Part shown: positions 1 to 64,000 of the stretch, piece after piece
Layout: every line of letters begins with the position of its first letter
Position numbering within the stretch: position 1 is the stretch's first letter
Source of the DNA: Streptomyces sp. TS71-3
GTDB taxonomy: Bacteria; Actinomycetota; Actinomycetes; Streptomycetales; Streptomycetaceae
DNA: 64,000 nucleotides
Direction: 5' to 3'
NCBI RefSeq assembly: GCF_018327685.1
Contig: NZ_BNEL01000001.1
Location: forward strand, 1,984,001-2,048,000
Position numbers and translations under genes: made by a program
The notes under the pieces: model-generated
What the model was told of the DNA's origin: nothing
Database searches by the model: none
Seen by the model: only the letters and a program-made list of their open reading frames with translations

Positions 1-43
1 GGTCGTACACCACGGGCCCCTGCGCTGCGGGGTACGAGGTCAC
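1..43 (-). CDS. AIM24-family protein, N-terminal fragment (cut by window edge)
   Basis: A GTG at 43 opens a frame reading MTSYPAAQGPVVYD that runs off the left edge. The purine-rich stretch GGAGGAGAAGCT lies directly upstream, and the GTG overlaps the TGA of the preceding AIM24 gene as GTGA, so the two are translationally coupled. Only 14 residues are visible, so the family name is inferred from position: Streptomyces often carry AIM24 genes in threes and the two genes upstream are both AIM24. It is too short to be called from sequence alone. Confidence 0.5.
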   Translation of the reverse strand, partial: MTSYPAAQGPVVYD

Positions 44-699
44 AGCTTCTCCTCCGAGGCCTGGACGTACACGGTGCCGCTGCCGGACAGCTCCAGCTGG
101 AACGCCTCCCCGGAGCCGCGGCCCACCATCTCCCGCCAGCCGATCGCCGCCGAGAGCCTGTTGCGCACCTCGCCGCGGTGGGCGACGTACGCCTGCGGGT
201 CGACGTGCACCGGGTGGTCCGGGGCGATCGGCAGCTCGATCACGCCGCCGTGCGCCAGCACCGCCAGGGAGCCGTGGCCCGACAGCGTCGTGGTGAAGAG
301 CCCCTGGCCGGTGACCTGCCCGCGCACCATGCCCATCACCCCGCCCTGGGAGCCCATGAACATCGTGCCCTGCCTGAGGCTCCCGTCGAAGGCGAGCAGC
401 CGGTCCGCCTCCACGTACAGGGTGTCGCCGGCGAGGTCTATCACCCTGACGTGGTGGCCGCCGTGGCCGAAGAGCACGGTGCCGCTGCCGTCCACCGTCA
501 TCAGCGGCGTCGCCTCGTTCGCCACCCGGCGGCCGATCATCGACATCAGGCCGCCCTGCCCGCCCTGGACGCTGGGCGTGAACGACACCTCGCCCGTGTA
601 GGCGAGCATCGCGCCGCGCTGGCTGAAGAGCGTCTGGCCGGGGGTCACGGTCGCCTCGACCATCTTCGCGTTGAGCTCACGGAACGGCATCTCAGACAT
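40..699 (-). CDS. AIM24 family protein
   Basis: A 219-residue beta-rich protein without signal peptide or membrane segment. It has the glycine-rich pattern of the AIM24 (TIM-barrel-like beta-helix) family: 'QTLFSQRGAMLAYTGEVSFTP' near residue 25, 'GQGLFTTTLSGHGSLAVLAHG' near 130, and a C-terminal 'GSGEAFQLELSGSGTVYVQ'. It is about 40 percent similar by eye to the next gene upstream, so they are paralogues. It overlaps the upstream gene by 8 bp and its stop overlaps the next start, consistent with one operon read leftward. Bacterial AIM24 proteins have no settled biochemical role; the yeast namesake is a mitochondrial inner-membrane organiser. I assign no reaction. Confidence 0.85.
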   Translation of the reverse strand: MSEMPFRELNAKMVEATVTPGQTLFSQRGAMLAYTGEVSFTPSVQGGQGGLMSMIGRRVANEATPLMTVDGSGTVLFGHGGHHVRVIDLAGDTLYVEADRLLAFDGSLRQGTMFMGSQGGVMGMVRGQVTGQGLFTTTLSGHGSLAVLAHGGVIELPIAPDHPVHVDPQAYVAHRGEVRNRLSAAIGWREMVGRGSGEAFQLELSGSGTVYVQASEEKL

Positions 700-1330
700 C
701 CCCCGCGACGGTGCTGCGCTCGCTGGGCTGGACGTAGACCAGGCCCTCGCCCTCGAACCGGATCTGGAACGCCTCGCCGCCGCCCTCGCCCAGGAAGGTG
801 CGGAACGTCACACCCGACTGGAAGGTCTGGCGGATGTCGCCCTGGTGCGCGACGTAGGCGCCCGGGTCGACCGTGAGCGGGTACTGCCCGCTCACCCGCA
901 GCGCCACCGCGGGCCCGTCCGACATGATCGCCGCCTGGCCGTGGCCCTCCACCGTGGTGGTGAACAGGCCGTTGCCCTGGGAGGCGCCGCGCAGCCCGGT
1001 GAACGTGGTGCCGGTCCGCAGGCTCGCCTCGGTGACCAGCAGGTTGCCCGCCTCGACGTGCAGCTTCTCGCCGGTGAGCCGGACCAGGTTGATCTCGGTC
1101 GCCCGGTCGGCGAACCAGCACGTGCCGTGCCCCTTCACCTCCATCACGGACATCTGCTCGCCGGTCAGCCGGCGGGTCACCATGCCGCGCAGGCCCTCAC
1201 CGCCGCCGCTCAGCTTCTTGAAGGTCATCCGTCCGTCGTAGGCGACCATCGAGCCGCTCTTCGCCTTGACGGCGTCCCCGTCCATGTCGATGGCCAGCAC
1301 TCTGCTGCCCTGGAGTCGAAACACAGCCAC
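692..1330 (-). CDS. AIM24 family protein (paralogue)
   Basis: A 212-residue protein starting MAVFRLQGSRVLAIDMDG at GTG 1330. The frame is open to 1450, but the upstream part (Arg/His-rich) does not look like protein, and family members begin close to 'FRLQGSRVL'. No convincing ribosome site precedes GTG 1330 or GTG 1324, so the start is uncertain by a few codons. It has the same repeats as its neighbour: 'KSGSMVAYDGRMTFKK', 'GNGLFTTTVEGHGQAAIMSDG', 'GEAFQIRFEGEGLVYVQPSE'. First gene of a leftward AIM24 operon. No catalytic motif is apparent; function unknown. Confidence 0.82.
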   Translation of the reverse strand: MAVFRLQGSRVLAIDMDGDAVKAKSGSMVAYDGRMTFKKLSGGGEGLRGMVTRRLTGEQMSVMEVKGHGTCWFADRATEINLVRLTGEKLHVEAGNLLVTEASLRTGTTFTGLRGASQGNGLFTTTVEGHGQAAIMSDGPAVALRVSGQYPLTVDPGAYVAHQGDIRQTFQSGVTFRTFLGEGGGEAFQIRFEGEGLVYVQPSERSTVAGDV

Positions 1331-1597
1331 GCGCAGACCGTATCGGCCGCGGACATCCCGGCACAGGGCGGACGCAAGGATCAGGACCGCTGCCCCATGC
1401 GCCGGCCGATGCGGGGCACGATGCGGTGTGAGGCCCCCTGGGCGCCGCACCCGGCGGTGGCTGCGTCAGAATGGACCTGCTTGTGCCCGTATTCACAAGT
1501 ACGAGAGGGCACGCCAAGCACGCCGGTCCCGGCCCCGGGACCCGGCACCCCGGCCCCGGCCTTCCGGGGACGGCCGCACTCCCACCGAAGGTGACCC

Positions 1598-1942
1598 GTG
1601 GACCTCAAGACCGCCTCCGCACTCCGCCGCCTCCGACTGGTCTCCGCCCCCGAGGCCGTCTCCTTCCTGCTGCTGCTCATCTGCTCGGTGCTCAAGCGCA
1701 CCACCGACTTCAACGCCGTCCCGGTGATGGGCTCCATCCACGGCGTGCTGTTCATCCTGTACGTGCTCTTCTGGCTGGACGCGTGGAAGCGGGCCAAGTG
1801 GTCGAAGGGCACCGGCATCCTCTACTTCGTCCTCGCGGTGCTGCCCACCGGCGGCTTCTTCGCGGAGCGCCGGCTGCGGCGCGAGTCCAGGGACGCGGCC
1901 ATCGCCGCCAGCGCGCGCCGTGAGGGGGTCGTCAACGCATGA
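1598..1942 (+). CDS. DUF3817 integral membrane protein
   Basis: A 114-residue membrane protein starting at GTG 1598, with GAAGGTGAC just upstream as ribosome site. Three hydrophobic segments are visible: residues about 17-33 ([14 protein letters not shown]), 45-61 ([16 protein letters not shown]) and 72-88 ([17 protein letters not shown]). The closing '[14 protein letters not shown]' motif and histidine in 'SIHG' are typical of DUF3817 (YdzA-like) proteins. The C-terminus is basic. It overlaps the next gene by four bases (ATGA), so the two are co-translated. Function unknown. A second member of the same family lies at 7124-7462. Confidence 0.85.
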
Positions 1943-2232
1943 TCGTGGCCTTCTCCGTGACGCCGCTGGGTGTCGGCGAGGACGTCGGGGAGTACGTGGC
2001 GGACGCCGTCCGCGTGGTCCGGGAGTCCGGGCTGCCCAATCGCACCGATGCGATGTTCACGTCGGTCGAGGGGGAGTGGGACGAGGTGATGGACGTCGTC
2101 CGGCGCGCGGTCGCCGTCGTCGAGGAGCGCGCGCCACGGGTCTCCCTCGTCCTCAAGGCGGACATCCGGCCCGGGGTGACGGACGCACTCACGTCAAAGG
2201 TCGACACGGTGGAACGCCACCTGTCCCAGTAG
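1939..2232 (+). CDS. MTH1187-type thiamine-binding protein
   Basis: A 97-residue soluble protein, '[19 protein letters not shown]' at the N-terminus and '[13 protein letters not shown]' near residue 70, which fits the MTH1187/YkoF-like thiamine-binding family (small ferredoxin-like folds). These proteins bind thiamine or HMP-like ligands and are usually cytoplasmic; a catalytic role is not established. It starts at ATG 1939 inside the stop of the DUF3817 gene (ATGA). No thiamine biosynthesis genes or TPP riboswitch are visible nearby, so the ligand is a family inference only. Confidence 0.82.
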
Positions 2233-2325
2233 CCGCCACCCCACTCACCCCCCACCGCCGGGCACCGGGCACCCCGCCCGGCCCCTCCGGCCCGACGCCC
2301 GCCCGGCGGCCCTCGCCGTGCTTTT

Positions 2326-2460
2326 CGCGCAGTTCCCCGCGCCCCTTCTCAGGGCCCTGCCCCTCTGGGCCGCTGGCCGTCCGCGGCTCTCGTCGTTGCT
2401 TGTCGCGCAGTCCCCCGCGCCCCTAAAAGACGGGGCTACGCCCCGATCAGGGCCGCGGGG
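2326..2460. repeat. Left-facing copies of the GC-rich intergenic repeat
   Basis: Two copies in reverse orientation (core CGCGCAGTTCCCCGCGCCCC near 2327, and a variant with five C near 2405) precede the rightward tandem array. The second continues into the hairpin-like 'ACGGGGCTACGCCCCG' and 'ATCAGGG', the inner module seen in other copies of this family. With the array that follows they fill the gap 2233-3288, which contains no credible gene. Confidence 0.8.
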
Positions 2461-2504
2461 ACCAGCACAAGCAACCACAAACCCGAGCCACCGAAACGGA
2501 CCCA

Positions 2505-3120
2505 GGGGCGCGGGGAACTGCGCGAACACCCCGACGGTGGGATAGCCGAAAAGCGAGGCGAGCCCGCCATGGCCCGAGGGGCGCGGGGAACTGCGCGAAC
2601 ACCCCCGCGGTGGGAAAGCCGGAGTACGAGGCGAGCCGGCCATGGCCCGAGGGGCGCGGGGAACTGCGCGAACACCCCCGCGGTGGGAAAGCCGGAGTAC
2701 GAGGCGAGCCGGCCATGGCCCGAGGGGCGCGGGGAACTGCGCGAACACCCCCGCGGTGGGAAAGCCGGAGTACGAGGCGAGCCCGCCATGGCCCGAGGGG
2801 CGCGGGGAACTGCGCGAACACCCCCGCGGTGGGAAAGCCGGAGTACGAGGCGAGCCGGCTACGGCCCAGGGGCGCGGGGAACTGCGCGAACACCCCGACG
2901 GTGGGATAGCCGAAAAGCGAGGCGTGCCCGCCACGGATCCAGGGGCGCGGGGAACTGCGCGAACACCCCCGCGGTGGGAAAGCCGGCGAACGAGGCGAGC
3001 CCGCCACGAACCAGGGGGCGCGGGGAACTGCGCACAACACACCGACCGCGGGGAAGCCGGGGAGCGAGGCCAGCCCATCACCCCCCAAGGGGCGCGGGGA
3101 ACTGCGCAAGAAGCCCCGGC
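2505..3120. repeat. 73-bp tandem repeat array, nine copies
   Basis: The core GGGGCGCGGGGAACTGCGCG recurs at 2505, 2578, 2651, 2724, 2797, 2869, 2942, 3015 and 3089, spacings 73,73,73,73,72,73,73,74. Copies 2-5 are nearly identical across the whole unit, including 'CGGTGGGAAAGCCGG' and 'GAGGCGAGCC'; outer copies are diverged. Because 73 is not a multiple of three, open frames appear by chance in all frames. These should not be called genes. Confidence 0.93.
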
Positions 3121-3288
3121 CGTAGGGCGAACCGGACGTCGGGGGTCACCACGGGCTGCGGCTGGATTGCGGATGCACCCGCTCGCCGTCACAAACCCCT
3201 CGCTCGGCCCCTCCCGGTTCGACACCACCCCCCATCTCCCTTTCTGTGAGTACAGCGGCTCTTTCGACACCACACAATGGAGGGCGCT

Positions 3289-5112
3289 GTGCGGCCGGAG
3301 GGCTACGACTACGACACCCACAGCACGCTCGCAGGACCCCTCACCGAGCCGGACGAGGACCCCTACCGGGTCCGGTACCGCTCCCTGCTGGCCCAGGAGC
3401 CCCACCGCATCCGCGCCGTAGCCCTGATGGCGCTGGCGCCCCTGCTGACGGGGGTCCTCCTGGTCTATCTCGTCTGGCCCTCACACTGGACCGAACGGGA
3501 GGGCGCAGACCGCTGGCTGACCGGTCTCGACACGACGATGCTGGTCATCATCGGCCTCATCGAGCTGTTCATGCTCGTCAACGTGCTGTCCATCGCCCAC
3601 GCCACCCTGGTCGCCCGCGACCCGATACCGGTCGTCCCCGAGCCCGGCACGCGGGTGGCGTTCCTGACCACGTTCGTACCGGGCAAGGAACCCCTCTCCA
3701 TGGTCGCCGCCACCCTGGAGGGCGCCATGCGCGTGCGGCACACCGGACCGATCGACGTGTGGCTGCTCGACGAGGGCGACAGCGACGAGGCCAGGGAGCT
3801 CTGCGCGGCCCTCGGCGCCCGGCACTTCTCCCGCAAGGGGGTGCCGGAGTGGAACCAGCCCAGCGGCCCCCACAAGACGCGCACCAAGCACGGCAACTAC
3901 AACGCCTGGCTCGCCCTGCACGGCGGCGACTACGACTTCTTCGCCTCCGTCGACACCGACCACGTGCCACTGCCCAACTTCCTGGAGCGGATGATGGGCT
4001 ACTTCCGCGACCCGGACGTGGCCTTCGTCGTCGGCCCCCAGGTCTACGGCAACTACGACTCCGCCGTCACCAAGGCCGCGGAGTCGCAGCAGTTCCTCTT
4101 CCACGCCCTGATCCAGCGCGCCGGGAACCGCTACCGCGCGCCCATGTTCGTCGGCACCAACAACGTCGTCCGCATCCCGGCCCTGCTCCAGATCGGCGGC
4201 CTGTACGACTCGATCACCGAGGACATGGCCACGGGATTCGAGCTGCACCGCCGCAGGAACCCGTACACCGGCCAGTACTGGCGCTCCGTCTACACGCCCG
4301 ACGTGCTGGCGATAGGGGAGGGCCCGGTCACCTGGACGGACTTCTTCACCCAGCAGATGCGCTGGTCGCGGGGTACGTACGAGACGCTGTTCAAGCAGTA
4401 CTGGAAGGCGCCGCTCACCATGCCCGCCGGCCGGTGCTTCTCGTACACGCTGATGCTCGTCTACTACCCGATGACCGCGGTCAACTGGCTGCTGGGCATC
4501 CTGAGCTGCGTGCTGTTCATGTGGTTCGGGGCGTCCGGGACGCAGGTCGCGGCCTCGGTGTGGCTGATGCTCTACAGCGACGCGGCGGCGCTGCAGATCG
4601 GCCTGTACCTGTGGAACCGGCGGCACAACGTCTCCCCGCACGAGCCGGAGGGCTCTGGCGGCCTCGCGGGCATGGTGATGTCCGCGCTGTCGGCGCCCAT
4701 CTACGCCAGGTCGCTGTGGAGCGCGGTGCTGCGCAGGCCGAGCCGGTTCGTGGTCACCCCCAAGGGCGGCACGGGCGGCGCCGACCGGCTGATGACCTTC
4801 CGCATCCACCTGGGCTGGGGGATGGTGCTCGTCTCCTCCCTCGCCGCCTCCGTGGTGCTGCACCACACGCACGCGGCCATGCGCACCTGGGCCTGCCTGG
4901 CCCTGGCCGTCTGCGTCGCACCGCCCGGGGTCTGGCTGTACACCTGCCTCGCGCCCCGCATCCGCGCGGCCCGTCGCCCGGCCCCGGCCTCGACCCCGGC
5001 CTCGGCCCCGGTGCCGGTGGCCGAGCCGGAGCATGCCAGGCCGCTGGCCACCAGTTCCCGCGTCACGGCCGCGCCGGAGACGGTCGGTGGCGGGGCGCCC
5101 GGTGGGAGCTGA
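3289..5112 (+). CDS. Cellulose-synthase-like family 2 glycosyltransferase
   Basis: A 607-residue processive inverting glycosyltransferase of the inner membrane. It has two N-terminal membrane segments (about residues 43-63 and 82-103), a cytosolic GT-A domain, then at least four C-terminal segments. The catalytic signature is complete: 'LLDEGDSD', then 'SVDTDH' near 222 (DxD for the metal and nucleotide sugar), 'TEDMA' near 309 (TED base) and 'QQMRWSRG' near 354 (QxxRW), as in BcsA and CslA. GTG 3289 is chosen because GGAGGG lies 4-5 bases upstream; ATG 3277 in the same frame has no ribosome site. A GH6 hydrolase gene faces it, suggesting a beta-glucan polymer, but the sugar cannot be read from sequence. 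Confidence 0.88.
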   Translation: MRPEGYDYDTHSTLAGPLTEPDEDPYRVRYRSLLAQEPHRIRAVALMALAPLLTGVLLVYLVWPSHWTEREGADRWLTGLDTTMLVIIGLIELFMLVNVLSIAHATLVARDPIPVVPEPGTRVAFLTTFVPGKEPLSMVAATLEGAMRVRHTGPIDVWLLDEGDSDEARELCAALGARHFSRKGVPEWNQPSGPHKTRTKHGNYNAWLALHGGDYDFFASVDTDHVPLPNFLERMMGYFRDPDVAFVVGPQVYGNYDSAVTKAAESQQFLFHALIQRAGNRYRAPMFVGTNNVVRIPALLQIGGLYDSITEDMATGFELHRRRNPYTGQYWRSVYTPDVLAIGEGPVTWTDFFTQQMRWSRGTYETLFKQYWKAPLTMPAGRCFSYTLMLVYYPMTAVNWLLGILSCVLFMWFGASGTQVAASVWLMLYSDAAALQIGLYLWNRRHNVSPHEPEGSGGLAGMVMSALSAPIYARSLWSAVLRRPSRFVVTPKGGTGGADRLMTFRIHLGWGMVLVSSLAASVVLHHTHAAMRTWACLALAVCVAPPGVWLYTCLAPRIRAARRPAPASTPASAPVPVAEPEHARPLATSSRVTAAPETVGGGAPGGS

Positions 5113-5123
5113 CGTCCGCGCGG

Positions 5124-6149
5124 TCAGCCCCGCGCCGCGCGGGCCAGCCCCACCGCGTACTGCGGCCACCAGGTGCCGGCCGCGGGGCCGCCCCGGCACT
5201 GGCCGTCCGACTCCCCGGGCCGCTTGATCCACAGGTAGGCGTCGACCAGCGGGTCGCCGGTGTGCAGGGTGGGCGGGGCGCCCAGCGCGCGGCCCGGCGG
5301 GTTGCACCAGGCGGTGCTGTGGTCGCCGGCCAGCGGGCCCCTGCCGTTGCGGCTGGTGTCGACCACGAAGTGCTTGGTGCCCGTCCCCGCCAGGGCCTCG
5401 GAGAGCCGGTGGCCGTAGGCCCTGGCGGCGCCGGTCGTCTGGAAGTTGGAGACGTTCAGCGAGAAGCCGTCCGCGTGGCCGATCCCGGCGCGGCCGAGCG
5501 GCTCCACGAGACGGCGCGGATCGGTGATCCAGGCCGGGTTGCCCGCGTCCAGGTACACGCGGGTGTGCGGCTGCTGCTTGAGCCGGTCGATCGCCTGGGA
5601 GAGCAGCTGGTACCGCTCGGCCTGGTACGGGGGAGGCGTGCAGCCGTCCACCGCGTGGGCGACCGCGTCCGGTTCGAGGACCACCCACGCGTGCGTGTCG
5701 CCGAGGGCCGCCGCGAACCGGTCGATCCACTGCCGGTAGGCCGCAGCGTCCACGGCCCCGCCCGCCGAGTGCTGGCCGCAGTCCCGGTGCGGGATGTTGT
5801 ACGCGACGAACAGCGCGGTCGTGCCGTGTCTGTCCGCGCCCTCCGTGGCCGCCCGCATCATCGCGCCGGGATCGTCCCCGGCCGGCCAGATGGCGGTGGG
5901 CTGCCGGGCGATGAGTTCGAGCAGCCGCGCGTCTGACGCCCGGCCGTGCCGCTGCCAGTCGTCGGCCTGCCAGGCGGCCGGGCTCGACGGGTCGACCCAG
6001 AAGGGCGCCACCGCGCCCTGCGCCGGTGCCGCGCCGCCCGCCGACGCCGTCGCCGCGCTCTGGGCCGTGCCTGAAGAGGAGCAGCCCGTCGCGGCCCCCA
6101 GCCCGCCGAGCAGCGTCAGGGCCGCGAAGGTACGGATCAGCCGGGACAT
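5124..6149 (-). CDS. Glycoside hydrolase family 6 protein, secreted, probable lipoprotein
   Basis: A 341-residue secreted beta-1,4-glucanase-type protein. The signal peptide ends in 'LGAATGC', a near-lipobox with Cys23, so it is probably lipid-anchored. GH6 signatures are intact: 'VAYNIPHRDCGQHSAGG' with Asp123, 'VVLEPDAVA' with Asp161 (the general acid position), 'YLDAGNPAWI', 'RNGRGPL', 'CNPPGRALG' and 'WIKRPGESDGQC' near the C-terminus. It has no carbohydrate-binding module. ATG 6149 is preceded by AAGGGAGCAGG; the longer open frame to 6329 is unlikely. It converges on the cellulose-synthase-like gene with 11 bp between stops, so it may trim the polymer that enzyme makes. Confidence 0.9.
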   Translation of the reverse strand: MSRLIRTFAALTLLGGLGAATGCSSSGTAQSAATASAGGAAPAQGAVAPFWVDPSSPAAWQADDWQRHGRASDARLLELIARQPTAIWPAGDDPGAMMRAATEGADRHGTTALFVAYNIPHRDCGQHSAGGAVDAAAYRQWIDRFAAALGDTHAWVVLEPDAVAHAVDGCTPPPYQAERYQLLSQAIDRLKQQPHTRVYLDAGNPAWITDPRRLVEPLGRAGIGHADGFSLNVSNFQTTGAARAYGHRLSEALAGTGTKHFVVDTSRNGRGPLAGDHSTAWCNPPGRALGAPPTLHTGDPLVDAYLWIKRPGESDGQCRGGPAAGTWWPQYAVGLARAARG

Positions 6150-6490
6150 CCTGCTCCCTTGGGGCGAGGTGACAGCAAGCCGGGCCCGGCCGCGTCGGCA
6201 CCCTGGCTGGCACTGTGATCCGGACCACATATCGGTGCGGCAATCCTGGCATAGATGAACTATTCGCCCCGGTTGCAACACCGCCGAGCTCCGGCCCGTG
6301 GAGCGGACGGGAGTCCGACGGACGGTCAAGGGCCCCTCGTACCACCCCGGGAGCGCCTGCTCCTATCATTGAGGAGCCTGCCCCTGCGCCGAGGGCTCGC
6401 CGCGCCTGCTCGCGGCGTCGCGACCGAGGGGTGAGACGAGATGCCCACTATCCGGAGACCGTCAAAACCCGGACCGGTAAGGTCGGCAGG

Positions 6491-7000
6491 GTGTCAAAGC
6501 CGCTCAGTCTCGCCTTCGACCCGATCGCCCGCGCGGATGAACTCTGGAAGCAGCGCTGGGGATCCGTGCCGTCGATGGCCGCCATCACGTCTATCATGCG
6601 CGCCCAGCAGATCCTGCTCGCCGAGGTCGACGCGGTCGTACGGCCGTACGGCCTGACCTTCGCCCGGTACGAGGCGCTGGTCCTGCTGACCTTCTCCAAG
6701 GCGGGTGAGCTGCCGATGTCCAAGATCGGCGAACGTCTCATGGTGCACCCCACGTCGGTGACCAACACGGTCGACCGCCTGGTGAGATCCGGCCTGGTCG
6801 ACAAGCGGCCCAACCCGAACGACGGCCGCGGCACCCTCGCCTCCATCACCGACAAGGGTCGCGAGGTGGTCGAGTCGGCCTCCCGGGACCTGATGGCCAT
6901 GGACTTCGGCCTGGGCGCGTACGACGCCGAGGGCTGCTCGGAGATCTTCGACCTGCTCCGGCCGCTGCGGGTGGCGGCGAACGACTTCGACGAGGCCTGA
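6491..7000 (+). CDS. MarR family transcriptional regulator
   Basis: A 169-residue cytoplasmic winged-helix regulator. The core runs 'PYGLTFARYEALVLLTF', 'LPMSKIGERLMVHPTSVTNTVDRLVRSGLVDKRPNPNDGRG' (recognition helix and wing, residues about 75-115) and 'ASITDKGREVVE', the standard MarR layout. The C-terminal part would form the dimer interface. GTG 6491 gives the start VSKPLSLAFDP; a weak ribosome site GGCAGG lies close upstream, and the open frame further up (6215) is not protein-like. It lies upstream of the second DUF3817 gene and icmA on the same strand, and could act on the palindrome in front of icmA, but that is a guess. Confidence 0.88.
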   Translation: MSKPLSLAFDPIARADELWKQRWGSVPSMAAITSIMRAQQILLAEVDAVVRPYGLTFARYEALVLLTFSKAGELPMSKIGERLMVHPTSVTNTVDRLVRSGLVDKRPNPNDGRGTLASITDKGREVVESASRDLMAMDFGLGAYDAEGCSEIFDLLRPLRVAANDFDEA

Positions 7001-7123
7001 CCCGGGCATGCCCGGCGGGCTCCGGAGCGCTCCTCGGGCCCGTCCCCACGGCTCGACCGGCCCGGTTGCGCGGCGGGTGGGGGCGCCCGGGGAGCGCGCA
7101 AAACGGGCGGTTACTCTCCTGTC

Positions 7124-7462
7124 ATGAGGAAAAGCGTGCTGACGCGCTACCGCGTCATGGCCTACGTCACCGGTGTGCTGCTGGTGCTGCTGACCCTCGG
7201 CTGCATCGCCAAGTACGGGCTCCAGATGAACGGCGCCGCGGGCTTCGTGACCGCCGTCGGCATCGCGCACGGCTGGCTGTACGTCGTGTACCTGATCTTC
7301 GCCTTCGACCTCGGCTCCAAGGCCCGGATGCCGCTGCCCAGGCTGCTCTGGGTGCTGCTCGCCGGGACCATCCCGACGGCCGCGTTCTTCGTCGAGCGCC
7401 GTGTGACCCGCGAGCTGGAGCCGAAGATCGCGGAGGACGCCTCGGAGCCGGTCAAGGCCTGA
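7124..7462 (+). CDS. DUF3817 integral membrane protein (second copy)
   Basis: A 112-residue membrane protein with three hydrophobic segments (about residues 12-28, 38-58 and 71-88) and the DUF3817 hallmarks 'AHGWLYVVYLIFAFDLG' and 'TIPTAAFFVERRVTRELE'. It is related to the protein at 1598-1942 but clearly diverged. It starts at ATG 7124, after TACTCTCCTGTC; no strong ribosome site is visible. Its stop is followed by two stem-loops, so it is probably not cotranscribed with icmA. Function unknown. Confidence 0.85.
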   Translation: MRKSVLTRYRVMAYVTGVLLVLLTLGCIAKYGLQMNGAAGFVTAVGIAHGWLYVVYLIFAFDLGSKARMPLPRLLWVLLAGTIPTAAFFVERRVTRELEPKIAEDASEPVKA

Positions 7463-7463
7463 G

Positions 7464-7551
7464 CCGTCCGCCCTGCCGGGGGTCGGCGGACGGTCGGCGG
7501 ACCCCCTGCGGGTGGCCGCCTTCAGGGGCCGGAATCACGCGTCCCTGAAGG
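7464..7551 (+). terminator. Paired stem-loops after the DUF3817 gene
   Basis: The first inverted repeat has 9-bp arms (CCGTCCGCC at 7464-7472 and GGCGGACGG at 7485-7493). The second has CCTTCAGGG at 7519-7527 pairing with CCCTGAAGG at 7543-7551. Neither has a T tract, which is common for Streptomyces terminators. Confidence 0.5.
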
Positions 7552-7609
7552 GCGCGACAGGGTGCGGCAGGGTTCAGCAGGCACAGGAGCGTCCCGTAGC
7601 CATCGACAG

Positions 7610-7629
7610 TTACTAGGACGTCCTAGTAA
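7610..7629. promoter_or_regulatory. Perfect 20-bp palindrome overlapping the icmA promoter
   Basis: TTACTAGGACGTCCTAGTAA is a perfect palindrome ending 11 bp before the icmA ATG. A possible -35 (TCGACA, 7603-7608) and -10 (TAAAAT, 7627-7632) with an 18-bp spacer would place it between and over the promoter elements, the normal position for a repressor operator. The regulator is not identified; TetR- or MarR-type dimers bind sites of this size. Confidence 0.75.
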
Positions 7630-7640
7630 AATTCCGTGGT

Positions 7641-9341
7641 ATGCACGCTGATGCGATCGAGGAGGGCCGCCGACGCTGGCAGGCCCGGTACGACGCCGCC
7701 CACACCCGCGGCGCGGATTTCACGACGCTCTCCGGAGACCCCGTGGAGCCTGTTTACGGGCCGCGGCCCGGCGACACCTACGAGGGCTTCGAGCGGATCG
7801 GCTGGCCGGGCGAGTACCCGTTCACCCGCGGCCTGTACCCGACCGGTTACAGAGGGCGCGCCTGGACGATCCGCCAGTTCGCCGGCTTCGGCAACGCCCG
7901 GCAGACCAACGAGCGGTACAAGATGATCCTCAAGGCCGGCGGCGGCGGCCTGAGCGTGGCGTTCGACATGCCGACGCTGATGGGGCGCGACTCCGACGAC
8001 CCGCGATCGCTCGGCGAGGTCGGGCACTGCGGTGTCGCGATCGACTCCGCGGCCGACATGGAGCTGCTCTTCGAGGACATCCCGCTGGGCGACGTCACCA
8101 CCTCGATGACGATCAGCGGCCCGGCCGTTCCCGTCTTCTGCATGTACCTGGTCGCGGCGGAGCGGCAGGGCGTCGACCCGGCCGTGCTGAACGGCACGCT
8201 CCAGACGGACATCTTCAAGGAGTACATCGCGCAGAAGGAGTGGCTCTTCAAGCCCGAGCCCCACCTGCGCCTCATCGGCGACCTGATGGAGCACTGCGCG
8301 GCCGGGATACCGGACTACAAGCCCCTCTCGGTCTCCGGCTACCACATCCGCGAGGCCGGCTCCACGGCCGCCCAGGAGCTCGCCTACACGCTCGCGGACG
8401 GCTTCGGCTACGTCGAGCTCGGCCTCTCCCGCGGCCTCGACGTGGAACGCTTCGCGCCCGGCCTCTCCTTCTTCTTCGACGCGCATGTCGACTTCTTCGA
8501 GGAGATCGCGAAGTTCCGCGCGGCCCGCCGCATCTGGGCCCGCTGGATGCGGGACGTGTACAGCGCGAAGACGGAGCGGGCGCAGTGGCTGCGCTTCCAC
8601 ACCCAGACCGCCGGCGTGTCCCTCACCGCCCAGCAGCCGTACAACAACGTCGTGCGCACCGCCGTGGAGGCCCTCGCCGCGGTGCTCGGCGGCACCAACT
8701 CGCTGCACACCAACGCCCTCGACGAGACCCTCGCGCTGCCCAGCGAGCGGGCCGCGGAGATCGCGCTGCGCACCCAGCAGGTGCTGATGGAGGAGACCGG
8801 CGTGGGCAACGTCGCCGACCCCCTCGGCGGCTCCTGGTACGTCGAGCAGCTCACCGACCGCATCGAGGCGGACGCCGAGAAGATCTTCGAGCGGATCCGC
8901 GAGCGCGGCGAGCTGGCCCACCCCGACGGCCGGCACCCCATCGGCCCGATGACCTCCGGCATCCTGCGCGGCATCGAGGACGGCTGGTTCACCGGCGAGA
9001 TCGCCGAGGCCTCGTTCCAGTACCAGCGGGCGCTGGAGAAGGGCGAGAAGCACGTGGTGGGCGTCAACGCCCACACCGCCTCCGTCACCGGCGAGCTGGA
9101 GATCCTGCGGGTCAGCCACGAGGTGGAGCGCGAGCAGGTGCGCGAACTGGGGGAGCGGCGTGCCCGCCGCGACGACGCCGGGGTGCGCGGGGCGCTCAGC
9201 GCGATGGTCGAGGCGGCGCGGTCCGGGGCGAACATGATCGAGCCGATGCTGACGGCCGTCCGGGCGGAGGCGACGCTCGGGGAGATCTGTGACGCGCTCC
9301 GAGAGGAGTGGGGCGTCTACACGGAGCCGCCGGGCTTCTAG
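7641..9341 (+). CDS. icmA: Isobutyryl-CoA mutase large subunit
   Basis: A 566-residue coenzyme-B12-dependent mutase subunit, the same length I recall for S. cinnamonensis IcmA. It interconverts isobutyryl-CoA and n-butyryl-CoA, feeding valine-derived carbon to polyketide and fatty-acid starters. It holds the substrate-binding barrel only; the B12-binding small subunit (IcmB) is not in this window. Two residues separate ICM from methylmalonyl-CoA mutase: Phe80 in '[10 protein letters not shown]' (Tyr89 in MCM) and Gln198 in 'KEYIAQKEW' (Arg207 in MCM). Both ICM residues are present. No ribosome site precedes ATG 7641 and a -10-like element lies about 9 bp upstream, so the transcript may be leaderless. 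Confidence 0.94.
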
Positions 9342-9425
9342 GCGCGCAGGGCGCCGTACGGCGCCCACGAGGCGGGAGAGAGCTTTCTGGGGCCGGTGGC
9401 CGTCCGCGGGTCTCGCGGCGGCGGA

Positions 9426-9935
9426 TCGCGCAGTTCCCCGCGCCCCGGCCAGCGCGCGCCGCTGCCGCTCTGGGCCGGTGGCTGTCTGCGGGTCTCGTGG
9501 TGGTTGCTCGCGCAGTTCCCCGCGCCCCTTTGGTGCGGGGCTGCGCCCCGATCAGTGTCGCGCCGCTGCTTCTCTTGGCCGGTGGCTGTCTGCGGGTCTC
9601 GTGGTGGCTGGTCGCGCAGTTCCCCGCGCCCCTGAATGACGGGGCTGCGCCCCGATCAGGGGCGTGGAGATCGGGGCGCAGCCCCGTCCCCAAGGGGCGC
9701 GGGGAACTGCGCGAGCAACCACGATGGCGAGACGGCGAAACGAGACGCGAACCCCCCGACGGCAGGGGCGCGGGGAACTGCGCGAGTACCCGACGCGGCG
9801 GGAGAGTGGCCGGAGAGGCGAACCCCCCCATATAAGGGGCGCGGGGAACTGCGCGAGAACCCGACGCGGCGGGAGAGTGGCGCGAGAGGCCAACCCCCTA
9901 TAAAAGGGGCGCGGGGAACTGCGCAAAAAAGCGGG
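9426..9935. repeat. Symmetrical repeat array with a giant hairpin
   Basis: Three left-facing copies (near 9426, 9508 and 9612) are followed by four right-facing copies of GGGGCGCGGGGAACTGCGCG (9694, 9765, 9836 and 9906, spacing 70-71 bp). Where the orientation switches, 9612-9657 and 9669-9714 are inverted copies of each other over about 46 bp with an 11-bp spacer and only a few mismatches. This fills the gap 9342-10034 between the convergent icmA and TetR genes; no gene is visible there. Confidence 0.9.
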
Positions 9936-10034
9936 CCACCACCAGCAGGTGGCAAGGTGAACGGCCGACGGGGCCAGGCCCCGGCAAGCCCGCCGCAGGC
10001 GAAAAGCCGCGCCCCCGCAAGGGGCCGTGACGGC

Positions 10035-10703
10035 CTACGCGGGCCCGGCCAGGGGAGCCACCGCGGCCGCCAGGCCGCCCCCCAGGAGCGCCACAAGCCC
10101 CCGCACCCACGCCCCGTCCACGTCCTGCCCGCTGACCAGCATCCGATGCACCACGGCCCCCGCCACCACATCGAAGATGAGATCCGCACTGCGCGCCGCG
10201 TCCTCGGCACCCGCCGCAGGCGGCAGCTCACCCCGCGCCTCCGCCCGCGCCCGCCCCAAAACCACCAGCCGCTTCTGGCGGGCCACGATCGAGTCCCGGA
10301 TCCGCGCCCGCAGCGGCTCGTCCCGGGTGGATTCGGCGATCACCGCCATCAGCGCCGTCTTCGTCTCGGGCCGTTCGAGCAGCGCGGCGAACTGCCGGAC
10401 CACTCCCTCGATGTCCGCGGCCAGGCTGCCCCGGTCGGGCAGCTCCAGCTCGTCGAAGAGGACCGCCACCGCGTCCACCACCAGCTCGTTCTTCCCGGCC
10501 CAGCGCCGGTAGAGCGTGGTCTTCGCGACCCCCGCGCGAGTGGCGACGTCGCTCAGCGTCAGTTTGGACCAGCCGAGATCGACCAGCGCGGCACGGGTCG
10601 CGTCCAGGATCGCGGCATCGGTGGCGGCGTTGCGAGGGCGGCCGGTCCGGCCGGTCCGGGGGCCGGAACGGGCAGGGCTGTGGGGGGCCATGCAGGCGAC
10701 CAT
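10035..10703 (-). CDS. TetR/AcrR family transcriptional regulator
   Basis: A 222-residue regulator with an N-terminal helix-turn-helix 'LTLSDVATRAGVAKTTLYRRWAGKNELVVDAV' (residues about 48-80), preceded by 'GRPRNAATDAAILDATRAALVDLG'. The remaining helical domain is the ligand-binding part and its ligand cannot be told. Two ATG codons are possible (10703 and 10691); neither has a clear ribosome site, and family members usually begin shortly before the basic 'GRP' segment, so both fit. It is divergent from the thioredoxin-TPR gene, about 290 bp away, which is one possible target. Confidence 0.88.
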   Translation of the reverse strand: MVACMAPHSPARSGPRTGRTGRPRNAATDAAILDATRAALVDLGWSKLTLSDVATRAGVAKTTLYRRWAGKNELVVDAVAVLFDELELPDRGSLAADIEGVVRQFAALLERPETKTALMAVIAESTRDEPLRARIRDSIVARQKRLVVLGRARAEARGELPPAAGAEDAARSADLIFDVVAGAVVHRMLVSGQDVDGAWVRGLVALLGGGLAAAVAPLAGPA

Positions 10704-10996
10704 ACCGGCGGGTAGCCCAGGCGCCGCGAGGGCGCCCCCCGGTGAGCAGGATCACAGCACGTCAGGAGGGCTCGCGCCCCGTGAACCGGCGGGGGCAGTT
10801 ACGCTACGACCCGTAGCGAAAGCCGTGGGAGAGCGGCTGCCGCCCGGGGAGAACGGCCGCCTCCGAGGAGCCTGCCCGCCGGGCGCGCGGCCTCCACCGG
10901 GGTCCCGCACCGGCGCGGGGCGGCCGGCGGCGCGGCACGGAGCTCGCTTTTCGTCATGCTTTTCACTGGGGCGCGCTGAAGGGGGAGGATGTACCC

Positions 10997-11980
10997 ATGC
11001 AGCCACGGAACATGTCCATGAGCGGGGTCGTCGACCTCGGCGCGGTGAAGGCGGCCCAGGAGGCCAGGACGAAGGCGGAGCAGGCCCGTGCGGACGCCGC
11101 ACGGACGGGCGGCGGTGGAGCCGTCTCCCCGGCGAGCCTGGTGATCGACGTCGACGAGGCGGGCTTCGAGAGCGCGGTGCTCCAGCGCTCCAACGAGGTC
11201 CCCGTCGTCATCGACTTCTGGGCCGAGTGGTGCGAGCCGTGCAAGCAGCTCAGCCCCCTGCTCGAACGCCTCGCCCACGAGTACAACGGCCGCTTCCTGC
11301 TGGCCAAGATCGATGTCGATGCCAACCAGATGCTGATGCAGCAGTTCGGCATCCAGGGCATCCCGGCGGTGTTCGCGGTGGTGGCCGGCCAGGCCCTGCC
11401 GCTCTTCCAGGGTGCCGCCCCGGAGGCCCAGATCCGCCAGACCCTCGACCAGCTCGTACAGGTCGCGGAGCAGCGCTTCGGGCTGACCGGGCTGACGGTC
11501 GATCAGGACGCCGAGTCCGAGGAGGGTGAGGCCCCCGCCGGAGCCCCCGCCCAGCCCGCGGGTCCGTACGACGCCCTGCTGGAGGCCGCCGTCGCGGCGC
11601 TGGACAGCGGCGACCTGGGCGGCGCTGTCCAGGCGTACCAGAGCGTCCTCGCGGAGGACCCGGCCAACCCCGAGGCCAAGCTCGGCCTCGCCCAGGCGGA
11701 GCTGCTCCAGCGCGTGCAGGGCGCCGACCCCCAGCAGGTGCGCGCCGAGGCCGCCGACAAGCCGGACGACATCGCCGCGCAGATCGCCGCCGCCGACCTC
11801 GATCTGGTGGGTGGTCATGTCGAGGACGCGTTTGGACGACTTGTCGACACGGTCAGGCGCACCGCGGGCGAGGACCGCAACAGCGTCCGGCTCAGGCTGC
11901 TCGAACTCTTCGACGTGGTAGGCGCCGACGACCCCCGAGTGGCCACCGCCCGTAGGGAACTTGCACGTGCACTCTTCTGA
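10997..11980 (+). CDS. Thioredoxin-TPR protein (CnoX/YbbN-like co-chaperone)
   Basis: A 327-residue cytoplasmic protein. Residues 1-45 are a charged leader. Residues about 48-155 form a thioredoxin domain with 'DFWAEWCEPCKQL' (Cys79, Cys82) and 'GIQGIPAVFAVVAG' (cis-Pro). Residues about 190-327 are helical TPR-like repeats ('AALDSGDLGGAVQAYQSVLAEDPANPEAKLGLAQ'). This arrangement matches YbbN/CnoX, which holds unfolding proteins for chaperonins and can form mixed disulfides. The active-site CEPC differs from CGPC of true thioredoxin, so it may not be a strong reductase. ATG 10997 has GGGAGG about 8-9 bases upstream. Confidence 0.9.
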   Translation: MQPRNMSMSGVVDLGAVKAAQEARTKAEQARADAARTGGGGAVSPASLVIDVDEAGFESAVLQRSNEVPVVIDFWAEWCEPCKQLSPLLERLAHEYNGRFLLAKIDVDANQMLMQQFGIQGIPAVFAVVAGQALPLFQGAAPEAQIRQTLDQLVQVAEQRFGLTGLTVDQDAESEEGEAPAGAPAQPAGPYDALLEAAVAALDSGDLGGAVQAYQSVLAEDPANPEAKLGLAQAELLQRVQGADPQQVRAEAADKPDDIAAQIAAADLDLVGGHVEDAFGRLVDTVRRTAGEDRNSVRLRLLELFDVVGADDPRVATARRELARALF

Positions 11981-12081
11981 CCAGTCGCTAAACGCAGGGC
12001 GTTGTGATGCCGGCGTGAAGGTTCTCTGAAGGAGGCGCGCGGCGGCCGCACTTTGCCAAAACTTGGGGAAAGCGGCCGCTG

Positions 12082-12225
12082 TTACTCCCAGTAAGAACCA
12101 GCCGAGTATCTGTCCGGATACGTTCCTTCTTGGGTGATCCGGCGTCACACCGTGCCACACTCGGTGTGATCAACCGATCTCGGCCTGTCGCACTTCAGTT
12201 ATCCATCCGTTACTGCTCAGTAACG
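12082..12225. promoter_or_regulatory. Three inverted repeats in the gap before the DUF6230 operon
   Basis: The 620-bp gap 11981-12601 holds no credible gene but has three dyads: TTACT-CCC-AGTAA at 12082-12094; TCACACCG-9 bp-CGGTGTGA at 12145-12169; and CGTTACTG-CT-CAGTAACG at 12208-12225. The first and third share the TTACT/AGTAA arms, so they may be two sites for one regulator. The middle one could be a hairpin or terminator for the thioredoxin-TPR gene. No regulator is assigned. Confidence 0.5.
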
Positions 12226-12601
12226 AACCCCCTTGTGCGGGCGCCAAGAATGGACCACGATCGGCGACGCTCGGTCCATTCCCCACAGCCCGACGGCCAG
12301 TCGTGTGCGCGAAGGGTTTGGGTCCCCACCGAGCGGGCGGGTACCGCTGGTGCCGGCCTTGGACAGGGGGGTCCTTACCGTTTTCGCGGTAGGGCCTGTC
12401 CGGAAGGTTGCGTACGTGCGTGAAGCGCAGCCAAAGTGGTTGTCGCTCGGGGGTGATCGCCGGTTTTTGGGCGCATGCAGTGCCTCCGAAGCGGGCGCTC
12501 TCCTTCCCGAGGACGTAGCACTTCTCCCATCCCTGCCCGGCTGAACCGCCCGATAAGCAGCAGTCCGGGCTGGAGATGTACGTCCGAGAAGGAGGAAAGT
12601 C

Positions 12602-13219
12602 ATGGAGTCCGTGGCTCGTGGCGGAACCAGATGGAAGCGGTTCGCCGTGGTCATGGTGCCGAGCGTCGCGGCGACGGCCGCGATAGGCGTCGCCCTTTCG
12701 CAGGGTGCGCTCGCGGCATCGTTCAGCGTGTCCGGTCAGCAGTTCAAGGTGACTGCGGACCGTCTTGACGGCACCGGTTTTGTGCAGTACGGCGCTGTGG
12801 ACAGCGGCAAGTCGGGTGACCACCCGGTCGCCGTGGTCGGCTTCGACAACGCGGAGATCACCAACCTCTGCCAGTCGGTTGTCGTCCCGGTGCCGGTGTT
12901 CGGCGACGTGTCGATGACGCTCAAAGCCGGTGCACCCGGTGGCGAGCGGGTCAAGGCGAACAAGCTCTACATCGACGCCGATGACCTGCACACCAACGCG
13001 ACCTTCAACAAGATCGACATCGGTACCTCGGTGGACAGCACCACCAAGGGCCCGGGTCCGTCGAAGGGCGACAAGTACCTTCCCGACAGCTTTGCCCAGC
13101 AGGCCGAGTCCGCCACCTTCACCGACGTGAAGCAGCAGGCATGGGCCACCACCGCTGGAACCTTTAAGCTCTCGGGCCTGGGTATGAAGGTCCAGAAGGG
13201 CAAGCACGAGTGCTACTGA
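12602..13219 (+). CDS. DUF6230 secreted protein
   Basis: A 205-residue protein with a signal peptide (residues about 15-39, 'FAVVMVPSVAATAAIGVALSQGALAAS'). The mature part is beta-rich: 'FSVSGQQFKVTADRLDGTGFVQYG', then 'NLCQSVVVPVPVFGDVSMTLKAG' and 'NKLYIDADDLHTNATFNKIDIG'. It matches the Streptomyces DUF6230 family (often mislabelled cholesterol esterase); no hydrolase motif is present. Two cysteines could form a disulfide. ATG 12602 has a strong AAGGAGG. It is followed by DUF6114 and a low-complexity secreted protein, a recurring trio in Streptomyces, pointing to a shared envelope role. Function unknown. Confidence 0.85.
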   Translation: MESVARGGTRWKRFAVVMVPSVAATAAIGVALSQGALAASFSVSGQQFKVTADRLDGTGFVQYGAVDSGKSGDHPVAVVGFDNAEITNLCQSVVVPVPVFGDVSMTLKAGAPGGERVKANKLYIDADDLHTNATFNKIDIGTSVDSTTKGPGPSKGDKYLPDSFAQQAESATFTDVKQQAWATTAGTFKLSGLGMKVQKGKHECY

Positions 13220-13354
13220 GCGCATCGTCGCTGAGACACTTGGGCTGAACGGCCGGGCGCGGGGGCGCGGGTCACCTCCCGTCCGTCCCCGTGCCCTCCG
13301 TATCCTGAACCGCACCATCACAGAGACAACGCCATTCCCGAGGAGCTGTACGAC

Positions 13355-13930
13355 ATGAGCGCCGAAGCGCAGGCAGGGTCGAGCGCACGGCTCGGCCGTA
13401 TGCGCCGATCGTTCCGAGGGTGGCGCGGGCAGCGACCATTCTGGGGTGGTCTGCTGACGCTGCTGGGCGGCATCCCGATCGCGTACATTCCGTATGCCAA
13501 CTTCACGCTCGGCACGATGACGATCAGGATGGCGACCACCGCGGGCGCCGGTTCCCTGATCATCGGCGTGCTGCTCGTGGTGCTCGGTCTGACGATGTGG
13601 TACCAGAAGCACTCGCGGGTGTTCGCCGGTGTCGCGGCGATCCTGCTCGGTCTGGTCTCGCTGGTCGTCTCCAACTTCGGTGGCTTCTTCTTCGGCTTCC
13701 TGCTCGCCCTCGTCGGCGGCGCACTCGGCATCTCCTGGGCGGAAGGCAGCGCGTCGGCCCAGGGTGCGAAGGATGATGACTCGAAGCCGGAGGACTTCCC
13801 GGCGAACGACGACCGTCCCGCCCCGCCCCCGGCAGTCGCCGGCGCCACTTACTCGGTGAGCGGTGAGCCGGGCGACCTGTTTGGAAACAACCGGCCCAAG
13901 GGGACGAACGGGAGGCACCGTGCGGGCTGA
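13355..13930 (+). CDS. DUF6114 membrane protein
   Basis: A 191-residue integral membrane protein with four hydrophobic segments between about residues 28 and 130 ('PFWGGLLTLLGGIPIAYIPY', 'GAGSLIIGVLLVVLGLTMWY', 'VFAGVAAILLGLVSLVVSNFG', 'FFFGFLLALVGGALGISWAEG'). A hydrophilic, Pro/Asp-rich cytoplasmic or external tail of about 55 residues follows. ATG 13355 has GAGGAGCTG upstream. It overlaps the next gene by 11 bp. It matches the DUF6114 family and travels with DUF6230. Function unknown; the pattern suggests a membrane partner for the two secreted neighbours. Confidence 0.86.
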   Translation: MSAEAQAGSSARLGRMRRSFRGWRGQRPFWGGLLTLLGGIPIAYIPYANFTLGTMTIRMATTAGAGSLIIGVLLVVLGLTMWYQKHSRVFAGVAAILLGLVSLVVSNFGGFFFGFLLALVGGALGISWAEGSASAQGAKDDDSKPEDFPANDDRPAPPPAVAGATYSVSGEPGDLFGNNRPKGTNGRHRAG

Positions 13931-15182
13931 CGAGGCGCACCACGAGGAATCCGCGGGTGACACCCGGGAGAGAGCCACGGGTCGCCATGCAGCAAGGCGG
14001 CATGCCGCTCCCAGGAAAGCCCTGTTCACCAGGTTGCAGATGCCGGCGGGCAAGGCGTTCGCCCTCGCGGCGATGCCGACCGCCGTCCTCATGGGCATGG
14101 GCCTGACCCCGACCTTCGCCGCGGCCAAGGGGCTGCCGAAGAACCCGGCCTCCGACGGGCACTGCGTCAGCCAGCCTGACGAGGTCCCCGACGACGGCAG
14201 CAAGAAGGCGGACGACGGCAAGACCACGGACGGCAAGGGCCTCTTCGACCAGAAGCCCGGTGCCTCCGACTCGGACGGCAAGAGCGACCCCTCGGCGAGC
14301 CCGTCTCCGTCCGCGTCGGCCACACCGTCCGGTTCGACGAAGTCCGCGCCCTCCGGGGACACCAAGGACGACTCGCCTGCCCCGTCGGCGTCGAAGAGCT
14401 CGGGTGGCCTGCTGGGCGACCTCGGCGACAGCCTCGGGAACGTGCTGTCGGGCGGCCAGGGCAAGTCGACGTCGTCCGACGCCGGGACCTCCACTCCGAC
14501 TCCGTCGGCCAGCCAGAGCGGCAAGAGCTCGGACTCGCTGGTGGACAAGGTCGTGGGTTCCGCCACGGACACCGCCGGCAAGGTCGGTGACACGACCAAG
14601 AAGGTCACGGACGGCGTCAAGGACACCGCGGGCAAGGCGGCTTCGCCGTCTCCGTCCACCGGTGACCTGCTGGGCCAGTCGAAGGGCGAGGACGGCAGCC
14701 CCTCGTACCCCTGCGTGGTGGAGAAGAAGACCGCCGGCAAGGACGAGACGCCGCCGGTGCCGATTCCCAACCAGCCGTGGAACCTTCAGGCCAGTTCGCT
14801 TCTCCTGAAGGGTCTGAACTACGCGGGAGTCGTCAACCTCACGACGCCCGACGGCCACACCAAGCAGGTCCTGAAGTTCACCGCGGACGACGGCGTCGAC
14901 ATCGGCGACCTGCACCAGACCGTGGCGGGCCAGGGGGGCAAGACGTACCACGTCCAGGCCGCCTCCGGCTCGACGTCCACGATCCGTGGGGGTCGGGTGA
15001 CGATGTACACGGAGAGCCTGTCGGGGAACCTGTTCGGTCTCATCCCGATCGTCTTCGACGCGGAGCACCCGCCGCCGCTGAACATTCCGGTCGCGTACTT
15101 CACCAACGTGAAGATCGTCCAGGCCGGCCAGTTCGGCGGGAACCTGACGGTTCCGGGTCTGCACCAGTACCTCACGGGCTGA
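13920..15182 (+). CDS. Secreted low-complexity Ser/Pro/Lys-rich protein
   Basis: A 420-residue protein that I do not recognise beyond its operon. GTG 13920 is preceded by GGGAGG and lies inside the DUF6114 gene. Residues 1-35 are Arg/His-rich, then a signal-type segment 'AFALAAMPTAVLMGMGLTPTFAAAKG' (about 44-70). The middle (about 90-270) is a disordered linker of Asp, Ser, Lys, Pro and Thr with short repeats such as 'GDTTKKVTDGVKDTAGKA'. The C-terminal 150 residues look folded and beta-rich ('LLLKGLNYAGVVNLTTPDGHTKQVLKF', 'GQGGKTYHVQAASGSTSTIRGG'). It is probably an envelope or cell-wall-spanning protein working with DUF6230/DUF6114. Confidence 0.78.
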   Translation: MRADEAHHEESAGDTRERATGRHAARRHAAPRKALFTRLQMPAGKAFALAAMPTAVLMGMGLTPTFAAAKGLPKNPASDGHCVSQPDEVPDDGSKKADDGKTTDGKGLFDQKPGASDSDGKSDPSASPSPSASATPSGSTKSAPSGDTKDDSPAPSASKSSGGLLGDLGDSLGNVLSGGQGKSTSSDAGTSTPTPSASQSGKSSDSLVDKVVGSATDTAGKVGDTTKKVTDGVKDTAGKAASPSPSTGDLLGQSKGEDGSPSYPCVVEKKTAGKDETPPVPIPNQPWNLQASSLLLKGLNYAGVVNLTTPDGHTKQVLKFTADDGVDIGDLHQTVAGQGGKTYHVQAASGSTSTIRGGRVTMYTESLSGNLFGLIPIVFDAEHPPPLNIPVAYFTNVKIVQAGQFGGNLTVPGLHQYLTG

Positions 15183-15225
15183 CCCGCTGCCTGGGTTCAC
15201 CAGAGCGTTCCGGGAGCCGCACATA

Positions 15226-15270
15226 AACCGTGGCCCGCACCCTTCCGGGGGTGCGGGCCACGGTTGTTTT
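15226..15270 (+). terminator. Strong intrinsic terminator
   Basis: A perfect 15-bp stem (15226-15240 with 15251-15265), 10-base loop, then GTTTT. It closes the DUF6230/DUF6114 operon and isolates it from the lanthipeptide genes. Confidence 0.92.
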
Positions 15271-15382
15271 CCGCCCCGTGTGCGCGTCCGCTCCGGTCAC
15301 CTCGCGTATCCGGTCGTGGACAGTGCTGACCTGCCGGAGGAATATCCGATAAATCATCGCTTGGAAGTATGAGTCATTGGGT

Positions 15383-15407
15383 AATGAGTGAAGCCGCTTC
15401 ATTCATT
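15383..15407. promoter_or_regulatory. Inverted repeat upstream of the lanthipeptide precursor
   Basis: AATGAGTGAAG (15383-15393), CCG, CTTCATTCATT (15397-15407): 11-bp arms with one G/T mismatch, in a stretch far richer in A+T than its surroundings (about 15340-15610). It could be an operator for the lan genes. Confidence 0.45.
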
Positions 15408-15549
15408 GAAATCTCGCGCTGACTTTTCCGGGGGTAATTTCGGATTGTGGTCGATTTGAATTCGTGCTGCCGTTGAGAAGAAAAGAGAGCCCGTCAGATT
15501 TGGGAGGTGGTCGTGGTGTGCGGCGTCCGCGTTTGCTATGTTGAATCTC

Positions 15550-15572
15550 GGCTGAATTGAATTAATTCAGCC
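15550..15572. promoter_or_regulatory. Dyad just upstream of the precursor gene
   Basis: GGCTGAATT (15550-15558) pairs with AATTCAGCC (15564-15572) across GAATT, 36 bp before the precursor start. A -10-like TATGTT lies near 15537. Operator or 5' leader hairpin; the two cannot be separated by reading. Confidence 0.5.
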
Positions 15573-15607
15573 TCGAAGAAAGTCGGAGAGCGAAAGGTGG
15601 AAAGTAC

Positions 15608-15751
15608 ATGAATGTCAACGAGGTAACCGAGGCATTCGAGCTCGACGTGGTCGAGATCGCCGAAGACGGGGACGCCATGGAGACGCCGAACGCGTCGATG
15701 TGCTCGGCGACGATCGCCACCGCCCCCAGCAACCCGTGCGACTGCATCTGA
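15608..15751 (+). CDS. Class I lanthipeptide precursor (FxLD-type leader)
   Basis: A 47-residue precursor peptide directly upstream of lanB. The leader is acidic, 'MNVNEVTEAFELDVVEIAED', and contains an FELD box (residues 10-13), the dehydratase recognition element of class I lanthipeptides and the hallmark of the FxLD family. The core is the C-terminal 20 or so residues, from about Thr26: it holds Cys32, Cys44 and Cys46 and Thr26, Ser30, Ser33, Thr35, Thr38 and Ser41, ending 'NPCDCI'. Up to three lanthionine or methyllanthionine rings are possible. AAAGGTGG precedes ATG 15608. No double-Gly or obvious protease site is seen, so the cleavage point is unknown. An automatic caller could miss it for size. 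Confidence 0.88.
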   Translation: MNVNEVTEAFELDVVEIAEDGDAMETPNASMCSATIATAPSNPCDCI

Positions 15752-15771
15752 CCCGCTGACGGGTACGGAGG

Positions 15772-15797
15772 CGGCGGGCGGAGCGCTCCGCCCGCCG
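15772..15797 (+). terminator. Hairpin between precursor and lanB (probable attenuator)
   Basis: A perfect 26-bp palindrome (15772-15797) followed by TTT lies between the precursor stop and the lanB start. In RiPP operons such a partial terminator keeps precursor mRNA in excess over enzyme mRNA. Confidence 0.8.
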
Positions 15798-15818
15798 TTT
15801 CCTTCCAAGGACGAGAAA

Positions 15819-18800
15819 GTGGTGAGCACGCTGCCGAAGGACACCTCTTTGACCACTGCTTTCGCCTGTTCGGACGTGGTCCTGCTCCGTGCCGCGGTGC
15901 GAGAGGCGCACCCCGGTTCCCAGCCCGCGACTGACGAGGATGCCGACTACCTTCGTGCCGCGGCGAAAGACCCCCTGCTGCGTGAGGCCCTGTCGATCTC
16001 CAGTCCGTCCCTCATCCGCACCCTCGACGACGTGTGCGCCGGCCGTATTGCCTCGCCCAAGCGGATACGCCGGGCCGTGCGCGCCGTCAGTCGTTACCGG
16101 CTGCGCATGTCGAGCCGTGCGACACCGTTCGGGTTGATGGCGGGGGTGTCGACCGCGCATTTTGGTCCGCACCCCCGAGTGCGGTGGGGCGAGGCCCATG
16201 TCAAATGTGCCCGGGTGGATTTGGAGTGGTTCGGCGGAGTCCTCTCGGCCCTGGAGAGCGACGAGGCTGTCCTTCGGAAGCTCCGGGTGGTCGTAAATAA
16301 TCTCTGTTTCGTGCGTGGTGACCGCGTCATCAATCCGTACGTTCCGCAGGCGGGGAAGGGTGAGACCCTCACCCGGGAGGTCTCGGTCAGGCTCACCAGC
16401 GCGGTTCGGGAGATATGGGACCGCGCCCGGTTCCCCCTCGGATGCACGGATCTGGTCGATGCGCTGGCGGACGCCTTCCCCGCTGCCGGCGGGGATCTCA
16501 TCATGGCCTCGGTGGCGAGACTCGTGCGGGCCGGTGTCCTGGTGACGGAGCTGCGGGCGCCGCTGGACGACACCGACCCCCTGGAAACGCTCCTGTCACG
16601 GCTGGACGGCTCGGACGGCGCGTTCACCGCACGGACCGGCGAGGTGCTCGCCGAACTCCGCGAGGTGCGCCGCGAACTGGCCGCCTACGCGCGGACTCCG
16701 CTCGGCGAGCCCGGCCCCGTACTGGACAGGGTGACGGATCGTATGCGGCGGGTCCAGCCGGCCGACACTCCGGTGCAGGTGGACCTGCGTCTCGACGTCG
16801 ACGTCCAGCTCCCGGACATCGTGCGCGGCGAGGTGGAGCAGGCCGCCGAGGCGTTGTGGGTCCTGTCGTCAGGACACCCGGGGCCCGGCTTCCTCACGGA
16901 GTTCCACGAGGACTTCATCGAACGGTACGGAGTGGGCCGGGCGGTTCCGCTGCGGGACGCCGTCGACCCGGACATCGGCCTGGCGGCCCCTGCGGGGTAC
17001 CGGTTCCCGCGCAGCCCCCGCACACTCCGCGGAAAGCAGGTGGCGGACTCCGAACACGACGACCTGCTCCTCTCCTTGGCGCAGGGGGCGTCGATCGCGG
17101 GAGAACGGGAGATCGTTCTCGACGATTCCGTCCTCGGCGAAATCCGTGCCGAGGCCGGGACACCGCCGCCGTCCATGGACATGCTGGCCCACCTCATCTC
17201 CGATTCGACCTCGGCCCTGGCCGCGGGCGACTTCAGGCTGGTGGTGGTCGGCACGCAGACACTCGCCGGGGCCTTCGCCGGCCGGTTCGCCCCGCTCCTC
17301 GGACGGGACGGCGACCGGATAGGGGAGATGGTTCGCGGCCTGCCCACGTCCGCCCCCCAGGCCACACGCGCCCGGTTGTTCTTTCCGCCGCACCGGCCAC
17401 GTGCGGGGAACGTGGCACGCGTGCCCGTCTGGGCGGACCAGCGGATCGTGCTGGGCTCCTTCGCCGACACCGGCCGGCCCGACACCCTGGGACTCCGGGA
17501 TCTCGCGGTCGTGGCCACGCCCCGGCGGCTCGCGGTCGTGTCGCTGAGGACGGGACGTGAGGTGGTGCCGACCGTGCCCAGCACCATGGCCGTCGATCGG
17601 CAGGCGCCCAACGCGGGACGCCTCCTCCACGAGATCGTGCGGAGCGGGGAGCCGGCCTGGCCGGGGTGGCGCTGGGGGGCGGCTGAGTCGCTGCCCTATC
17701 TGCCCCGGGTCCGGGTCGGCCGTACCGTCCTGTCCTCCGCCCGTTGGAAGCCCGACGCGGCCCTGAGGGACCCGGCCGCCGGACCCGGGGAATGGCGCCG
17801 GTCGCTGAAGGAGTGGCGAGTGCGCTGGGGTGTTCCCGACCGGGTGCAACTCGTCGAGAACGATCAGCGGATCAGCCTGGACCTGACCTCCACAGGGCAC
17901 CAGGACCTGCTGCGCAACGGACTGAGCCGCGGGCGGCCGGTCCAGCTCGTCGAACTGCCGGCCGGCGGGAAGTGCGGCACCGGGTGGCTGTCAGCGTCGG
18001 GCGGCACGGCCCGAGGGCGCACCAACGAGCTGGCTTTCTCCCTGGTGCGCCGCGAGGACACGGCAGCGCGTGGGGCGCCGCACGGAGAGAACGGGCCCCT
18101 CTCGCCTCCCGTCACCGGCGCCGCCAGAGCGGTCCACCTGTCCGGGCGCGCGGTGTTCCCGCCGGGCTCCTCGTGGCTGTACGCGAAGTTGTACTGCTCC
18201 TCGGAGCGGCAGGACGAGATCATCGCGCGGGCTCTCGCCGATCTGCTGGCGAAACTGCCGGACCTCCAGCGCTGGTTCTACATCCGCTACCAGGATCCCG
18301 ACGCCCACCTGCGGCTGCGGTTCCACGGTGATCCCGCGGAACTCGCCGGCGGTGTGCTGCCCCTCCTCGGCGACTGGGCGAGTGGCCTGTCCGCCTCGGG
18401 CATGGCCGGCCGTCTCGTCCTGGACACCTACGATCCGGAGTGGGAGCGCTACGGCGGCCCGGAGGCCATGAGCTGCGCGGAGGAGTTCTTCCGCGCGGAC
18501 AGTGCGGCGTGTGTCGGGCAACTCCGCCTTGAGCCGTCGTTGCCGCCGGTGATGAGCCGGCGGGTGCTGGCGGCGGCCAACTGCGCCGACCTAGCCGTTC
18601 GGCTCCTGGGGGATCGGGAGGCCGCCGGGGCGCTGTTCGACTGCGCCGGCACCTCCGGCGGCCACGAGGCGAGGGCCCTGCTGCACGGTGAGGCGAAAGG
18701 GCTCATCGACCCGGCCGGTGGCTGGGAGCGCCTGCGCGCCCTGCCGTCCGGGCCCGAACTGGCCGCCGTCTGGGACGAGCGGGCAGAGGCGCTGAACGCG

Positions 18801-18977
18801 TACGCCCAGCGGCTGCGGGACCTGAACGGAGCGCTCCCCCGATCGGTGCTCCCCTCTCTGCTGCACATGCACCACAACCGGCTCTGCGGCATCGACCGGG
18901 CCAACGAGGCGGCGGTCACCGCACTCGCGGCCGCCGCGGTCGACGCGCGGCAGAGGCGAGCGGGTCGGCCGCGATGA
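15819..18977 (+). CDS. lanB: Class I lanthipeptide dehydratase, full-length LanB
   Basis: A 1052-residue cytoplasmic dehydratase. The N-terminal domain (to about 780) would transfer glutamate from Glu-tRNA to Ser/Thr of the precursor; it includes 'RMSSRATPFGLMAGVS' near residue 96-111. The C-terminal SpaB_C elimination domain (about 787-1050) shows 'PPGSSWLYAKLYCS', 'WFYIRYQDPDAHLRLRF' and 'LDTYDPEWERYGG'. Both halves are fused, as in NisB, unlike split thiopeptide enzymes. The start is GTG 15819 (or 15822), with AAGGACGAG upstream. Its stop overlaps the lanC start (ATGA), so the two enzymes are made together. The generic symbol lanB is used, as no named compound is recognised. Confidence 0.95.
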   Translation: MVSTLPKDTSLTTAFACSDVVLLRAAVREAHPGSQPATDEDADYLRAAAKDPLLREALSISSPSLIRTLDDVCAGRIASPKRIRRAVRAVSRYRLRMSSRATPFGLMAGVSTAHFGPHPRVRWGEAHVKCARVDLEWFGGVLSALESDEAVLRKLRVVVNNLCFVRGDRVINPYVPQAGKGETLTREVSVRLTSAVREIWDRARFPLGCTDLVDALADAFPAAGGDLIMASVARLVRAGVLVTELRAPLDDTDPLETLLSRLDGSDGAFTARTGEVLAELREVRRELAAYARTPLGEPGPVLDRVTDRMRRVQPADTPVQVDLRLDVDVQLPDIVRGEVEQAAEALWVLSSGHPGPGFLTEFHEDFIERYGVGRAVPLRDAVDPDIGLAAPAGYRFPRSPRTLRGKQVADSEHDDLLLSLAQGASIAGEREIVLDDSVLGEIRAEAGTPPPSMDMLAHLISDSTSALAAGDFRLVVVGTQTLAGAFAGRFAPLLGRDGDRIGEMVRGLPTSAPQATRARLFFPPHRPRAGNVARVPVWADQRIVLGSFADTGRPDTLGLRDLAVVATPRRLAVVSLRTGREVVPTVPSTMAVDRQAPNAGRLLHEIVRSGEPAWPGWRWGAAESLPYLPRVRVGRTVLSSARWKPDAALRDPAAGPGEWRRSLKEWRVRWGVPDRVQLVENDQRISLDLTSTGHQDLLRNGLSRGRPVQLVELPAGGKCGTGWLSASGGTARGRTNELAFSLVRREDTAARGAPHGENGPLSPPVTGAARAVHLSGRAVFPPGSSWLYAKLYCSSERQDEIIARALADLLAKLPDLQRWFYIRYQDPDAHLRLRFHGDPAELAGGVLPLLGDWASGLSASGMAGRLVLDTYDPEWERYGGPEAMSCAEEFFRADSAACVGQLRLEPSLPPVMSRRVLAAANCADLAVRLLGDREAAGALFDCAGTSGGHEARALLHGEAKGLIDPAGGWERLRALPSGPELAAVWDERAEALNAYAQRLRDLNGALPRSVLPSLLHMHHNRLCGIDRANEAAVTALAAAAVDARQRRAGRPR

Positions 18978-20245
18978 CGCCCGCCATGCCGCCATGGGAC
19001 CGGGCCGCGCAGTACGTGGAGGAAGTCTCCGAGCGCTTCTCGGACATCGAGGCCACCACCCGGATCTGGCAGGCAGGCGACTCGTGCGTGCCCTCCAGCC
19101 TCGACCGGGGCTGTGCGGGAATGTCCCTGCTCTACGCGGAGCTGGCCCACCGGGACACGGCCCACCGGGCGCTGGCCCACGCCTGGCTCACCGCAGCGGC
19201 GCGGTCGCGCCAGGAGCCGTCGACGGCCGGGATCTTCCGTGGCGCAGCCGCTCTGTCCTTCGCGGCTCACTGCGCGGCGGGGCACGGCGGCCATTACGCC
19301 CGCACCCTTGCCGGCCTCGACGAGCGCCTCGCCGCCATGGCGCGTGCCTGGGCCGAGCGTGAGGCGCGCCGGGTCGCGCTCGGAGAGGCGTGTGTGACCA
19401 TCCATGCCTACGACGCGATCACCGGGCTGGCCGGACTGGGCGGCCACCTCGTCGCACGTGGGCTCACCGGCGCCGCCGCTCCCGTGCTGGAGGCCGTGGT
19501 CGCGCTGACCGACCCCATCGAGGTGTCCGGCGTTCGCCTTCCCGGCTGGTGGGTGGCACAGGACACGGCATCCTACGCCCCGACCGCGGTCAGGGAGGGC
19601 CACGCCAACCTCGGCATGGCCCACGGCGTCGCCGGTCTCCTGGCGCTCCTCTCCCTGGCCTGGCGCGACGGCTCACGGGTGGCGGGACAGCGGGAGGCCG
19701 CCACCGTGCTCGCCGGGTACCTGCTCGAACGGCGCAGGGACGACGGCGACGGTGTCTGGTGGCCCCCCATGCTCGGCCTGGACGGCGCCGAGGCCGCGCG
19801 GCCCAGGCCCTCATGGTGCTACGGGACTCCGGGAGTCGCCCGCGCCCTGTATCTGGCGGGCGCCGCCTTCGACGTCGCCGAATGGCGCGACGCCGCCGTC
19901 CGGGCCCTGCGGTCGGTGCTCCGCCCCTCCTCCACGCAGCCGCCCCTGAACGGACCGGGCCTGTGCCACGGATGGGCGGGCCTGTTGCAGATCACCTGGA
20001 GGACGGCTCAGGAAAGCTCCGACGACGAGCTTGCGGCACGGCTGCCGTGGATCGCCGCACGGCTCCTCGACGCGGCACCGGGCGCGGTGTGCGGCACCGT
20101 CCCGGGCGCCGCACGCCCCGGGTATGTTCCCGACGACCCGTTCGGGTTCCTCACCGGGGCTGCCGGGGCCGCCCTCGCGCTGCACACCTGCGCCACCGGC
20201 ACTCAGCCCGCCACGCCCTGGGAGCGCGCGCTCCTGATCGCTTGA
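18974..20245 (+). CDS. lanC: Lanthionine synthetase (cyclase), LanC
   Basis: A 423-residue zinc enzyme that adds precursor cysteine thiols to dehydroalanine/dehydrobutyrine to close the rings. The zinc ligands are all present: Cys282 in 'PSWCYGTPG', and Cys331-His332 in 'GLCHGWAGL'. The catalytic histidine lies in 'GMAHGVAGLLALL' (His217). The length and seven-fold helical repeats fit free-standing class I cyclases. The start at 18974 overlaps the lanB stop by four bases. With three precursor cysteines it would close up to three rings. Confidence 0.94.
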   Translation: MTPAMPPWDRAAQYVEEVSERFSDIEATTRIWQAGDSCVPSSLDRGCAGMSLLYAELAHRDTAHRALAHAWLTAAARSRQEPSTAGIFRGAAALSFAAHCAAGHGGHYARTLAGLDERLAAMARAWAEREARRVALGEACVTIHAYDAITGLAGLGGHLVARGLTGAAAPVLEAVVALTDPIEVSGVRLPGWWVAQDTASYAPTAVREGHANLGMAHGVAGLLALLSLAWRDGSRVAGQREAATVLAGYLLERRRDDGDGVWWPPMLGLDGAEAARPRPSWCYGTPGVARALYLAGAAFDVAEWRDAAVRALRSVLRPSSTQPPLNGPGLCHGWAGLLQITWRTAQESSDDELAARLPWIAARLLDAAPGAVCGTVPGAARPGYVPDDPFGFLTGAAGAALALHTCATGTQPATPWERALLIA

Positions 20246-20291
20246 CGGGGGTTTCGCGGCGGGCGGGCGGCACACTCATGAGAAGGCAACG

Positions 20292-20309
20292 ATGACGAGG
20301 CAACGATGA
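20292..20309 (+). other. Five-codon open frame abutting the JmjC gene start
   Basis: ATG ACG AGG CAA CGA TGA at 20292-20309 encodes MTRQR. Its TGA overlaps the ATG of the JmjC gene (ATGA). The segment AAGGCAACGATGAC is repeated immediately as GAGGCAACGATGAC, so the ribosome site plus start codon has been duplicated in tandem. Confidence 0.55.
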
Positions 20310-21217
20310 CATGGAAAGCGGTCCCCGGTTGGGTGGGCTCGGCGCAGGCGTTCCTGGCGGACGACTGGGGGCGGGCGCCCAGGGTGTTCCGCGGCTTGAG
20401 GCCCGAGACGCCGATCACCCTCGGGGACGTGGACCGGGCCATCCGACACAGGATGCTACGACGACCGCACGTCGAGATGGTCAGGGGAACCGACGAGATC
20501 CCCGAGAGTTCCTACACGACCTCCCGGCGCATGACCGGAAGCACGGTACCCGCCTTCGCCGACGGTGCCGCCATCGCCCGCCTGCTGAGGCAGGGGAGCA
20601 CGCTGCTGCTGCGCAACGTGGAGCACTGGCACGCCCCGACGGAGCGGTTGACACGGGATTTCGAGACGGATCTCCGGCGCCCGGTCGAGGCGTTCTTCTT
20701 CGCCACACCAGCCGGCGCACAGGGGCTCGTCACTCACCGGGACGACGCCGACGTCCTGCTGCTCCAGATCAGCGGCAGCAAGAGGTGGACCGTGTACCCG
20801 GGGCCCGGGGACGGCAACTGGCGGCCGGGCCCTGCCGAGGAGGTGGGGGCCGCCGTCCTGGAGGAGACGGTACGCGCGGGTGACGTCCTCTACATCCCGC
20901 GTGGGTTCGCACACACCGCGTCGGGGGAGGAGGGGCTCTCCACCCACCTCTCCCTGACCGTTCGAGAGGTGGGCACGCAGGAACTCTACGCCGCCCTCCA
21001 GCGCACGATCATGGACGGTCTGGCGATCGAAGCCCGCCCGCTGGGCGAGCCGGAGCTGCTGGAGACCGCTGAGCAGCTACTGGACCGGATCCGCGCGGTT
21101 GTCCCGCGGCTGACGGCGGCGGACGTCCTCAGCGCGGCGCGAGGAGCCAGGACCCCCGAGCGAGGACGCCCGCCGTCCGACGGGGACGACCTCAGCACAC
21201 TGCTGACCACCGGATGA
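20306..21217 (+). CDS. JmjC/cupin-like 2-oxoglutarate-Fe(II) oxygenase of the lanthipeptide locus
   Basis: A 303-residue cupin_4/JmjC-type oxygenase. The double-stranded beta-helix carries the iron triad His144-X-Asp146 in 'THRDDADVLLLQISGSKRW' and His203 in 'AGDVLYIPRGFAHTASG'; 'KRWTVY' is typical of the ribosomal-oxygenase and tRNA-hydroxylase branch. A winged-helix-like C-terminus follows. Such enzymes hydroxylate protein side chains using 2-oxoglutarate and O2. It follows lanC by 60 bp on the same strand, so the precursor is the likely substrate; Asp45, Asn28, Asn42 and the prolines are candidates. ATG 20306 has GAGG 5 bases upstream. The role is inference; the fold is well supported. Confidence 0.86.
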   Translation: MTWKAVPGWVGSAQAFLADDWGRAPRVFRGLRPETPITLGDVDRAIRHRMLRRPHVEMVRGTDEIPESSYTTSRRMTGSTVPAFADGAAIARLLRQGSTLLLRNVEHWHAPTERLTRDFETDLRRPVEAFFFATPAGAQGLVTHRDDADVLLLQISGSKRWTVYPGPGDGNWRPGPAEEVGAAVLEETVRAGDVLYIPRGFAHTASGEEGLSTHLSLTVREVGTQELYAALQRTIMDGLAIEARPLGEPELLETAEQLLDRIRAVVPRLTAADVLSAARGARTPERGRPPSDGDDLSTLLTTG

Positions 21218-21306
21218 GCTGCGGCGCGTGCCCGCGAGGAGGTTGCCAGGACCTCACCCTCCGAAGCGGGCTGTTCCCGTCGTGGCCGGGCCTCCGGCGG
21301 GTGGGC

Positions 21307-21706
21307 GGTTGCTCGCGCGGTTCCCCGCGCCCCTAGGTCCTGTCTGACAATTCCCGCCGGGCCCGCGACGTCTGGCACCGCACCTCGCCGCGTTGTCGGG
21401 CACGCCCACGTACGCCCAGTACGAGGGCGACCCTCCGCCTTGCGATGCACGGCACCAGACGCCGCGGGCTGATCCGCCGCGAATTGCCAGACAGGCCCTA
21501 GAAGGCGGGGCTCCGCCCCGATCAGGGGCGCGGGGAACTGCGCGCTCAGCAACAGGAGTGGCGAGCGTCGTCACCGAGCCGAGGGGGCGGTCTCGGTCGT
21601 TTCCGGACCACCGGCCGGTAGATGGTTGCTCGCTCCCCCACTGCCTCAAGGGCGTGGGAGGTACCCCCATCCCCGCGCCCCTGACGGGGCGCCGCGCACC
21701 GTCGGA
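21307..21706. repeat. Composite GC-rich repeats between JmjC and pyk
   Basis: The 489-bp convergent gap holds a left-facing repeat copy (about 21311-21332, TCGCGCGGTTCCCCGCGCCCC), its inner module and right-facing partner (21506-21545), and a further degenerate copy (about 21590-21690) with 'TCCGGACCACCGGCCGG'. The first is split by the element at 21336-21498 and the last by a small hairpin insert at 21633-21660. No gene is seen. Confidence 0.85.
21336..21498. mobile_element. 163-bp MITE-like element with TA target duplication
   Basis: The ends are imperfect terminal inverted repeats of about 45 bp: GGTCCTGTCTGACAATTC at 21336 onward against the reverse complement of the right end, GGGCCTGTCTGGCAATTC. 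TA flanks both sides (21334-21335 and 21499-21500). It has no transposase. It splits a copy of the intergenic repeat, and uninterrupted copies at 2404-2460 and 9612-9660 show what the empty site looks like, with a single TA in the 2404 copy. TA targets are typical of IS630/Tc1-mariner elements, so it would be moved in trans. Confidence 0.85.
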
Positions 21707-23128
21707 TCAGGCGGAGCCCAGGTGGTGCACCCGCACCATGTTCGTGGTCCCGGGCACCCCGGGCGGCGACCCGGCCGTCATCACGACGACGTCGCCGCTG
21801 TTGAAGCGCCCGAGCTTCACCAGCTCCGCGTCGACCAGCTCCACCATCGCGTCCGTGTTGTCCACGTGCGGCACCACGAACGCCTCCACCCCCCACGTCA
21901 GCGTGAGCTGGTTGCGGGTGGACACCTCCGTCGTGAACGCCAGGATCGGCTGCTCGGCCCGGTAGCGGGAGAGCCTGCGGGCGGTGTCGCCGGACTTGGT
22001 GAACGCGACCAGGCCCTTGCCGCCCAGGAAGTCCGCGATCTCGCACGCGGCACGGGCCACCGAACCGCCCTGCGTGCGCGGCTTCTTCGTGGTGACCAGC
22101 GGTTGCAGGCCCTTGGACAGCAGCTCCTGCTCGGCGGCCGTGACGATCTTCGACATGGTCTTGACCGTCTCGATCGGGTACGCCCCCACCGAGGACTCGG
22201 CCGACAGCATGACCGCGTCGGCGCCGTCCAGGATGGCGTTCGCCACGTCCGAGGCCTCGGCGCGGGTGGGCCGGGAGTTGGTGATCATCGACTCCATCAT
22301 CTGGGTCGCCACGATCACCGGCTTGGCGTTGCGGCGGCAGAGCTCGATGAGCTGCTTCTGCACCATCGGCACCTTCTCCAGCGGGTACTCGACGGCCAGG
22401 TCGCCACGGGCCACCATCACCGCGTCGAACGCCATCACGACGTCCTTCATGTTCGCCACCGCCTGCGGCTTCTCCACCTTGGCGATGACCGGGACGCGGC
22501 GGCCCACCTCGTCCATGATGGCGTGCACGTCCTTGATGTCGTTGGCATCCCGGACGAAGGACAGCGCGACCATGTCGCAGCCGAGCCGCAGGGCGAAGCG
22601 GAGGTCCTCCACGTCCTTCTCGGACATCGCGGGGACGTTGACGGCCGCGCCGGGGAGGTTGATGCCCTTGTGGTCGGAGATCACGCCGCCCTCGACGACG
22701 ATCGTCTTCACCCGGGGCCCGTCGACCTCCACGACGCGCAGCTCGACGTTGCCGTCGTTGATCAGGATCGGGTCGCCGATGGCGACGTCCCCGGGAAGGC
22801 CCTTGTACGTGGTGCCGCACACCGACTTGTCGCCCTGGACGTCCTCGGTGGTGATGGCGAACTCGTCGCCCCGCACCAGCTCGACCGGGCCCTCGGCGAA
22901 GGTCTCCAGACGGATCTTGGGGCCCTGGAGGTCGGCGAGGACGCCCACGGCCCGGCCGGCGTCCTCCGACGCCTGGCGGACGCGGTGGTACCGCTCCTCG
23001 TGCTCGGCGTGGGAGCCATGGCTGAAATTGAAGCGGGCCACGTTCATCCCGGCCTCGATGAGCGATGTGAGCTGCTCATACGAGTCAACGGCGGGGCCAA
23101 GTGTGCAGACGATTTTCGAACGGCGCAT
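21707..23128 (-). CDS. pyk: Pyruvate kinase
   Basis: A 473-residue glycolytic enzyme converting phosphoenolpyruvate and ADP to pyruvate and ATP in the cytoplasm. Hallmarks are intact: 'RRSKIVCTLGPAVDS' start, 'ARFNFSHGSHAEHEERY', 'DHKGINLPGAAVNVPAMSEKD', the catalytic 'PVIAKVEKPQAV', 'VMVARGDLAVEYPLEKV' and 'KPVIVATQMMESM'. The length is normal. The start ATG 23128 matches the conserved N-terminus. It is co-directional with ackA and pta upstream (170 bp gap to ackA). Streptomyces usually have two pyruvate kinases; synteny with ackA-pta-pfkA suggests this is the pyk2-type copy, from memory. Confidence 0.96.
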   Translation of the reverse strand: MRRSKIVCTLGPAVDSYEQLTSLIEAGMNVARFNFSHGSHAEHEERYHRVRQASEDAGRAVGVLADLQGPKIRLETFAEGPVELVRGDEFAITTEDVQGDKSVCGTTYKGLPGDVAIGDPILINDGNVELRVVEVDGPRVKTIVVEGGVISDHKGINLPGAAVNVPAMSEKDVEDLRFALRLGCDMVALSFVRDANDIKDVHAIMDEVGRRVPVIAKVEKPQAVANMKDVVMAFDAVMVARGDLAVEYPLEKVPMVQKQLIELCRRNAKPVIVATQMMESMITNSRPTRAEASDVANAILDGADAVMLSAESSVGAYPIETVKTMSKIVTAAEQELLSKGLQPLVTTKKPRTQGGSVARAACEIADFLGGKGLVAFTKSGDTARRLSRYRAEQPILAFTTEVSTRNQLTLTWGVEAFVVPHVDNTDAMVELVDAELVKLGRFNSGDVVVMTAGSPPGVPGTTNMVRVHHLGSA

Positions 23129-23298
23129 GGATCGGATCCTATCGGTTTGTTTCTGGGCGGAATTAACCGGAGTCCGCCGACTGGCAGAAGTGACACATGT
23201 GCGGCGCCTTGCTCAGTTGTTCGGCTACATCGGGCTGCAACGGACTACTCGGACTGCAGCGGAAACCACGGAAACTCACGGAAAGTCTTCGGATGTCT

Positions 23299-24528
23299 TC
23301 AGGGCTTTACCAGTGTGTATGTCTGGTTCGCGATCTCCATTTCCTCGTCGGTGGGCACCACCGCCACGGCGACCCGCGAGCCGGACGGTGAGATCAGGCG
23401 TGCCGCACCGCTCCGTGCGGCGTTGCGCTCCGCGTCCACGGCCAGGCCCAGCCCCTGAAGGCCCGCCACGACGGCCTCGCGCACCTCGGCGGAGTTCTCC
23501 CCGACGCCCGCCGTGAACACGAGCGCGTCCAGCCGGCCGAGCACGGCGAAATAGGCACCGACGTATTTCCGCAGCCGGTGCACGTAGATGTCGAAGGCGA
23601 GCCGGGCGTCGGCGTCCCCGTCCGCCATGCGGCGCTGGATCTCCCGCATGTCGTTGTCGCCGCAGAGCCCGAGCAGCCCGCTCTTCTTGTTCAGCAATTC
23701 GTCGACCTCGTCCGCGGACATTCCACCGACCCGCATCAGATGGAAGATGACCGCCGGGTCGATGTCTCCTGATCGCGTACCCATGACGAGACCCTCCAAG
23801 GGCGTGAGCCCCATGGACGTCTCCACGGAGCGCCCGCCCCGCACGGCCGCCGCGGAGGCGCCGTTGCCGAGGTGCAGCACGATCACGTCGACGTCCTCGG
23901 GGGCCTTGCCCAGCAGGGCGGCGGTGGCCCGGGAGACGTACGCGTGGGAGGTGCCGTGGAAGCCGTAGCGGCGCACGCGGTGGGCGTCGGCGGTCTCCAC
24001 GTCGATCGCGTACCGGGCCGCGGCCGCCGGGATGGTGGTGTGGAAGGCGGTGTCGAAGACGGCGACCTGCGGAAGGTCGGGGCGCAGTTCCATGGCCGTG
24101 CGGATGCCCTGGAGGTTCGCCGGGTTGTGCAGCGGCGCAAGCGGCACCAGCCGCTCGATCTCGGCGAGCACGCTCTCGTCGACGACCGCGGGCCTGGTGA
24201 AGGACTGCCCGCCGTGCACCACCCGGTGCCCGATGGCCGCGAGCCGGGGCGAGTCGAGCCCGAGGCCGTCCGCGGACAGCTCCCCGCCCGCGGCCTCCAG
24301 CGCGGCCCGGTGGTCGGCGATCCGCTCCTCGCGCTCCCGGCGCTCGCCGCCCTCACCCGGGGTGTGCACGACACGTCCCGTTCTCTCCCCGATCCGCTCG
24401 ATCAGGCCGGTGGCCAGCCGCCGCCCGCCGGTCATGTCGATCAGCTGGTACTTCAGCGAGGACGAACCGGAGTTGAGCACGAGGACCTGGTCGGGCCTGT
24501 CGTTGCCGGCGGGGGGCGTTGCGTTCAC
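23299..24528 (-). CDS. ackA: Acetate kinase
   Basis: A 409-residue ASKHA-fold enzyme interconverting acetyl phosphate + ADP and acetate + ATP. It shows 'VLVLNSGSSSLKYQL' (phosphate-binding), 'RRYGFHGTSHAYVSR', 'VIVLHLGNGASAAAVRGGRSVETSMGLTPLEGLVMGTRSGDIDP' and 'FTAGVGENSAEVREAV'. The start is GTG 24528; about 10 extra residues precede the conserved 'QVLVLNSG', so a later start is possible but no ATG or GTG with a ribosome site is seen. Downstream of pta by 148 bp on the same strand, forming the acetate-overflow/acetyl-phosphate pair. Confidence 0.95.
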   Translation of the reverse strand: MNATPPAGNDRPDQVLVLNSGSSSLKYQLIDMTGGRRLATGLIERIGERTGRVVHTPGEGGERREREERIADHRAALEAAGGELSADGLGLDSPRLAAIGHRVVHGGQSFTRPAVVDESVLAEIERLVPLAPLHNPANLQGIRTAMELRPDLPQVAVFDTAFHTTIPAAAARYAIDVETADAHRVRRYGFHGTSHAYVSRATAALLGKAPEDVDVIVLHLGNGASAAAVRGGRSVETSMGLTPLEGLVMGTRSGDIDPAVIFHLMRVGGMSADEVDELLNKKSGLLGLCGDNDMREIQRRMADGDADARLAFDIYVHRLRKYVGAYFAVLGRLDALVFTAGVGENSAEVREAVVAGLQGLGLAVDAERNAARSGAARLISPSGSRVAVAVVPTDEEMEIANQTYTLVKP

Positions 24529-24676
24529 GGGCGGTGCGCCTTCTGGGACGGGGGACGGGGGACGGGGACGGGTGTCGGGGAGGAGCGTCGCGTGCGGGCG
24601 GGAACGGAGCCCGGGGCGGGCCCGTCCCGAGCGCGGGCGCCGCGACCGGGACCCGGGCGCGGTGGCCCGGCGGCGC

Positions 24677-26749
24677 TCACTCGGACTGCTGCGCCTGGAT
24701 CGCCGTGATGGCGACCGTGTTGACGATGTCGCCGACCAGGGCGCCCCGCGAGAGGTCGTTGACGGGCTTGCGCAGCCCCTGGAGGACCGGGCCGACGGCG
24801 ACGGCGCCCGCGGAGCGCTGGACGGCCTTGTAGGTGTTGTTGCCGGTGTTGAGGTCCGGGAAGATCAGCACGTTCGCGCGGCCCGCGACCTCGGACAGCG
24901 GCAGCTTCGCCGCCGCCACCGTAGGCTCCACCGCCGCGTCGTACTGGATCGGCCCCTCCGTGCTCAGGTCGGGCCGCCGCGCGTGCACCAGCTCGGTGGC
25001 CGCCCGCACCTTGTCGACGTCCGCGCCGGTCCCGGAGGTGCCGGTGGAGTACGACAGCATCGCGATCCGCGGCTCCACCCCGAACCGCTCGGCGGTGGCC
25101 GCCGACTGGATGGCGATGTCGGCGAGCTGCTCGGCGTCCGGGTCCGGGTTCACCGCGCAGTCGCCGTAGACGAGCACGGTGTCCGCCAGGCACATGAAGA
25201 ACACCGAGGAGACGATCGAGGCGTCCGGGCGGGTCTTGATGATCTCGAACGCCGGCCGGATGGTCGCCGCGGTGGAGTGCACGGACCCGGAGACCATGCC
25301 GTCCGCGAAGCCCTGCTCGACCATCAGGGTGCCGAAGTAGTTCACGTCCGCCACCACGTCGTACGCCAGCTCCTTGCTGACACCCCGGTGGGCGCGCAGC
25401 TGCGCGTACCGCTCGGCGAACCGCTCGCGCAGGTCGGACGTGGCCGGGTCGACGAGCCGGGCGTCCGCGAGGTCGATGCCGAGGTCGGCGGCGCGCTTGC
25501 GGATCTGGTCCAGGGGGCCGAGCAGCGTCAGCTCGCAGACCCCGCGGCGCAGCAGCACCTCCGCGGCGCGCAGGATGCGCTCCTCGGTGCCCTCCGGCAG
25601 CACCACCCGGCGGGGGACCGCGCGCGCCTGCTCCAGCAGCCGGTTCTCGAACATCATCGGGGTGACGCGGGTGCTGCTGGGCGCGGAGATCAGGTCGAGC
25701 AGCGCGCCGCCGTCGGTGAACCGCTCGAAGAGCCCGAGGGCGGTCTCCGCCTTGCGGGGCGTGGCCGCGCTCAGCTTGCCCTCCAGCACCTGGAGCCGGG
25801 TGGCGGTCGGGAAGGTGTTGCCTTCCACCGATATCACCGGCGTGCCGGGGGCGAGCCGGGCCGCCAGCGCCAGGATCTCCTTGCCGGGCCGCTCGCCCAG
25901 CGTGAGCAGCACCCCCGCGATGGGCGGCGTGCTCGCGCTGTGCGCCGCGAGCGCCCCGACCACCAGGTCGGCCCGGTCGCCCGGGGTGACGACGAGGCAG
26001 CCTGGCGTGAGCGCGGCGAGCAGGTTCGGCAGCATCGCGCCGCCGATCACGAAGTCCATGGCGTCCCGGGACAGGCCCCCCTCGTCGCCGAGCAGCACGG
26101 TGCCGTCCAGCGCCTGGCCGATCTGCGCCACCGTGGGCGCGGCGAGCGACGGCTCGTCCGGCAGCACGTGGCACGGCACCGGAAGGCGCTCGGCGAGCTC
26201 CGCGGCGACCGCGTCCCGGTCCGAGGCCGCCACCCGGTTCACGTACACCGCGGCGATCTCGCAGCCGAGGCTCTGGTAGGCCCTGAACGCGTTGCGGGCC
26301 TCCGCCGCCACGGATCCGTCGGCCTGCCCCCGGCCGCCGACCACGGTCAGCACGGGCGCCCCGAACTCGTTGGCAAGACGGGCGTTGAGGGCCAGCTCGT
26401 CGGGGAGCTGGGTGTCCGCGTAGTCGGTGCCCAGCACCAGCACGGCCTCGTAGTCCCGGGCCACCTCGGTGAAGCGCTCGACGAGCCGGGAGACCAGCTC
26501 GTCGGTGCCCAGCTCGGCCTGGACGGCGGACGCTTCCCGGTAGTCCATGCCGAAGGCGGTGGCCGGGTCCTGCGCCAGGCGGTAGCGGACCCGCAGCAGG
26601 TCGAAGAGGCGGTCGGGGGCCTCGTGCAGCAGCGGCCGGAAGACCCCCACGCGGTCCACCCGCCGGGTCAGCAACTCCATGACCCCCAGCTCGACGACCT
26701 GCCGGCCGTCGCCGCGTTCGATCCCGGTCACGTACACGCTGCGCGTCAC
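24677..26749 (-). CDS. pta: Phosphate acetyltransferase, long three-domain form
   Basis: A 690-residue enzyme interconverting acetyl-CoA + phosphate and acetyl phosphate + CoA. Domains: an N-terminal P-loop-NTPase-like regulatory domain (residues 1 to about 200) whose Walker A is degenerate ('VTGIERGDGRQVVELGVM'); a DRTGG domain (about 210-330, 'GDRADLVVGALAAHSASTPPIAGVLLT'); and the catalytic PTA_PTB domain (about 370-685, 'ENRLLEQARAVPRRVVLPEGTEERILRAAEVL', 'FADGMVSGSVHSTAATIRPAFEIIKT', 'DLNTGNNTYKAVQRSAGA'). The long form is usually allosterically regulated. It starts at GTG 26749 and is followed by ackA. It diverges from pfkA across a 366-bp gap. Confidence 0.95.
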   Translation of the reverse strand: MTRSVYVTGIERGDGRQVVELGVMELLTRRVDRVGVFRPLLHEAPDRLFDLLRVRYRLAQDPATAFGMDYREASAVQAELGTDELVSRLVERFTEVARDYEAVLVLGTDYADTQLPDELALNARLANEFGAPVLTVVGGRGQADGSVAAEARNAFRAYQSLGCEIAAVYVNRVAASDRDAVAAELAERLPVPCHVLPDEPSLAAPTVAQIGQALDGTVLLGDEGGLSRDAMDFVIGGAMLPNLLAALTPGCLVVTPGDRADLVVGALAAHSASTPPIAGVLLTLGERPGKEILALAARLAPGTPVISVEGNTFPTATRLQVLEGKLSAATPRKAETALGLFERFTDGGALLDLISAPSSTRVTPMMFENRLLEQARAVPRRVVLPEGTEERILRAAEVLLRRGVCELTLLGPLDQIRKRAADLGIDLADARLVDPATSDLRERFAERYAQLRAHRGVSKELAYDVVADVNYFGTLMVEQGFADGMVSGSVHSTAATIRPAFEIIKTRPDASIVSSVFFMCLADTVLVYGDCAVNPDPDAEQLADIAIQSAATAERFGVEPRIAMLSYSTGTSGTGADVDKVRAATELVHARRPDLSTEGPIQYDAAVEPTVAAAKLPLSEVAGRANVLIFPDLNTGNNTYKAVQRSAGAVAVGPVLQGLRKPVNDLSRGALVGDIVNTVAITAIQAQQSE

Positions 26750-26973
26750 GCGAGCTCTCCGTTTCCCCGGCCCTCATCGGCCGTTCTCTGGCTGTCTGGC
26801 TGCCCTGGAACCGTCCCACCGGGCCACTCGGTGACGCCCCCGGTTCGCGGAGTCGTCACCGGACGGACCCGCCCGTGTCGCCCGCGGGGGACAGAGTTCA
26901 CACGAGAACGGGGTGGTGGCTCCGGCGGGGGCGTGGCCGCATGCTGCACGAGCCGTTGTGAGCAAACGCCCCC

Positions 26974-27002
26974 TTGACAATATCGTGCCAGATGAGTAGG
27001 GG
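26974..27002 (+). promoter_or_regulatory. Candidate pfkA promoter
   Basis: TTGACA at 26974-26979 is followed after a 17-bp spacer by TAGGGG. The -35 is a perfect consensus and the -10 is poor. It sits about 115 bp before pfkA in the 366-bp divergent pta/pfkA gap, where nothing else stands out. Confidence 0.35.
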
Positions 27003-27115
27003 ACCCGGTGGCAAGGTTCTGCCGGTACCGGGCGGATCCGGCGTACGTCACTTGCAGGACGTGAAACAATCGGATCGACACACGAACGGACGCAGGGAGC
27101 AGGAGAGACAGCACG

Positions 27116-28141
27116 ATGCGTATCGGAGTTCTCACCGCCGGCGGCGACTGTCCGGGCCTGAACGCAGTGATCCGGTCGATCGTGCACCGCGCCGTGGTGC
27201 ACTACGGCGACGAGGTGATCGGCTTCGGGGACGGCTTCGCCGGCCTGCTGGAGAGCCGCTACCGGACGCTCGACCTGGACGACGTCAGCGGCATCCTCGC
27301 CCGCGGCGGCACCGTCCTCGGCTCCTCGCGCCTCGCCCGCGACCGGTTCCGCGCGGCCTGTGAGAACGCCCGGCAGATGGCCACCGAGATCGGCTTCGAC
27401 GTGCTGATCCCGATCGGCGGCGAGGGCACCCTGACCGCCGCGCGGATGCTCTCCGACGCCGGCCTGCCCGTCGTGGGCGTGCCCAAGACCATCGACAACG
27501 ACATCTCGTCCACCGACCGCACCTTCGGCTTCGACACCGCGGTCGGCGTCGCCACCGAGGCCATGGACCGGCTGAAGACCACCGCCGAGTCCCACCAGCG
27601 CGTGATGGTCGTCGAGGTCATGGGCCGGCACGCGGGCTGGATCGCCCTGGAGTCCGGCATGGCCGGCGGCGCGCACGGCATCTGCCTGCCCGAGCGGCCC
27701 TTCGACCCGGCCCACCTGGTCAAGATGGTCGAGGAGCGGTTCGACCGGGGCAAGAAGTTCGCGGTCATCTGCGTCGCCGAGGGCGCCCACCCCGTCGAGG
27801 GCACGATGGACTACGAGAAGGGCGAGATCGACCAGTACGGTCACGAGCGCTTCCAGGGCATCGGCACGGCCCTCGCCTTCGAGCTGGCCCGCCGCCTCGG
27901 CAAGGAGGCCAAGCCGGTCATCCTCGGCCACGTGCAGCGCGGCGGCACCCCCACGGCGTACGACAGGGTACTCGCCACCCGCTTCGGTTGGCACGCGGTG
28001 GAGGCCGCGCACCGGGGCGACTACGGCCGCATGACGGCGCTGCGCGGCACGGACATCGTGATGGTGCGGCTTGCTGACGCGGTGACCGAGCTGAAGACCG
28101 TGCCGGTCGATCGCATGGACGAGACGGAATCGGTGTTCTGA
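27116..28141 (+). CDS. pfkA: ATP-dependent 6-phosphofructokinase
   Basis: A 341-residue enzyme phosphorylating fructose 6-phosphate to the 1,6-bisphosphate. Motifs: 'GVLTAGGDCPGLNAVIR' at the start, 'LIPIGGEGTLTAARM', 'GVPKTIDNDI' with the catalytic Asp, 'VVEVMGRHAGWIA', and 'ILGHVQRGGTPTAYDR'. The phosphoryl-donor position 104 is Gly (Asp in pyrophosphate enzymes), predicting ATP use. Position 124 is Lys, the PPi-like residue, a mixed pattern known in actinobacteria. Glu replaces the usual Asp at 103. The start ATG 27116 has GGAGAG upstream. Streptomyces carry several pfk genes; I recall this locus as the pfkA2 type. Confidence 0.95.
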   Translation: MRIGVLTAGGDCPGLNAVIRSIVHRAVVHYGDEVIGFGDGFAGLLESRYRTLDLDDVSGILARGGTVLGSSRLARDRFRAACENARQMATEIGFDVLIPIGGEGTLTAARMLSDAGLPVVGVPKTIDNDISSTDRTFGFDTAVGVATEAMDRLKTTAESHQRVMVVEVMGRHAGWIALESGMAGGAHGICLPERPFDPAHLVKMVEERFDRGKKFAVICVAEGAHPVEGTMDYEKGEIDQYGHERFQGIGTALAFELARRLGKEAKPVILGHVQRGGTPTAYDRVLATRFGWHAVEAAHRGDYGRMTALRGTDIVMVRLADAVTELKTVPVDRMDETESVF

Positions 28142-28269
28142 CCGTCACCCCCCTCCGCCTGCGGCGGGCTGCCGGGGCCGAGCCCCCTGCGGTCTCCTCC
28201 GCGGCCTCCGGCCGGTGGGGTTGTTCGCGCCGCTGATCGGGGCGCAGCCACGTCTTTCAGGGTCCGATA

Positions 28270-28585
28270 TGTGGGCGGAGGAACCGAGCAGCTGGCGGCG
28301 GATGCGGATGCCGCAACCATCGATCGAGGGCCCCAGGCGGTGACCTCCGGGCGCGGTTCACCTGACCGAACCATCGCAACAAGAAGCACTTGGTCAAGCT
28401 CTGCCCGAGGCCGGCCTGTCAAAGTACGCCGCACCCTGGGCTTGCTGTGCGACGCGATCCGCGAGGGGCTTCTGACGATTCCGCTGGTGTCCGCACTGGC
28501 AGACGATCTACTCAAGAGCCGGTACCGTCTCCCTTTCGAGCCAGGTGGCTTTGCCGAATGGTGCGATCGGGAGAGGCTCTTCTGA
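28270..28585 (+). pseudogene. Frameshifted remnant of a PIN-like protein
   Basis: Two adjacent frames together resemble the C-terminus of a PIN-domain-like protein. 'NHRNKKHLVKLCPRPA' is read from about 28369, and 'RRTLGLLCDAIREGLLTIPLVSALADDLLKSRYRLPFEPGGFAEWCDRERLF' follows one frame away, ending at TGA 28585. A TGA at 28363 interrupts the first frame upstream, and I find no convincing N-terminal half. A chain of this type ('...KHLVxLCP...GTLGLLCDA...') is familiar from Streptomyces PIN-like proteins, but the match is from memory. The gap between pfkA and the next gene therefore holds a decayed gene rather than nothing. Confidence 0.5.
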
Positions 28586-28760
28586 AGCGGCCTGTGCGCG
28601 GTGCCGCACGGCTGGATCGGAGCGAGAAAACTGCCGCGTGGCGCTGACCAGGAAAATCAGCACCGCACGACTACGCTCGGTCAGGCATATACCCTGGTCA
28701 GGCCAGGGAAGGCGGACGGGGAACGGCGGACGCGTCCCTCGGGAGGCGGTGCTTGACTCG

Positions 28761-29624
28761 ATGGCCCCACGGCTGGGTGTGAACATGCCCAACTTCGGTC
28801 CCGGCACCAGCCGGGCACGGCTCGCGGACTGGGCCGACCTCACGGAGGACCTCGGCTACGACCTGCTGATGACGTCGGACCACCTGGTCATCACGCCGGA
28901 CGTGGCGGAGCAGTACCCCGCCCCCTTCTTCGAGCCGCTGACGACGCTCGCCTGGCTCGCCGGCCGCAACGAGCGGCTGGTGCTGGGCACGACGGTCCTG
29001 ATACTGCCCTACCGCCACCCGCTCCAGGTGGCACGCGTTGCGGCCAACCTGGCTGAGCTGTCCGGGGGCCGTTTCGTCCTCGGCGTCGGCATCGGCTGGG
29101 CCAAGCAGGAGTTCGCCGTGCTGGGCGTCGACCACGGCCGCCGAGGGGCGCTGAGCGACGAGTACCTGGCCACGATCCGCCGCACCTGGCGCGAGACCCC
29201 GGAGTTCCGGGACGGCGCCCGCGTCCCGGTCTGGGTGGGCGGCAACAGCGCCGCCGGCCGGCGCCGGGCCGTGCGGTTCGGTGACGCCTGGCATCCGATC
29301 AACCTGCCGTTGGACGGCCTGCGCCACGGTCTGGACGCGCTCAGGCAGGCCGCGGACCAGGAGGACCGCCCGATGCCCGCCTTCGCGCCCCGCCTGGCGC
29401 TGCGCATCACCGACCGCCCGGTGGACGGCGCCGACCGCCCCGCCGGCACCGGCACCGAGGACCAGGTCCGGGACGACCTCGTGGAGCTGACCAGGCTCGG
29501 CGCCGAGAGCATCGTCTTCGACACCTTCACCGGTGACATGGCGGAGATCGCCGACCCCCAGCCGGCCTGGCGGCAGCTACGTGCCATCGCCGGGCTCCGC
29601 GGCGCCCTGACGGCCGGTTCCTGA
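28761..29624 (+). CDS. LLM-class F420-dependent oxidoreductase
   Basis: A 287-residue TIM-barrel flavin/F420 enzyme of the luciferase-like family. It shows 'RLGVNMPNFGPGTSRARLADWADLTEDLGYDLLMTSDHLV', 'LVLGTTVLILPYRHPLQVARVAANLAELSGGRFVLGVGIGW' and 'VPVWVGGNSAAGRRRAVRFGDAWHP', the cofactor-binding strands of the F420 branch. The substrate is not deducible. ATG 28761 matches the conserved start; GTG 28749 in frame is an alternative, with GGGAGG at 28741 badly spaced for both. It stands alone between a pseudogene and a DUF5753 regulator. Confidence 0.87.
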   Translation: MAPRLGVNMPNFGPGTSRARLADWADLTEDLGYDLLMTSDHLVITPDVAEQYPAPFFEPLTTLAWLAGRNERLVLGTTVLILPYRHPLQVARVAANLAELSGGRFVLGVGIGWAKQEFAVLGVDHGRRGALSDEYLATIRRTWRETPEFRDGARVPVWVGGNSAAGRRRAVRFGDAWHPINLPLDGLRHGLDALRQAADQEDRPMPAFAPRLALRITDRPVDGADRPAGTGTEDQVRDDLVELTRLGAESIVFDTFTGDMAEIADPQPAWRQLRAIAGLRGALTAGS

Positions 29625-29768
29625 CACCGCGCGCCCGGCGCGTACCTCCCGTCCGCGTACGCGGGCGGCCGTCGGACCGTACGCGATGTCTTTCGTGACC
29701 CTCTTCCACGCGGAGCTGTTAATAACACAGCACTGGATGTGTTCCGTGGACACGGGAGGGAGTCGGCG

Positions 29769-30635
29769 ATGACCGAGGAGACCGGCGAGACGGGGAGTTC
29801 GGGCGGGTCGGGTGGTTCGGGTTACGTCGAGCCCGAGCCGTCGGACAGCCTGCGGACCTTCGGGGCGGTGGTCCAGGGGTTACGCGAGCACGCGGGGCTC
29901 AGCCGGGCCGAGTTCGGGGAACGGGTGCGGTTCTCCAAGCACACGGTGGCATCCATCGAGCAGGGGCGGCGGATGCCCGACCCCGACTTCGTCGAGCTGG
30001 CGGAGGACGCGACCGGTAACACGGGTGCGTTGCGGCGCGGGGCGCAGCATATTTGCCGGAAGCCGGGGTTGGCGGCGTGGTTCCGGCTCTGGGCACGCAT
30101 GGAGGCTGAGGCGATCAGTCTGTATACGTACGAGTGCCGGGTGGTTCCTGGGCTGTTGCAGACTGCGGCATACGCAAGGGCGCTGTTCCGGAACCAGGTT
30201 CCGGCGCTGGACGATGACCAGATCGAGGCTCAGTTGACTGCGCGACTGGAGCGACAAGCCCTTCTCCGGGGGCGAACGAACACAGCGTTCGGCTTCATCG
30301 TCGAAGAGCACCTATTGCAACGGCACACGGGCGGTCGAGAGGTGACGCGAGATCTGATCGATCACATCCTGGAGATCAGCAAGTTGCGGCACATTGAGAT
30401 CCAGGTCATGCCCGTGCATTGTGAGACTCATGCTGGCCTCGACGGCCCCATGCAACTGCTGGAGACTCCGGACCATCGGTGGTTCGCCTACAACGAGGGC
30501 CAACGTGGCGGCTTGCTCATCTCCGATCCCAAAGAGATCAGTGTGCTTCAGAAGCGATACGCGAGGATGCGCTCACAGGCCCTCAGCCTGGAGGATTCTG
30601 TACGTCTACTGGAGCAGATGAAGGGAGCGCTGTGA
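29769..30635 (+). CDS. XRE/Scr1-family regulator with DUF5753
   Basis: A 288-residue DNA-binding protein. After a short Gly/Ser linker, an XRE helix-turn-helix spans about residues 25-80 ('VVQGLREHAGLSRAEFGERVRFSKHTVASIEQGRRMP'). DUF5753 (about 100-280) follows, 'YECRVVPGLLQTAAYARALF', 'LTARLERQALLRG', 'FIVEEHLLQR', 'IQVMPVHCETHAGLDGP'. Streptomyces have dozens of these, almost always paired with a small DUF397 protein, as here; they behave like regulator/anti-regulator or antitoxin-like pairs. ATG 29769 has GGGAGGGAG upstream, and the stop overlaps the DUF397 start (GTGA). Confidence 0.92.
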   Translation: MTEETGETGSSGGSGGSGYVEPEPSDSLRTFGAVVQGLREHAGLSRAEFGERVRFSKHTVASIEQGRRMPDPDFVELAEDATGNTGALRRGAQHICRKPGLAAWFRLWARMEAEAISLYTYECRVVPGLLQTAAYARALFRNQVPALDDDQIEAQLTARLERQALLRGRTNTAFGFIVEEHLLQRHTGGREVTRDLIDHILEISKLRHIEIQVMPVHCETHAGLDGPMQLLETPDHRWFAYNEGQRGGLLISDPKEISVLQKRYARMRSQALSLEDSVRLLEQMKGAL

Positions 30636-30904
30636 GCGCCACCGGACTGAGCTGGTACAAGTCCACCTACAGCAGCAGCGGAGACGGCGACTGCGTCGAA
30701 GTCGCCCTCACTTGGCACAAGTCCACATACAGCAGCGGCGGTGACGGCGACTGCCTGGAGATAGCCACCTGCCCCACCACCGTCCACATCCGCGACTCGA
30801 AGGACAAGCGGGGCCCCCACCTCACCCTCACCCCCACGGCGTGGGAGACCTTCCTCCCGTACGCCGCAGGGGTGGCCGGAGGCACCGGCAGCGTCAACCC
30901 TTGA
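30632..30904 (+). CDS. DUF397 protein with duplicated N-terminal motif
   Basis: A 90-residue small acidic protein. The DUF397 motif 'W-KSTYS-GDGDC-E-A ... HIRDSKDKRGPHLTLTPTAWETF' is complete, but its first half occurs twice: 'LSWYKSTYSSSGDGDCVEVA' then 'LTWHKSTYSSGGDGDCLEIA'. Usual family members are near 60-70 residues with one copy. The repeats are also close at DNA level, indicating a recent tandem duplication. It is translationally coupled to the DUF5753 regulator and probably binds it. Its last 11 bp overlap the convergent permease gene. Confidence 0.9.
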   Translation: MSATGLSWYKSTYSSSGDGDCVEVALTWHKSTYSSGGDGDCLEIATCPTTVHIRDSKDKRGPHLTLTPTAWETFLPYAAGVAGGTGSVNP

Positions 30905-31820
30905 CCGCACCGCCGAGTGCGAAACCGCCGCCGAGCCGCCGTGCGATCAGCACGTACAGCAGGATCACCGGCACCGAGTACAGCATCGAGAACGCGGCGA
31001 GCTGGCCGTAGACGACCTGGCCGTGGTTGCCGAAGAAGGTGAAGATCGAGACGGAGGCGGGGAGCTGGTCCGGGGTGAGCAGCAGCATGAAGGGGACGAA
31101 GAAGTTGCCCCACATCATGATGAAGCTGTAGATCGTCACGACGGTCAGCCCCGGACCCATCAGCGGCAGCACCACCCGCATCAGGGTCTGGAGCCCGGAC
31201 GCACCGTCCGTCCAGGCGGCCTCCTCCAGCACCATCGGCACGCCGTCCATGAAGTTCTTCATGAGCCAGATGGCGAACGGCAGTTGGGAGGCGGCGAGGA
31301 AGAACGCCGTGCCGGACATCGTGTCGATCAGGTTCACCTGCACGAAGAGCCCGTAGACAGGCACCATCACGGCGGTGATCGGCAGGCAGGTGGAGAACAG
31401 GATCGTCAGCATGTACGGGCGGGCGAACCGGCTGCGGTAGCGGGAGAGCGGATACGCGGCGAGGGCCGCGCAGACCACCGTCAGCAGCGTCGCGCCGCCG
31501 CACAGGATCAGGCTGTTCAGCATCGGCGTGAAGGTGATCTCGTCCGTCAGCACCGCCGAGAAGTTCCCGAACGACGGCGACGAGGGCAGCTTGACCCGCA
31601 GGCCCGCCTGGGTGTCGACGGACGAGAGCACCAGCCAGATCAGCGGCAGCGCGAAGGCCACCGCGACGACCAGCAGCGCGACCGTCGCGGCGATCCTGGC
31701 GCGGGTCTCCTGGCGGACCGGAGTCGTCCGGCGGACACGCGCGGGACGGGGGGACGGCGTGGCGCCCGGCGGTCGCTCGGGGGTCGCGACGGGCGCGGGG
31801 GACGCGGAGGAACGGGACAC
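30894..31820 (-). CDS. Carbohydrate ABC transporter permease (MalG-type)
   Basis: A 308-residue inner-membrane permease with six predicted segments and the cytoplasmic EAA loop 'LEEAAWTDGASGLQTLMRVVLPLMGPGL' near residue 200, where the ATPase docks. The N-terminal 35 residues are Pro/Arg-rich. GTG 31820 is chosen because GGAGGT lies 9 bases upstream; GTG 31829, which overlaps the preceding gene, has it directly abutting. It is last of a three-gene importer operon. No ATPase is encoded, as is usual in Streptomyces where a shared MsiK-type ATPase serves many sugar importers. Confidence 0.92.
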   Translation of the reverse strand: MSRSSASPAPVATPERPPGATPSPRPARVRRTTPVRQETRARIAATVALLVVAVAFALPLIWLVLSSVDTQAGLRVKLPSSPSFGNFSAVLTDEITFTPMLNSLILCGGATLLTVVCAALAAYPLSRYRSRFARPYMLTILFSTCLPITAVMVPVYGLFVQVNLIDTMSGTAFFLAASQLPFAIWLMKNFMDGVPMVLEEAAWTDGASGLQTLMRVVLPLMGPGLTVVTIYSFIMMWGNFFVPFMLLLTPDQLPASVSIFTFFGNHGQVVYGQLAAFSMLYSVPVILLYVLIARRLGGGFALGGAVKG

Positions 31821-31825
31821 GGTAC

Positions 31826-32728
31826 TCACACCTCCGCTCGGACGAGACGCAGGTACACGGCCGAGAACAGCGCCCCGACCACCAGCAGCACCAGCGCGAT
31901 GGCGGTGCCGTAGCCGATCAGGCTCTTGTTGAACGCCTCGTCGTACATCATCACCGGCAGCGTGGTGGACCGGGTGCCGGGACCGCCGCGCGTCATGCCC
32001 CAGACCAGGCCGAAGACGGAGAGGGTCTGGAGCGTGTTCAGCATCAGGTTGGTGCCGATGGACCTGCTGATCATCGGCAGCGTGACGTGCCAGATCCGCT
32101 GCCAGCCACGCGCGCCGTCCACCTCCGCGGCCTCGGTGATCTCCTGCGGCACGTCGTTGAGCGCCGCCGAGTAGATCAGCATGGAGAAGGCGGTGCCCCG
32201 CCAGACGTTGGCGAAGGACACCGCCATGATCGGCAGCGTGAACAGCCAGTTCTGGGAGGGCAGGTGGAGCCAGTCCAGGATGACGTTGAGCGTGCCCTCG
32301 CGGCGGAAGAAGGCGTACAGCAGGAACGCGGCCACGATCTCCGGCAGCACCCAGGCCGTGATGACCAGGGCGCCGGTGAGCGTGCGCACCCACTTCACCG
32401 ACTTCCGCATCAGCCCGGCGAGCACCAGGCCCAGGGTGTTCTGGCCGACGATCGAGGAGATGACGGTGAAGACCAGCGTCAGCCAGACCGCGTTGCGGAA
32501 CTCCGCGTCGGAGAAGGCGCGCTTGAAGTTGTCGAACCCGACGAAGCTGGTGTGCGAGGACCCGGTGAGCTGCATGTCGGTGAACGCCGCGTACACGCAG
32601 TAGGCGATCGGGGCCGCGAGGAACAGCAGGAGCATGGCCGTCGCCGGTGTGATGGGCAGCCAGCGGAGCAGCGGCGGTGCGCCCCGCCGGATCGTTCTTC
32701 CGGCGGGGCTGGGTAGCGCGCGGCTCAC
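31826..32728 (-). CDS. Sugar ABC transporter permease (MalF-type)
   Basis: A 300-residue permease with six segments. The first is 'PATAMLLLFLAAPIAYCVYAAF'. The EAA loop reads 'EITEAAEVDGARGWQRIWHVTLP' near residue 205. It pairs with the MalG-type permease to form the channel. GTG 32728 overlaps the stop of the binding-protein gene (GTGA), so translation is coupled. The substrate is set by the binding protein and is not known. Confidence 0.92.
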   Translation of the reverse strand: MSRALPSPAGRTIRRGAPPLLRWLPITPATAMLLLFLAAPIAYCVYAAFTDMQLTGSSHTSFVGFDNFKRAFSDAEFRNAVWLTLVFTVISSIVGQNTLGLVLAGLMRKSVKWVRTLTGALVITAWVLPEIVAAFLLYAFFRREGTLNVILDWLHLPSQNWLFTLPIMAVSFANVWRGTAFSMLIYSAALNDVPQEITEAAEVDGARGWQRIWHVTLPMISRSIGTNLMLNTLQTLSVFGLVWGMTRGGPGTRSTTLPVMMYDEAFNKSLIGYGTAIALVLLVVGALFSAVYLRLVRAEV

Positions 32729-34092
32729 GGCTTGGCCGCCACGGCGCCCTGGGTGATGTCCTTGAGCTGGTCGTCGTAGTTCTTCGCGGCACCGGCGGGA
32801 GTGGCGTCACCCGTCGTGACGGACTCCAGGGCCTCGCCGACCGCCTCGGACACCTGCGGGTAGACGGAGAGCGCGGGCCGGTAGTGGGTGTACTTCACGA
32901 GCCCCGTGAAGAAGTCGATGCCGGGCATGGACGACGTGTACTCCTGGTTCGCCGCCACGTCCTTGCGGACCGAGATCCCCGCGTCGACGACGCACCAGTG
33001 CGCGGCGTTCTTCGTCGTCTGCATGTCCTTGATGAAGTCGAACGCGAGGTCGGGGTTGGATGCCTTCTGCGGGATCGACCAGGCCCAGCCGCCGGACATG
33101 GACACCTTGCCGGGCGCCTGGCCGTTCTGGGTGGGCATCGGGGCCTGCCCCAGGGTCGTCTTCCAGGCCGGCCACGGGTGGGCTCCGGTGGGAAGCCACT
33201 GCTGGCCGAGCCAGGAGCCGTCCAGCGCGATGGCGAGCTTGCCGTCGGGAAGCCACTCGTTGACGACGGTGGTGTTGACGTTGGGGTCCAGCGCGTCGGA
33301 GACGTCGGGGCCCAGCTTCTCGCCGTAGACCGTCTTCACGAACTGCAGGGCGTCCTTGAACCCCTTGCTGCCCGTGACCCACTTCTTCGACGCGGTGTCG
33401 TACATCGGGGCCTTGCCGTCGCCGGTGCCGAACAGCAGCATCTCGAAGCCCTGCATCGTCGAGACCTCGCCGGGGGCCTTGCCGGTGTAGACGTTCAGCG
33501 GGATGACGCCGGGCACCTTCTTCTTGATGGTGCGGGCCGCGGTGAGGAGGTCGTTCCAGTTCTTCGGCTGCCAGTTCGCGGGCAGCCCCGCCTTGGCGAA
33601 GATCTTCTTGTTGAACCACAGGCCGCGGGTGTCGGTGCCGTCGGGGACGCCGTACGTCTTGCCGTCCTGCGCCTTCGCGGCGGTCTTGGCCGTGTCGACG
33701 AACTGGTCCCACGTGTTCCACTTGGCGAGATAGTCGTCGAGCGGCTTCAGATAGCCGGCACCGATGTCCGAGTTGATCCGGAAGGTGTCCTCGTAGACGA
33801 TGTCCGGCGCGGTCTTCGGCGAGCGCATCATCTGCTGCGCCTTGGTGGCGTAGTCGTTGTCCTGCGCCTGGATCGGGATGAGCTGGACCTTCTTGCCCGG
33901 ATGGGCCTTCTCGAACTCCTTCTTCATCTGCTGAAGGAACTGGTCCTTGAAGCGCACCTTGTTGTCGGTGCTGCGGTTGTAGGCGATCTTGACCGTATCC
34001 GGATCGCTGCCTGAACTTCCGCCGCAGGCGCTGAGAGAGCCGGCGCTGAGCAGCACGGCGAGGGCGATGGCGGAGCGAGCTGTGGGGCGCAC
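32725..34092 (-). CDS. Extracellular sugar-binding lipoprotein of an ABC importer
   Basis: A 455-residue family 1 solute-binding protein. The signal peptide ends in a clear lipobox, 'SAGSLSACGG', so it is anchored to the outer face of the membrane. The mature chain has 'KKEFEKAHPGKKVQLIPIQAQDNDYATKAQQMM', 'PDIVYEDTFRINSDIGAGYLKPLDDYLAKW', 'GLWFNKKIFAKAGL' and 'NPDLAFDFIKDMQT'. These are typical of oligosaccharide-binding proteins. GTG 34092 has AGGAGG 8 bases upstream. The specific sugar cannot be read. A near-palindrome at 34194-34209 lies upstream and may be the operator. Confidence 0.93.
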   Translation of the reverse strand: MRPTARSAIALAVLLSAGSLSACGGSSGSDPDTVKIAYNRSTDNKVRFKDQFLQQMKKEFEKAHPGKKVQLIPIQAQDNDYATKAQQMMRSPKTAPDIVYEDTFRINSDIGAGYLKPLDDYLAKWNTWDQFVDTAKTAAKAQDGKTYGVPDGTDTRGLWFNKKIFAKAGLPANWQPKNWNDLLTAARTIKKKVPGVIPLNVYTGKAPGEVSTMQGFEMLLFGTGDGKAPMYDTASKKWVTGSKGFKDALQFVKTVYGEKLGPDVSDALDPNVNTTVVNEWLPDGKLAIALDGSWLGQQWLPTGAHPWPAWKTTLGQAPMPTQNGQAPGKVSMSGGWAWSIPQKASNPDLAFDFIKDMQTTKNAAHWCVVDAGISVRKDVAANQEYTSSMPGIDFFTGLVKYTHYRPALSVYPQVSEAVGEALESVTTGDATPAGAAKNYDDQLKDITQGAVAAKP

Positions 34093-34193
34093 GGGCACAA
34101 CCTCCTGCGTGGCCGGAACCATCCTGGTCGCCACGGGTGTGGCGCGGTGGCTGCCCGGTGAACGTAAGGCGCTGTCCTGAGCATGGTCAATGG

Positions 34194-34209
34194 TCGTGCA
34201 TGTACACGA
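34194..34209. promoter_or_regulatory. Near-palindrome upstream of the sugar importer
   Basis: TCGTGCATGTACACGA has 5-bp arms TCGTG/CACGA around a partly symmetric centre, about 100 bp upstream of the binding-protein start in the divergent gap to the symporter gene. It resembles LacI- or ROK-type operators, but no such regulator is adjacent. Confidence 0.4.
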
Positions 34210-34383
34210 TCGGGCACTGTGTCAAGTTGTTATCGGCCGTGGACCGCCCGTTCGAGCCACGCGCGAGAGGGTCACAATCACTTCGAGCGCGGACTAAATG
34301 AAGCGTGAACGAAATGAACGGAAGGGTGACCGTCCTCCCGGCCTGGGGGATAGTCACCGGCACAATCGTCAAGGAGGCACCCC

Positions 34384-35745
34384 GTGACCGCTCCTCAGGT
34401 GGCGCCGGCCGCCCGTCGGGACAGAACCCACTACCTCTACCTGGCCGTCATCGTCGCCGTGGTGATCGGCATCATCGTCGGCTTCGCCGCGCCGGACTTC
34501 GCCAAGGACCTGAAGCCGCTGGGCACCGGCTTCGTGAACCTGATCACGATGATGATCTCCCCGGTCATCTTCTGCACCATCGTGCTGGGCGTCGGCTCGA
34601 TCCGTAAGGCCTCCAAGGTCGGTGCGGTGGGCGGCCTCGCGCTCGCCTACTTCCTCGTGATGTCGACGGTGGCGCTCGCGCTCGGCCTGATCGTCGGCAA
34701 CATCCTGGAGCCGGGCAGCGGACTCCACCTCACCGAGGCCGCACGGCACGCCGGCGCGGCGCAGGCCGAGGGCGCGTCCTCGTCCACCACGGACTTCCTG
34801 CTGGGGATCATCCCGACCACCCTGGTCTCGGCGTTCACCGAGGGCGAGGTGCTCCAGACGCTGCTGGTGGCGCTGCTCGTCGGCTTCGCGCTCCAGGCGC
34901 TGGGCGGCGCGGGGCAGCCGATCCTCACCGGTATCGCGCACATCCAGCGGCTCGTCTTCCGCGTGCTCGCGATGATCATGTGGGTGGCGCCGGTGGGCGC
35001 GTTCGGCGCCATGGCGGCGGTGGTCGGCGAGACCGGCGTGGACGCGCTGAAGTCCCTCGCCGTGATCATGATCGGCTTCTACATCACCTGCATCATCTTC
35101 GTCTTCGTCGTGCTGGGCACGATCCTGCGCCTGATAGCCGGGATCAACATATGGAAGCTGCTCAGCTACCTCGCCCGCGAGTTCCTGCTGATCCTCTCCA
35201 CGTCGTCGTCCGAGTCGGCGCTGCCGCGCCTGATCGCGAAGATGGAGCACCTGGGCATCAGCCGCCCGGTCGTCGGCATCACCGTGCCGACGGGCTACTC
35301 CTTCAACCTGGACGGCACCGCGATCTACCTGACGATGGCGTCGCTGTTCGTCGCCAACGCGATGGACAAGCCGCTGAGTGCCGGTGAGCAGATCTCCCTG
35401 CTGGTCTTCATGGTGATCGCGTCCAAGGGCGCGGCGGGCGTGACCGGCGCGGGGCTCGCCACGCTGGCGGGCGGGCTCCAGTCCCACCGGCCCGAACTGC
35501 TCGACGGCGTCGGCCTGATCGTCGGCATCGACCGCTTCATGAGCGAGGCGCGCGCCCTCACGAACTTCGCGGGCAACGCGGTGGCGGCGGTACTCGTCGG
35601 GACGTGGACCAAGGAGATCGACAAGGCTCGCGTCGAGCGGGTTCTTGCCGGGGAGATTCCGTTCGACGAGAAGACGCTCCTCGATGAGGGTGAGCGTCCC
35701 TCGGAGCAGCCGGAGGACGGGGCACCGGTACCGGCACCCCGCTAG
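34384..35745 (+). CDS. dctA: C4-dicarboxylate / cation symporter (DAACS family)
   Basis: A 453-residue transporter with about eight membrane segments and two re-entrant loops. Family motifs are strong: 'NLITMMISPVIFCTIVLGVGS', the serine-rich 'STSSSESALPRLIAKMEHLGI', 'PTGYSFNLDGTAIYLTMASLFVANA', and 'MVIASKGAAGVTGAGLATLAGGL'. DctA-type proteins import succinate, fumarate and malate with H+ or Na+; closely related carriers take glutamate, so the symbol is a best guess. GTG 34384 has AAGGAGG upstream. Transcribed alone, divergent from the sugar importer. Confidence 0.9.
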   Translation: MTAPQVAPAARRDRTHYLYLAVIVAVVIGIIVGFAAPDFAKDLKPLGTGFVNLITMMISPVIFCTIVLGVGSIRKASKVGAVGGLALAYFLVMSTVALALGLIVGNILEPGSGLHLTEAARHAGAAQAEGASSSTTDFLLGIIPTTLVSAFTEGEVLQTLLVALLVGFALQALGGAGQPILTGIAHIQRLVFRVLAMIMWVAPVGAFGAMAAVVGETGVDALKSLAVIMIGFYITCIIFVFVVLGTILRLIAGINIWKLLSYLAREFLLILSTSSSESALPRLIAKMEHLGISRPVVGITVPTGYSFNLDGTAIYLTMASLFVANAMDKPLSAGEQISLLVFMVIASKGAAGVTGAGLATLAGGLQSHRPELLDGVGLIVGIDRFMSEARALTNFAGNAVAAVLVGTWTKEIDKARVERVLAGEIPFDEKTLLDEGERPSEQPEDGAPVPAPR

Positions 35746-35779
35746 GCGCGGGGGCGCTGTCGGTGCCGGCCGGCCCGGC

Positions 35780-36125
35780 CTGCCCAGGGGCGCGGGGAAA
35801 TGCGACCTTGCAGGTCGTCACCGGCCGGGAGGGGCTGGTTCTGTCGTGTCCGGACCACCGGCCGCTGGTGGTTGCTCGCGCCCGCGCGGCGGAGCCGCAC
35901 ATCGATACAGTCCCGCGCCCCTTGAGAAGTTGGGCTGCGCCCCGGCCTGCTCAGGGGGCGCGGGGAACTGCGCGGCCAGCCAGGACGATGCGGTCAGGTC
36001 GTCACCGTCCCGAGGAGGCAGCTGCTGTCGTGTCCGGACCACCGGTGGGTGGATGGCTGCTCGCGCAGTTCCCCGCGCCCCCAAAAAAAAGCGGGCTGCG
36101 CCCGCCAGGGGCGCGGGGGAGCATG
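35780..36125. repeat. GC-rich intergenic repeats between dctA and the oxidase
   Basis: Alternating copies of the repeat family: right-facing near 35788 (variant GGGGCGCGGGGAAATGCG), left-facing near 35880-35925 (degenerate), right-facing near 35953, left-facing near 36059 (TCGCGCAGTTCCCCGCGCCC) and a right-facing remnant at 36106. Between them 'TCGTGTCCGGACCACCGG' recurs near 35846 and 36028, as at 21597. An A8 run follows the fourth copy. No gene. Confidence 0.85.
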
Positions 36126-36162
36126 GTCGTACCGGGGTCGAGACGCGAAGTGGGTGGTGCGG

Positions 36163-37137
36163 GTGGGCACGAAGCGGGTCCGGGTCGTCGGCGCGGGGGT
36201 CGTGGGCCTCAGCGTGGCCCACGAACTGGCCACCCGGGGCCACGCCGTGACGGTGGTCGCCGACCGGACGGCGGAGGCGAGCGTGTCCGGGGTCGCCGGC
36301 GGCCTGTGGTTCCCGCACGACAGCGGGGCATCGCCGGCCCTCGGCGCCTGGCTGGACACGTCCCTCAGGCGCTTCGAGGAGCTGTCCACGGACCCCGGCA
36401 CGGGCGTCGACCTCCGCTGGGGCACCGTGGTGGAACGCCGCCCGGACGTGGACCGTTCGTGGACCGAGTCCGTCCGGGAGCACCGGGAGGCGACCGCGGG
36501 CGAACTTCCCCCGGGCGCGCTGGCCGGCGTGCGGGCGAGCGTCCCCGTCGTCTCCATGCCCCTCTACCTGCCGTGGCTCCGGCAGCGCTGCACGGCGCTC
36601 GGCGTCCGGTTCACCACCCGCTCCGTGGACTCCCTCGACGACCTCGCCGACCTGGACGACCTGGACGACGGTGCCGAACTGGCCGTCGTCGCCGCAGGAC
36701 TCCGTTCCGGGGCCCTCCTCGGCGACGACTCGGTGTATCCGGTGCGCGGCCAGATCCTCCGCCTCGCCGCCGACCCCGCGATCACCGAGTGGATCACGGA
36801 CGACGACCACCCCGGCGGCGGCCTCACGTACGTCATCCCCCGCCGGGACGACGTCATATGCGGCGGAACGTCGGACCCCGGGGCCTGGGACACCGAACCG
36901 GACCCCGCGACGGAGCGGGAGATCCTGCGCCGCGTCGGCGACCTGGTCCCCGAGCTGGCCGGCCGGCCCGTCCTCTCCCGCGCCGCCGGGCTCAGGCCCG
37001 CCCGCGACGCCATCCGCCTGGAGCACGTGCCCGGCCACGCGATCGACGTGATCGCCTGCTACGGCCAGGGCGGGGCGGGCGTCACCCTGTCCTGGGGATG
37101 CGCAGGTGCGGTCGCCGAACTCGCCGACCGCACCTGA
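36163..37137 (+). CDS. FAD-dependent amino-acid oxidase-like protein
   Basis: A 324-residue protein of the D-amino-acid oxidase (DAO) fold. The Rossmann motif 'VRVVGAGVVGLSVAHELATRGHAVTVVADR' opens the chain. The C-terminal FAD/substrate segment 'ACYGQGGAGVTLSWGCAGAVAEL' corresponds to 'HNYGHGGSGFTLSWGC' of DAO, and 'YVIPRRDDVICGGT' matches 'YIIPR...V.LGGT'. Such enzymes oxidise D-amino acids to keto acids with H2O2. GTG 36154, 36157 and 36163 are all in frame with no clear ribosome site, so the start may shift by three codons. No peroxisomal-type tail or signal peptide. Confidence 0.88.
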   Translation: MGTKRVRVVGAGVVGLSVAHELATRGHAVTVVADRTAEASVSGVAGGLWFPHDSGASPALGAWLDTSLRRFEELSTDPGTGVDLRWGTVVERRPDVDRSWTESVREHREATAGELPPGALAGVRASVPVVSMPLYLPWLRQRCTALGVRFTTRSVDSLDDLADLDDLDDGAELAVVAAGLRSGALLGDDSVYPVRGQILRLAADPAITEWITDDDHPGGGLTYVIPRRDDVICGGTSDPGAWDTEPDPATEREILRRVGDLVPELAGRPVLSRAAGLRPARDAIRLEHVPGHAIDVIACYGQGGAGVTLSWGCAGAVAELADRT

Positions 37138-37314
37138 GCGAGGCGCGGGGCCCCGGGCCGGAGCCTGCCGCGGGTATCCGAACAGCACGGTGGGTAACCA
37201 ACCGGAGAGCACGCGGCAGACGACCGCCGCAACCGGAGTGCGAAAGCCGGGTGTCTGACAAGCGATGAGGTGGATACTGCTGCCTCCGATGGATCGACGC
37301 GTGTGGGGTGGAAC

Positions 37315-38073
37315 ATGTCGCGTTGGAAGGACTTGCCGGATTCGCTCGACGAGAGCGGCGTGCAACTGGTCGTGCAACTACGCCGGTTGAAGGACCGCGG
37401 CGGGCTGAGCCTGTCGTCTCTGGCGTCCAAGACCGGCTACAGCCGCTCCTCCTGGGAGCGTTACCTGAACGGCAAGGCGCTGCCGCCGCGCCAGGCGGTG
37501 GAGGAACTGGCCCGCGTGGGCGGTACCGACCCGACCCGGCTCCTCGTGCTCCACGAAGTGGCCGCCGAGGCGTGGCGCGGGAGCGCCGAGGCGGCGCATG
37601 AGGACCAGGAGGCGGACAGACGGGAGCGGCGGCGCGTACGCCCGAAGGTGCTGGCCGGCGTCGGCGCGGCCGTGGTGGTCATCGCGGTGCTCGCCGGGCT
37701 GCTGGTCGTGCGGCCCTGGGGCGACGGAGGCGGTGAGGGCAAGGCCGCGGCCGGACCGGCCCCCAGCGCCTCCGCCGCCCGCGGTGCCTTCGCCTTCCAT
37801 GCGGGGAAGACCTATCCCTGTGCCGTGAAGCGGAAGAACGGGCTCCTGTACGCCGGTTACAGCACCACCCGCACCGCGATCCTGACGGGACTGCCCACAT
37901 GGGACGTCGTGGAGGCCCAGTGCCTGCTGAAGCACCACGGCTTCGACCCGGGCGCCGCGGACGGCGCCGTCGGTGACCTCACCAAGCGGGCCGTCCGGCG
38001 GCTCCAGCAGAAGGCCCACCTGCCGGACGACGGCATCGTGGGGCCGCAGACCTGGCAGGTGCTGCGACGGTGA
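37315..38073 (+). CDS. HTH - membrane anchor - peptidoglycan-binding protein
   Basis: A 252-residue protein in three parts: an XRE-type helix-turn-helix (residues about 15-75, 'SLSSLASKTGYSRSSWERYLNGKALPPRQAVEELARVGG'), one membrane segment (about 110-130, 'VLAGVGAAVVVIAVLAGLLVV'), and an external PG_binding_1 domain (about 195-250, 'WDVVEAQCLLKHHGFDPGAADGAVGDLTKRAVRRLQQ...GIVGPQTWQVL'). It resembles RodZ-like or sensor designs linking DNA or cytoskeleton to the wall. ATG 37315 has GGTGGA upstream; an ATG at 37270 is less supported. It overlaps the next gene (GTGA), which has the same layout. Confidence 0.86.
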   Translation: MSRWKDLPDSLDESGVQLVVQLRRLKDRGGLSLSSLASKTGYSRSSWERYLNGKALPPRQAVEELARVGGTDPTRLLVLHEVAAEAWRGSAEAAHEDQEADRRERRRVRPKVLAGVGAAVVVIAVLAGLLVVRPWGDGGGEGKAAAGPAPSASAARGAFAFHAGKTYPCAVKRKNGLLYAGYSTTRTAILTGLPTWDVVEAQCLLKHHGFDPGAADGAVGDLTKRAVRRLQQKAHLPDDGIVGPQTWQVLRR

Positions 38074-38948
38074 CGAGCACCCCGCAGGGGGCCCCCGGTC
38101 CCGCCTGCACAAGGCTGGCCGGGAGCCTGCGTGAACTCAGGGGGCGTACGGGCCTGAGCATGGCCGCCCTGGCCGAACGCACCCCGTACAGCAAGTCCTC
38201 CTGGGAGCGGTATCTCAACGGCAAACTGCTCGCTCCGCGGAGCGCCGTGGAGGCGCTCTGCCGCCTGGCGGACGAGCCGCCGGGACGCCTCGTGGCACTG
38301 TGGGAGCTGGCCGATCTGGAGTGGAGCGGCCGGTCCCAGGGCGCCACGCGCCCCCTCGCCGGAACGGTGGGCGCGCAGCCGGACGACGCCAGGCAGGGCC
38401 GCCGCGGCGAGCGGGGTGATCATGACACCTCTGGGGATCGGGACCCCCGCGGCTCGGGAAGCGGCCGGTGGGGGCGGCGGCAGTGGGCCGTCGCCGCTGC
38501 CGTCTGCGTGGTCGGCGTCGCGGCGGCGGTGTGGGCGGCGACCCTGCCCGGCACCGGGGACGAGCGGCCGACCGCGGGCACCACGCACACCGCGGCGCCC
38601 GCAGTCGGATGTCACGCTCAGGGGTGCGCCGGGAAAGAACCGGGCACGATGGGCTGCGGCAGCGCCGTGCGCGACCTCGGAGCCTCGCGCAGGATGTCGA
38701 CCGGGGCCTGGGTGGAGATCAGGTACAACGCGGCGTGCGGCGCCGCGTGGGCACGGATGTGGCACACGACGATCGGTGACCGACTCGTGGTGTCGGCCCC
38801 GGGCAGCAAGCCGCAGCGGGCCGAGGTCACCGACCGTATCGACGCGGGGGACTACGTCTTCACGTACATGGTCGACGCCGACGACCGCGCCCACGTCCGG
38901 GCCTGCTTCGAGCCGGCCCGGGGTGGCGAGGAGTGCTTCCACGGCTGA
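38070..38948 (+). CDS. HTH - membrane anchor - DUF2690 protein
   Basis: A 292-residue paralogue of the preceding gene in its first half: 'LSMAALAERTPYSKSSWERYLNGKLLAPRSAVEALCRLA' is the same helix-turn-helix, then a hydrophobic segment near 145-165 ('WAVAAAVCVVGVAAAVWAATL'). The external part differs: a DUF2690-type domain with paired cysteines ('GCHAQGCAGKEPGTMGCG', 'VEIRYNAACGAAWARMW', 'HVRACFEPARGGEECFHG'), likely disulfide-bonded outside. The pair looks like two DNA-binding proteins displaying different outside domains. No enzyme activity is evident. Confidence 0.85.
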   Translation: MTSTPQGAPGPACTRLAGSLRELRGRTGLSMAALAERTPYSKSSWERYLNGKLLAPRSAVEALCRLADEPPGRLVALWELADLEWSGRSQGATRPLAGTVGAQPDDARQGRRGERGDHDTSGDRDPRGSGSGRWGRRQWAVAAAVCVVGVAAAVWAATLPGTGDERPTAGTTHTAAPAVGCHAQGCAGKEPGTMGCGSAVRDLGASRRMSTGAWVEIRYNAACGAAWARMWHTTIGDRLVVSAPGSKPQRAEVTDRIDAGDYVFTYMVDADDRAHVRACFEPARGGEECFHG

Positions 38949-38963
38949 GCGGGCCACGGCCGG

Positions 38964-41042
38964 TCAGCCGCTCTTGCCCCATCCCTTGTTGACGTCCCAG
39001 TTGCTGTCGTTCGCCGCACCGTTCATCTCGTTCAGTGCCATGTGGTGGTCCAGGCGGCCGGGGAACCTCTTGTCCCAGACTTCCCAGAGCTTGTCCATCT
39101 CGTGCTCACGGCCCTTGAAGGTGTCGTGGACCTGCGAGGCCTCACGACCGTCGATCTTCGCCTGCTCGTCCTTCTGCCAGGCGTCGATGACGTCGCCGCC
39201 GAGCGTGGACACGGTGTTGCCGCCCTGGGGCAGCAAGTCGCTTACGACCGAGACGCCCAGCGGGGCGCCGTACTGCGCCACCCAGGACGGATCCGGCTTG
39301 TCGGTCCCGATGGCCAGGTCCCGGCTCTGCTCCAGGAACCCGAGAGTGGCCCCGGCACGTTGAAGCGCCTCATCCGGCTTCGGGTAGTGACTGGTGCTGA
39401 TGTCGCCGGCGACGATCCTGCCTATCCCGTCGTTGAGCAGGTGATAGGCCCCGCCGTCACGCGAGACCTGCTTGGTGAGCTCTCGCAGGTCGTCCCGGTT
39501 CAGCAGGTCGGAGCCGTCGGTGTCGCTCAGTGCGCTGGCCGTGTGGAAGAACTCCGTGCCGTGGTTGACGAACACCTTCGCCAGGTCGTCGCGGAGTTCC
39601 GGGTGCATGCCGTCGCCGGCCCTGGCGAGGACGGACATGGAGTGTTCGAGTGCCTGGCGGTTGGCCGGGGTGTGCGGGACGGCGTGTGCGTTCGGCTCGT
39701 TGGGGTTCATGCCGGTGGTGGCGGCCATCATGGCGCGGCCCGTGGCTTCGAGGGTCTGGTTGCCGTCGTGCGGGTTGTCCGGGGTGGTGTCGAACACGGG
39801 GCGGTCCCTGAGTACCCATTCGGCGTTGTCGTGCGGCTGCTTCTCGTTGAAGAAGTTCGCGGCCTCGTCGGGACTGCGGGACATGGCCTGCATGAGGCCC
39901 GCCATCGGGTCGCGGCCGTTGTCCTCGCCGATGAAGTTCATCGTGTACGGCATGCGCCCGCCCAGGGTCGCGTTCCAGACCATGTCCGGCCGACCGGGTA
40001 TATGGGTCAGGGCGTCCGGCTTCTTCTCCATCGTGACCAGCGCATTGCCGTACTTGTCGAGGAACTGGTCGTTCCAGTTCCCCTCCCGCATCAGGTTGCT
40101 CATCAGCTGGAAGCCGTACATGGTGCCGCGCTTGGTGTCGTACGTCCGCGGTCCCGAGTTCACCATGTCTTCCTCCCACTTCTGCATGGCGGGGGAGTCG
40201 GACTGCGTGGCGCCGGCCAGCACCATGCCCAGGTTCTTCTGGAGCTCGCCGAACTGGCCGTGTCGGGTCTGCTGGAGCCGTCCGTGGTCCGAGGGGTCCG
40301 AGATGTCGGCCCAGAAGTCCATGAGTCCCCTCGGGCCGAGGCTCTCGGCGAACTTCTCCTGGAACAGCGGGTCGTTCTGGTACTTCGTCAGGATCTTGTT
40401 GAGCTCGTCGAACTCCGCGGGAGACATGTCGTCTCCCTTCTTCTTCATCAGGTTGGCGTACCTCTCGGCGTCCTTGATGGCGTCCGCCGCCTCCTTGAGG
40501 TGATCGTAGGAGGCACTGGAGAAGCCGTACGGCTTCTGCTTCATCAGTTCGTCGAGGACCTTCGCCGCGGAGCTGTCGCTCTCGTTGGCCTTGTTCAGGA
40601 TGCCCTGGAGGAGCCTGAGCATGGCCTGGAGGTCTTCCTCGTGGTACGAGCCACCGGCGGGACCGCTGGGGCCGGACTGCTTCCCGGTGACGATGATCTG
40701 GCTGCCGGAGCACGACACGTACAGGTTCTGCCGGTCGGCGTCGTCCAGCGCGGTGTGCAGCTGCTTCTGGTAGGAGACCAGTTCGTGGTAGGCGTCCCTG
40801 AGGACGTTGTGGACGGTGGTGGCCTCCGTGTGGGCGTCGGTGAACTCCTTCGCCGTCTTGCCGATGAACTCCTTGGAGACGGAGGCGTTCACGCCCTTCC
40901 AGTCCGCCCGGTCCGCCTGGCCCTTCATGCCCTGCTTGGCGTCCTTCTCCAGCTCCGACAGCTTCGTCCCCATCTGGTCCCAGTCGTCGACCGCGTCGCC
41001 GAGAGTCGCGAACGTGGCGTCCCTGAGGTCGTAGAGGTCCAT
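38964..41042 (-). CDS. Large WXG-like/helical protein, unassigned (possibly DUF6571)
   Basis: A 692-residue soluble, mostly helical protein with no signal peptide. The first 110 residues ('MDLYDLRDATFATLGDAVDDWDQMGTKLSELEKDAKQGM...WKGVNASVSKEF...AYHELVSYQKQLHTAL') look like a WXG/ESX-type helical hairpin with a central Trp-X-Gly turn ('DWKG'). The remainder is unfamiliar apart from general similarity to Streptomyces DUF6571-type proteins. It starts at ATG 41042 inside the stop of the smaller upstream gene (ATGA), so the two are made together, as ESX substrate pairs are. Type VII secretion is an inference; no EccC or other apparatus genes are nearby. C-terminus ends 'NWDVNKGWGKSG'. Confidence 0.72.
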   Translation of the reverse strand: MDLYDLRDATFATLGDAVDDWDQMGTKLSELEKDAKQGMKGQADRADWKGVNASVSKEFIGKTAKEFTDAHTEATTVHNVLRDAYHELVSYQKQLHTALDDADRQNLYVSCSGSQIIVTGKQSGPSGPAGGSYHEEDLQAMLRLLQGILNKANESDSSAAKVLDELMKQKPYGFSSASYDHLKEAADAIKDAERYANLMKKKGDDMSPAEFDELNKILTKYQNDPLFQEKFAESLGPRGLMDFWADISDPSDHGRLQQTRHGQFGELQKNLGMVLAGATQSDSPAMQKWEEDMVNSGPRTYDTKRGTMYGFQLMSNLMREGNWNDQFLDKYGNALVTMEKKPDALTHIPGRPDMVWNATLGGRMPYTMNFIGEDNGRDPMAGLMQAMSRSPDEAANFFNEKQPHDNAEWVLRDRPVFDTTPDNPHDGNQTLEATGRAMMAATTGMNPNEPNAHAVPHTPANRQALEHSMSVLARAGDGMHPELRDDLAKVFVNHGTEFFHTASALSDTDGSDLLNRDDLRELTKQVSRDGGAYHLLNDGIGRIVAGDISTSHYPKPDEALQRAGATLGFLEQSRDLAIGTDKPDPSWVAQYGAPLGVSVVSDLLPQGGNTVSTLGGDVIDAWQKDEQAKIDGREASQVHDTFKGREHEMDKLWEVWDKRFPGRLDHHMALNEMNGAANDSNWDVNKGWGKSG

Positions 41043-41485
41043 CAGTGCTTCGCCCCCTCGTCGGTGAAGCCCTTGTCGAGCGTGGAGATGCTGCTGAGCT
41101 GCCCGCCGATGAACTGGTCGTTGCCGCTGTGGACCTTGCCCGTGTAGTCCAGGTGGTTGGAGATCTGAGCGCACGCGTCCAGGAGGGTCCTGAGCTGCTT
41201 GCCCCACTCGGCCTGCGTCGTCGACAGCGCGGCGCCGAGCTGGAGGTTGTGGGCCTTCAGGTCCCCGGCCGCCTTCTCGGTGGTCGCGTCGGCGTACTTG
41301 CCGTCCCTGCCGAGGCGGTCCCAGAGCTTGTAGGCCCGGTCACCGACAGCGGCCAGGTCCTTCTGGCTCACCTGGAGGTCGCCGCCTGCCGACGGATTGT
41401 CGCCCGGCGTGGAGTTCAGCTCCATCCGTGCCGAGTGCTTCTCGGCGGCCGCCGCCTTGAGCTGTTCCCACTCGTCCCACGCCAC
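41042..41485 (-). CDS. Small helical WXG-like partner protein
   Basis: A 147-residue hydrophilic helical protein starting MAWDEWEQLKAAAAEKHSARMELN at GTG 41485, with AGGAGG 9 bases upstream. The pattern 'WDEWEQLKAAAAEKH...MELNST' is recurrent in Streptomyces next to WXG-type toxins or substrates. The 'DYTGKVHSGNDQF' and 'WGKQLRTLLDACAQI' segments suggest a helical bundle. It is translationally coupled to the larger downstream gene and probably forms a heterodimer with it, acting as chaperone or secretion partner. Not recognised as a named family. Confidence 0.75.
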   Translation of the reverse strand: MAWDEWEQLKAAAAEKHSARMELNSTPGDNPSAGGDLQVSQKDLAAVGDRAYKLWDRLGRDGKYADATTEKAAGDLKAHNLQLGAALSTTQAEWGKQLRTLLDACAQISNHLDYTGKVHSGNDQFIGGQLSSISTLDKGFTDEGAKH

Positions 41486-41577
41486 TGGTGACGCCTCCTG
41501 ACGGTTCTCGTGTCCTTCACCGCTGCTCACGCGCGACGGCCGCGGACCCGGCCGCTCGCGCCGCACCACCGGCCGAG

Positions 41578-41610
41578 CCTTCGATCCGTTCCCCGGCGAC
41601 GGATCGAAGG
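41578..41610. promoter_or_regulatory. Perfect inverted repeat upstream of the WXG-like pair
   Basis: CCTTCGATCCGT (41578-41589) pairs with ACGGATCGAAGG (41599-41610) over a 9-base loop, with no T tract on either side. It lies about 93 bp upstream of the WXG-like operon in the 384-bp divergent gap to MerR. Operator or leader hairpin. Confidence 0.5.
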
Positions 41611-41831
41611 CGCCGATGCGGCGGCAGCGGGCCCCTCCCCCCGGGGATCCTCCGGCGGCCCGCCGCCTTCCGCTCCGACAGGTTCGCCCGCCGGCGGCGG
41701 CCTCGCAGCAGTGCTGGCGCGATTGGGCAGACCGTGGGACGTCCCATGCTCTGAGCTGCGGAGACGGTTCGTGAAACGGGACGTGGTGGGACGCCGGAGC
41801 CGCCCGGACCGCGGGCCACGGCCGGCGGCTC

Positions 41832-41862
41832 TTGTCTTGACGCCGACGTCAACACGTACGGT
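41832..41862 (+). promoter_or_regulatory. MerR-type promoter with operator in a 19-bp spacer
   Basis: TTGTCT (41832-41837) and TACGGT (41857-41862) are separated by 19 bp; the spacer contains the dyad TTGACG-CCGA-CGTCAA (41837-41852, overlapping the -35 by one base). Long spacer plus central dyad is the MerR autoregulation design. The -10 is only 7 bp before the MerR ATG, so the mRNA may be leaderless. Confidence 0.65.
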
Positions 41863-41869
41863 CCAGGAC

Positions 41870-42298
41870 ATGCGCATCGGCGAACTTGCCCAGCGGGCCG
41901 GGACGACCACCCGGACGCTGCGGTACTACGAGTCCCGCGGGCTGCTTCCCGCACGCCGCGGCCCGAGCGGTCACCGCACCTACGACGAGTCGGACCTCGT
42001 GCTCCTGCGGCAGATCAGGACGCTTCAGGAGTTCGGCTTCGGCCTGGAGGAGACCAGGCCGTTCGTGGAGTGCCTGCGCGCCGGCCATCCGGCAGGCGAC
42101 TCCTGCCCCGCGTCGCTCGACGTCTACCGGCGCAAGCTCGACGAACTCGACCGGCTGATCGGCGAGCTGCGCGCGGTGCGCGCCCAGGTGGGCGTACAGC
42201 TCGTGCGCGCGGAGCGGGAGAGGGACGCGCTGGCCGCCGGCGCGGTGGCCCCGGACGGCCCGGAGCCACGCTGCGAACTGGGAGGACGAGGACTGTGA
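41870..42298 (+). CDS. MerR family transcriptional regulator
   Basis: A 142-residue regulator: 'MRIGELAQRAGTTTRTLRYYESRGLLPARRGPSGHRTYDES' is the winged helix (residues 1-45), followed by 'LLRQIRTLQEFGFGLEETRPFVECL' and a dimerising coiled coil (about 85-125). It has two cysteines in the middle ('ECLRAGHPAGDSCPASLDV', Cys67 and Cys79 by count) and one near the C-terminus, which could sense metal or thiol stress, though spacing does not match a known sensor. ATG 41870 has no usable ribosome site. It is coupled to the downstream thioredoxin (GTGA), so the redox link is plausible. Confidence 0.9.
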   Translation: MRIGELAQRAGTTTRTLRYYESRGLLPARRGPSGHRTYDESDLVLLRQIRTLQEFGFGLEETRPFVECLRAGHPAGDSCPASLDVYRRKLDELDRLIGELRAVRAQVGVQLVRAERERDALAAGAVAPDGPEPRCELGGRGL

Positions 42299-42627
42299 CC
42301 AAGGCGGCAGAGGTGGCGGAGGTGACGGACGCCGACTTCGAGGGCGAGGTCCTCGGGGCGGACGGTCCGGTGCTCGTGGAGTTCACGGCCGAGTGGTGCC
42401 CGCCATGCCGGCAACTCGCCCCGGTGCTCGGCGAGATCGCCCGCGACGAGGCCGGGCGGCTGAAGGTGGTCCAGATCGACGTGGACAGGAACCCGGCGAC
42501 GGCGATCGCGTACGGCGTCATGGGCACGCCGACGATGATCGTGTTCCGGGACGGGAGCCCCGTGAAGTCGATGGTGGGGGCACGCGCGAAGCGGCGGCTG
42601 CTGGAGGACCTGGCCGACGTGGTGTAG
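42295..42627 (+). CDS. Thioredoxin with CPPC active site
   Basis: A 110-residue thioredoxin fold: 'VLVEFTAEWCPPCRQLAPVLGEIARD', 'KVVQIDVDRNPATAIAYGVMGTPTMIVFRDG' (cis-Pro in 'GTPT') and a closing helix. The active site is CPPC rather than CGPC. A proline at this position usually raises stability and alters redox potential. GTG 42295, with GGAGGACGAGGACT upstream, overlaps the MerR stop, so the regulator and thioredoxin form one operon. It is probably a stress-induced disulfide reductase; the partner is unknown. Confidence 0.92.
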   Translation: MTKAAEVAEVTDADFEGEVLGADGPVLVEFTAEWCPPCRQLAPVLGEIARDEAGRLKVVQIDVDRNPATAIAYGVMGTPTMIVFRDGSPVKSMVGARAKRRLLEDLADVV

Positions 42628-42707
42628 GCGGCGGCCTGGGCGGCTCCGGCGTCGGTAGGCGGCTCCGGTCTCCGTCAGAAGCGGCCCCGGCCTCCCTCAG
42701 AAGAAGA

Positions 42708-42740
42708 AAATCCCCCGGCGAATTGACAGCCGGGGGATTT
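42708..42740. terminator. Intrinsic terminator between thioredoxin and helR
   Basis: A 12-bp perfect stem (AAATCCCCCGGC at 42708-42719 and GCCGGGGGATTT at 42729-42740) with a 9-base loop; the A/T ends make it bidirectional. Confidence 0.9.
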
Positions 42741-42862
42741 CTCTGCGTATATTGGATTTTCGTGTCTGCTTCTCGCGATAGCTTGCCGAAGTGCCGGCGA
42801 GGCATCAACAAGAAGCCGTCATCCAAAGCTTATGCGCGCAGTCTATCGGGGTGGGAGTCGAA

Positions 42863-45151
42863 TTGTCAAACTCATCGGACGGCAATGTCCCTGACCAGGA
42901 ATTGTCGGCGGAGCAGAAATTCATCGACGGCCTCTACGAGCACGTGGACGCGCTGCGCGGGGACGTGGAGGGCTCCGTCCAGGAAGCCCTGGGACCGGTG
43001 GGCAACAACTACCAGGCCCGGCTGGAGCGCGACGTGCGCGTCACCGAGCGTTCGGGGCTGCTGGCCGCGCTGAGCGCCGTCGACGGCTCGCTCTGCTTCG
43101 GCCGCATCGACCTGGCCGGCGGCGGCGGCCACCACATCGGCCGGATCGGGCTGCGCGAGGAGCACCCCGACGAGACGGGCGAGCGCGCGCCGATCCTCAT
43201 CGACTGGCGCGCCCCGGTCGCGAGGCCGTTCTACCTGGCCACCGGCCACGAGCCGATGGGCCTGCGGCGCCGCCGGCACATCTCCACCCGAGGCCGCGAG
43301 GTCACCGCGCTGCACGACGAGATCCTCGACCTCTCCGACGAGGAGCGCACCGGCCACGAGGACCACACCGGCGACGCCGTGCTGCTCGCCTCGCTGAACG
43401 CCGCGCGTACCGGCCGGATGGGTGACATCGTGCGCACCATCCAGGCCGACCAGGACCGCATCATCCGCGCCCCGCACCGCGGTGTCCTGGTCGTGGAGGG
43501 CGGGCCCGGCACCGGCAAGACCGCCGTGGCGCTGCACCGCGCCGCGTACCTGCTCTACGAGCACCGTGAGCTGCTGGCCCGGCGCGCGGTGCTCATCGTC
43601 GGGCCGAACCCCGCCTTCCTCGGCTACATCGGCCAGGTGCTGCCGTCCCTCGGCGAGACGGGCGTGCTGCTGTCCAGCCCGGGGGAGCTGTACCCGGGAG
43701 TGCGCGCGACCGGCCGTGACACCCCGCGCGCCGCCGCCGTCAAGGGCCGCGTGGAGATGGCCGAGGTGCTCGCCGCCGTGCTGGCCGACCGCCAGGCGCT
43801 GCCCGATCCGGTGATCGCGATCGAGCACGACCGGGAGATCCTGATGCTCGACGACGACCTGGCCCGGGTCGCCCGGGACCGCACCCGCGAGGCCCGGATC
43901 CCCCACAACGCCGCCCGGGAGTACTTCGAGGGCCACATCCTCAACACCCTCACCGACATGCACGCCGAGCGCATCGGCACCGACCCGTACGACGGCGACA
44001 GCCTCCTCGACCCCGACGACATCACCCAGATCCGTGACGAGCTGGCCGCGAACCCCGAGGTCTGGACGGCCATCGACCAGCTCTGGCCGCGGCTCACCCC
44101 GCAGCGGCTCGTCGCGGACTTCCTCGCGGAGCCGACCCACCTCTGTGAGGAGGACGCCGCCGCGATCCGCCGCGCAGGCGGCCCCTGGACCCCCGCCGAC
44201 GTGCCGCTGCTGGACGAGGCCGCGGAACTGCTCGGCGAGGACGACCGCGTGGCGCGGGCCTCGGCGGAGCGGGAGCGCAGCGAGAAGATCGCCTACGCCC
44301 AGGGCGTGCTGGACGTGTCCTACGCGTCGCGGACGTACGAGTTCGAGGACAAGGAGGACGACGACTCCGAGGTGCTCGGCGCGCACGACGTCATCGACGC
44401 CGAGCGGATGGCCGAGCGGCACGACGAGGACGACCACCGCAGCGCCGCGGAGCGCGCCGCGGCCGACCGGACGTGGGCGTTCGGGCACATCATCGTCGAC
44501 GAGGCGCAGGAGCTGTCGCCGATGATGTGGCGGCTGCTGATGCGGCGCTGCCCGACGCGGTCGATGACGCTGGTCGGCGATCCCGCGCAGACCGCGGACG
44601 AGGCGGGCGTCGGATCCTGGGACGCGATCCTCGCGCCGTACGTCGAGAAGCGCTGGAAGCACACCCGGCTGGGCGTCAACTACCGCACGCCCGCGGAGAT
44701 CATGGAACTGGCGGCGGACGTGGTCCGGGCCGAGCGGCCCGGGTTCGAGCCGCCGCGGTCGGTGCGGAGCACCGGGGTGCGGCCTCTGGTGCGCTCGGCC
44801 GGTCGCGACTCGCTCGCCGGCGCGGTGGCGTCCGTGGTGGCCGAGCTGGCTCCTGCGGAGGGGCGGCTCGCGGTGATCGCGCCGCGGGGGTTGCACGGGG
44901 AGCTGGGCCGGGCGCTGCCCGGTTCGCACGGCGGGGTGCTGCCGGATCTCACGCAGCCCGTCGTCCTGCTGGATCCCCGGGGGGCCAAGGGGCTGGAGTT
45001 CGACGCCGTCGTGGTGGTGGAGCCGGGGGCTTTCGGCACGAGCGATCTGTATGTCGCCCTGACGCGGGCGACGCAGGCGCTGGGGGTCGTCCACACCGGG
45101 AGCCTGCCGCGGGGTCTCACGGCGACCCCGGCCCCGACCTCGGCCCCGTAA
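42863..45151 (+). CDS. helR: RNA polymerase recycling motor ATPase HelR (HelD-like)
   Basis: A 762-residue SF1-type ATPase. HelD/HelR proteins insert into RNA polymerase, push out DNA and RNA, and can dislodge rifamycins. Visible parts: the N-terminal coiled coil 'ELSAEQKFIDGLYEHVDALRGDVEG', 'APILIDWRAPVARPFYLA', Walker A 'VVEGGPGTGKTAVALHRAAYLLY', Walker B 'IIVDEAQELSPMMWRLLMRR', 'LVGDPAQTAD', 'GVNYRTPAEIM', and the last motif 'VALTRATQALGVVH'. TTG 42863 follows GGGAG at 5 bases and gives the usual short 'SNSSDGNVPDQELS' start; GTG 42791 and 42851 are alternatives. I looked for a rifamycin-associated palindrome upstream and saw none, so drug induction is not indicated. Confidence 0.9.
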   Translation: MSNSSDGNVPDQELSAEQKFIDGLYEHVDALRGDVEGSVQEALGPVGNNYQARLERDVRVTERSGLLAALSAVDGSLCFGRIDLAGGGGHHIGRIGLREEHPDETGERAPILIDWRAPVARPFYLATGHEPMGLRRRRHISTRGREVTALHDEILDLSDEERTGHEDHTGDAVLLASLNAARTGRMGDIVRTIQADQDRIIRAPHRGVLVVEGGPGTGKTAVALHRAAYLLYEHRELLARRAVLIVGPNPAFLGYIGQVLPSLGETGVLLSSPGELYPGVRATGRDTPRAAAVKGRVEMAEVLAAVLADRQALPDPVIAIEHDREILMLDDDLARVARDRTREARIPHNAAREYFEGHILNTLTDMHAERIGTDPYDGDSLLDPDDITQIRDELAANPEVWTAIDQLWPRLTPQRLVADFLAEPTHLCEEDAAAIRRAGGPWTPADVPLLDEAAELLGEDDRVARASAERERSEKIAYAQGVLDVSYASRTYEFEDKEDDDSEVLGAHDVIDAERMAERHDEDDHRSAAERAAADRTWAFGHIIVDEAQELSPMMWRLLMRRCPTRSMTLVGDPAQTADEAGVGSWDAILAPYVEKRWKHTRLGVNYRTPAEIMELAADVVRAERPGFEPPRSVRSTGVRPLVRSAGRDSLAGAVASVVAELAPAEGRLAVIAPRGLHGELGRALPGSHGGVLPDLTQPVVLLDPRGAKGLEFDAVVVVEPGAFGTSDLYVALTRATQALGVVHTGSLPRGLTATPAPTSAP

Positions 45152-45201
45152 GGCCGGGGCCCTGCCGTCGGCGCGGGGGCGCCGGTTATCGCCCTCCGGG
45201 C

Positions 45202-45455
45202 TCGTCCTCAAACGCCGGACGGGCTGGTTGTCGGCCTGGCGGCCTTGTCCTGAAGCGCCGGACGGGCTTGATTTTGTGGCTCGTGTCCCTGTCGAATGGC
45301 GGGCTTGATGCGTCGCCGATGCCTCGGTCGGCGTGACCATGTGCCGGTGGGGGCGCGGGGAACTGCGCGACGAGCCCCCACCGGCCGGTGGCCGGGGACG
45401 AGACCCGAGGGTGCTGGTCCTGCGACTGTCCAGCCCGTCCGGCGTTTGAGGACGA
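45202..45455. repeat. Dispersed repeat based on CCTCAAACGCCGGACGGGCT
   Basis: A 26-bp unit occurs at 45201-45226, degenerate at 45245-45270, and perfectly inverted at 45430-45455, so the first and third could pair across 200 bp. A GGGGCGCGGGGAACTGCGCG copy lies between (45352-45371). The 356-bp convergent helR/hydrolase gap has no gene. Confidence 0.85.
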
Positions 45456-45507
45456 ACGAAGCCGTGGCGAGCGAACAATCGGCCCCCGCGCCGCCAGGCG
45501 CACCCCC

Positions 45508-46335
45508 TCAGGAGGAGAGGAACTCCAAAAGGTCCCGGTTGAATTTCTCCTTGTCACCGGGAACCATCGCCAACCCGTGCGCCCCGCCCTCATACACCTT
45601 GAGCGTGGCATTCGGAATGAGCTGAGCCGCTTTCTTCCCGGTCGCCTCGAACGGCACGATCTGATCGTCGTCCCCGTGCACGACAAGCGTCGGAACCCCG
45701 AAGTTCCTCAGGTCCTCCGTGAAGTCCGTCCTCGCGTACGCGTCCACGCACCTGACGCCCGCCTCGATGCTCTCGTGCATCGCCATGAACCAGAACGCGT
45801 CCAGGTTCCCCTGCGTCACGCGGTTGCCGCGCCGGTTCGCGCCGAAGAACGACTCCGAGAGGTCCTTCCAGAACTGTGAACGCTCGGCGATGATGCCGCT
45901 CTTGATGTCCTCGAAGACTTTCGCGGGCACCCCCTCGGGGTTGGTGTCCGTCTTGAGCATCAGCGGCGGGATCGCCGAGAGCAGCACGGCCTGGCTGATC
46001 CGCCGGGTGCCGTGGCGGCCGATGTAGCGGGCCAGCTCGCCGCCGCCCATGGAGTGCGCGACCAGCGTGACGTCGTGCAGGTCGAGCTTGTCGATGAGGT
46101 CGTTCAGGTCGTCCGCGAACGTGTCGAAGTCGTAGCCGCCCCAGGGCTGCTCGGAGCGGCCGTGGCCGCGGCGGTCGTGGGCGATGCCTCGGAAGCCGTT
46201 GTCCGCGACGTGTTTCATCTGGTCGTCCCAGGCGTCCGCGTTGAGCGGCCAGCCGTGGCTGAAGACGACCGGGCGCCCGTTGCCCCAGTCCTTGTAGTGG
46301 ATGTCGACACCGTCACGGGTGGTCACAGTGGGCAT
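45508..46335 (-). CDS. Alpha/beta hydrolase (cofactor-free haloperoxidase/perhydrolase-like)
   Basis: A 275-residue cytoplasmic hydrolase with 'PVVFSHGWPLNADAWDDQ' (oxyanion hole), the nucleophile elbow 'LVAHSMGGGEL', the acid in 'VVHGDDDQIVPF' and the histidine in 'YEGGAHGLAMVPGD'. This set matches bacterial non-haem chloroperoxidases/perhydrolases and related esterases; real substrates are seldom known. ATG 46335 has GAGAGGA 6 bases upstream. About 80 bp upstream a small dyad CCATGT-6-ACATGG (46417-46434) could be an operator. Not obviously part of the glycogen cluster. Confidence 0.9.
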   Translation of the reverse strand: MPTVTTRDGVDIHYKDWGNGRPVVFSHGWPLNADAWDDQMKHVADNGFRGIAHDRRGHGRSEQPWGGYDFDTFADDLNDLIDKLDLHDVTLVAHSMGGGELARYIGRHGTRRISQAVLLSAIPPLMLKTDTNPEGVPAKVFEDIKSGIIAERSQFWKDLSESFFGANRRGNRVTQGNLDAFWFMAMHESIEAGVRCVDAYARTDFTEDLRNFGVPTLVVHGDDDQIVPFEATGKKAAQLIPNATLKVYEGGAHGLAMVPGDKEKFNRDLLEFLSS

Positions 46336-46473
46336 GGGCGGTCCTCTCGCTCGTGTGCGGCGCCAGGGGAGCCCATCAGGGTCCTCCAGGCGCCTTCCGG
46401 GCAGCATCAGGCAATTCCATGTAAACCCACATGGGCGTATCCCGCAGGACGGACGGTGAGACGGGCGTGGGCG

Positions 46474-49290
<2,817 letters not shown>

Positions 49291-49351
49291 GGGCTGAGCC
49301 TCCTCGGGGGTACCGCCCGGGCGCACGGAGAGCAGGGCGGAGGGGGAGTGG

Positions 49352-50965
49352 TCACAGGTCGTCGGCGGTGGCCAGGCGGTGTATCGCGGCGAGCGGCACG
49401 GGCAGCCAGTCGGGCCGGTGCCGTGCCTCGTACATCACCTCGTAGATCGCCTTGTCCGTCTCGTAGGCGCGCAGCAGCACCGGCTCCGCACGGGGATCGT
49501 GGCCGGCCACCTCCGCGTACCCCGCGCAGTAGGAGCCCCGGCAGCCGTGTGCCCAGTCGGGCGCCCAGGGGCGGTGCGAGCGGGCCGCGTAGTCGAACGA
49601 GCGCAGTATCCCGGCGATGTCGCGCGCCGGCGGCTGCGGCATGAGGCGCTCGCTGAGCGGGCGCGCCGGCTCGCCCTCGAAGTCGATCAGCGACCACTCG
49701 CCGGACGGGGCCCGCAGGCACTGCCCCAGGTGCAGGTCGCCGTGCACCCGCTGCGCGGACCACGTGTCGCTGCGGGAGCCGAGCGCGGCCAGGGAGTCGT
49801 AGGCGGAGCGCAGCCCGCGGGCGTACGGCCGCAGGGCGGGAACCGCGTCCACCGCCGCGTCCAGCCGCTGTGTCATGCCCCGCGCCAGCCGTTCCATCTG
49901 CCGCCGGTCCAGCGTCACCGTGGGCAGCGCGCGCGCCAGCGCGGTGTGCACCTCGGCCGTCGCGCGGCCCAGCGCCCGCGCCTCGCAGCGGAAGTCCTCT
50001 CCCCTGGCGAGTTCGCTCAGCGCCAGCTCCCAGCCGTCCGCGGCACCCTTCAGGAACGGCTGGAGCACGCCGAGCACGAGGACGTCGTCCGCGGGCTCCG
50101 CCGGGTAGCGGCCGGGTGGCTGCGGGCGGCGGTCGGGGCTTCCGGGCCGCCGGCCGTCCGCGGGCCCGGCGGCCGGGCGCGGCCCGTGCTGCGCGAACGC
50201 GTGGGGCGCAGGGCGCCGCGCGTCGGCGGCGTCGCGCGCGTCGGCCACGAACCAGGCGGCGGGCGGCGGCACGCGCGGGCACGCGGTGCGGGCGAGCGCG
50301 TGCGGCAGTTCCAGATCGGGGTTGGTGCCCGGCACGATGCGCCGGAACAGCTTGAGAATGAACGTATCTCCGTATACCAGGGACGAGTTGGACTGCTCGG
50401 CGCCCAGCATCCGCGGCGGCAGACCATGGCCGATCTCGATGTCCGTGTCGCGTTCGAAGCGCAGCCCGCCGATCCGCGCCCGCCGGCGCAGGGCCTCCAG
50501 GAGCACCTCGGCGAGCTGGGGGTCGTACAGCGCTTCGTAGACGACGCGGCCGACGCGGCCGACGCGGCCGTCGCAGCCGCCGGCGCCGGCCAGCGGGCCG
50601 TCCGCGACGTGGCCGATGAGGGCCGGGGCGAGGTGCGGGGGGAGCGTGTCGCGCACGCCCAGCAGGAGCTGGTAGCAGTCGCCGGACGGGGCTGGACCGC
50701 CGCGGCCCGCGGTCGGCGGCTGCTCCGCGCGCACCAGCAGGTGGAGCAGGCCCGCCGCCCGGTCGGCGCCGGCGTCCCGCGCGGCGGGCAGTGCCGGGGG
50801 CCTCAGCTGGGTCGCCGAGACCAGCGAGAAGCCGGTGACCGGCCGGCCCTTCCCGGCGAACCAGCGCTGCCTCGGCAGCCAGCCGTGCAGCAGCGGGCCG
50901 AGGGAGACGAGCAGGTCGGGGCAGGCGAGGGACGCCGTGCCGGGATGTGTGGCGGCTTCCGACAT
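49352..50965 (-). CDS. pep2: Maltokinase
   Basis: A 537-residue aminoglycoside-kinase-fold enzyme phosphorylating maltose to maltose 1-phosphate with ATP, the substrate for GlgE. It has the N-terminal maltokinase cap ('[19 protein letters not shown]'), '[18 protein letters not shown]' (nucleotide-binding lysine), the catalytic loop '[19 protein letters not shown]' and metal-binding '[15 protein letters not shown]'. An insertion of about 60 Pro/Arg/Asp-rich residues sits near 240-290 and is not part of the fold. ATG 50965 has AAAGGA upstream. It follows treS by 185 bp; in many actinomycetes it is fused to treS, here it is separate. Confidence 0.93.
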
Positions 50966-51150
50966 GGCGTCACAGTCCTTTCCCCAGGCACCACTCAAAC
51001 TCCGCGCCAGTTTCCCGGAATGCTCTGGTTACTGCGCGGCTGTACGGAACGTGTCGGGTCAGGATGGTCCGTACGGACTCGGTGGGGTATGGCGCCCGGG
51101 CGGACCGGTTCGGCCGGTCGGGCACGGCCGGTGTGCCCGGGCGCCTGTCG

Positions 51151-53111
<1,961 letters not shown>

Positions 53112-53115
<4 letters not shown>

Positions 53116-55184
53116 GATGTGGGTGACCCTCCGATCGGCGGGGACGGTCGCAGGACGGTGAACACGTGCGCGGGAACGCTTCTCGGCTCCAGACGCACGT
53201 AGTTGGCCCTGCCCCAGTGATAGGTCTCGCCGGTGAGCTCGTCGCGCACCAGCAGGGGCTCGTGCCAGTCGAACCCCAACCGCGGCATGTCCAACGACAC
53301 CGTGGTCTCGTGGGTGTGGTGGGGGTCGAGATTCGCGACCACCAGAACGGTATTCGAGCCACGGGTGCCAGCGGCAGCTTTTGAGAAAGCAATTACCGAG
53401 TCATCGGTGGTTTTGTGGAAGTGGAGGTTCCGCAACTGCTGGAGAGCGGGGCTGCGGCGCCGGATGCGGTTGAGGGCGGAAATCAGAGGTGCAATGGTCC
53501 GTCCCTCGCGTTCCGCCGCTTCCCAGTCACGGGGGCGCAATTCGTACTTCTCGGAGTGGAGGTACTCCTCGCTGCCCTCACGGAGCGGGGTGTTCTCGCA
53601 CAGCTCGAAGCCGCTGTAGACGCCCCAGGACGGCGACAGCGTCGCGGCCAGCACGGCCCGCACCTCGAACGCCGTGCGACCGCCTTTCTGCAGGTAGGAG
53701 TGGAGGATGTCGGGTGTGTTGACGAACAGGTTGGGCCGCAGATAGGCCGATGTCTCAGTCGAGATTTCCGTGAGGTATTCGGTGATCTCCCGCTTGGAAT
53801 TGCGCCAGGTGAAATAGGTGTACGACTGCTGGAAACCGATGGCCGCCAGGGTGCGCAGCATCGCGGGCCGGGTGAAAGCCTCGGCAAGGAAGATGACATC
53901 GGGATCGGTGCGGTTGATGTCCGAGAGAACCTGCTCCCAGAACACCACGGGTTTGGTGTGCGGATTGTCGACGCGGAAGATGCGCACCCCGTGCGACATC
54001 CAGAACCGCACGATGCGCAGCGTCTCCGCGACCAGTCCCGCCATGTCCTCGTCGAAATGCAGCGGATAGATGTCCTGGTATTTCTTCGGGGGGTTCTCGG
54101 CGTAGGCGATGCCGCCGTCGGGGCGGTGCCTGAACCACTGGGGGTGCTCCTTCACCCAGGGGTGGTCGGGGGAGCACTGGAGCGCCAGGTCGAGCGCGAC
54201 CTCCAGGCGCAGCGCGGTGGCCCGCCGCACGAACGCGTCGAAGTCGTCGAGGGTGCCCAGGTCCGGGTGGACGGCGTCGTGCCCGCCGTAGGCGGAGCCG
54301 ACCGCCCAGGGCACGCCGACGTCGTCGGGGCCCGCGGACAGCGCGTTGTTCCGGCCCTTGCGGAAGGTCTCCCCGATGGGGTGCACCGGCGGCAGGTACA
54401 CCACGTCGAAGCCCATCGCCGCGATCGCGGGCAGCCGCTCGGCCGCCGTGCGGAAGGTGCCGCCGAGGCGGGCGGCTTCCGCGGCGGCTTCCGGGGCCCG
54501 GCCCGGCACCGGCGCGCCCTCGGAAGAGGCGCCCTCCGGGGTCCCGTCCGGCACCCGCGCCCCCTCGGAGCGCGGGAAGAACTCGTACCACGACCCGAAC
54601 AGCGCCCGCTTGCGCTCCACCAGCAGCGGCAGCCGCTTGGAGGCCGTCACCATCTCGCGCAGCGGGTAGCGGGCCAGCACCTCGTCCACCTCGGGGGCGA
54701 GCGCGGCGGCCAGCCGGTCGGCGGCCGGCCGGGAGGTGTCGCGCAGCGCGTCCGCGGCGGCCAGCACCACCTCGCGGCGGCCCTTGCTCTTCGGGACCCC
54801 GGCCGCCGCCCTGTCGTGCAGCGCCGCGCCCTCGGCGAACACCAGCTCGGTGTCGACGCCGGCCGGCACCTTGAGGCGCGCGGTGCGCCGCCAGGTGGCG
54901 ACCGGGTCGCCCCAGCCCTCCACCAGGTAGCTCCAGCGGCCCTCCACGGCCGGTGCCACCGTGGCCGCCCACAGGTCGGTGCCCGGGGCGGTCTCGCGCA
55001 TCGGCGTCCAGGGCGCGCCGCGTCCGTTCGGGCCGCGCAGCACCACGTTGGCGGCGACGGCGTCGTGGCCCTCGCGGAAGACGGTCGCGGTGATGTCGAA
55101 CGCCTCGCCCACCACGGACTTGGCGGGCCGGCGGCCGCAGTCGACGGAAGGGCGTACGTCCAGGACGGGGATACGGCCGATCAT
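53112..55184 (-). CDS. glgE: Alpha-1,4-glucan:maltose-1-phosphate maltosyltransferase
   Basis: A 690-residue GH13_3 enzyme that extends alpha-1,4-glucan with maltosyl units from maltose 1-phosphate. The nucleophile is Asp406 in '[20 protein letters not shown]' and the acid/base Glu435 in '[13 protein letters not shown]'; S. coelicolor GlgE isoform I has these at 394 and 423, an equal shift of 12. The shift fits a longer Gly/Pro/Glu insert at about residues 209-232. ATG 55184 has AGGTGATC upstream. First gene of the leftward glgE-treS unit, divergent from glgP across 379 bp. The mycobacterial enzyme is a drug target; in Streptomyces it makes glycogen in aerial and substrate hyphae. Confidence 0.96.
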
Positions 55185-55216
55185 GAGATCACCTGATGGG
55201 TCGGCGGAGCGAAGGT

Positions 55217-55235
55217 AAAGGTTGTTTTGACCTTT
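55217..55235. promoter_or_regulatory. AT-rich dyad in the divergent glgE/glgP gap
   Basis: AAAGGT (55217-55222) and ACCTTT (55230-55235) are inverted around TGTTTTG, 33 bp before the glgE ATG. It is unusually AT-rich for this genome and well placed for an operator or promoter of glgE. The rest of the gap (to 55563) shows no other clear motif. Confidence 0.45.
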
Positions 55236-55563
55236 TTATCGGTGCGACCGACGACTCAGGGCCCGCGGACATGGCCGCTCCTGTCCGCGTTCACTCGGTT
55301 CACTCAACTGGGGGTGCGCGCCTGGCGCCTGGCAGAGGGTGTGCGCCTGGCTCGCGACGCACCGGGTGAACCTTCCCCGGAGCCTCGGGGGCGCATTCGG
55401 GTGTTCGGTTCGCACGCACCCCCCTGGAGCAGCAGGGGGAGCACGGCTTCTGACGGGGCGTCCCACCGTGCGCCTCGGTTGCGACCGGCGTCGCCTCCGC
55501 GACGGTCCCCGCCTCCGGGTGCGTCCCATTGCGGTGCCCGGAATGGATTGCAAAGGTGGATAT

Positions 55564-58269
55564 GTGAAGGCCATCCGTCGGATCACCGTACGTCCTGTTC
55601 TTCCTGAGCCGCTCCGTCCGCTCAGCCGACTCGCCCGTAACCTCCGCTGGTCCTGGCACCAGCCGACCCGCGAGCTCTTCGCCCGCCTCGACCCCGACCG
55701 CTGGGACGCATCCGGCCGCGACCCCGTGCGGCTGCTCGGCAGCGTGCCGCCGGCCCGCCTCGCCCGGCTCGCCGCCGACGAGGACTTCCTGCGGCGGCTC
55801 GCCGGCGCCGCCGCCGACCTCGACTACTACCTGACCGGGGAGCGCTGGTACCAGCAGCAGCCCGGCGACCTCCCTGCGGCCGTCGCCTACTTCTCCCCGG
55901 AGTTCGGCCTCACCGCCGCACTGCCCCAGTACTCCGGCGGCCTCGGCATCCTCGCCGGCGACCACCTCAAGGCCGCCAGCGACCTCGGCGCTCCGCTGAT
56001 CGGCGTAGGGCTGCTCTACCGCCACGGCTACTTCCGCCAGAGCCTCGCCCACGACGGCTGGCAGCAGGAGCACTACCCGGTGCTCGACCCCCACGAGCTG
56101 CCGCTCAGCCCGCTCCACGAGGACGACGGCACCCCCACCCGGGTCCGCCTCGCACTGCCCGGCGGCCGGGACCTGCGGGCCCGCGTCTGGCTCGCGCAGG
56201 TCGGCCGGGTGCCGCTGCTGCTGCTCGACTCCGACGTCGAGGAGAACGATCCCCGCGAGCGCGACGTCACCGACCGCCTCTACGGCGGCGGCAGCGAGCA
56301 CCGCCTCCTCCAGGAGATGCTGCTCGGCATGGGAGGCGTCCGGGCCGTCCGCTCCTACTGCCGGATCACGGGCCACCCCGAGCCTGAGGTGTTCCACACC
56401 AACGAGGGCCACGCCGGCTTCCTCGGCGTGGAGCGCATCCGGGAGCTGTCCGTGCGCGGCCTCGACTTCGACGCCGCACTTCAGGCCGTGCGCGCCGGCA
56501 CCGTCTTCACCACCCACACGCCCGTGCCCGCCGGCATCGACCGCTTCGACGCCGACCTCGTCGCCCGCCACTTCGGCCCGGACGCCGAGGCGCCCGACAT
56601 CGACGTGGAACGGGTCCTCAGGCTCGGCAGGGAGAGCTACCCGGGAGGCGACCCCGCACTGTTCAACATGGCCGTCATGGGCCTGAGGCTCGGCCAGCGC
56701 GCGAACGGCGTCTCCCTGCTGCACGGCAGGGTCAGCCGGGAGATGTTCGCGGGCCTGTGGCCCGGCTTCGACGCCGACGAGGTGCCCATCACCTCGATCA
56801 CCAACGGCGTGCACGCCCCCACCTGGACCGCGCCCGAGGTCCAGCGGCTCACCGCCGGCGCGGACCGGGCGGCGCCCGGCGACGGCACCGACCCCGAGGC
56901 CCTCGCGGGCGTCCCCGACGAGGACCTCTGGCGGCTCCGCGGCGAGCTGCGCGGCCAGCTCGTGGCCGAGGTCAGGTCTCGGCTGTACGCGTCCTGGCGG
57001 CAGCGCGGCGCGGCCCCCGCCGAGCTGGGCTGGATCGACCAGGTGCTCGACCCGGCCGTGCTGACCATCGGCTTCGCCCGCCGCGTCCCCTCCTACAAGC
57101 GCCTCACCCTGATGCTGCGCGACCCCGCCCGGCTCACCGCCCTGCTGCTGCACCCCGAGCGCCCCGTGCAGATCGTGGTGGCCGGCAAGGCGCACCCCGC
57201 GGACGACGGCGGCAAGCGCCTCGTACAGGAACTGGTGCGCTTCACCGACGACCCGCGGGTGCGGCACCGCATCGTCTTCCTGCCCGACTACGGCATGGGG
57301 ATGGCGCAGCGCCTCTACCCGGGCTGCGACGTCTGGCTGAACAACCCGCTGCGGCCTTTGGAGGCCTGCGGCACCTCCGGGATGAAGGCGGCACTGAACG
57401 GCTGCCTCAACCTCTCCGTCCTGGACGGCTGGTGGGACGAGTGGTACGAGCCCGACTTCGGCTGGGCCATCCCCACCGCCGACGGCCACGACGCCGCCGG
57501 CCGCCACGGTCACGCGGGGCCGGGCGGGGCGGGCGACAACGGCGCGCTGGGCCGTCCGGCGGATACCGTCCCCGGCCGGGCCGTGCTCGACGAGGAGCGC
57601 AGGGACGACCTGGAGGCGGCGGCACTCTACGACCTGCTGGAGCGGCGCATCGCGCCCTGCTTCTACGAGCAGGGCTCCAGGGGCCTGCCCGACCGCTGGA
57701 TCGAGATGGTCCGCCGCACCCTCGGCGGGCTCGGCCCCAAGGTACTGGCCGGCCGCATGGTCAGGGAGTACGTCGAGCGGCTCTACACCCCCGCGGCCCA
57801 CGCGCACCGCGTCCACGGCCCCGAAGCGGCGCGGGCACTCGCGGCCTGGAAGTCGAGGGTGCACGCGGGCTGGCCGCGGGTCGCCGTCGACCACGTGGAG
57901 GCTGCGGGGGCGGCGAGCACCGCGGAACTGGGCGCCACCCAGGCCCTGCGGGTGCGGGTACGCCTCGGCGACCTCTCACCGGACGACGTCGAGGTCCAGG
58001 CGGTCACCGGCCGCGTGGACACCGAGGACCGGATCGCCGGGGCGACCTCCTTCCCGCTGAAGCCGGTAGCGGGCCCCGACCTGGAGGGCCGCTGGAGCTA
58101 CGAGGGCCCCCTGACCCTGGACCGCACGGGCCCCTTCGGCTACACCGTCCGCATCCTGCCCTCCCACCCCCTGCTCGCCTCCGGTGCGGAACTGGGCCTG
58201 GTAGCACTCCCCGACGACGGCACGGGCACCCCGGCGACGGCGGAGGGGGCGGGGGTGGTGCTGAGGTAG
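55564..58269 (+). CDS. glgP: Alpha-glucan (glycogen/maltodextrin) phosphorylase
   Basis: A 901-residue GT35 phosphorylase releasing glucose 1-phosphate from alpha-1,4-glucan. The N-terminal DUF3417-type domain ('RPLSRLARNLRWSWHQPTRELFARLDPDRW') marks the actinobacterial/AgpB subclass. Core motifs are 'VAYFSPEFGLTAALPQYSGGLGILAGDHLKAASDLG', 'HTNEGHAGFLGVERI', and the pyridoxal-phosphate region 'EACGTSGMKAALNGCLNLSVLDGWWDE' near residue 600, whose Lys carries the cofactor. GTG 55564 has AAAGGTGG upstream. Divergent from glgE, so synthesis and breakdown can be controlled from one gap. Confidence 0.94.
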   Translation: MKAIRRITVRPVLPEPLRPLSRLARNLRWSWHQPTRELFARLDPDRWDASGRDPVRLLGSVPPARLARLAADEDFLRRLAGAAADLDYYLTGERWYQQQPGDLPAAVAYFSPEFGLTAALPQYSGGLGILAGDHLKAASDLGAPLIGVGLLYRHGYFRQSLAHDGWQQEHYPVLDPHELPLSPLHEDDGTPTRVRLALPGGRDLRARVWLAQVGRVPLLLLDSDVEENDPRERDVTDRLYGGGSEHRLLQEMLLGMGGVRAVRSYCRITGHPEPEVFHTNEGHAGFLGVERIRELSVRGLDFDAALQAVRAGTVFTTHTPVPAGIDRFDADLVARHFGPDAEAPDIDVERVLRLGRESYPGGDPALFNMAVMGLRLGQRANGVSLLHGRVSREMFAGLWPGFDADEVPITSITNGVHAPTWTAPEVQRLTAGADRAAPGDGTDPEALAGVPDEDLWRLRGELRGQLVAEVRSRLYASWRQRGAAPAELGWIDQVLDPAVLTIGFARRVPSYKRLTLMLRDPARLTALLLHPERPVQIVVAGKAHPADDGGKRLVQELVRFTDDPRVRHRIVFLPDYGMGMAQRLYPGCDVWLNNPLRPLEACGTSGMKAALNGCLNLSVLDGWWDEWYEPDFGWAIPTADGHDAAGRHGHAGPGGAGDNGALGRPADTVPGRAVLDEERRDDLEAAALYDLLERRIAPCFYEQGSRGLPDRWIEMVRRTLGGLGPKVLAGRMVREYVERLYTPAAHAHRVHGPEAARALAAWKSRVHAGWPRVAVDHVEAAGAASTAELGATQALRVRVRLGDLSPDDVEVQAVTGRVDTEDRIAGATSFPLKPVAGPDLEGRWSYEGPLTLDRTGPFGYTVRILPSHPLLASGAELGLVALPDDGTGTPATAEGAGVVLR

Positions 58270-58380
58270 CCCGGACGCACGTTCCACCGCGCCCGCCCGC
58301 GCCGGGAAGGGGGCGCGGGGCTGTGGTCGATATGCGGCTCCGCCGCGTGGCCGCGAGCAACCACCACGGACCGCAGGTGT

Positions 58381-58820
58381 GGACACAGCCGTGCCCACGT
58401 GGCGGGTGGTTGGGGCGCAGCCCCGCTGGAAGGGGGCGCGGGGAACGGCGCGAGCGACCACGATGGACCGCAGGTGTGGACACAGCCGTACCCGTGCGGC
58501 GGGTGGTTGGGGCGCAGCCCCGCTGGAAGGGGGCGCGGGGAACGGCGCGAGCGACCACGATGGACCGCAGGTGTGGACACAGCCGTGCCCACGTGGCGGG
58601 TGGTTGGGGCGCAGCCCCGCTGGAAGGGGGCGCGGGGAACGGCGCGAGCGACCACGATGGACCGCAGGTGTGGACACAGCCGTACCCGTGCGGCGGGTGG
58701 TTGGGGCGCAGCCCCGCTGGAAGGGGGCGCGGGGAACGGCGCGAGCGACCACGATGGACCGCAGGTGTGGACACAGCCGTACCCACGTGGCGGGTGGCCG
58801 GGGCGCAGCCCCGCTGGTAG
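58381..58820. repeat. 97-bp tandem repeat with alternating A/B units
   Basis: The segment GGACACAGCCGT starts at about 58381, 58478, 58575, 58672 and 58769, a strict 97-bp period. Units carry either GCCCACGTGGCGGG (first, third) or ACCCGTGCGGCGGG (second, fourth), so the true period is a 194-bp dimer; the fifth, partial unit is a hybrid. Each includes GGGGCGCGGGGAACGGCGCG and 'GGGGCGCAGCCCCG', linking it to the dispersed family. It fills the convergent glgP/metalloprotease gap. Confidence 0.93.
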
Positions 58821-58945
58821 CGGGAGGCGCGCGCAACCAGCACCGGTTCACCCGGCGGCCACGCCGCAAACGCGCCGACGGGCGCCACCCGGACCAAGGT
58901 CCAGATGCCGCCCGCCGGCTGACGGAGGCGCCATGCGCCTCACGT

Positions 58946-60523
58946 TCAGGAGACGTTGACGGCCGCCCAGGCGGCGTCCACACCCTTGTACTCGGCGGAG
59001 TCCTGTCCGTACAGGTCGGCGGCCGCACTCAGGGTGCCCTCACGGGCCCCCTTGTAGTCGGTGTCCGACGTGAAGTACTCGCTCAGGGCCTTGAACCAGA
59101 TCTGCTCGGCCTTGTCCCGGCCGATCCCGGTGACGGTGGAGCCGTCGGACGTCGGCGAGTCGTAGTGCACGCCGTTGATGTCCTTGGCCCCGCTGCCCTC
59201 GGACAGCAGGTAGAAGAAGTGGTTGGCGATGCCCGAGGAGTAGTGGACGTCGGTGTTGCCGGCGTCCGCGCTCCACGAGTCCAGGGACGCGCCGTCCTTG
59301 GAGGGCTTGTCCATGTAGCGCAGCGGGGAGCCGTCGCCGTTGATGTCGATCTTCTCGCCGATGAGGTAGTCGCCCGGGTCCTCGGCGTTGTTGGCGTAGA
59401 ACTCCACGGACGTGCCGAAGATGTCACTGGTGGCCTCGTTCAGGCCACCGGACTCACCGCTGTAGACGAGGCCGGCGGTGGCCGCGGTGACACCGTGGCT
59501 CATCTCGTGCGCCGCCACGTCCAGGGCGGTCAGCGGCGCCTTGTTGCCCGCGCCGTCGCCGTACGTCATGCAGAAGCAGGAGTCGTCCCAGAACGCGTTG
59601 ACGTAGTTGTCGCCGTAGTGCACGCGGGAGTAGGCGCCCTTGCCGTCACCGTTGATGCCGCTGCGGCCGTGCACCTCCTTGTAGTAGTCCCACGTCTCGG
59701 CGGCACCGTAGGCGGCGTCGACGGCGGCGGTGGCCGGGTCGTCGACCTTGCCGTTGCCCCACTTGTCGTCGTCGTCCGTGAAGAGCGTGCCCTTGCCGCT
59801 GACACCGTTGTCAAGGTTGTACGTGCTGTGCCCGCCGCGGTCGCCGTCGGTCAGCTCGTAGGTGCTGCCGTTCTTCGTGGTGCCGAGGTCGACGGTGCCG
59901 CTGAACTCGCTCTCCCCGGTGCCCGTGTGGATGGCGTCGTACTGGAAGAGCTTCTTGCCGGAGGCGGCGTCCGTGATGACGTGCAGCTTCTGGGGCGTGC
60001 CGTCCTTCGCGGTGCCGGTGACGACCTTCTCGTACGCCAGGGTGGGCTTGCCGGAGGCGGCCCAGACGACCTTGCGCGCGCCCTCGGGCGCGGCCTTGGC
60101 GGCCGGCGTGCCGGTGCCGGTGGGGACGGCGATGCTGCCCTTGGCAGCGCGGGTGACGCCCTTGGTCGTACCGGACTTGCTCTCGTGGACGACCAGGTCG
60201 CCGCCGAGCACGGGCAGGCCGGCGTAGGTGCGCTCGTAGCGGGTGTGGGTGGTGCCGTTGCCGTCCTTGACGACGTCCTTGACGACAAGCTTCTCCTTGT
60301 CGCTCAGGCCGAGTGCCTTCGCCGTCTCGTCCGTCCTGGCCTGGGCGGCCTTGACGAGGTCGGTGTGCGCGGTCGCCGTGAGGCTCATGGGGGCGGCGGC
60401 CGGGATGGACGGCTTGGGCTGGGCGGAGGCCGGTCCCGAGACGGCGGACGCGACGAGCGCGCCGGCGGCGACGGTGGTGGCGATGGCCAGGACCTTGCCT
60501 CTGCGAGATATGTGGGGGGTCAC
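58946..60523 (-). CDS. Secreted M4 neutral zinc metalloprotease
   Basis: A 525-residue thermolysin-type protease with signal peptide (residues about 10-35, ending 'VSGPASAQ'). A propeptide (FTP and PepSY, about 60-210, 'RYERTYAGLPVLGGDLVVHE') acts as inhibitor and foldase. The catalytic domain has 'VAAHEMSHGVTAATAGLVY' (zinc HExxH), 'SGGLNEATSDIFGTSVEF' (third ligand Glu) and 'SSGIANHFFYLLSEGSG' (proton-shuttle His region follows). GTG 60523 has AAGGAG 6 bases upstream. It is about 60 percent similar by eye to the next upstream gene, a tandem duplication. No C-terminal add-on domain. Confidence 0.95.
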   Translation of the reverse strand: MTPHISRRGKVLAIATTVAAGALVASAVSGPASAQPKPSIPAAAPMSLTATAHTDLVKAAQARTDETAKALGLSDKEKLVVKDVVKDGNGTTHTRYERTYAGLPVLGGDLVVHESKSGTTKGVTRAAKGSIAVPTGTGTPAAKAAPEGARKVVWAASGKPTLAYEKVVTGTAKDGTPQKLHVITDAASGKKLFQYDAIHTGTGESEFSGTVDLGTTKNGSTYELTDGDRGGHSTYNLDNGVSGKGTLFTDDDDKWGNGKVDDPATAAVDAAYGAAETWDYYKEVHGRSGINGDGKGAYSRVHYGDNYVNAFWDDSCFCMTYGDGAGNKAPLTALDVAAHEMSHGVTAATAGLVYSGESGGLNEATSDIFGTSVEFYANNAEDPGDYLIGEKIDINGDGSPLRYMDKPSKDGASLDSWSADAGNTDVHYSSGIANHFFYLLSEGSGAKDINGVHYDSPTSDGSTVTGIGRDKAEQIWFKALSEYFTSDTDYKGAREGTLSAAADLYGQDSAEYKGVDAAWAAVNVS

Positions 60524-60743
60524 GCAGGCTCCTTGTGGTTCGTGGGGGAGACCCGAAGACGTGGGGGTCCTTCGGGGTTACACATTGAGGTGCGAAGTAC
60601 ACCTGCCCGGGCAGCCTGTCATTTACCTCTCGTACATGTCATGAGTCCGTACCAATGTTGGCGGGAAATCGATAGCAACTTGCCAACTACTGGGCGCAAT
60701 ACGAATGAAATGTTCTGGATACCGTCGGTCTGGACCGAACGGC

Positions 60744-60779
60744 GGCGCCGCACCCGGGAGTTCTCCCAGGTGCGGCGCC
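60744..60779 (-). terminator. Stem-loop terminator between the metalloprotease genes
   Basis: A long GC-rich inverted repeat (GGCGCCGCACC ... GGTGCGGCGCC, with inner GGGAG/CTCCC and one mismatch) 36 bp past the stop of the upstream gene. It separates the two proteases into independent units. Confidence 0.75.
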
Positions 60780-60814
60780 TGTGAAGTGGCCCTATGTGGA
60801 CGGTGTAAGGACCG

Positions 60815-62890
60815 TCAGAAGGTGAGCTTCCAGCCGTTGATGTATCCGGTGTCCTGCGCGGCGGTGTCCTGGACCCGCAGCTTCCAGGTGCCGTTGGCCG
60901 CCACCGTGGAGGCGTCCACGGTGTAGGTCTCCTGGACGTTCTGGCCGGAATCGAACCCGTCCGCGTCCTTCAGCCGGGCATACGCACCGTTCGGCGCCAC
61001 CAGGTCGACGACCAGGTCGCCGCGGTAGGTGTGCACGATGTCGACCGAGACCGTGAGGTCGCTCGGGGCGTTGCCGCTGATCCCGCTGACGGCGATGGAC
61101 GAGGTCCCGGTGCCGCGGTCGGGGATGTTGACCCGCGTGTTGCTCTCGAAGGTGGTGCCGTCGCCCGGGTCGCCCGGGTCGCCGCCGCCCGGCCGCGAGC
61201 CGACCTTGATGCCCGCCCAGGCGTCCGCCACCGACTTGTACTCCGCCGAGCCCGTGCCGTACAGCTCGCCGGCGACGGCCAGCGTGCCGGTGCGCGCGGC
61301 CGCGTAGTTCGTCGTCGAGGTGAACTTCGTGGTCAGCGCCTTGTACCAGATCAGCGCCGCCTTGTCCCGGCCGATCCCGGTGACGGGAAGGCCGTCGCCG
61401 GTCGGCGAGTCGTAGTGCACGCCGCCTATGTCCTTCGCGCCGCTGCCCTCGGACAGCAGGTAGAAGAAGTGGTTGGCGGGACCTGACGAGTAGTGCACGT
61501 CCAGGCCGCCGAGCCCGGAGGACCAGTTGTCCGGCGAGGTGCCGTCCCTGCTCGGCTTGTCCTGGTAGCGCAGCGGAGTGCCGTCGCCGTTGATGTCGAT
61601 CTTCTCGCCGATGAGGTAGTCGCCCGGGTCGGCGGAGTTGTTGGCGTAGAACTCGACCGCGGTGGCGAAGATGTCACTGGTGGCCTCGTTCAGGCCACCG
61701 GACTCACCGCTGTAGTTGAGGCCCGCGGTGGCCGAGGTGACGCCGTGCGACATCTCGTGCGCCGCCACGTCGATCGACGTCAGCGGCGAGGTGTTGCCGA
61801 AGCCGTCGCCGTAGGTCATGCAGAAGCAGGAGTCGTCCCAGAACGCGTTCACGTACTGGTTCCCGTAGTGCACCCGCGAGTACGCGCCGACACCGTCCCC
61901 GCGGATGCCGGTGCGGCCGTGCACGTTCTTGTAGTAGTCCCAGGTCAGCGCCGCCCCGTAGTGGGCGTCGGCGGCGGCCGTCTCCGAGTTGGTGGCCTGC
62001 CCGTTGCCCCAGACGTCGTCGGTGCCCGAGTAGAGCGTCCCGGTGCCCGAGGTGCGGCCCGCCAGGTTGTACGTCTTGTGGTTGCCCCGGCCGGTGTCCG
62101 TGAGGGTGTACGTCGAGCCGGAGTGCTGGGTGCCGAGGGTCACCGTGCCGCTGTACTCGGTGTTGCCGGTGCCCGTCTCGATGCCCTGGTAGCTGTACAG
62201 CTGCTTGCCGGTGGAGGCGTCCGTGATGACGTGCAGCTGGTTCGGGGTGCCGTCGTCCTGGAGGCCGCCGACGACCGTCTCGTAGGCGAGCACCGGGCTG
62301 CCCTGCGCCAGCCAGACCACCTTGCGCGGGGCCCTGTCGGCCCCGGCCTTCTCCGCGCCCTTCGCCGCGGCGGCGCTCAGCGCCTGCTTCTGGGCGGTCG
62401 CGGGCTTGACGGTGGCGGTGGTGTCCACGGTCCCGAGGTGGGTCCGGACGGCGGGTGTGATGCCCTTGGCCGCTCCGGCGCCCGTGGAGTCGACGACGAG
62501 GTCGCCGCCGAGCACCGGCAGGCCGTCGTACGTCCGCTCGTAGCGGGTGTGCAGCGTGCCGTCCGCGTCCTTGACGACGTCCCGCACGACCAGCTTCTCC
62601 TTGGCACCGAGCCCGAGCTCCCGGGCGGTGTCACCGGTGGCGGCCGATGCCTGCTTGAGCAGCGCGGTGCGCTGGGCGGGGGAGAGGTCGACCGGCAGCG
62701 CGCCCTTGTGGACGTTGCCGAGCGCCGGAGTGGGGTTGCCGATGGTGGCCTGCTGCGCGGGGTGCGCGTCGGCGGCGGCCACGCCCGCCTGGGCGCCGAT
62801 CGACAGCAGCGCTGCGATGGCGACGAACACGCCGGCCGCCGTGGCCGGTCTGTGGGAGGCGCTGCCTCTTCGGGGGGTGTGTCTCAACAC
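60815..62890 (-). CDS. Secreted M4 metalloprotease with C-terminal P domain
   Basis: A 691-residue paralogue of the previous protease. Signal segment 'AAGVFVAIAALLSIGAQAGVAAADA', FTP/PepSY propeptide 'RYERTYDGLPVLGGDLVVDS', catalytic 'VAAHEMSHGVTSATAGLNY' and 'SGGLNEATSDIFATAVEFYANN'. After a Gly/Asp linker ('GSRPGGGDPGDPGDGT') the last 115 residues form a proprotein-convertase P domain ('VNIPDRGTGTSSIAVSGI', 'SVDIVHTYRGDLVVDLVAPNG', 'GTWKLRVQDTAAQDTGYINGWKLTF'), which commonly aids folding or substrate binding. GTG 62890 has AAGGAG 5 bases upstream; the frame to 62959 is unlikely. Confidence 0.95.
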   Translation of the reverse strand: MLRHTPRRGSASHRPATAAGVFVAIAALLSIGAQAGVAAADAHPAQQATIGNPTPALGNVHKGALPVDLSPAQRTALLKQASAATGDTARELGLGAKEKLVVRDVVKDADGTLHTRYERTYDGLPVLGGDLVVDSTGAGAAKGITPAVRTHLGTVDTTATVKPATAQKQALSAAAAKGAEKAGADRAPRKVVWLAQGSPVLAYETVVGGLQDDGTPNQLHVITDASTGKQLYSYQGIETGTGNTEYSGTVTLGTQHSGSTYTLTDTGRGNHKTYNLAGRTSGTGTLYSGTDDVWGNGQATNSETAAADAHYGAALTWDYYKNVHGRTGIRGDGVGAYSRVHYGNQYVNAFWDDSCFCMTYGDGFGNTSPLTSIDVAAHEMSHGVTSATAGLNYSGESGGLNEATSDIFATAVEFYANNSADPGDYLIGEKIDINGDGTPLRYQDKPSRDGTSPDNWSSGLGGLDVHYSSGPANHFFYLLSEGSGAKDIGGVHYDSPTGDGLPVTGIGRDKAALIWYKALTTKFTSTTNYAAARTGTLAVAGELYGTGSAEYKSVADAWAGIKVGSRPGGGDPGDPGDGTTFESNTRVNIPDRGTGTSSIAVSGISGNAPSDLTVSVDIVHTYRGDLVVDLVAPNGAYARLKDADGFDSGQNVQETYTVDASTVAANGTWKLRVQDTAAQDTGYINGWKLTF

Positions 62891-62979
62891 GGACTCCTTC
62901 TGCGTGGCTGCGGATGACGCGGCCAGGGTGGGCCGGACGGCGGGTGGCCGTCCGGGCACTACAGGGCGGAACCATGTGC

Positions 62980-63420
62980 GGACGTGCGGGTCTGCGCGCG
63001 GTGCGCGGTGCGGGTGCGCGTTTCCGCTCTGCGCTGTGCGCGGTCCGCTGTGCGCGGTGCGCTTGGCGCTGTGCGGGTGCGCTTTTGCGCCGCGTGCTGT
63101 GGGGGCGCGTGCTTTGGGCGCGGGTGGTCGTGCGGCGCTGGGGTTGTGCGGTGTGCGTGGCCGTGCGGTGCGCGCGGGTTCTGCGGTGTGGCGGTTGCTC
63201 TGCGGCGCTTGCGCTGCGGTGCGGTGCGCGCGGTCGTGCGGTACGCGTGCGCGTGGGGTGCGCTTGCGTGCGGGGTGCGCGTGCTCGTGAGCGCGTGTGG
63301 CGCGTGTGCAGGTGTTTCTGCGGTACCTACGGGTCGTGCGGTGCCGTGCGTTGCAGTGCAGTGCGGTGCAGTGCCGTGCGGCGCGTGCACAGCCCGGTCG
63401 TGCGGGCTCCGGCCGCCGGT
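62980..63420. repeat. Adenine-poor GTGCGC-like low-complexity stretch
   Basis: About 440 bp composed almost wholly of G, C and T on the plus strand, built from degenerate GTGCG, GCGGTGCG and TGCGCG motifs with no fixed period. Alternating purine-pyrimidine runs are frequent. Open frames here are composition artefacts. The following 63420-63830 is ordinary GC-rich sequence in which I see no gene. Confidence 0.8.
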
Positions 63421-63836
63421 GGGACAGGCCGGGCTGGGCGGCTCGATGGTGAACAAGCTGTGACCGAGCTGTGCAGTGGATGAGGGGAAGCGTGTCAGTC
63501 CGGCAACGGATTTGTCAGGAGCGCATCAATAGGTTGGCCGGAAAGGCTTGGTCGCGCGAGCGCCCCTGTTCGACCGGTCGGTTGGCTTGGAGGGGCCGCG
63601 TCTGCGAACGGTGGCGGTTTGCCCGGCGATGTCGTTCGACTGTCCGACCAGTGGCCCCGGCGGGGGTGTTCGAACGAGCGACCGGCGTCCCGGGTGGTGC
63701 CGTGTGACCGGATGACCCGTCGCCCGGATGATGGTGTTCGACCGGTGGCCTGTCGCGCGCTTGGCTCAGTGGCTGCCTTCCGCGTGACGGGGCGTCAGTC
63801 ATTCGGATACGCCGGGTTTGACTGGTTCGGCGCTCG

Positions 63837-63890
63837 TGAACGAATGGGGGCGAATCGCTCGTTCATGTCGCGATGGGCAACCGCGACATG
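63837..63890 (+). promoter_or_regulatory. Two abutting stem-loops upstream of the last start codon
   Basis: TGAACGA (63837-63843) pairs with TCGTTCA (63859-63865), and CATGTCGCG (63864-63872) pairs with CGCGACATG (63882-63890). The stems share two bases and so compete. They end 18 bp before a candidate start at 63909. Leader attenuation or an operator pair is possible. Confidence 0.4.
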
Positions 63891-63908
63891 CCGTGAAAGA
63901 GGTACCTG

Positions 63909-64000
63909 ATGCGGAGCAGCCGCCGGTCCGGCCGACGGGAACGCCTTGTGGAGCGGGTGTCGCGGCACCGTCGCGGCGCTCGGCGGTCGAGCAGGGGGCT
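63909..64000 (+). CDS. Possible N-terminus of a gene running off the window
   Basis: ATG 63909, with AGAGGTACCTG just upstream, opens a frame that stays open to the edge: 'MRSSRRSGRRERLVERVSRH' and on, strongly arginine-rich. Only 30 residues are visible and they match nothing I know; an Arg-rich start occurs in Streptomyces secreted and membrane proteins. It may also be chance in GC-rich DNA. Confidence 0.3.
   Translation, partial: MRSSRRSGRRERLVERVSRHRRGARRSSRG

Follow-up and report, generated by a model that had tools for sequence, protein, structure and literature searches.

A minimal class I lanthipeptide operon carrying a JmjC oxygenase, and a proposed link between JmjC enzymes and C-terminal isoleucine in RiPP precursors

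Introduction

BipG, a JmjC enzyme, is the ornithine gamma-hydroxylase of biphenomycin biosynthesis and acts on an internal ornithine made from arginine, according to the accessible part of the report (PMC12707348). Bacterial JmjC homologues (PF08007) in RiPP-like contexts are also already in print, as the accessible part of another paper describes (PMC12710340). In the open literature, which takes in few subscription papers and several sources in part, BipG was the one characterised RiPP JmjC enzyme, and neither a lanthipeptide with a characterised JmjC enzyme nor a C-terminal isoleucine rule was found.

The locus described here lies in a 64,000-nucleotide stretch of Streptomyces sp. TS71-3 DNA (the window; positions are counted from its first letter). 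Its domains, gene order and relatives support its assignment as a class I lanthipeptide operon that carries an oxygenase. A first-pass annotation of the same DNA had arrived at this assignment, and its interpretation as a whole is supported in part; it had passed over the last residue of the precursor, an isoleucine. Comparison of the locus with other JmjC loci suggests, with a probability of about two in three, that this is a minimal class I lanthipeptide operon whose JmjC protein belongs to a clade that recognises, and probably oxidises, the C-terminal isoleucine of RiPP precursors whatever their leader.

The operon and its genomic setting

The genes lanA, lanB, lanC and jmjC run in one direction inside a 6.5-kb stretch.

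15183 to 21706, no strand assigned: stretch with the operon between a 439-aa gene and pyk, 6524 bp

Translation and Pfam matches confirm the four genes named by the first-pass annotation, namely a precursor, a full-length LanB, a LanC and a JmjC protein. Upstream of the operon lie DUF6230, DUF6114 and then the 439-aa gene, which has no Pfam match, and downstream lie pyk, ackA, pta and pfk. The gap between the 439-aa gene and pyk measures 6524 bp here, as against 84-347 bp in nine relatives, and the operon-bearing stretch is read as an insertion. The 439-aa gene was present in 13 of the 20 other genomes searched (12 of the same genus), and in the short stretch fetched around it pyk was nearby in 9 of these 13, all nine of the same genus. 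As had been claimed, no protease, transporter or regulator gene was seen between the flanking genes, where some overlapping ORFs fell outside the Pfam check. The oxygenase had also been said to take the place of a methyltransferase. By Pfam, jmjC is the sole recognised gene between lanC and pyk, and the upstream neighbours are not methyltransferases either. None of the four operon genes contains a TTA codon. In the 9.79-Mb host genome the precursor has a single match, and so has the JmjC protein at 1e-20.

The precursor peptide

15608 to 15751, forward strand: lanA, precursor of 47 aa (translation; HMM of relatives; one match in its own genome)
15635 to 15646, forward strand: FELD leader box, residues 10-13, with F-E-L-D invariant in 9 aligned precursors
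15683 to 15748, forward strand: probable core, residues 26-47, with 3 Cys and 6 Ser/Thr; boundary predicted
15746 to 15748, forward strand: codon of C-terminal Ile47, proposed JmjC site; Ile is the last residue in 49 of the 52 precursors from HRD loci

Positions 15608-15751 translate to MNVNEVTEAFELDVVEIAEDGDAMETPNASMCSATIATAPSNPCDCI, in which the FELD box, and the three Cys and six Ser/Thr within the last 22 residues, are found as first annotated. Calculated masses of the unmodified peptide are 2166.905 Da for residues 26-47 and 1854.762 Da for residues 29-47. The window contains 298 ORFs of 35-150 aa, and lanA is the only one that combines an FxLD-like box with at least three Cys and at least five Ser/Thr in its tail; six of the 298 pass the tail filter when the box is no longer required. 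An HMM was built from the precursors of eight relatives, with the window peptide excluded, and among 1022 window frames it placed that of lanA at the top with E 2e-4, the runner-up having E 0.27. The possibility that lanA is a chance ORF was rejected on this filter and this rank.

No NCBIfam match for the precursor was obtained at E 1. A word-based, single-sequence search of 5.8 billion proteins recovered lanA itself and no second copy of the core. A profile of lanA and the precursors of two relatives matched nine proteins, which were those three and six more (P0124-P0129), a minority of the latter with an established JmjC status. All eight other precursors have a leader similar to that of lanA and the core ATGSWPF[YFNSH]C[KP]T(T)I. 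The first-pass annotation had named a lack of precursor conservation next to lanB in relatives as evidence against its reading; the leader proved to be conserved beside lanB there, and it is the core that differs.

LanB and LanC

15819 to 18977, forward strand: lanB, full-length dehydratase of 1052 aa, PF04738 and PF14028, 49-51% to two relatives
18974 to 20245, forward strand: lanC, cyclase of 423 aa, PF05147 (7e-46), overlapping lanB by 4 bp

LanB has both the glutamylation and the elimination domain, with PF04738 at residues 51-698 (E 5e-189) and PF14028 at 786-1040 (4e-54), each near the full profile. In LanC, Cys282 and Cys331-His332 are invariant across three aligned rows (the window and two relatives); these three residues are presumably the zinc ligands.

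The JmjC enzyme

20306 to 21217, forward strand: jmjC, Fe(II)/2-oxoglutarate oxygenase of the JmjC_2 family (PF08007), 303 aa
20735 to 20743, forward strand: H144-R145-D146, two iron ligands with an Arg between them; H144 and D146 invariant in 51 rows, R145 in 44 of 51
20912 to 20914, forward strand: His203, third iron ligand, invariant in 51 aligned rows

The protein matches PF08007 (JmjC_2) with E 1e-19 and 70.6 bits against a cut-off of 22, and its AlphaFold model is a confident JmjC_2 fold (pLDDT 94.5). Hydroxylation is common in this family. The seven aligned homologues that lack R145 are all among the most distant rows. A single-sequence scan of genome contigs with the JmjC protein gave no match; a LanB alignment succeeded as the query. 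In a class-wide search, JmjC matches occurred in 60 of 296 genomes, and those outside the genus were mainly weak and distant.

The closest solved fold is that of NO66, with MINA53 and YcfD also near, which would suit a housekeeping ribosomal oxygenase of the YcfD/NO66 type that stands beside the lanthipeptide genes by chance. This explanation was rejected and is hardly credible: a RiPP precursor was identified at 54 of the 68 JmjC loci examined, a JmjC match at 1e-20 is present in only 98 of 297 family genomes, and JmjC loci group by type in the tree.

Relatives with LanB and LanC

The order LanA-LanB-LanC-JmjC is kept in three relatives: Streptomyces toxytricini (L032, the same as L058), Streptomyces goshikiensis (L074) and a member of the same family (L033). 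Their proteins are 47-56% identical to those of the window, and their precursors combine a similar leader with a different core, ...GSWPF[Y/F]CKTTI. Since an ABC transporter gene follows jmjC in all three and none follows it in the window, the absence of a transporter is a trait of the window locus and not of the type. This difference could also mean that the window cluster has decayed, with its transporter gone and nothing produced; with all four frames open and the catalytic residues kept, such decay is improbable.

JmjC in class I lanthipeptide loci is not unique to the window. JmjC also occurs in other LANTHIPEPTIDE loci, of which ten in Streptomycetaceae have the order JmjC-LanB-LanC (in L141, LanC is beyond reach) and carry the precursor in the gap, on the opposite strand, with the tail RP[WYFL]CI. 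Three more distant actinobacteria have the order LanB-LanC-JmjC, with JmjC proteins of a distant group: Asanoa siamensis (L079, tail ...NMCI, iron motif HRD), Streptosporangium carneum (L061, ...CIC, HWD) and Actinomadura macra (L068, ...CLC, HWD). In L079, the Cys-rich one of two candidates was taken; the second, unlikely one ends in Arg.

In the LanB clade of the window (11 rows), JmjC comes and goes, and isoleucine goes with it. Members with JmjC have the tails CKTTI and CDCI, and members without it (L055, L056, L118, L120, L121) have TGCIC or SRCC. Two members cut by contig ends, L054 and L117, have TGCIC and SRCCD, and L119, whose LanB matched in four pieces and is outside the tree, has SRCR. 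The tree of JmjC proteins places the window and the CKTTI rows together with two rows from NRPS loci (99/97), apart from the RPxCI rows and from L079, L061 and L068. These groupings suggest that JmjC joined LanB/LanC more than once or was lost repeatedly.

JmjC genes beside other RiPP precursors

JmjC homologues adjoin eight RiPP core types (four lanthipeptide types, a, b, c, and d with e) on four leader kinds, which are FxLD, P450-type, GG and signal-like. The types outside the LanB/LanC loci are as follows.

Type a: 18 P450-JmjC loci, 27-aa precursor MK..KA..KKF..DEDLA..W, tails HVI or HLI
Type b: 5 GG-leader loci (L034, L038, L042, L146, L220), tails KACI, TCVI, HCVI, SCVI and GCI
Type c: 2 GG-leader loci, tails LEVI and ELVI
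Type d: 10 tandem-JmjC loci, signal-like precursors, YPDV or HPDV followed by I (7) or M (3)
Type e: 2 Micromonosporaceae loci, signal-like precursors, tail EPYYI

JmjC is present in at least four locus architectures, marked by LanB/LanC, by a P450, by a C39 transporter together with condensation and AMP-binding proteins, or by little besides JmjC itself. The P450s of type a matched PF00067 in both of two tested. Type b loci have a condensation-domain protein and, where it is in reach, a C39-type ABC transporter, checked by Pfam in L034 (PF03412, PF00005, PF00668) and by similarity in the others, and an AMP-binding protein stands beside JmjC in all three type b loci tested. The precursors of L038 and L146 adjoin the transporter, 7 kb away from JmjC. 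Types d and e were counted as one leader kind because their leaders are alike (local score 65, against at most 42 in 200 shuffles).

In the tandem-JmjC loci, known leader regexes gave nothing, and the precursors came from similarity clustering; the ORF just before the JmjC pair was picked by eye among several similarity clusters. Some of these loci have two or three precursor copies. A further ORF resembling a secreted peptide is common to four tandem loci; it lies on the opposite strand at a distance of 2.0-2.4 kb and ends in Ser, Asn or Tyr. Some partner JmjC copies lack the HRD motif (HSD in L145, other motifs in L160 and L161). As a side observation, the Ile and Met tails at JmjC loci recall the free isoleucine dioxygenase, which also oxidises methionine.

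Association of the HRD motif with C-terminal isoleucine

A total of 68 JmjC loci were read (L032-L051, L122-L161, L061, L068, L074, L079, L218-L220 and the window), and L058 was dropped as it comes from the same genome as L032. Sixty of them came from a JmjC search of 297 family genomes down to about E 1e-33, and the sample leans to Streptomycetaceae; weaker matches were left out, as were at least three within range (G213:C391, G199:C1 and one of G064:C14). The search for precursors relied on a leader motif, a leader HMM or resemblance between loci, and no last-residue rule entered the counted set.

At 66 of the 68 loci at least one JmjC copy has the HRD motif, and the other two (L061, L068) have HWD. 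The HRD loci with a precursor number 52 (15 lanthipeptide, 18 P450, 5 + 2 GG and 12 signal-like), and their precursors end in Ile in 49 cases and in Met in three. Both precursors at the HWD loci end in Cys. The main neutral-pattern search (lanthipeptide, P450 and GG) gave 36 precursors, including the duplicate L058, all of which end in Ile. The only fresh test comes from three Micromonosporaceae loci that were added once the rule had been framed, and all three gave Ile.

A clear precursor was not found at 14 of the 68 loci (L035, L036, L037, L045, L149, L128, L137, L138, L139, L142, L144, L159, L160, L161). The NRPS loci L035 and L036, where there was no precursor, were kept among these misses. 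The sequence read for L149 begins at its transporter, and a precursor may therefore be located beyond it. The isoleucine rule may fail at L128, where the motif is HRD; its only GG-leader candidate ends in Leu (E 0.3) and is 3 kb away.

As a control, 54 class I loci were compared, 37 without JmjC within 9 kb and 17 with it. Among the 37 without JmjC, 29 have an FxLD precursor and eight have no candidate, and none of the 29 precursors ends in Ile; three of the 29 (L054, L084, L117) lie at a contig end that falls within lanB/lanC or shortly past these genes. Fifteen of the 17 loci with JmjC have HRD and all of these precursors end in Ile, the other two being L061 and L068, of which L061 had its precursor from the reading of the locus and not from the control search. 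Fisher's test of 15/15 against 0/29 gives p 4e-12 with kinship ignored. For the P450-type leader a JmjC-less control was not obtained, as matches were seen in 18 of 297 genomes, one each and all in loci already seen with JmjC.

Because loci within a type are related, the number of independent cases is about eight, one per core type, and not 52. C-terminal Ile occurs in 7 of 397 script-called genes, and at this background eight core types would give 9e-15, a rough yardstick given that one type is mixed I/M and that the types were gathered, not randomly drawn. By co-occurrence, there is strong support that HRD-type JmjC tracks C-terminal Ile across peptide classes.

Proposed mechanism

Judging by their families, LanB would bind the FELD leader and dehydrate Ser and Thr of the core, and LanC would then add the three Cys to form up to three thioether rings. 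JmjC would tailor the lanA peptide as an Fe(II)/2-oxoglutarate oxygenase. It may find its substrate by the free C-terminal Ile and not by the leader, perhaps via Arg145 beside the iron, which could hold the C-terminal carboxylate, although this role of Arg145 is a guess. Recognition of the leader by JmjC is unlikely because the leaders are of four kinds, and the feature common to the precursors is their last residue. The most likely outcome would be hydroxylation of the C-terminal Ile (+16 Da). Leader removal and export would be left to enzymes coded elsewhere. The gene content, its conservation and the linkage of HRD-type JmjC to C-terminal Ile are shown by the data, from which we infer that Ile is the site of the reaction and that it is hydroxylated and not oxidised in some other way.

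JmjC could use the C-terminal Ile otherwise, either by oxidative decarboxylation or by hydroxylating its alpha carbon, upon which Ile is lost and the peptide ends in an amide. A fixed last residue after variable ones suits a sacrificial residue, other C-terminal oxidations are known in peptide biosynthesis from the accessible parts of two papers (PMC12871766, PMC13060819), and an AMP-binding gene beside JmjC in four of four relatives tested hints at C-terminal chemistry there. However, JmjC_2 relatives in the match lists are called side-chain hydroxylases or lysine demethylases, and BipG is described as a side-chain hydroxylase in the part of its report available, which makes Ile loss or decarboxylation less likely than hydroxylation, though still a serious candidate. 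It is less probable still that the target of hydroxylation is an internal Asp45, Asn or Pro, with the terminal Ile serving merely for docking. The linkage is one of co-occurrence and not of reaction site, which leaves room for this idea, but no internal residue is common to CDCI, CKTTI, RPYCI, LHVI, HCVI, LEVI, PDVI and PYYI. The C-terminal Ile could also serve another shared function.

Alongside hydroxylation of the terminal Ile as the preferred reading, a bolder version has about even chances of being correct. The JmjC clade would be a plug-in tailoring enzyme of at least four RiPP locus kinds, which ignores the leader, binds the Ile carboxylate through the Arg of HRD and modifies the C terminus, and the window peptide would be one of its products.

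Significance and comparison with known systems

If the link is true, lanthipeptides, P450 peptides and GG-leader peptides would all have their C terminus modified by a single enzyme family, free of the leader. Leader-independent, residue-specific tools are wanted in peptide engineering, and C-terminal capping can alter stability and activity. A C-terminal Ile together with an HRD-type JmjC gene would then be a rule for finding unannotated precursors, with the last residue as a simple test for true precursors among tiny ORFs. The link also suggests a substrate for one set of JmjC proteins in actinobacteria, a part of which carry the names of ribosomal oxygenases in databases.

The window locus shares with class I lanthipeptide systems a full-length LanB, a LanC, the FELD leader box and a Cys/Ser/Thr core. 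It differs from a typical class I locus in its JmjC oxygenase, in that no protease, transporter or regulator was seen, and in that no second copy of its core was found. The 18 P450-JmjC loci, with their 27-aa precursor and HVI or HLI tail, may be compared with atropopeptide-like P450 RiPPs; the accessible main text of two atropopeptide papers (PMC11450843, PMC12352619) mentions no JmjC, cupin or HVI/HLI-like tail.

Among JmjC enzymes, BipG resembles the window protein by description, as a JmjC oxygenase that acts on a ribosomal precursor (PMC12707348, accessible part). In contrast, its target is an internal Orn, whereas a C-terminal Ile is proposed here. The JmjC homologues of PMC12710340 belong to the same Pfam family and lie near RiPP genes, and the accessible part of that paper gives no substrate or C-terminal rule. 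NO66, MINA53 and YcfD are ribosomal oxygenases, whereas the JmjC genes described here sit in RiPP loci, and NO66 has HYD in the alignment, not HRD.

Genomic setting of the lan operon

The lan operon, a class I lanthipeptide locus (LanA-LanB-LanC-JmjC), is located in the window between pyk and the following gene:

13863-15182: 439-aa gene, no Pfam match

This 439-aa gene and pyk are neighbours in nine genomes of the genus. LanB proteins close to that of the window were found at three other loci (L117, L119, and L120), where the precursors carry a core SWPFSC or SWPYSC with a longer tail, ending in SRC followed by C, R, or CD. No JmjC gene was seen at these three loci, of which L117 is interrupted by a contig end and L119 has its LanB in four pieces. 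In Pseudonocardia (L071), a row of three similar FxLD precursors is present, with a LanB gene downstream:

8145-8772, minus strand: three FxLD precursors

Precursors at other JmjC loci

JmjC genes, which encode putative Fe(II)/2OG oxygenases, occur as a tandem pair at ten loci (L124, L127, L131, L134-L136, L145, and L156-L158). Ahead of the pair lies a signal-like ORF with the tail [Y/H]PDV[I/M], present singly or in up to three copies, and four of these loci also share a second secreted-peptide-like ORF (…TSWG.C.LPLC.P), whose last residue is Ser, Asn, or Tyr. Two Micromonosporaceae JmjC loci (L218 and L219) carry a signal-like ORF with the tail EPYYI; at L218, the JmjC gene is followed by an AMP-binding gene.

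GG-leader peptides with very short cores of about 8-10 aa occur together with a condensation-domain protein and JmjC at L034, L038, L042, L146, and L220. A C39-type ABC transporter is frequent in this group, and an AMP-binding protein is present in all three loci tested. These loci possibly represent a RiPP type using NRPS-like enzymes.

Where a precursor was recognised at loci with an HRD-type JmjC, it nearly always ends in Ile. A possible exception is L128, where such a JmjC lies 3 kb from this ORF:

10167, plus strand: GG-leader ORF, tail RYLL

At 18 P450-JmjC loci (L039-L041, L043, L044, L046-L051, L147, L148, and L151-L155), a 27-aa precursor has the C-terminal tail HVI or HLI. These loci look like atropopeptide-type RiPPs with an additional oxygenase.
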